Source: a virus. From it: a stretch of 20,720 nucleotides of DNA. The translations under genes and the position numbers were made by a program. Below the pieces are notes generated by a model. The model was not told where the DNA came from and searched no databases. It saw nothing but the letters and a program-made list of their open reading frames with translations. Positions 1 to 20,720 of the stretch are shown in pieces (position 1 is the stretch's first letter; each line of letters opens with the position of its first letter). The DNA is taken from positions 1 through 20,720 of the IMG/VR virus record IMGVR_UViG_3300010370_005091. One strand, given 5' to 3'.

Positions 1-1926
1 ATAGATATAACTAGGTGTGAATACATCAGAGTCATTTAAAAATGAACGTAAAAGTGATCGTTGGCTAATTTTAATAAACGGTTTAGCAGATATATTGCTA
101 TACAGTTCATTATTGGGCGTAGTAATCTCTAATGTAAATTCTCTATCAGAACTGTCAAAGTTTACCATATCGCGTGCTGTTACAGTAAATCTATAGACCT
201 TATCAAAAGTAGTTTCTGCATTATCAAAAGTAGTTTCTGTATCATCAAAAGTAATGATTCCAGGTTTTCCTGCCACTCCATACTGATTGACCTTGCCTAC
301 TATTTCTCCATCCAGGTTAAGAGTTAAACCTGGAGGCAGCGACCCAGATTTTATAACATAGTATAAACTTGTATTAGGTATGGTCGTTGTTGCTCTTACA
401 AAAAGGTTGCTAACTAAATTAGCGTCTAGATTACCTAAATTAGAATCTGTACCCCATGCTATAACACTATCTACAGTTCCTAAAATGGTAACATTAAATG
501 TTCTTCTGCTGCGTCCAATTTCAATGTGATCTCCTTGAAATTGCGAACGATAGGCTATAACAGTAAAATTATAATTAAGACTTATATTTGTTTGATAGGG
601 AATAACACCGAATACTTCTCCACTACCTACATCAAAATTCATTCCAGGAGGTATTACACTTAATGGTCCTACACCGATAGCAGTATATTTAGGAATAGTA
701 ATTGTCAAAGCAGGATAAATTGTTAAGACATACTCCGTTTGACTAACCGTTTGTATGTTTGTGATGTTATATATGGTATCGTCGGCTTGTATAACTTCAA
801 TAGGGTCGCCTGGATTTTCTGGAATAATATATCTTTCAACCCAGTTTTTAAGATAAACTTTGTCTGTAAGTTGCGGCACTCCGTCTGTTTGTGTTATACG
901 TATTTTATTAGTTGTAATTTTATTTTCTAGATTTGATGTGGTAGATGCTATAGCTTTTATTCTAGGATTAATTCCGTCTAATTCGTAGTTTACAGGTCCT
1001 AGGTTTTTGTCATCATATATATCTAATTTATAAGTGTGGTAATTGCTGGCTCTATATATGCCTAAGTTTTTAGGAGTTACCCAAATAGGAGCTCTAACAA
1101 AGGTTGTATCAACGGTATATGTGCCTGAACCTGTTTTAATACTTATCGAGTCAGATTTGAAATGATCATCCCCTACTACAAATATTTTAAAAGTTCGATC
1201 GTAACTACTATCACCATCTGTTACTTTAACTATAAACTCGAAATACCGGTTCAACTTTTTAGGAGCCAGTCCCGGAGTAGCATAATCGTATTGTGTATTT
1301 TCGTATAAAAAACTATCATATCCGTTAGCGGATCGTTCTCCAAAGTCGTAGGCAATATAATCAAAAATAGTTGTATCGTAAGCACCACCACCGTCCACTT
1401 CAGGAATGCTAAGAGTCGGTTGTATAAATCCAACGATGCGTCCTGATTCGGTTAGTATTAATCCAGGAGGCAGTAACCCCTTAATAAGATTATACTTTAA
1501 TTTTTGTCCAGCAGCGGTGTCATTGTCTGTTGCTTCAAGTTGAAAATCTATATATGTGCTATCTAGTACATAAAACTGGGTTGGGTTAAGTACGGCTAAC
1601 GTGCCAGCGGGTGTTTGCCAAATAGGCTCATCTGCTCCGTCTACTGTAATAAAAAACGTTCTATCAGAGATGTCAGATCCTAGTTTTGCTCGAATAACAA
1701 ATTTAAATTCTGTGCTTCTAGGAACTTCTCTTGCTGATCCAAATATCCTGTCATTCTTTAACTTTAGGCCATCTGGTAATTTACCTGAAATAACACTAAA
1801 CGATAACAATGAGCTGTCGTCAAAGGAATTAGGGTAATTAACAGGTAATGGTATATCAACTAATACATTTTCTTGTATAGTTGAAAATTTATACCCTGAT
1901 GATCGGGACCAAATATTAAGAGGCAT
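1..1926 (-). CDS. Partial tail-associated protein with repeated putative Ig (He_PIG/cadherin-like) domains; C-terminus beyond left edge
   Basis: An open frame starts at the ATG at 1926-1924 and runs 642 codons to base 1 without a stop, so the 3' end is missing. At least four copies of a beta-sandwich repeat are visible at about residues 33-93, 132-254, 420-482 and 520-600. Each has a core like SGSLPPGLTL or SGKLPDGLKL, then a G.I.G strand and a closing strand such as YRFTVTARD or FEFIVKVTD. That is the signature of the He_PIG (putative Ig) family, common in adhesins and large phage tail proteins. The start lies 1 nt after the stop of the upstream gene and has no clear Shine-Dalgarno sequence, so translation is probably coupled. 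The likely role is an elongated virion surface protein that helps bind the host; this is inferred from fold and context. A 21-bp tandem repeat near the left edge encodes the heptad-like ETTFDNA/ETTFDKV. Confidence 0.82.
   Translation of the reverse strand, partial: MPLNIWSRSSGYKFSTIQENVLVDIPLPVNYPNSFDDSSLLSFSVISGKLPDGLKLKNDRIFGSAREVPRSTEFKFVIRAKLGSDISDRTFFITVDGADEPIWQTPAGTLAVLNPTQFYVLDSTYIDFQLEATDNDTAAGQKLKYNLIKGLLPPGLILTESGRIVGFIQPTLSIPEVDGGGAYDTTIFDYIAYDFGERSANGYDSFLYENTQYDYATPGLAPKKLNRYFEFIVKVTDGDSSYDRTFKIFVVGDDHFKSDSISIKTGSGTYTVDTTFVRAPIWVTPKNLGIYRASNYHTYKLDIYDDKNLGPVNYELDGINPRIKAIASTTSNLENKITTNKIRITQTDGVPQLTDKVYLKNWVERYIIPENPGDPIEVIQADDTIYNITNIQTVSQTEYVLTIYPALTITIPKYTAIGVGPLSVIPPGMNFDVGSGEVFGVIPYQTNISLNYNFTVIAYRSQFQGDHIEIGRSRRTFNVTILGTVDSVIAWGTDSNLGNLDANLVSNLFVRATTTIPNTSLYYVIKSGSLPPGLTLNLDGEIVGKVNQYGVAGKPGIITFDDTETTFDNAETTFDKVYRFTVTARDMVNFDSSDREFTLEITTPNNELYSNISAKPFIKISQRSLLRSFLNDSDVFTPSYIY
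202..261 (-). repeat. 21-bp tandem repeat, about 2.5 copies, in the Ig-domain gene
   Basis: Copies begin at 202, 223 and 244 with the shared core atcaaaagtagtttctg; the third copy diverges after atcaaaagtaa. The period is a multiple of three, so the frame is kept and a seven-residue acidic unit (ETTFDNA, ETTFDKV) is repeated. It is probably a recent slippage duplication in a surface loop between Ig-like strands. Confidence 0.85.
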
Positions 1927-1927
1927 A

Positions 1928-3121
1928 CTATGTTTCTAAGTTCAATATTGTTAAGGTTGTATTAATCGGAGTTGTATATCCTCCTTTATTTGTTACTCGT
2001 AAGAAAATAGATGTAGTAGGAGTAGATTCATTATTAAACCCTATCACTCCTGGACTTAAGGTATACACTTGGTTAGATGTAGTAGTTATGATTTCTGCGA
2101 TCAATCCGTTACCTGCTGTCGAAGGGAACCCTTCTGCTCTTGATTCATCTGCTGTTCTACTTGCTTGGTCTGTATAAATTCTTACTCTTGCAGGTTCATT
2201 AGTTTGAATTTTATACAATAGATATCCTTTAGATGCTCCAGTAATATCGACGTTTTCAGACGAACCGTCTGCTAATGAACTGCTTGAACCTACTACTGTT
2301 GTTCTCGAAAAGGTTGAGCCCCCACTGCTTACAGTTATCCAACTTAAACTTCCTGCGCCATTAGTGGCTAGTACTTGACCATTTAAGCCATCTGTTGAAG
2401 GCCATGTCATTCCGTCTAAAATAATTTGTCCGGTACCATTTGAACTTAATGTTAAATTAGCATTAGTTGTTAATGCTTGTACACTGTCAGTTTTCCAAAC
2501 TCCAGATGAGTTTAATTCTGCTTTTGTTGTTCTGCTTACTCCATTATTAACTTGGAAAATTAATCGAGATGGTATTTGAGAACTAGTAGGAGAACCGTCA
2601 ACTTGTGCTGCTATTTGTACTGCTGATACATAAGTAGTTCCTGTATGCCCAACAAAGTTTATCTCGCCTAAGTCGTCATTAGGGAGAACAGTAGTTGGGA
2701 TAGAATTCGTACCTCTTGTTCTTATAAGGTTTAAGTTTACAGCATCAACAGTTTCATGGTGTTGGAAATAAGAAATCCCGGCATCCAATGCTACACTATA
2801 GCTTTCTCTCACTACAATTAAATTTCCATCAACTCCTTTTATCGGGCTTCCAACTACTACCCTGGCATTAGGTGCTAGTCTAATATCAGCAGAAGATACA
2901 AAATAATGCCCATTAGCATCTAGGTCCCCTCCTAGTTGCGGAGTAGTATCTTGGACAATATCTGTTATACCGGATCCATTTGTATCAACAGCTATTCCTC
3001 CGGCAGTAATTCCGTCGCCTACATAGAGTTTTTTAGTATCAGTTACATAAATTAGCTCTCCTTCTGCTGGAGTTATGCTAGCTCTTTGTGTGTTTGTTCC
3101 TCTTCTTAATTTCAATGACAT
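1928..3121 (-). CDS. Tail-fibre-like protein with Mtd N-terminal-like domain
   Basis: A 397-residue virion protein. Residues about 1-45 contain LRRGTNTQRASITPAEGELI followed by YVTDTKKLYVGDG. This matches the N-terminal beta-prism segment of the major tropism determinant family (Mtd_N-like), which many phages use to join receptor-binding modules to the tail. A GGDL motif near residue 64 (QLGGDLDANG) also occurs in the giant protein upstream. The middle is low-complexity beta-rich sequence rich in Ser, Thr, Asn and Gly. The last ~130 residues, from FSRTTVVGS through KGYLLYKIQT to GVIGFNNESTP, form a compact block that I recognise as recurring at the ends of marine phage structural proteins but cannot name. 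The ATG is preceded by AGGA with a 7-nt spacer. The upstream gene ends 13 nt away and the downstream gene starts 1 nt after the stop. A receptor-contact or fibre-tip role is inferred. Confidence 0.85.
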   Translation of the reverse strand: MSLKLRRGTNTQRASITPAEGELIYVTDTKKLYVGDGITAGGIAVDTNGSGITDIVQDTTPQLGGDLDANGHYFVSSADIRLAPNARVVVGSPIKGVDGNLIVVRESYSVALDAGISYFQHHETVDAVNLNLIRTRGTNSIPTTVLPNDDLGEINFVGHTGTTYVSAVQIAAQVDGSPTSSQIPSRLIFQVNNGVSRTTKAELNSSGVWKTDSVQALTTNANLTLSSNGTGQIILDGMTWPSTDGLNGQVLATNGAGSLSWITVSSGGSTFSRTTVVGSSSSLADGSSENVDITGASKGYLLYKIQTNEPARVRIYTDQASRTADESRAEGFPSTAGNGLIAEIITTTSNQVYTLSPGVIGFNNESTPTTSIFLRVTNKGGYTTPINTTLTILNLET

Positions 3122-3134
3122 TTTAATTTCCTAA

Positions 3135-4403
3135 TTATATTGTTCCTAGATCAAGTGTAAAATTTGCAGGAGAAGTAAAAGATCCAAAATCTATATTTCC
3201 GCTTCCTACAGATATAGTAGTAAATGTAAATACTCCACTTCCATTAGTAGTCAGCACCTGACCGGGAGATCCATCAGTAACACCAAAGTTTAGTATGCTT
3301 GTTGGTTTATTGGTTAAGTCATTATAACTACCACTAGTTGCTACAGTCGCCAAAGAGCTTGTATTTGCTTTTAGAGATAGTTGTGTTGTTATAGTTGATG
3401 CAAAACTAGCATCATTGTTAATTGCATTAGCTATTTCGTCTAGGGTGTTTAATAAATTAGGAGCACCGCCGATAAGATTGTTAATAGCAGTATTAACATA
3501 TGTTGTAGTAGCATAACTGCTGAGATCGGGGCCTGCATATCCTATAATTCCTGTGGCAGAACTATAACTTAATGCTCCTGATACTGATATAGCACTTCTT
3601 ACTCTATCCACAGTATGATATAAATTACTTCCTTCAGCCAAGTTACTAGTTGTCTTAGTTGCTAGCCTAGTATCAAAATCAGTATTTGCTCTACTAGTAG
3701 TATAATATAAATTACTTCCTTCAGCCAAGTTACTAGTTGTCTTAGTTGCTAGCCTAGTATCAAAATCAGTATTTGCTCTACTAGTAGTATAATATAAATT
3801 ACTACCCTCTGACAGATTAGTTGTAGTTTTCGCTGCAAATGCATTATCAAAACGACCCTGTGTATAGTATTGATTATTACTACCTTCGGGGATAATGTCT
3901 GAGGACATATTAATATATCTCCACAAACCAGTTTGATATTGTAAAAATTGTCCATCGACTGGGGCAAGGTTACTTACATCTGATAATGAACTTAAAGGAT
4001 GATTTGTTATATCACTGACCTGACCTGTAACATTGCCTGTTAAGTTGCCAGTGACATTGCCGGTAACATTGCCTGTTAAGTTGCCAGTAACATTGCCAGT
4101 AACATTTCCTGTTAGGTTAGCGGTGATAGTGCCTGTGGTAGTTACAGTTATAGTGGTGCTATCATTGCTGATAGCAATGTTTGTTCCTGCTACTAGGCTG
4201 CGAAAACTTAGTTTACTGCCAGTTCCAGCGTCTGCGACCACACTGGCAAATACAGGACTGCCTGCGCCCAGGTTAGTGCCGCCTACTATGGTTAAATTAT
4301 CTAGTTCAGCAAAGTTGCTGTTAACCTTGGTAAAAGCGGTGCGTAGATCGTCGCCAGTTCCATCGTTAGCATAAGTTCCTAGATTTACCTGTTGTATAGC
4401 CAT
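3135..4403 (-). CDS. Repeat-rich tail-fibre protein with T4-like-phage KVN.NF N-terminus
   Basis: A 422-residue fibre-like protein. Residues 1-37 carry the module NDGTGDDLRTAFTKVNSNF that also opens the 1025- and 3171-residue proteins in this operon; it is probably a shared attachment or trimerisation head (inference). Residues 96-127 are eight tandem N[LV]TG tetrapeptides. Residues about 180-262 hold 29-residue repeats with EGSNLYYTTSRANTDFDTRL, a unit typical of phage fibre shafts; two of these are identical at DNA level and one upstream copy is diverged. The C-terminal third includes LNTLDEIANAINNDASFAS, likely helical, and a segment GQVLTTNGSGVFTF shared in style with the 397-residue protein (GQVLATNGAGSLSW). 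The ATG is preceded by the purine-rich AAGAGAG and, 19 nt upstream, by a late-promoter-like GCTAAATA, so this gene may also be expressed from its own promoter. Confidence 0.87.
   Translation of the reverse strand: MAIQQVNLGTYANDGTGDDLRTAFTKVNSNFAELDNLTIVGGTNLGAGSPVFASVVADAGTGSKLSFRSLVAGTNIAISNDSTTITVTTTGTITANLTGNVTGNVTGNLTGNVTGNVTGNLTGNVTGQVSDITNHPLSSLSDVSNLAPVDGQFLQYQTGLWRYINMSSDIIPEGSNNQYYTQGRFDNAFAAKTTTNLSEGSNLYYTTSRANTDFDTRLATKTTSNLAEGSNLYYTTSRANTDFDTRLATKTTSNLAEGSNLYHTVDRVRSAISVSGALSYSSATGIIGYAGPDLSSYATTTYVNTAINNLIGGAPNLLNTLDEIANAINNDASFASTITTQLSLKANTSSLATVATSGSYNDLTNKPTSILNFGVTDGSPGQVLTTNGSGVFTFTTISVGSGNIDFGSFTSPANFTLDLGTI
3619..3792 (-). repeat. Perfect 87-bp tandem duplication
   Basis: Bases 3619-3705 and 3706-3792 read identically base for base, and the first 11 bases of a third unit follow from 3793 before divergence. 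The period encodes 29 residues of fibre shaft (NLAEGSNLYYTTSRANTDF and flanks). Absence of even silent changes suggests a very recent duplication or ongoing gene conversion; a third, protein-level copy upstream has silent and coding differences. Confidence 0.95.
4023..4118 (-). repeat. 12-bp tandem array encoding eight N[LV]TG tetrapeptides
   Basis: Eight 12-nt units encode NLTG NVTG NVTG repeated in a 36-nt higher-order pattern (units L-V-V, L-V-V, L-V). Sequence similarity is high between the 36-nt blocks, for example gtaacattgcctgttaag at 4027 and again at 4063. It probably forms a regular beta or triple-beta spiral shaft segment. Confidence 0.9.
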
Positions 4404-4421
4404 AGTTCGCTCTCTTTTGTA

Positions 4422-4429
4422 TATTTAGC
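4422..4429 (-). promoter_or_regulatory. Late-promoter-like site upstream of the 422-residue fibre gene
   Basis: The minus strand reads GCTAAATA, two mismatches from the T4 late octamer TATAAATA. It lies in the only sizeable gap (49 nt) in the structural block. The distance from its last A to the start codon is 19 nt, close to the 19 and 21 nt seen for the two perfect late promoters in this window. The imperfect match makes this tentative. Confidence 0.35.
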
Positions 4430-4452
4430 ACTATTATAAGCCTATAAAATCC

Positions 4453-5343
4453 TTAGACTGGAGGTCTCATAGCACCTAACATTCTTGGTGGTGTTGTTGT
4501 AGTAGTTGTTGTAGCAGGTGCAGTTGTAGGCCATATTTCAAATGTTATGTTTAACATTGTATTAGAACTGCAAGAGTACCAACCATTGTGCCAAACCTGA
4601 TATGTAGTTTGACTATTATTGTTGGTCAATGCCAGTCTAAATCGTGTAGCATCGTAGGGTACTACCATTATTTGATTTGACCAATGAGTAGGCATCACTA
4701 TACCACCGGTGGCTGGAATAAAATATATGGCCATATTTTGAACATCACCTGTCCATAAGTTATCTGTAAAAACAGGATGATATGTAGTATTAAATGCCAT
4801 ACCTGCGGGTAGTGTAAGTAAATATCCACCAGTACCGGCTTGCCCACCAGCGAAACCAAATTTATAAGTTATACGAGCCTTATCGCCTATACGCTGCGAT
4901 TCCAATCTTTGTACGGTTCTAGTCCCTGTAACAGGTTGATTATGAGTTGAACCAAATGTTATAGTGTTTTCTACTACGGTATTTGATATTCCTGCACCTG
5001 CCGGACCTTGATCACCTTGTGGGCCAGTTGGTCCTGTATCACCTTTAGGTCCTTGAATTCCTTGTAGTCCTTGCGGTCCAACATCCCCTTTTTCACCTTT
5101 ATCTCCACGCTCTCCTCGAATACCATCTACACCGTCTCTACCATCCTTGCCAGGAGCGCCATCTATTCCATCACGACCCGCTGGGCCCGGAATACCTTGT
5201 GGGCCTTGTGATCCAGTAGAGCCGGAAACAGTTTGTCCTATAATACTGCCTCTCCACTTAACACCGTCAAATGTATAAGTTACTCCTTTAGGAGTTGTGT
5301 ATTGGTCTCCAGGTTCTGCTTGTTGTGGCAAGTTATCTATCAT
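4453..5343 (-). CDS. Collagen-like tail-fibre protein
   Basis: A 296-residue protein in three parts. Residues 1-40 form a short head with VTYTFDGVKWRG, a motif common where phage fibre proteins begin. Residues 41-118 are 26 uninterrupted Gly-X-Y triplets (for example GPQGIPGPAGRDGIDGAPG), rich in charged KGD/RGD/RGE triplets, expected to form a trimeric collagen-like rod. Residues about 119-270 form a globular beta-rich head (YLLTLPAGMAFNTTYHPVF), presumably the trimerisation or receptor-facing domain. The end is Thr-rich, TTTTTTTPP then RMLGAMRPPV. Prokaryotic collagen-like proteins without hydroxyproline fold by charge pairing, which fits this composition. The start ATG has AAGGAA about 6 nt upstream. 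It lies 10 nt after the LamG-like gene. It probably acts as a fibre or capsid/tail decoration that contacts the host. Confidence 0.9.
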   Translation of the reverse strand: MIDNLPQQAEPGDQYTTPKGVTYTFDGVKWRGSIIGQTVSGSTGSQGPQGIPGPAGRDGIDGAPGKDGRDGVDGIRGERGDKGEKGDVGPQGLQGIQGPKGDTGPTGPQGDQGPAGAGISNTVVENTITFGSTHNQPVTGTRTVQRLESQRIGDKARITYKFGFAGGQAGTGGYLLTLPAGMAFNTTYHPVFTDNLWTGDVQNMAIYFIPATGGIVMPTHWSNQIMVVPYDATRFRLALTNNNSQTTYQVWHNGWYSCSSNTMLNITFEIWPTTAPATTTTTTTPPRMLGAMRPPV

Positions 5344-5353
5344 TGTTTATTCC

Positions 5354-6046
5354 TTATAATCCATATGTGGCTCGAGTAACATTATAGTTTTGTAATAGTT
5401 CAGCACTAGTTAATACTCTGTTGTAAATGAATGTTTCGCCTAGATCTCCGACCCATTGATAGGCTCCGCTAAACGCACTACGTCCAATCCATACCTCTTG
5501 GCTGTTAGAAACTGTAGCAAGACTGGCAGCGCCGTTGGCTACTTCACTACCGTTTACGTATAATCTAAGATTTGAACTGTTCCTAGTGAACATAACAAGA
5601 TACCAACTGCCGTTATTATATGTTGTTAGTGGTGATCCGATACTTTCGTAAGCACCTGCGCTATTTGCAGTGTCAGCAGCGATAGCACCACCATTCAACC
5701 AAATACGATAGTTCCACGGATACCCGGTTACAGTTTCCTTACATATAGTCATTTTCACACCTGCTTCTGAAGTTTTAAACCATAGACCTACTGAAAATTC
5801 TTCCGATGATAAACTTTGATTTGTATCTACGTATCTAGCAGTAGTATTAGGGAAATTAAACGATGTTGTATTATAGGTAGGAGACCCAACTAGCGTAGTG
5901 GTATAGGCATTTGCGCTACTGTCGGTCCAACTTGTTCCTGTGCCACTATATTTTTTTGGTTCTAGATAAAGTTGTAACCCACTAGTTATTATACCTAGAT
6001 TTTTTCTACGACCAAACTGGCTGATTCCTGTAAATGAACTAAACAC
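5354..6046 (-). CDS. LamG/concanavalin A-like lectin-fold virion protein (GTG start)
   Basis: A 230-residue protein. From about residue 23 (GLQLYLEPKKYSGTGTSWTD) to the end it matches the laminin-G-like jelly-roll family (LamGL, concanavalin A-like superfamily). Family strands are visible: FSVGLWFKTSE, GSWYLVMFTRNSSNLRLYVNG, VWIGRSAFSGAYQWVGDLGE and the closing FIYNRVLTSAELLQNYN, the classic end of this family. The first ~20 residues, MFSSFTGISQFGRRKN, look like a short docking arm. It starts with GTG, supported by AGGA with a 7-nt spacer, and the upstream gene ends 1 nt before it. Such domains bind glycans, so a role in attachment to host surface polysaccharide is likely, though the ligand is unknown. 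Confidence 0.88.
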   Translation of the reverse strand: MFSSFTGISQFGRRKNLGIITSGLQLYLEPKKYSGTGTSWTDSSANAYTTTLVGSPTYNTTSFNFPNTTARYVDTNQSLSSEEFSVGLWFKTSEAGVKMTICKETVTGYPWNYRIWLNGGAIAADTANSAGAYESIGSPLTTYNNGSWYLVMFTRNSSNLRLYVNGSEVANGAASLATVSNSQEVWIGRSAFSGAYQWVGDLGETFIYNRVLTSAELLQNYNVTRATYGL

Positions 6047-6047
6047 T

Positions 6048-9000
6048 TTAGAATCCTGTCAGTTGTCCTAGCACAGTATATGTGCCAGAGTTATTAATTA
6101 TACTAAATGTAACTACATCTGTTCTATTTGTGCTAGGTGTTGGTGTTGTATTAGCCTGCCAGTTTAGGGGCTGGGGCGCTCCACCTATCTGAACTGCTGA
6201 CGGATAATAACCTGTTGCTCCTTGAACAATAACCAATGTTACTGCTGTGGCATAACTTGACGATAAGTTTAAATTAGTTAGGTTAACAGTCCAGTTAGCA
6301 TCTGGGCTTGTATGATAGAATACGTGTCCTGATGAGCAGTCGTGTGTGACTATACCTGTAGCATCTGCCTTTGTCTGAAACTTTTCGTGCGCACCATCTT
6401 CTATTTTTAGAACACCTGTAGTCAAATTACCAGTGGTCAGTGTATTTGTATCTGTTCTATAAGTTAGATCTACATCTGCCCTAACATATTGACCTGTTGT
6501 TCTATTTTCTACAAATGTTGGGTAATAGGTAGTGGTTAGTCCATTTGTATCAGTTATATCAACTGTAGGAGCAGCCGCAGCAGGATTACTGTCTACCCAA
6601 GCACTGCCAGTCCATATGTAGGTATTGCCATCATCTGTATCATACCATAATTGTCCAGTAACTGGACTGCTGGGTGCCGAACTTTGGACATCGGCTGCTG
6701 ATTTAGTCCAAGCAGTAGTCTGTACAGTGGCATCTGGAAATGTTACGCTACCGTCATTGGTAAAAGTCCAATCATTACTGCCAGCACCAATTGATACTCC
6801 TTCTACACTACCGTTTATTCCTATACGAGCCGCCCTTTGATTTTCAGCAATCGTAGTACCTGCTCCGAAGATCAATACACTATCGTCTGTTGTCGCACCT
6901 GGTAAATCTTTTACTGTGGCTCCTCCAGGGAAGGTTAAGATACCGTCATTGCCAAATTTCCAAGTACGTAAAGTGCCTGTACCCCCAGTTTCCATTGCTG
7001 TAATTTTAATATTTCCACTGTTGTAGAAAATATTAAAAGCATTGTTTAGTCCGTCGTCATTTATGTTAGTGCCTTGTGTAAAGATATAACCTACAGTATT
7101 GTTTGCGTGAGGAAATGCTGCTGCAACCTGTTTGTCAACTTCTGCTTCAGGCATATCGAAATATGCTCGAGTAAATGTTTCTCCATATTGGTCTATTCTA
7201 AATTTAAATTTCTTATCGCTAGCATCGTCGGCGGGAGTTATATTAACAGTACGACCTACTTGTGATGGAAACATTCCGCCTGATATTACTGGAGAACCGT
7301 GTAGTTCGCCTGGCAATGTCAGATTTCCATCGTTACCGAACGTCCAATTTTTGGTATTTGCGTTAGTACCGATGACGACATCGCCGGCGTTCTTTTCAAT
7401 CTTGACATATTGGTCATCGTCACCTAGATAAAGATCAGTGTTTACCGGATCGCCTGCTACTAAATGTATATGGCTTATTTCTGTGTTAGATATACCGTTG
7501 TTGGTTACCGTAGTAGAATAACCTGTGGGTAATGCATTAAATTCAAAATTATAATACAATGCTGGATCTGTTTCACTTGGGCCTGTTGATGCGGTGCCGT
7601 CGACACCGGTTATTGTAAAAGTAAATTCTGTTATAGTACTTTGAGCAGGTATAGTCCAGGTAACTGACTGTGCATCAGGCCCGCCTACTACTCCTGTATA
7701 AGTTAATTTACCAGTGACTGCTCGACCTAGTGTTTGTGCTGTTACTCCAGTACCAGTAATTTCATAGTTAACTGTTCCAAAATATGTCCAAGATTGTAAA
7801 GTTAAAGTAATTGTAATAGCACTACCATAAACAATAAAACCGCTTGACTCTATAGTCCATTGAGATGCTGTTGGGCGTATAACTAAACTTTGCCCCGGGC
7901 TCGCTGTAGGAGGAGTGATAACTGTGGTATTAGTAGTTTCGCCAATAATACTGCCTCTTGGTAATACTACGTCACCTGTTGAGCCTTCAAACGTCCAGGT
8001 ACGATCATTATCTGTAAAATCTGTTACAATTTTGACATCATAATTTGATGCTAGGGTTAAACCTACTGCCTTTGCTGAAACAACTTCGCTATCTCTAGTG
8101 ATACTGACTGCTGTGCTAACACCGTCACTAAAGTTAAAATCTACATCATTTTCTCCTGCTACAACGGCGCTACCGGGCGCTGTAGGTCCGCTACTGATTA
8201 AAGATACTGAACCAGTCCAGGCTGTTGTTTGTTCTGTACCGTCTGGGAATGCTAACGCACCGGCAAAACCAAAACTCCAAACCTTTGGAGCCTGTCCCGA
8301 CGATTCTACGGTTATATCTACGTGTGCTGGCTGTGTAGATATTGCTTCAACCTTGGCAACATTATCAACACCAGTAGAGTTTATACTGGCTAGGCCTATT
8401 TGTCCAGATGTTCTAACCCAAGCAGTATAATTTGATTGTGATCGTATATCGAATAGGTTGGCATTATATAAACCTGAAGATGCCGGTGCATTTAACACAC
8501 CATCTTCACCAAACGTCCATCTGCGTAGAGTTGAGTCGCCTAAGTTGATATCTATATTGATCGCTTGTTCGCTGCGAATGTCACCAGGTACAGTTAAACT
8601 ACCATCATCGCCAAAGGTCCAACTCTTTGATCCTCCAGGTGCTGCGCCAGACCCGTTGGCTATTATGTAAAGGTTGTTCTGTGAAGTAAGTGCAAGATGT
8701 CCCGACACTGAACTAACTTCAGCACCTTGTATTATTAGTTGATCCCCGCCTGTTATAGCAGGGAATAATGTGTAAGGATTGGCGCCACCTGTTAAAACAA
8801 GTTCAGCCTCGTTTTGGCTTAATCGATCACTTCCACCAACGTCAGTTCCATTAACTTTTAAAACACCGCCTTCAACAGTTAATGGAGTATTATCTAAGTA
8901 GATGGTGTTTGCACCTACGTAGAGACTACGCCATTTCTTTGTCGGACTGCCTAGGTCATATGTGTCATCTTCACTAGGAATGAGATGTGTTTCAAGGTTT

Positions 9001-9125
9001 TCAAAGTCTGCTCCTAGTGCAGCATATAATTCATTAAAGTTATTATTGACCTTGATAAATGCTGTTCTAAGTGGATCACCATTACCCTTGTCCGCCGTTC
9101 CTACATTAATTGTTTGTTGTGCCAT
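6048..9125 (-). CDS. Large tail-fibre protein with seven W-x-F-G-x-D-G repeats
   Basis: A 1025-residue structural protein. Residues 1-40 carry the head module shared with two other genes here (GNGDPLRTAFIKVNNNFNEL), followed by DTYDLGSPTKKWRSLYVG, a segment frequent in phage fibre and tail-spike proteins. Seven spaced copies of a W[TSK]F-(G)-.DG-.L..P motif occur near residues 167, 200, 280, 373, 591, 719 and 785 (for example SWTFGDDGSLTVPG, NWTFGNDGNLTLPG, DWTFTNDGSVTFPD). Two of these run on into the same tail, TEQTTAW/TVQTTAW. A segment at about 812-846 (SSPVTGQLWYDTDDGNTYIW) is another common fibre motif. A single HIH motif lies at residues 552-554. The start overlaps the stop of the giant gene by 1 nt (TAATG), implying coupled translation. 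It is close in length to T4 gp37 (1026 aa) but I see no homology. It is probably a fibre shaft; the exact position in the virion is unknown. Confidence 0.87.
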   Translation of the reverse strand: MAQQTINVGTADKGNGDPLRTAFIKVNNNFNELYAALGADFENLETHLIPSEDDTYDLGSPTKKWRSLYVGANTIYLDNTPLTVEGGVLKVNGTDVGGSDRLSQNEAELVLTGGANPYTLFPAITGGDQLIIQGAEVSSVSGHLALTSQNNLYIIANGSGAAPGGSKSWTFGDDGSLTVPGDIRSEQAINIDINLGDSTLRRWTFGEDGVLNAPASSGLYNANLFDIRSQSNYTAWVRTSGQIGLASINSTGVDNVAKVEAISTQPAHVDITVESSGQAPKVWSFGFAGALAFPDGTEQTTAWTGSVSLISSGPTAPGSAVVAGENDVDFNFSDGVSTAVSITRDSEVVSAKAVGLTLASNYDVKIVTDFTDNDRTWTFEGSTGDVVLPRGSIIGETTNTTVITPPTASPGQSLVIRPTASQWTIESSGFIVYGSAITITLTLQSWTYFGTVNYEITGTGVTAQTLGRAVTGKLTYTGVVGGPDAQSVTWTIPAQSTITEFTFTITGVDGTASTGPSETDPALYYNFEFNALPTGYSTTVTNNGISNTEISHIHLVAGDPVNTDLYLGDDDQYVKIEKNAGDVVIGTNANTKNWTFGNDGNLTLPGELHGSPVISGGMFPSQVGRTVNITPADDASDKKFKFRIDQYGETFTRAYFDMPEAEVDKQVAAAFPHANNTVGYIFTQGTNINDDGLNNAFNIFYNSGNIKITAMETGGTGTLRTWKFGNDGILTFPGGATVKDLPGATTDDSVLIFGAGTTIAENQRAARIGINGSVEGVSIGAGSNDWTFTNDGSVTFPDATVQTTAWTKSAADVQSSAPSSPVTGQLWYDTDDGNTYIWTGSAWVDSNPAAAAPTVDITDTNGLTTTYYPTFVENRTTGQYVRADVDLTYRTDTNTLTTGNLTTGVLKIEDGAHEKFQTKADATGIVTHDCSSGHVFYHTSPDANWTVNLTNLNLSSSYATAVTLVIVQGATGYYPSAVQIGGAPQPLNWQANTTPTPSTNRTDVVTFSIINNSGTYTVLGQLTGF

Positions 9126-12100
9126 TATACACGCCCCACTGCTACTTCAATTACGCCCGCCTGGTCATAATCTTTGTCTTCTAATGCTTTACCTATTATA
9201 GTTCCTACCTGAGGATTCACAGCCTTGGCTGCGTGCCCTGCTATTGCACTGGTAGTTAATAAATCACCTTTCTTAACTTTGCCTACAACCTTACAAGGAA
9301 CACGACCTTGTAGTGCTATACAAACTTTAGTTCCTTCTAGTCCAGCGTTCATTGTATATGCTGGGTTAGTTGTAACTACACCTGCTACACGACTGTCCCC
9401 AAATGTTTTTGTCATTGTAGTTTCTGCTGTTCCACCAAATACTAAAACTGTTCCTGGATCATATTCTTGGTCACTGGTATAGTATTCTGCTAAGTCGGCG
9501 TATGTAGCCTGCCATTTACTGCCAGCAGTTAGCGTCCAGTTGCCGGTAACAGTTCCAGGTGTTGCGGCTCCTCCTGAGCTAATCACTGTAGTTGTAACGC
9601 TACCTCCTGTTGTCACCGTTGTAGTGCTTCCAGCAGTAGTAGCGGAACCAGCAGTAGTAGCACTACCAGCACTGGTAGCATATGTCGCACTAAATGATGC
9701 TCCACTTCCAGGACTCCAAGATCCGCTATAAGTTACATTTGTGCCACTTGCAGACAATAATGTACTACCTGCACTATTCTGGTATGAATTAGTTTTAACA
9801 TGATTAACTTGGATACCTCCCGAGCCATCTGTTTTAACTAATGCATTATTATCACCAGTAGAGCTAATTAAATGCTGGGTTAAAAAATTGCTTTCAGATC
9901 CGCCTGAACTTTGTTTGTTAAATGTAAAAGCATAATTTGTATCTGCTGTTGCTCCAGATCCAAAGAAATTCCACATAGCCCTCTTAAGAGCATTTTCAGG
10001 AGTAACGTGTTGAATAGTAGTTGCACTTCCTGTCAAGTTTCCTAATAAGCTTCCTGCATCTACATTTTGTATTTTACTATATCCAATACTACCATTTGTT
10101 ATAGTAATCCACCCATCTGTTGCAGTAAATGTAGCGCTATCAAAACTGGCTAACCCTCTATCTGCTTGTGTTATTCCTGTAGCATTTGCTCTGGTTACAG
10201 CAGCATTCATAGCAAGTTTACTTTGAACAATACCTGCTGTTGGACTTACATCTGCATTAACAATAACTTCGGGTGCAATTTGTAGATCTAGTCTTGCACT
10301 GTGTAAAGGAATTACCGAATCAGCAGCAGCATGAGATTGCGAAGAAGATTGCCTTTGTGCTCTAGTCACCCCAGTTAGTCTTCCTGCATTAGGATACGTA
10401 GGGTTAATGGGTATGCTATCTATTCCAGTATAACTGAATATTTCTTGATTAATCTGGAAATAGTTCTTAGGAGCAATACCCGGAGTTGATCCAAATATGC
10501 TGTAGTTGTTTATAAATCCGCTTACATCATAAACAAGGACTCCGGTGGCCACTATGCTTTGAGCAACACTAGGGTCTGGATCAGTTGCTATAGAATTTTG
10601 TAAGGTAGTAATGCCATCTGCTGTATACTTGCTGAAAATGTCTCCTTTAACATCTGTGTAGACCACAGCATTATTAGCCCCGGCTAATACGGCGAGTTGC
10701 CCAGTTACGACCTTATATACATCGGTCGTTATAGAAGATACAGTTCCAACTGTTATTGCACTACCTTTCTTTTCAGTGCCAACTGTAAAGGTATTTGTTG
10801 TTTTGCTAATAACATAGTAAACTTTATTAGCAGATAGTGTACCTATACTAGATTCAAACTTTATAGGCATATCTACAAACAGTGATCCTGTGTTACCTGT
10901 AACAGTTAATGTTGCTCCGCTAGCACCACTTACTTCTGCTACAGTTTCTCCATAGCGTAAAACTACATCTTTCAATTCTTCGAATTCGTCGCTAACATTT
11001 AGTTTGCTAAGAACATACCCTACTGAAGCAGCATAGTCTGTATTAGAATCTCCCGGAGTACCAAGACCAGTAATGAAATTACTGCCCATTGGTAAATTAG
11101 CCTCCATAGCGTTTTGTCCGTTAAGTGGTAAAAATCCTGGACCTATTTTATTTGCCACAGGAACATTAGTTCCGTTATGATCGATGCCTAGTCTCTTGTC
11201 AATGTAGCCTCTTACTGCTTGCTGTGTTGGTACAGTGTCGGCAGCATTGTTGGTCATGGTACTATCTGTGCTGAATTCGCTTACCGTGACACCCCTCTTA
11301 AATCCAAGTCCATCTAAGTTACTTAGAGCAATGCTTGCGCTAAATGTCACAGTGCCAGTGCCTTGGTCTACTTTAAAGTATGGTCCTACTTTGAATACAC
11401 CATCTTGATCACTGGTTACATAAAAGACTCTGCCTTTATTTTCTTCTTTTATTTCATAAGCATCGCTAGGTTCGATACTTGGGTTACCATAGATTGCAGT
11501 TGGGTAGTTTGATGTATTAAATCCACCGGTTCCTATATCTAAGAAATCATGACCAGTAGCACGACAAGTGCTAATCTTAATTGTTACAGACCCACTGCTA
11601 CCTGAAGGAAGGCCTGAACGGAAGGTTCTTGTACCGTCAGACGGAAGAGCAACTATTAGACCTGTAGTCTGCCCTGTGTTGTTGTTGTCATACACATCGG
11701 AGATAGAAATATAGGCAGGAAAAGAAGGAGTGGCATCAGTGTAAGATACTACCTTGTGTAGTTTTCCTGCCCACACAAACTGTAGGGTATTGGTGTTAAG
11801 TAGATCGATAATATATGACGTTGTAATTTGGTCAACTGCAATTTTAGTATCTCCAGCAGTACCTCCTAAAGTCTTTGCAGGATTGTCAGGATCGACTTCT
11901 AACAGTGAGCTGGCCTTGCTATTTGGTTTTATATAACTAAAGGTTTGATCTGTAGTAATTGTAGCAGTATTATCAGGTAGTTGAGCGCCGGTTGCACCTG
12001 TAAGGTTGTAAGCAATGACACGCAATGTCTTTTGACTTGGATGTTGGCTATAAGAGTCTAATTCAAGTGCAGTGCTTGGTCTAGTTGGATTAACATTTTC

Positions 12101-15100
12101 GATTCCAGTAAATCGCATATTCTGCAAAATTCTTATAGCACCGTTGGTGTGATCCGGAATTGGTGATGTCAGTCCGGTTCCACTTCGGTTATCTGATGCA
12201 TTTGTAGCCAAGGACAGTTTAAGAACTTCTTTACCTCCCCATCCTGTTGGTAGTAATTGTACTGTGCTTGTGCTAGATACTAAAACAGACCCAGGACTAA
12301 CTGCTTGGAATATTTCGTTGTTTGCAGGAGTTGTGTCGGCACCTAGTGTTGTAAGATCACTGCCTGCACTAGTAATTTTGTATAAGTCGCCTCTGTTAAT
12401 AGAAGTTGCATTAGTGCTTGTGCTATTTTCAGTAAAGGCTTGTAAAAATGCTTGCCCTCCGTTTGATACTGCTGTGCCTGTTCCGGATGCGGTAAAGACT
12501 ACTCCTACTGTATTTGAAGATGCTCCAATTAATGTGAAATCTGTAGCACCTACATAAACAATTTTGTAAACTTTACCAATTACAAAATTTCCAGCACTTA
12601 CTCTTGTAACTAATGAAACAGGCGTTACTAGTGTTTCGTTTGAATATAAAGCAACTTGCGATGGAGTTAAAGGAGTTACTAATTGTGCTTTGCCAGTAGT
12701 TAGGCTATCTCCTGTTCCTGTTGCAGTAAATGTAACATTATAAAAGGATCCTCCTACAGCAGTTGCCCCAATACCCGCCCAGTCTGTATTTCCTACTAGG
12801 GTAATCTTATAACTTTCTCCTGGTATAAAATTACCAGCACTTACAATAATTGACCCGCCTCTCCTTACATAGTGAGTATTATTCAGTAAACTTAAACTAG
12901 TATCGGCAATGCTTAAAATATCACCGTTTTCAAAATGAACTGGTTCAGAGAAAGTTACAATAGCAGGACTGGTACTACTAATATCTGTAATTCTATATTT
13001 TACTGTTTCATTTAACCAACCGCCATAATAAGCAGATCCATTTGTTCCTGCCCCAGTAGCAACAAATTTAGTTAGCAGAGTATTGGCGCTAGAACCTATA
13101 TTGGTAAATGTACCTGTGGTTGTAATCATGTATTGTCTGTTTACTACATAACTACCTCCATTGTGGGTGCCAGTTCCTGCTCCAAACGCAGTTATTCCTG
13201 TATTGCTTAATCCTTCGTAAAATATAATATCACAAGTGTCAACACTTTGGCTGTAATTAATAGTCCAAGTACTGCCAGAACCTGAAATTATCTTGGTTCC
13301 TTTTTTAACACCTGGTCCTGACAAATAATGTCCTACTGCTAGTGTACCAAAGTAACTTGTTGTTACGGTCAATGTTGTTGAACTAATGCTTCCCCTAAAA
13401 CTATTGCAAGTGGTTACTGATCCACTACCTACTGTTCCAGTTGTAGATGCTACAAGTGAAGAACCTACTACATAGGTTTTATTTGTAGTCCCGGCAATGG
13501 TGTTCCAGTTCGCTTGACTTGTAGATCCTAGATCACTAATAAAATGCAATTTACCAGATGTATAACTTGTTGTCGGTGTAGACATATTATTTGTATACAA
13601 CGATGCTTCATTAAATGTCGTTGTTGGAACCGCTAGATAATTTCTTCTATTAAGTTCAACCGAGTTAATAAGTCCGTCGATATAGACCATATCTCCGGCA
13701 TAAAATTTTATTCCAACAAAAATTGTTCCGTCGCTTATATAAGTGTTATATAGAGTAGAATCAACAGGAGCATTTAAACTATCTTTGTAAATTTCAAATT
13801 CTGTTGTCGAAGTCACTTTAACATAATAACTACCGCCGTTAATTTGTGTCATTCCTTTGACACCGGTTATGTTAATGAAATCTCCTGTTACTAAATTATG
13901 AGAACCCGAAGTTGTTATTACGCATGGGTCTGTTCGAGTAATTCCACTAATTGCGATACCACTTGACCCTATTTGGTATGCATCTAATTTAACTTTTACT
14001 GGACTTCCAGTTAGATCTATGCTTGTTATTCTGTAAGAATATTGACTGTCTGTAAACCCAGTTCTGGTAATGTTACGAACTTCGTATCTACTGCTGTCAC
14101 CATCGTCGTGTTCAATTTCAAGTTCACTGACTGATTCTGGAATATATGAGTACCTTTTTATATATAACTCGATTTGATTTTCTAAAGCAGTGTTACTGTA
14201 TGAACCGTATCTGAATATTTTTATAGGTTGTGTTTGATCAAACTGTAAAGCGACTTGATCTGGTAACTCTGTAGGATCTGCTCCTGCTGCCCTCAGTCCA
14301 AAATTACCATTAGCATTTGATCCAGCCACACTTCTTATTTGTCCGCCATTATTAGCAAAGTAAGCAGTATGGCAATAGTAGGTAAATGTGCTAACCTGTT
14401 CGGTTAGCCCTGCATTTGTAGCAACTATACCGTAGCCTAAGTCGTTAACTTGAGTATAGTCATTGGCTAACATGCTTCGATTACCCGGTGTTTCTAAAAT
14501 TATTTGTAGATTTCCATTATTCCATGGGGTTGTGGGATTTAATTCTACTTCAGCGACGCCTGCACCACTTGGCGTCCAAGATATAATATTGTCTATTTGA
14601 TAACGGAATCCGTTATAATAGAATGCTGTAGGTGCTAGCGGTCTTCGTTTAGTCAAGCCTTCTAATGTTAAGTTTAATCCACCACTACTTACATTTGTAA
14701 TTTTAGCAATTAATCTACCAGAGAAGCCATCGATAAACATGCCTCCTCTAAATGCTTGTTTATTAATACTTGCGCTAAAACAGGCACTTTCTTGAACATA
14801 CGGGCTCTTAGACCCTATACTTCCTGATGGATCTAATACGCACATAAATCCACCATGACCTTGTCCTGTTATATTGCTTATTCTAACAGCATCATTAAAC
14901 AAAAACATATCTAATTGATTGCTATTTTTAGGTGGATTATATGGTGTTGAGCCTGTATAGTTAGTGCTAGTAAGAGCATAAGTTACGCTGCTTATAAGAT
15001 TTGTAACTACTGTGCCTACTCCTGATTCGATTATTATATCTGAATCTAATAGTTGATTAACTGTACTATTTCTTTTCTTAGCAGTGTTTACATTGTCTGC

Positions 15101-18100
15101 TCCCGAATTAGAGATTGCAGTATCAGGATCTGAAAGAATGGCTGTTATCAATGTAGCAATATATTGAACTCCAGCCTTATACTCATTGCTGATAATTACG
15201 TTTCCTGATCCATAATAACTTGCTGCTATATCAACTACATTTGTCTTTCCGCCTGATTTTAGATCTTTTACTACAGCATCGACTATGTTACCAGCATCTT
15301 TTTCAGCCTGAGCACTGCTAAATGTAAAACTAGGGTAAACTGCTGCTATGAATAACGGAATTTCCTTTTGTATGAATTCTTTGTTTATGTCTATCATATA
15401 GGCAGCATTATCGTAACCGCCGTTGTTTGCATATGAAGGACCAATATTTAGAGGTTTAGTACTATTAGTTAAGTAATGATATCCATATTTAGGACTTTCA
15501 TAATCGCCAAATGATGTATTTAGAGAACTCAGCCCTCCTGTTATTACAGTTGACATTGAGGTTAGCAAACTGGTTACTTTTGTTATAGCATCTGCTTCTC
15601 CGTTATTACTAGTAGTTATTTGGGTAAGAGAACTTTGATAAGCAACATAAGTAGTATTTGTTAAAATATTTGTAGCAATTAAAGTTCTTAGTTGGTCGAT
15701 GGCTGCTGCTGTCTGAGTTTGTTGGCTTGTGCCTAATACACTGGCCCCAATTTTACTAATAACTCCGTTCCAATATAACGAGGCTGCATTGTATGTTTCT
15801 CCATTGCCGCCGAATTTAATATCATGTATAATAGCGTCAATGATTAATCCAACATCTCTACTACACTTACCAGAATTATAAGTAAAAGAACTTGTGAATG
15901 GACTTATATTTCCGCTTATTTGGTTATTAATCCATTCAACTATTTCTCTTTTAAGAAATTCTTTATTTTTAGTAAGTAAGTCTACAGCATAAGGATTATA
16001 GGCTGTAAGAAGATCCAATCCGTCAAAAATACTGTCTCTATAAAAGAATGTATCTACCCATGGACTAGAACTTGTTGCACTCTTTGGACGGACTATACAT
16101 CTTCTAAAATCGTTTCCTCTTATGGTCACATTCGGCGGAACTTTAATAGGAAGATCTTCGTAATAGGTACCACTTTCAACCAGGATAGTAATTTGTAGAT
16201 TTTTATTAGATTCTGCAAATTCAAGTTCTTCTCCTAGTATAAATTCAACTGGTGTTAATAAAGTTACATTAATAGTGTCTACCGAATTAGGTGGGCTATT
16301 ACTATCTGTTCCTGCCAGTCTATTATATTCTGTAATTCGGCCTATAGCACCACTTTTTAGGCCACGTAATAATTTTCCAGGTATTATATCAATATTAGTG
16401 CTAATACCTTGATCTGCACCCACACCACCATTTGTAAATTTGATAAGGCTTGTACCAGTTCCATAATCTACTAAAGGATGAGAAGCAGATCCTTGAACTT
16501 GATAGTTGTTAATAATATCTTTTACTATTTCGATTTTACCTACAGCACTAGTTATTACTGCTGTATTAACATTTGTATAAGCACCCGTAAGTTGATGTCT
16601 AGCAAATGTAGTTTGGTAAGAATTGAAAGAGCTACTTACTGAAGGATCATTGTTTAATGCTTCTTCTACACATTCTATAACTCGATTTAGCGCATTTAAT
16701 GTTGATTGCTTTTGTGTTGTGCTAGCAACGATAGCACTAGAATTTTTAAAGTAATTTCGGCCAGCGTTGATACTTTGCCAATTTGAAGCAAAGAGCATGT
16801 CAAGTTTCATTGCTTCTAAAATAAGTTCTATGTCTCTGGAGCAGAGTTCCTGATTATAGACAAGTGTAGGCTCAGTATTGTTTACGTAGGATATAGTTTC
16901 TGCTTTTATCCATTCTATATTTCTTTCTAATAGTGTTTTAAATTCTATAGCCCATGGCTCTCCACTATTTCCTGAGCTGAATTCTATTTCTGTAGTTATT
17001 GATGTTGTTTGAGTAGTTCCTGTTGTGTAATATATTTTTTGTCTATAAGGTCCTGGTTCATTGTCTGCTAGTTCTATCATACCTTCTGCTCGTTGAGCAG
17101 CAGCACCAATAGTTGCATAAGCATAGGCCAATGCACTTCCTTTTTTGCTAACCGGAACGTTTAATTGCTGATCGTCTCCACTGTTACTAACATATAAGTT
17201 TGTGTCGCTGGAGAAAGAACTATTATCGACATAAAATTTCGTAACAGCCATTAAATCATCTGGACCATTAGGGCTTCCTGATCCGGCTAATCCTCCAGGA
17301 TGATCATAAAGATATAGAGGGCCAGTCATTGTGTCACCTTGGCGCCTTACAACACTTTTTCTAGGCAATGCTTCGTTACTAAGGTAGTTCCCTGCTAGAG
17401 TAGCATTAAAATATGCATCTGTAATAGTATGGACACTTTTAATTGTTAGTGTAATAGATCCTGTTACACTCGTTTGACTAACTGTGTAAGTTCCAGTTAG
17501 TCCAGTGTAAGGCCCAATTTGCCCAGTAATGTAAGTTTCAGTAGTTACACCTGACCCAGTTACTTTGCTTCCTATAGTTATTGTACCACTAGATATTGCT
17601 GAAATAGTTAAGGTTGTACCACTTATGCTTCCTGTGCAAATTGTGTCTGAACTAGGATTTACTAATATTCTATTATTTTGATTATTTCCAAGGCTGTCTG
17701 GGTCTGTTTCTTTAGCCTCTTCGATTTTGTAATATAAGTTAAGATAATTATCGTTATAATATCTTATAAAGTACACAGGTAATGCTTTACCGCTTGGAGT
17801 TTGTCCTGTAGGAATAGTAACACTTCCTATATTTGCAGCGACTACAATATCGCCCACTGTATAGGTTTTTCCTACAGTATTAGCAACATTGTTCCAATCT
17901 GTATTTCCTAATTGTGTAATTTTGTATGTTCTAAGACCGACAAATGAGCCTGCTGTAACTTCTTCTTGTAATGGTGTTACAAATGTGCCAGTACTATTAT
18001 ATGTAAAAGCAGCACCGTTAGATCCTAGGTTAAAACCGTGATTAGGAACATATAATCTTCCATCATTGATTGGAGGATCACCCAATGTTTTCGAATGAAC

Positions 18101-18640
18101 AGATGCAGATGCAGGCTCGTCTCTTAGTCGAATAGTGCCGACAGTGCTGGCGCCACTTCCGCCTGCTTGAACATATCGTTTATCTGCATATCCTTTGGTA
18201 ATCACAACATCATCTGCTGTAATACTTCCTTGTCCATTCCATTGTAAGTAGTCGTCGGGCTCTGCAACTTTGGCGATTAGATTATTTAGACCGTCCAAGT
18301 CACCTCCTAGTTGAGGCTGACTATCTGCAATAATTTTTCCGCCTGTGGCTCTAAATGTTATTTTATTAGAAAAAGTGTTGTCAATTACAATGCTAGTATC
18401 TGCTGCCTCAAGGGTTTTTCCTAAGACATTTTCTCCCAGTGTATCAGTTATAAGAACTGTGTTTGGATTCCAGGAATTAGGAAAGTCGTCTAAGAGCACT
18501 GTGCTTAATACTTCTTCGTCGCTGCCTAATATAGCATATAAGTCTTTGAAGTTATCGTTAACTTTTCTAAATGCTTCTCGAATACTGTCTCCTGTACCGT
18601 CGTTACCTTGAACTCCGATGTCAATAATTTTACGTGCCAT
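9125..18640 (-). CDS. Giant mosaic structural protein (3171 aa), probable tail fibre or tail-associated host-contact protein
   Basis: One uninterrupted 9.5-kb frame. In order: the shared head (NDGTGDSIREAFRKVNDNF, 1-40); a GGDLDGLNN segment near 98; six copies of a YKIT.LGNTDW...IG beta module (about 230-280, 1693-1743, 1825-1873, 1932-1983, 2013-2067, 2080-2120); two copies of a GS(I)S.TTLT....G.I..G beta module (about 333-400 and 1738-1808); three helical repeats with CSRD..LI.DAI..D (about 567-633, 889-962, 1084-1148); a right-handed beta-helix-like segment (ILVESGTYYEDLPIKVPPNV, near 812-885); a GQGHGGFMCVLDP block (about 1239-1315); a TVTFSASIALSNLDGLGFKRG block (about 2403-2483); and a C-terminal domain (about 3042-3171, ATYADLAEYY to GVIEVAVGRV). 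Several blocks recur in marine T4-like phage structural proteins. No catalytic site is evident. GAGGG stands 5 nt before the ATG, 1 nt after the Fe-S carrier gene. Confidence 0.87.
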   Translation of the reverse strand: MARKIIDIGVQGNDGTGDSIREAFRKVNDNFKDLYAILGSDEEVLSTVLLDDFPNSWNPNTVLITDTLGENVLGKTLEAADTSIVIDNTFSNKITFRATGGKIIADSQPQLGGDLDGLNNLIAKVAEPDDYLQWNGQGSITADDVVITKGYADKRYVQAGGSGASTVGTIRLRDEPASASVHSKTLGDPPINDGRLYVPNHGFNLGSNGAAFTYNSTGTFVTPLQEEVTAGSFVGLRTYKITQLGNTDWNNVANTVGKTYTVGDIVVAANIGSVTIPTGQTPSGKALPVYFIRYYNDNYLNLYYKIEEAKETDPDSLGNNQNNRILVNPSSDTICTGSISGTTLTISAISSGTITIGSKVTGSGVTTETYITGQIGPYTGLTGTYTVSQTSVTGSITLTIKSVHTITDAYFNATLAGNYLSNEALPRKSVVRRQGDTMTGPLYLYDHPGGLAGSGSPNGPDDLMAVTKFYVDNSSFSSDTNLYVSNSGDDQQLNVPVSKKGSALAYAYATIGAAAQRAEGMIELADNEPGPYRQKIYYTTGTTQTTSITTEIEFSSGNSGEPWAIEFKTLLERNIEWIKAETISYVNNTEPTLVYNQELCSRDIELILEAMKLDMLFASNWQSINAGRNYFKNSSAIVASTTQKQSTLNALNRVIECVEEALNNDPSVSSSFNSYQTTFARHQLTGAYTNVNTAVITSAVGKIEIVKDIINNYQVQGSASHPLVDYGTGTSLIKFTNGGVGADQGISTNIDIIPGKLLRGLKSGAIGRITEYNRLAGTDSNSPPNSVDTINVTLLTPVEFILGEELEFAESNKNLQITILVESGTYYEDLPIKVPPNVTIRGNDFRRCIVRPKSATSSSPWVDTFFYRDSIFDGLDLLTAYNPYAVDLLTKNKEFLKREIVEWINNQISGNISPFTSSFTYNSGKCSRDVGLIIDAIIHDIKFGGNGETYNAASLYWNGVISKIGASVLGTSQQTQTAAAIDQLRTLIATNILTNTTYVAYQSSLTQITTSNNGEADAITKVTSLLTSMSTVITGGLSSLNTSFGDYESPKYGYHYLTNSTKPLNIGPSYANNGGYDNAAYMIDINKEFIQKEIPLFIAAVYPSFTFSSAQAEKDAGNIVDAVVKDLKSGGKTNVVDIAASYYGSGNVIISNEYKAGVQYIATLITAILSDPDTAISNSGADNVNTAKKRNSTVNQLLDSDIIIESGVGTVVTNLISSVTYALTSTNYTGSTPYNPPKNSNQLDMFLFNDAVRISNITGQGHGGFMCVLDPSGSIGSKSPYVQESACFSASINKQAFRGGMFIDGFSGRLIAKITNVSSGGLNLTLEGLTKRRPLAPTAFYYNGFRYQIDNIISWTPSGAGVAEVELNPTTPWNNGNLQIILETPGNRSMLANDYTQVNDLGYGIVATNAGLTEQVSTFTYYCHTAYFANNGGQIRSVAGSNANGNFGLRAAGADPTELPDQVALQFDQTQPIKIFRYGSYSNTALENQIELYIKRYSYIPESVSELEIEHDDGDSSRYEVRNITRTGFTDSQYSYRITSIDLTGSPVKVKLDAYQIGSSGIAISGITRTDPCVITTSGSHNLVTGDFINITGVKGMTQINGGSYYVKVTSTTEFEIYKDSLNAPVDSTLYNTYISDGTIFVGIKFYAGDMVYIDGLINSVELNRRNYLAVPTTTFNEASLYTNNMSTPTTSYTSGKLHFISDLGSTSQANWNTIAGTTNKTYVVGSSLVASTTGTVGSGSVTTCNSFRGSISSTTLTVTTSYFGTLAVGHYLSGPGVKKGTKIISGSGSTWTINYSQSVDTCDIIFYEGLSNTGITAFGAGTGTHNGGSYVVNRQYMITTTGTFTNIGSSANTLLTKFVATGAGTNGSAYYGGWLNETVKYRITDISSTSPAIVTFSEPVHFENGDILSIADTSLSLLNNTHYVRRGGSIIVSAGNFIPGESYKITLVGNTDWAGIGATAVGGSFYNVTFTATGTGDSLTTGKAQLVTPLTPSQVALYSNETLVTPVSLVTRVSAGNFVIGKVYKIVYVGATDFTLIGASSNTVGVVFTASGTGTAVSNGGQAFLQAFTENSTSTNATSINRGDLYKITSAGSDLTTLGADTTPANNEIFQAVSPGSVLVSSTSTVQLLPTGWGGKEVLKLSLATNASDNRSGTGLTSPIPDHTNGAIRILQNMRFTGIENVNPTRPSTALELDSYSQHPSQKTLRVIAYNLTGATGAQLPDNTATITTDQTFSYIKPNSKASSLLEVDPDNPAKTLGGTAGDTKIAVDQITTSYIIDLLNTNTLQFVWAGKLHKVVSYTDATPSFPAYISISDVYDNNNTGQTTGLIVALPSDGTRTFRSGLPSGSSGSVTIKISTCRATGHDFLDIGTGGFNTSNYPTAIYGNPSIEPSDAYEIKEENKGRVFYVTSDQDGVFKVGPYFKVDQGTGTVTFSASIALSNLDGLGFKRGVTVSEFSTDSTMTNNAADTVPTQQAVRGYIDKRLGIDHNGTNVPVANKIGPGFLPLNGQNAMEANLPMGSNFITGLGTPGDSNTDYAASVGYVLSKLNVSDEFEELKDVVLRYGETVAEVSGASGATLTVTGNTGSLFVDMPIKFESSIGTLSANKVYYVISKTTNTFTVGTEKKGSAITVGTVSSITTDVYKVVTGQLAVLAGANNAVVYTDVKGDIFSKYTADGITTLQNSIATDPDPSVAQSIVATGVLVYDVSGFINNYSIFGSTPGIAPKNYFQINQEIFSYTGIDSIPINPTYPNAGRLTGVTRAQRQSSSQSHAAADSVIPLHSARLDLQIAPEVIVNADVSPTAGIVQSKLAMNAAVTRANATGITQADRGLASFDSATFTATDGWITITNGSIGYSKIQNVDAGSLLGNLTGSATTIQHVTPENALKRAMWNFFGSGATADTNYAFTFNKQSSGGSESNFLTQHLISSTGDNNALVKTDGSGGIQVNHVKTNSYQNSAGSTLLSASGTNVTYSGSWSPGSGASFSATYATSAGSATTAGSATTAGSTTTVTTGGSVTTTVISSGGAATPGTVTGNWTLTAGSKWQATYADLAEYYTSDQEYDPGTVLVFGGTAETTMTKTFGDSRVAGVVTTNPAYTMNAGLEGTKVCIALQGRVPCKVVGKVKKGDLLTTSAIAGHAAKAVNPQVGTIIGKALEDKDYDQAGVIEVAVGRV
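9630..9679 (-). repeat. 18-bp imperfect tandem repeat near the 3' end of the giant gene
   Basis: Three units start at 9630, 9648 and 9666 with the core ccagcagtagtagc (third copy ccagcactggtagc). They encode the hexapeptide SATTAG repeatedly, giving a flexible Ser/Ala/Thr/Gly linker just before the conserved C-terminal domain. Confidence 0.85.
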
Positions 18641-18641
18641 T

Positions 18642-18995
18642 TTAACCCTCTAAATGATCAAAGTAGTCGTCTGCTACTGAAAAACTAGATCCACACCCGC
18701 AAGAAGTTTCTGCATTAGGATTTTTAATTCTAAAGCTTTCGCCATTTAGATCATCTTTAAAATCTATCTCTGCTCCTTGCAGATATTGCATACTCATTGC
18801 ATCTACTAATACTTTAAAATTGCCTAATGGTATTTCGAAATCGTCTTCATTTTGGTCTTCGTCAAACGTGAATCCGTATTGCATTCCACTGCACCCTCCA
18901 CCTTGTACAAAAGTTCTTAAAGATAATTTCGGATTATTTTCTTCTTCTAATAACGATAAAATTTTAATTTTCGCGTTTTCGCTAATGGTTATCAT
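18642..18995 (-). CDS. erpA: A-type iron-sulfur cluster carrier, ErpA/IscA/HesB family
   Basis: A 117-residue protein of normal family length with a ~10-residue acidic/aromatic C-terminal extension. The three cluster-binding cysteines are present: C35 in GGGCSG and C99 and C101 in [10 protein letters not shown]. The sequence between them ([48 protein letters not shown]) resembles bacterial ErpA more than IscA or SufA, judged by memory of those sequences. Family members take Fe-S clusters from a scaffold such as IscU or SufB and pass them to apo-proteins in the cytoplasm. Here it is the first gene of the tail-fibre block, ends 1 nt before the giant gene, and sits behind a perfect late promoter (TATAAATA, 21 nt upstream), with AAAGGG as ribosome-binding site. 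No scaffold or desulfurase gene is nearby, so it would draw on host clusters. Its target, host enzyme or phage protein, is unknown. Confidence 0.93.
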
Positions 18996-19015
18996 TGTTT
19001 TTAGGCCCTTTTTAA

Positions 19016-19023
19016 TATTTATA
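19016..19023 (-). promoter_or_regulatory. Perfect T4-type late promoter for the Fe-S carrier / tail-fibre block
   Basis: The minus strand reads TATAAATA, identical to the late octamer recognised by the phage late sigma factor gp55 with gp33/gp45 in T4. The last A is 21 nt from the ErpA start codon. With T4 geometry the transcript would start about 6 nt past the octamer, leaving a leader of about 15 nt that contains AAAGGG. Confidence 0.75.
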
Positions 19024-19036
19024 GAATATTTCTATA
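19020..19036. promoter_or_regulatory. 7-bp perfect inverted repeat in the ErpA / zinc-finger divergent promoter region
   Basis: TATAGAA-TAT-TTCTATA is a perfect palindrome with a 3-nt centre. The left arm overlaps the late promoter on the minus strand and the right arm overlaps a TATAAC -10-like element (19033-19038) on the plus strand. That placement would suit an operator controlling both genes, but an AT-rich region makes chance symmetry possible. Confidence 0.35.
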
Positions 19037-19038
19037 AC
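19033..19038 (+). promoter_or_regulatory. Possible sigma70-like -10 element for the zinc-finger gene
   Basis: TATAAC matches the TATAAT consensus at five of six positions and would give a start near 19045 and a leader of about 12 nt. The -35 position 17 nt upstream (TTTTAA) is poor. No late octamer sits at the usual distance on this strand, so an early or host-type promoter is the better guess. Confidence 0.25.
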
Positions 19039-19056
19039 CTTAATGTAAATATTAAG

Positions 19057-19344
19057 ATGTATTTAAAAGAAGAAAAGACCTATAAAAATTTTACTAGGAC
19101 TAGCAAATTAGGAAATGTTCATCATTATACTAGGGTAGAAATTATAGCATTTTTTAGATGCGATAGTTGCTTTATGATTTTTACCCGACCTAGGCAACGT
19201 ATGAGTCCAAAAAGATTAAACAACAACTATTTCCATTGTTGTGAAAACTGTGATGCTAAACGTTTTGCACAACGTAAAGGTGTAGAACGAAGGAATATAT
19301 GGGATATGCCTGTAAGCAGTGAATTAGATATTAGTAGACTGTAA
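19057..19344 (+). CDS. Small CxxC...CxxC zinc-finger-like protein of unknown function
   Basis: A 95-residue basic protein. It has two CxxC pairs, C35-x2-C38 (FFRCDSCFMIF) and C62-x2-C65 (HCCENCDAK), separated by 23 residues, which suits a single structural zinc site (zinc ribbon or treble clef). Between and after them are basic runs (TRPRQRMSPKRLNN, KRFAQRKGVERR), so nucleic-acid binding is plausible. It ends with WDMPVSSELDISRL. I recognise the general pattern as a small conserved protein of T4-like phages but cannot name it; an HNH nuclease is not supported because no HNH core is visible. The frame extends upstream to 18820, but that part is antisense to the ErpA gene, and ATG 19057 follows the intergenic region. 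No Shine-Dalgarno sequence is evident. The 3' end overlaps the convergent SOD gene by 21 nt. Confidence 0.78.
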   Translation: MYLKEEKTYKNFTRTSKLGNVHHYTRVEIIAFFRCDSCFMIFTRPRQRMSPKRLNNNYFHCCENCDAKRFAQRKGVERRNIWDMPVSSELDISRL

Positions 19345-19890
19345 TCTTGCACCTATTACCACCCAGTTAATAATTTTCCACTGGTTTTCTAAATACTTTT
19401 TCTTGTCCCATTTGTAATCTAGAGCCCAAGCGTGTTCCCACCAGTCTACCAATAAAACTATGTCTTGCCTAATTTGATGGTTAGTGATAGTTTTAATTTC
19501 GCCGTCTTTGGCTAGATAAACCCAACCGCTTCCTTGTATACCCATAGCAACTTCTTGAAATTTATTTTTAAATGAGTCAAAAGATTTAAAATGTTCTACA
19601 ATAAAATCTAAAGCAGGCCCGTTTGGTTCATTGCTGATAACCGTTCTTTGGAATTGAGGAAATAATAAATTGTGTAAAAATGCACCTGCTTCATTAAAGT
19701 CTAGGTCTCCTTCTCGTTTATTGTAGCGATCAACATAGGTCTGTGCTAGTTTATTATAATGATAGAATATGGCATCTTCACTTAGAACAGGTTCTAAGTC
19801 GGTTTTACTATAAGGTAAAGGTAATAATTCTAGTTCCTTGCTAGGTGTATTTTCGTTTAATATAACGTTTTTTATAAAATTATAGGGCAT
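19324..19890 (-). CDS. Iron/manganese-family superoxide dismutase
   Basis: A 188-residue protein of usual length for Fe/Mn SODs, which convert superoxide to oxygen and hydrogen peroxide in the cytoplasm. The N-terminal helical domain has LPLPYSKTDLEPVLS and FYHYNKLAQTYVDRYN; the C-terminal domain has GSGWVYLAKDG and VDWWEHAWALDY. All four metal ligands can be placed: H44, H73, D149 and H153. The gateway Tyr is Y52. G69 (four before H73) and Q139 (in ITNHQI) match the Mn-type arrangement of the outer-sphere glutamine rather than the Fe-type, so manganese or cambialistic use is inferred. Oddities: the usual His pair before QTYV is Leu48-Ala49, and the Tyr-Tyr after WEHA is Trp-Ala. No signal peptide is seen. 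It starts at ATG 19890 without a Shine-Dalgarno sequence, diverges from the EF-hand gene, and overlaps the zinc-finger gene at the 3' end. Confidence 0.93.
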   Translation of the reverse strand: MPYNFIKNVILNENTPSKELELLPLPYSKTDLEPVLSEDAIFYHYNKLAQTYVDRYNKREGDLDFNEAGAFLHNLLFPQFQRTVISNEPNGPALDFIVEHFKSFDSFKNKFQEVAMGIQGSGWVYLAKDGEIKTITNHQIRQDIVLLVDWWEHAWALDYKWDKKKYLENQWKIINWVVIGARLQSTNI

Positions 19891-19903
19891 AACATTATTT
19901 AAC

Positions 19904-19911
19904 TATAAATA
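19904..19911 (+). promoter_or_regulatory. Perfect T4-type late promoter for the EF-hand gene
   Basis: TATAAATA on the plus strand, with its last A 19 nt before the ATG at 19930. The predicted transcript starts near 19917, at the edge of the AAGGAG ribosome-binding site, so the leader would be very short, about 12 nt. Confidence 0.75.
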
Positions 19912-19936
19912 TACCACAAGGAGATTAGTATGGAAA
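19908..19936 (-). promoter_or_regulatory. Candidate sigma70-like promoter for the SOD gene
   Basis: On the minus strand TTTCCA (19936-19931, four of six matches to TTGACA) is separated by exactly 17 nt from TATATT (19913-19908, five of six to TATAAT). The start would be near 19901, giving a leader of about 11 nt. It overlaps the late promoter and start codon of the divergent EF-hand gene, so the two would interfere. Confidence 0.35.
19918..19923 (+). promoter_or_regulatory. Strong ribosome-binding site of the EF-hand gene
   Basis: AAGGAG stands 6 nt before the ATG at 19930. It is the clearest Shine-Dalgarno sequence in the window and fixes this start. Confidence 0.85.
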
Positions 19937-20256
19937 TACTATTTGGAATTTTATTGCTTGTCGTTTTAGTTGGCGGTGCCTGGGTTATGTTAAACAAAGG
20001 TCGGATTGATACCAACCACGACGGGAAAATTGACGCTGAAGAAGTTAAGGCTGCTGCTGTTGAGGCAGTTAAGCCTGTAGTAGCCAAGGTAGAAGAGGCT
20101 GCTAAACCTCTTGACCTAAATAATGACGGTAAAGTCGACTTAGCGGATGCTAAAGAAGCAGTTAAGCGTGGCCGTGCTAAGGCCAAGGCCAAAGTTGAAG
20201 AAGTAAAAGAAACTGTTAAGAAGCGTACAGGGCGTAAGCCAAAGTCAGAGGCCTAA
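19930..20256 (+). CDS. Membrane-anchored EF-hand calcium-binding protein
   Basis: A 108-residue protein. Residues about 3-21 form one hydrophobic helix (ILFGILLLVVLVGGAWVML) that should anchor it in the inner membrane or act as an uncleaved signal. Two canonical 12-residue EF-hand loops follow: D27-x-N29-x-D31-G-x-I34-D35-x-x-E38 (DTNHDGKIDAEE) and D62-x-N64-x-D66-G-x-V69-D70-x-x-D73 (DLNNDGKVDLAD). The second ends in Asp rather than Glu, which often weakens calcium binding. The loops are joined by an Ala/Val/Lys helix, and the tail (residues 78-108) is an Ala/Lys/Glu helix ending very basic (VKKRTGRKPKSEA). This resembles small EF-hand or dockerin-like proteins, but there is no dockerin partner evidence. 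Function is unknown. It has a perfect late promoter and a strong ribosome-binding site, so it is probably abundant late in infection. It overlaps the convergent uvsE by 12 nt. Confidence 0.85.
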   Translation: MEILFGILLLVVLVGGAWVMLNKGRIDTNHDGKIDAEEVKAAAVEAVKPVVAKVEEAAKPLDLNNDGKVDLADAKEAVKRGRAKAKAKVEEVKETVKKRTGRKPKSEA

Positions 20257-20720
20257 TTCTTTAGCCTGCCTATGTAGTTCAAAACTGGCAAGGTTCTTTG
20301 CCTTAGACTCGCACATGATATCGAACTGATTCCAGAATCCTAAGGCCCATTCATTAACTGCGGTGTTCCAATAGAAATTACTATGGGCCCGCAGTTTTTG
20401 TTTCTTATGTCCTGATTCTAAGAGAGCCTTATGATTGGGAGGTGTTTTAGTGCAGTGCCCTACTAGAATATCTTCGCGACTAACGCTATAATGGCAAACA
20501 GGGCGCCGACCGCGCCAACTATCGATAACCCTCTTAATACGATCATCTCCTCTCTGGATATATTCGCCTTCACGAATCCAATGGTGATGAATATCAAGAA
20601 CAATAGCGACAGCATCACTAAGTTGAAGGCAATCATCGAGTCCATAACTTATTTCCTCGTTTTCGATGGTAATTGTGTTTCTTGCTTCTGGAGACAATCT
20701 CTTAAGTGCTGCTCGAATAC
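20245..20720 (-). CDS. uvsE: UV damage endonuclease UvsE/UvdE, C-terminal part; start beyond right edge
   Basis: The minus-strand frame is open at base 20720 and ends with TGA at 20247-20245, so about 158 C-terminal residues are present of a protein that is usually around 300. UvsE is a TIM-barrel, metal-dependent endonuclease that nicks DNA 5' of UV photoproducts. Metal-site motifs appear in family order: the Glu of TIENEE, D and H of LDIHHHW, the His of PVCHYSVSRED, the His of LRAHSNFY, and the Glu of DIMCESKAKN. A leucine codon TTG at 20697 could be read as a start, but upstream codons (IRAALKR) continue the family sequence (AALKRLSPEAR), so the gene is simply cut by the window. It is convergent with the EF-hand gene, overlapping 12 nt. 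Its promoter is outside. Whether the missing N-terminal half is intact cannot be seen. Confidence 0.92.
   Translation of the reverse strand, partial: IRAALKRLSPEARNTITIENEEISYGLDDCLQLSDAVAIVLDIHHHWIREGEYIQRGDDRIKRVIDSWRGRRPVCHYSVSREDILVGHCTKTPPNHKALLESGHKKQKLRAHSNFYWNTAVNEWALGFWNQFDIMCESKAKNLASFELHRQAKELGL

Follow-up and report, generated by a model that had tools for sequence, protein, structure and literature searches.

In the published classification, the Fe/Mn superoxide dismutases (SodFM) fall into five subfamilies (PMC10172142). SodFM3/4 typically have a His as C-terminal water-coordinating residue, and of 13 characterised enzymes with such a His, 9 prefer Fe; in SodFM4 the second His of the HXXXHH motif is lost, the first not being described as lost, and S. 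aureus SodM, in which the metal-preference position X(D-2) is Leu, is treated as cambialistic (PMC10172142). Proton relay through the pair His30-Tyr166 has been studied in detail in Fe/Mn SODs. In human MnSOD the two residues, which belong to different subunits, are joined by a low-barrier hydrogen bond, and kcat is ~30-fold lower in the H30Q mutant and likewise in Y166F (PMC8024262). The H30V substitution narrows and impairs substrate access; combining H30N with Y166F does no more damage than either change alone (PMC9208312). Viral SOD and viral IscU/SufA each figure already in lists of auxiliary genes (PMC12542629; PMC5332604); a limited literature search found no work on the phage SOD clade described here, no assay of its enzymes and no report of its pairing with Fe-S genes. 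A second described system to which this locus can be compared is the set of internal proteins of phage T4, in which the prohead protease gp21 cuts after L/I-X-E and IPIII is directed to the head by its ten N-terminal residues (PMC9026906).

A phage SodFM homologue and its active site

The window, i.e., the whole stretch of DNA analysed here (20,720 bases; IMG/VR virus record IMGVR_UViG_3300010370_005091), is a phage fragment without a gp21-family protease gene, whose features are collected in Table 1. The plus strand across 19324-19890 is riddled with stops, and the SOD reading frame lies on the minus strand. The initial annotation had identified this ORF as a phage-borne superoxide dismutase, an identity borne out by matches to both Pfam domains (Sod_Fe_C, 7e-22; Sod_Fe_N, 1.8e-9; each above its curated cut-off) and by the structure prediction that had been proposed as a check. 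The AlphaFold2 model, a monomer computed from an alignment of 37 phage homologues, reaches a pLDDT of 85 with a predicted SodFM fold, and every listed PDB match found with Foldseek is an Fe/Mn SOD, with a TM of about 0.8. By its domains and predicted fold, the ORF is a true homologue of the Fe/Mn superoxide dismutases (SodFM). A PHROG search with the window protein gave no match, and the copy of the PA5oct-like jumbo phage (QCG76142) is annotated as hypothetical; phage-clade SODs thus escape current phage annotation.

Table 1. Features of the window (positions in the 20,720-base record; phage counts refer to the aligned phage SODs)
Feature	Position	Strand	Evidence or remark
Tail/fibre-like ORF, 3171 aa	9125-18640	(-)	nearly half of contig
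ErpA, A-type Fe-S cluster carrier	18642..18995	(-)	NF010147 153 bits, cut-off 117; Pfam Fe-S_biosyn
Cys-rich (CxxC) ORF, 95 aa	19057..19344	(+)	convergent with SOD, overlaps SOD 3' end by 21 nt
Phage SodFM-like superoxide dismutase, 188 aa	19324..19890	(-)	Pfam, AlphaFold2, Foldseek
Trp155-Ala156 in place of Tyr162-Tyr163 (human Tyr165-Tyr166)	19423..19428	(-)	alignment
D149-W150-W151-E152-H153: Asp and His ligands, Glu dimer bridge	19432..19446	(-)	D, W158, E159, H160 in 321/321
Leu147, X(D-2), metal-preference position	19450..19452	(-)	phage alignment
His138, C-terminal water-coordinating residue	19477..19479	(-)	320/321 phage
Metal ligand His73	19672..19674	(-)	320/321 phage
Gly69, site of the N-terminal Gln in SodFM2	19684..19686	(-)	320/321 phage, one-residue register shift
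Tyr52 (gateway Tyr34), kept	19735..19737	(-)	208/208 phage
Leu48-Ala49 in place of gateway His30, His31	19744..19749	(-)	alignment
Metal ligand His44 (E. coli SodB His26)	19759..19761	(-)	320/320 phage sequences
N-terminal tail, residues 1-13 MPYNFIKNVILNE, ending L-N-E	19852..19890	(-)	predicted disordered, conserved
TTAAATA at -12 from SOD start	19896..19902	(-)	one mismatch to late-promoter-like ATAAATA
Small EF-hand-like protein gene	at 19930	(+)	divergent from SOD
UvdE UV-damage endonuclease, 3' part, contig edge	20245..20718	(-)	Pfam UvdE 7.8e-11; 71/85 first-round loci

All four metal ligands (H44, H73, D149, H153) are present, as first noticed, and the metal would be held by these residues, with the metal-bound solvent held by H138 and with Tyr52 (Tyr34) staying as gateway and proton donor. 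The initial annotation had further read Leu48-Ala49 at the His-His that normally precedes QTYV and Trp-Ala at the Tyr pair after WEHA. Both readings are confirmed by alignment without gaps: YHYGKHHQTYV of E. coli SodB pairs with YHYNKLAQTYV of the window SOD, by which His30 becomes Leu48 and His31 becomes Ala49, and WEHAYY pairs with WEHAWA without an indel. The possibility that an indel brings His to 48/49 was examined and is ruled out by the phmmer, HMMER-profile and MAFFT alignments, all of which are gap-free at this point. In the MAFFT alignment the helix of the second ligand and the loop of His138 are displaced by 1-2 columns, and residues there were read by motif.

The assignment of the outer-sphere residues had to be revised in part. 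The reading of Gly69 as an outer-sphere residue was right, but that of Gln139 was wrong, as column 139 varies (E/Q/A) and the invariant residue is its neighbour His138. N137-H138 is invariant among 37 aligned relatives, and His138 of the window SOD aligns with the His of the P. marinus SOD 2cw2 (GHD) and of the Haladaptatus SOD (NHQ). At X(D-2), 197 of 208 phage SODs have Leu and 11 have Ile, whereas cellular SODs have Thr, Gly or Ala. Since a C-terminal His is combined with a Leu at X(D-2), the residue found at that position in S. aureus SodM, an Fe-preferring or cambialistic enzyme would be a better prediction than the Mn-type enzyme that had been suggested; the cambialistic option put forward beside it thus stands as a prediction.

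Relation to cellular enzymes and to the described subfamilies

To place these changes, viral contigs were scanned for relatives, of which there were hundreds; 321 phage sequences were aligned (208 of them non-redundant) and compared with 95 cellular SODs, also non-redundant, most of which came from 120 evenly drawn Pseudomonadota genomes. All 208 non-redundant phage SODs carry Leu at position 30, where 94/95 cellular SODs carry His, and Tyr163 is absent from 207/208 of the former and present in 95/95 of the latter, so that His30 and Tyr163 occur together in 94/95 cellular enzymes. Ordinary cellular SODs with the Leu-Ala/Trp-Ala pattern, which would have counted against the initial reading, were not found in this sample. 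The equivalent of His31 is missing in all but 2 of the 208 phage SODs, in which the motif reads HXXXLA/LY, and position 163 is variable, being mainly Ala but also V, S, T, F, N or Q. By alignment, then, the cross-dimer partners His30-Tyr163 (human His30-Tyr166) are both replaced in phage SODs, and the rebuilt gateway is a family trait common to the whole clade. Because the H30N/Y166F double mutant of human MnSOD is no worse than the single mutants (PMC9208312), the pair seems to act as a unit, of which joint loss is likelier than single loss. None of the 321 phage sequences shows a change at Glu159, Trp122, Trp158, the Asp ligand or the last His ligand, while Trp77 is replaced by Phe and Trp124 by Tyr, and the stretch between ligands 1 and 3 is ~25 residues shorter than in cellular SODs.

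The phylogeny against bacterial SODs, also proposed at the outset, groups the phage SODs in one long-branch clade (SH-aLRT 100) that includes none of the 26 cellular representatives. Its members are found in large T4-like phages of both lakes and the sea, in numbers that reach the hundreds. Several of the search peptides contained DWWEHA or the N-terminal tail, a bias that does not extend to position 30, which none of them covers; moreover, the homologues of the cultured phages PA5oct and Vibrio phage 2.275.O, found by tblastn, likewise have Leu30. A search of viral contigs with the own patterns of the Vibrio 2.275.O SOD found no relatives. These data bear on the possibility that an ordinary host SOD was recently captured on a phage contig and diverged by drift. 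Ordinary SODs do occur in some phage-labelled records (MW462191, MT839568), as does canonical His30, but the single long-branch clade, its hundreds of relatives in viral contigs, its Leu30 throughout and the outcome of a search for the signature [VI]DWWEHA in 84,980 species genomes, which returned one SOD relative, and that on a phage-like contig from a Methylophilaceae bin, make recent capture highly improbable. Unannotated 'phage' records of Listeria, Staphylococcus, Enterococcus and Salmonella with 25-30% identity look like ordinary bacterial SODs and were excluded. The clade is phage-only within the sampling used and may be a sixth branch of the Fe/Mn SODs; it represents a real variant, widespread among phages, of an enzyme family already known.

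The five subfamilies were compared with the phage SODs by their published features (PMC10172142), the tree being computed without SodFM4 sequences. With SodFM3 and SodFM4 the phage SODs have in common the fold, the four ligands, Tyr34, the C-terminal His and a Gly in place of the N-terminal Gln. They differ from both in also losing the Tyr partner, in being ~25 residues shorter and in having an N-terminal tail. The second His of HXXXHH is gone in SodFM4 as in the phage SODs, but the latter lack the first His too, and the C-terminal water-coordinating His found in 75% of SodFM4 members is present in 320/321 of them. SodFM3 combines HXXXHH with a C-terminal His, unlike the HXXXLA/LY of phage SODs; His138 stands in place of the C-terminal Gln of SodFM1 and SodFM5, and Gly69 in place of the N-terminal Gln of SodFM2. 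In the PDB, sequence and profile searches both match best to SodFM2 enzymes of Bacteroidales (8avl of B. fragilis, 1qnn of P. gingivalis), in which His31 is replaced by Leu; however, these retain His30 as well as the Tyr pair and the N-terminal Gln, all of which the window SOD lacks. The two cultured-phage enzymes are likewise shortened, of the C-terminal His type and, at the Tyr pair, Tyr-Met in PA5oct (42.5% identity to the window SOD) and Phe-Val in Vibrio 2.275.O (36% identity). By the features tested, the phage SOD does not clearly fit any of the five published subfamilies, the closest, by description, being SodFM4.

Gene neighbourhood, selection and proposed activity

In the window, the gene order past ErpA continues with tail genes, and a plus-strand ORF sits between SOD and ErpA, which are thus not in one operon. 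This Cys-rich ORF has no Pfam match; it is present in 80/85 first-round loci and is convergent with SOD in most loci of the UvdE group. In the full set of 322 loci, an A-type carrier is encoded in 187, UvdE in 93, IF-1 in 89, NrdB in 83, NrdA in 82, glutaredoxin in 76, a PTPS/QueD-like protein in 72 and IscU in 60. A carrier or IscU gene lies at most 3 genes downstream of SOD in 101 of 184 non-redundant loci with at least 1.5 kb of downstream sequence, Fe-S neighbours being missing near about 45% of phage SODs; where it is the very next gene, it is mostly on the same strand with a gap of at most 20 nt. PF01521 is encoded in 14/15 large SOD contigs. In other loci SOD lies inside an RNR operon with the layout NrdA-SOD-NrdB-Grx; a 364 kb contig (L063:3668-8776) has NrdA, SOD (ATGA overlap), an aldolase-like ORF, NrdB and glutaredoxin on the same strand. 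The IF-1 gene is directly upstream of SOD in 77 loci (L395 and relatives).

Whether this enzyme is a divergent active SOD tuned for other kinetics or a repurposed metal-binding fold had been left as two options at the start. The description as divergent, phage-borne and altered in the second sphere is supported by the clade and the residue pattern. A structural or regulatory protein without dismutase activity would accommodate the loss of His30, His31, Tyr162 and Tyr163, the changes of Trp77 to Phe and Trp124 to Tyr, the impairment of known single mutants (PMC8024262) and an occasional C-terminal fusion to an SGNH-like domain. It would not account for the invariance of Tyr34 and of the water-coordinating His, which are dispensable for mere metal binding, nor for the strong purifying selection on phage SODs, in which dN/dS is 0.02-0.06 in most computable pairs and 0.135 in one, and is considered unlikely. 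Because Tyr34 and the water-coordinating His are invariant, the phage SOD is quite likely an active enzyme; with the Glu bridge and Trp also kept and purifying selection acting, a tuned SOD is probably the better of the two readings.

How such an enzyme would work can be outlined from the residues. With the second gateway residue and the partner it meets across the dimer replaced jointly by Leu and mainly Ala, the gate would be hydrophobic; protons should be delivered more slowly, and product inhibition or dimer stability may be altered. Activity could be low, because H30Q and Y166F cause ~30-fold drops in kcat and H30V impairs access in the human enzyme. As Leu30 is invariant while position 163 wanders, the pattern suggests that the gate was selected rather than left to decay. 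Natural enzymes that keep the ligands, Tyr34 and the water-coordinating residue and lack both His30-Tyr166 partners would test whether the relay is needed for dismutation and how it can be replaced. Since the phage makes SOD together with Fe-S carriers (ErpA/IscA, IscU) or class Ia RNR, a protective function is proposed, the likely job being to shield Fe-S and di-iron enzymes, or to restore them, as superoxide climbs during infection. A phage-specific, shortened Fe/Mn SOD, Fe-dependent or cambialistic, that still dismutates superoxide and guards these enzymes is probably the best explanation of the locus. Two observations count against it: about 45% of phage SODs lie away from Fe-S neighbours, and in the window SOD and ErpA do not share an operon.

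Two further arrangements are recorded. On the Methylophilaceae-binned phage-like contig (L085:4938-10342), a broken SOD of the phage family is followed by SufB, SufC, SufS and SufE-like genes and, by eye, glutaredoxin-like and SufT/DUF59-like ORFs, a near-complete Suf set on a putative phage in which some Suf frames look interrupted. In L029:2103-3116 and L047:1758-2771, SOD is C-terminally fused to an SGNH/GDSL-like domain (GDSIALG...GTND) that scores below the Pfam cut-off and whose AlphaFold2 model is poor (pLDDT 41).

The N-terminal tail and possible packaging in the virion

The N-terminal tail of the window SOD is predicted to be disordered (pLDDT <50 for residues 1-15) yet is conserved, with M1, F5, I6, L11 and E13 invariant in 37 relatives. 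It differs by lineage (MYNFIKHITLNE|G, MTDIRQTLDLLE|A, MSYEFIKGFIAE|G and, in PA5oct, MNDSIKKYISIAE|A, the bar marking the putative cleavage point). The motif [LI]xE is present in the tails of 33/37 divergent representatives, against a mean of 11.3 and a maximum of 19 in 1000 shuffles, and the following P1' residue is A, G or S in 25 of these 33; in the complete protein sets of three SOD phages, only 3-5% of members have [LI]xE[AGS]. N-terminal [LIFM]NE alone was enriched at N-termini in two contigs, but the result was mixed and it was set aside as evidence. A gp21-family protease and gp23 are encoded in 11/14 further SOD records, PA5oct and Vibrio 2.275.O included, and also in three first-round contigs, and the gp23 propeptide of SOD-bearing phages retains L-x-E at the T4 processing site.

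A tail carrying the gp21 motif, together with a late-promoter-like ATAAATA upstream, makes it plausible that SOD is a packaged internal protein: it would be made late, targeted to the prohead by its tail as a capsid-targeting propeptide, trimmed after L/I-x-E by a gp21-type protease, carried in the virion and ejected with the DNA. It would then act at the very start of infection or guard the packaged genome, a tentative step that would add to the protective enzyme favoured above. Like T4 IPI-IPIII, the phage SOD has a short N-terminal segment ending in L/I-x-E and a prohead protease of the same family in its phages; unlike them, its cargo is a cellular-type enzyme whose packaging is putative, and its tail has no counterpart among the other proteins searched. 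Indeed, no other protein with the window-type tail was found among all ORF starts of the loci, three large contigs included, which speaks against packaging, as does the absence of a tail from the Vibrio 2.275.O SOD. The PA5oct SOD has been detected by ESI-MS/MS, but the same holds for RNR and thymidylate synthase, and this flag is not virion-specific. If SOD is packaged, a virus would carry, and maybe inject, an antioxidant enzyme, and superoxide chemistry would be tied to Fe-S and nucleotide metabolism. The full combination, i.e., a phage-only sixth Fe/Mn SOD branch with a hydrophobic gateway that is packed into the capsid through a cleaved tail and ejected to shield Fe-S and RNR enzymes, is possible but slightly more doubtful than the packaging step taken by itself.

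The T4 late promoter is TATAAATA, to which ATAAATA is close. ATAAATA lies upstream of SOD in 90/159 non-RNR loci, mostly at -12/-11, and within 40 nt upstream of 8% of other genes, which fits late expression of a packaged protein; SODs of the RNR group have no such motif of their own (0/50), which argues against it. Upstream of the divergent EF-hand-like gene of the window, a perfect TATAAATA is present on the plus strand at 19904-19911, and its back-to-back arrangement with the TTAAATA of SOD looks like a two-way late promoter.
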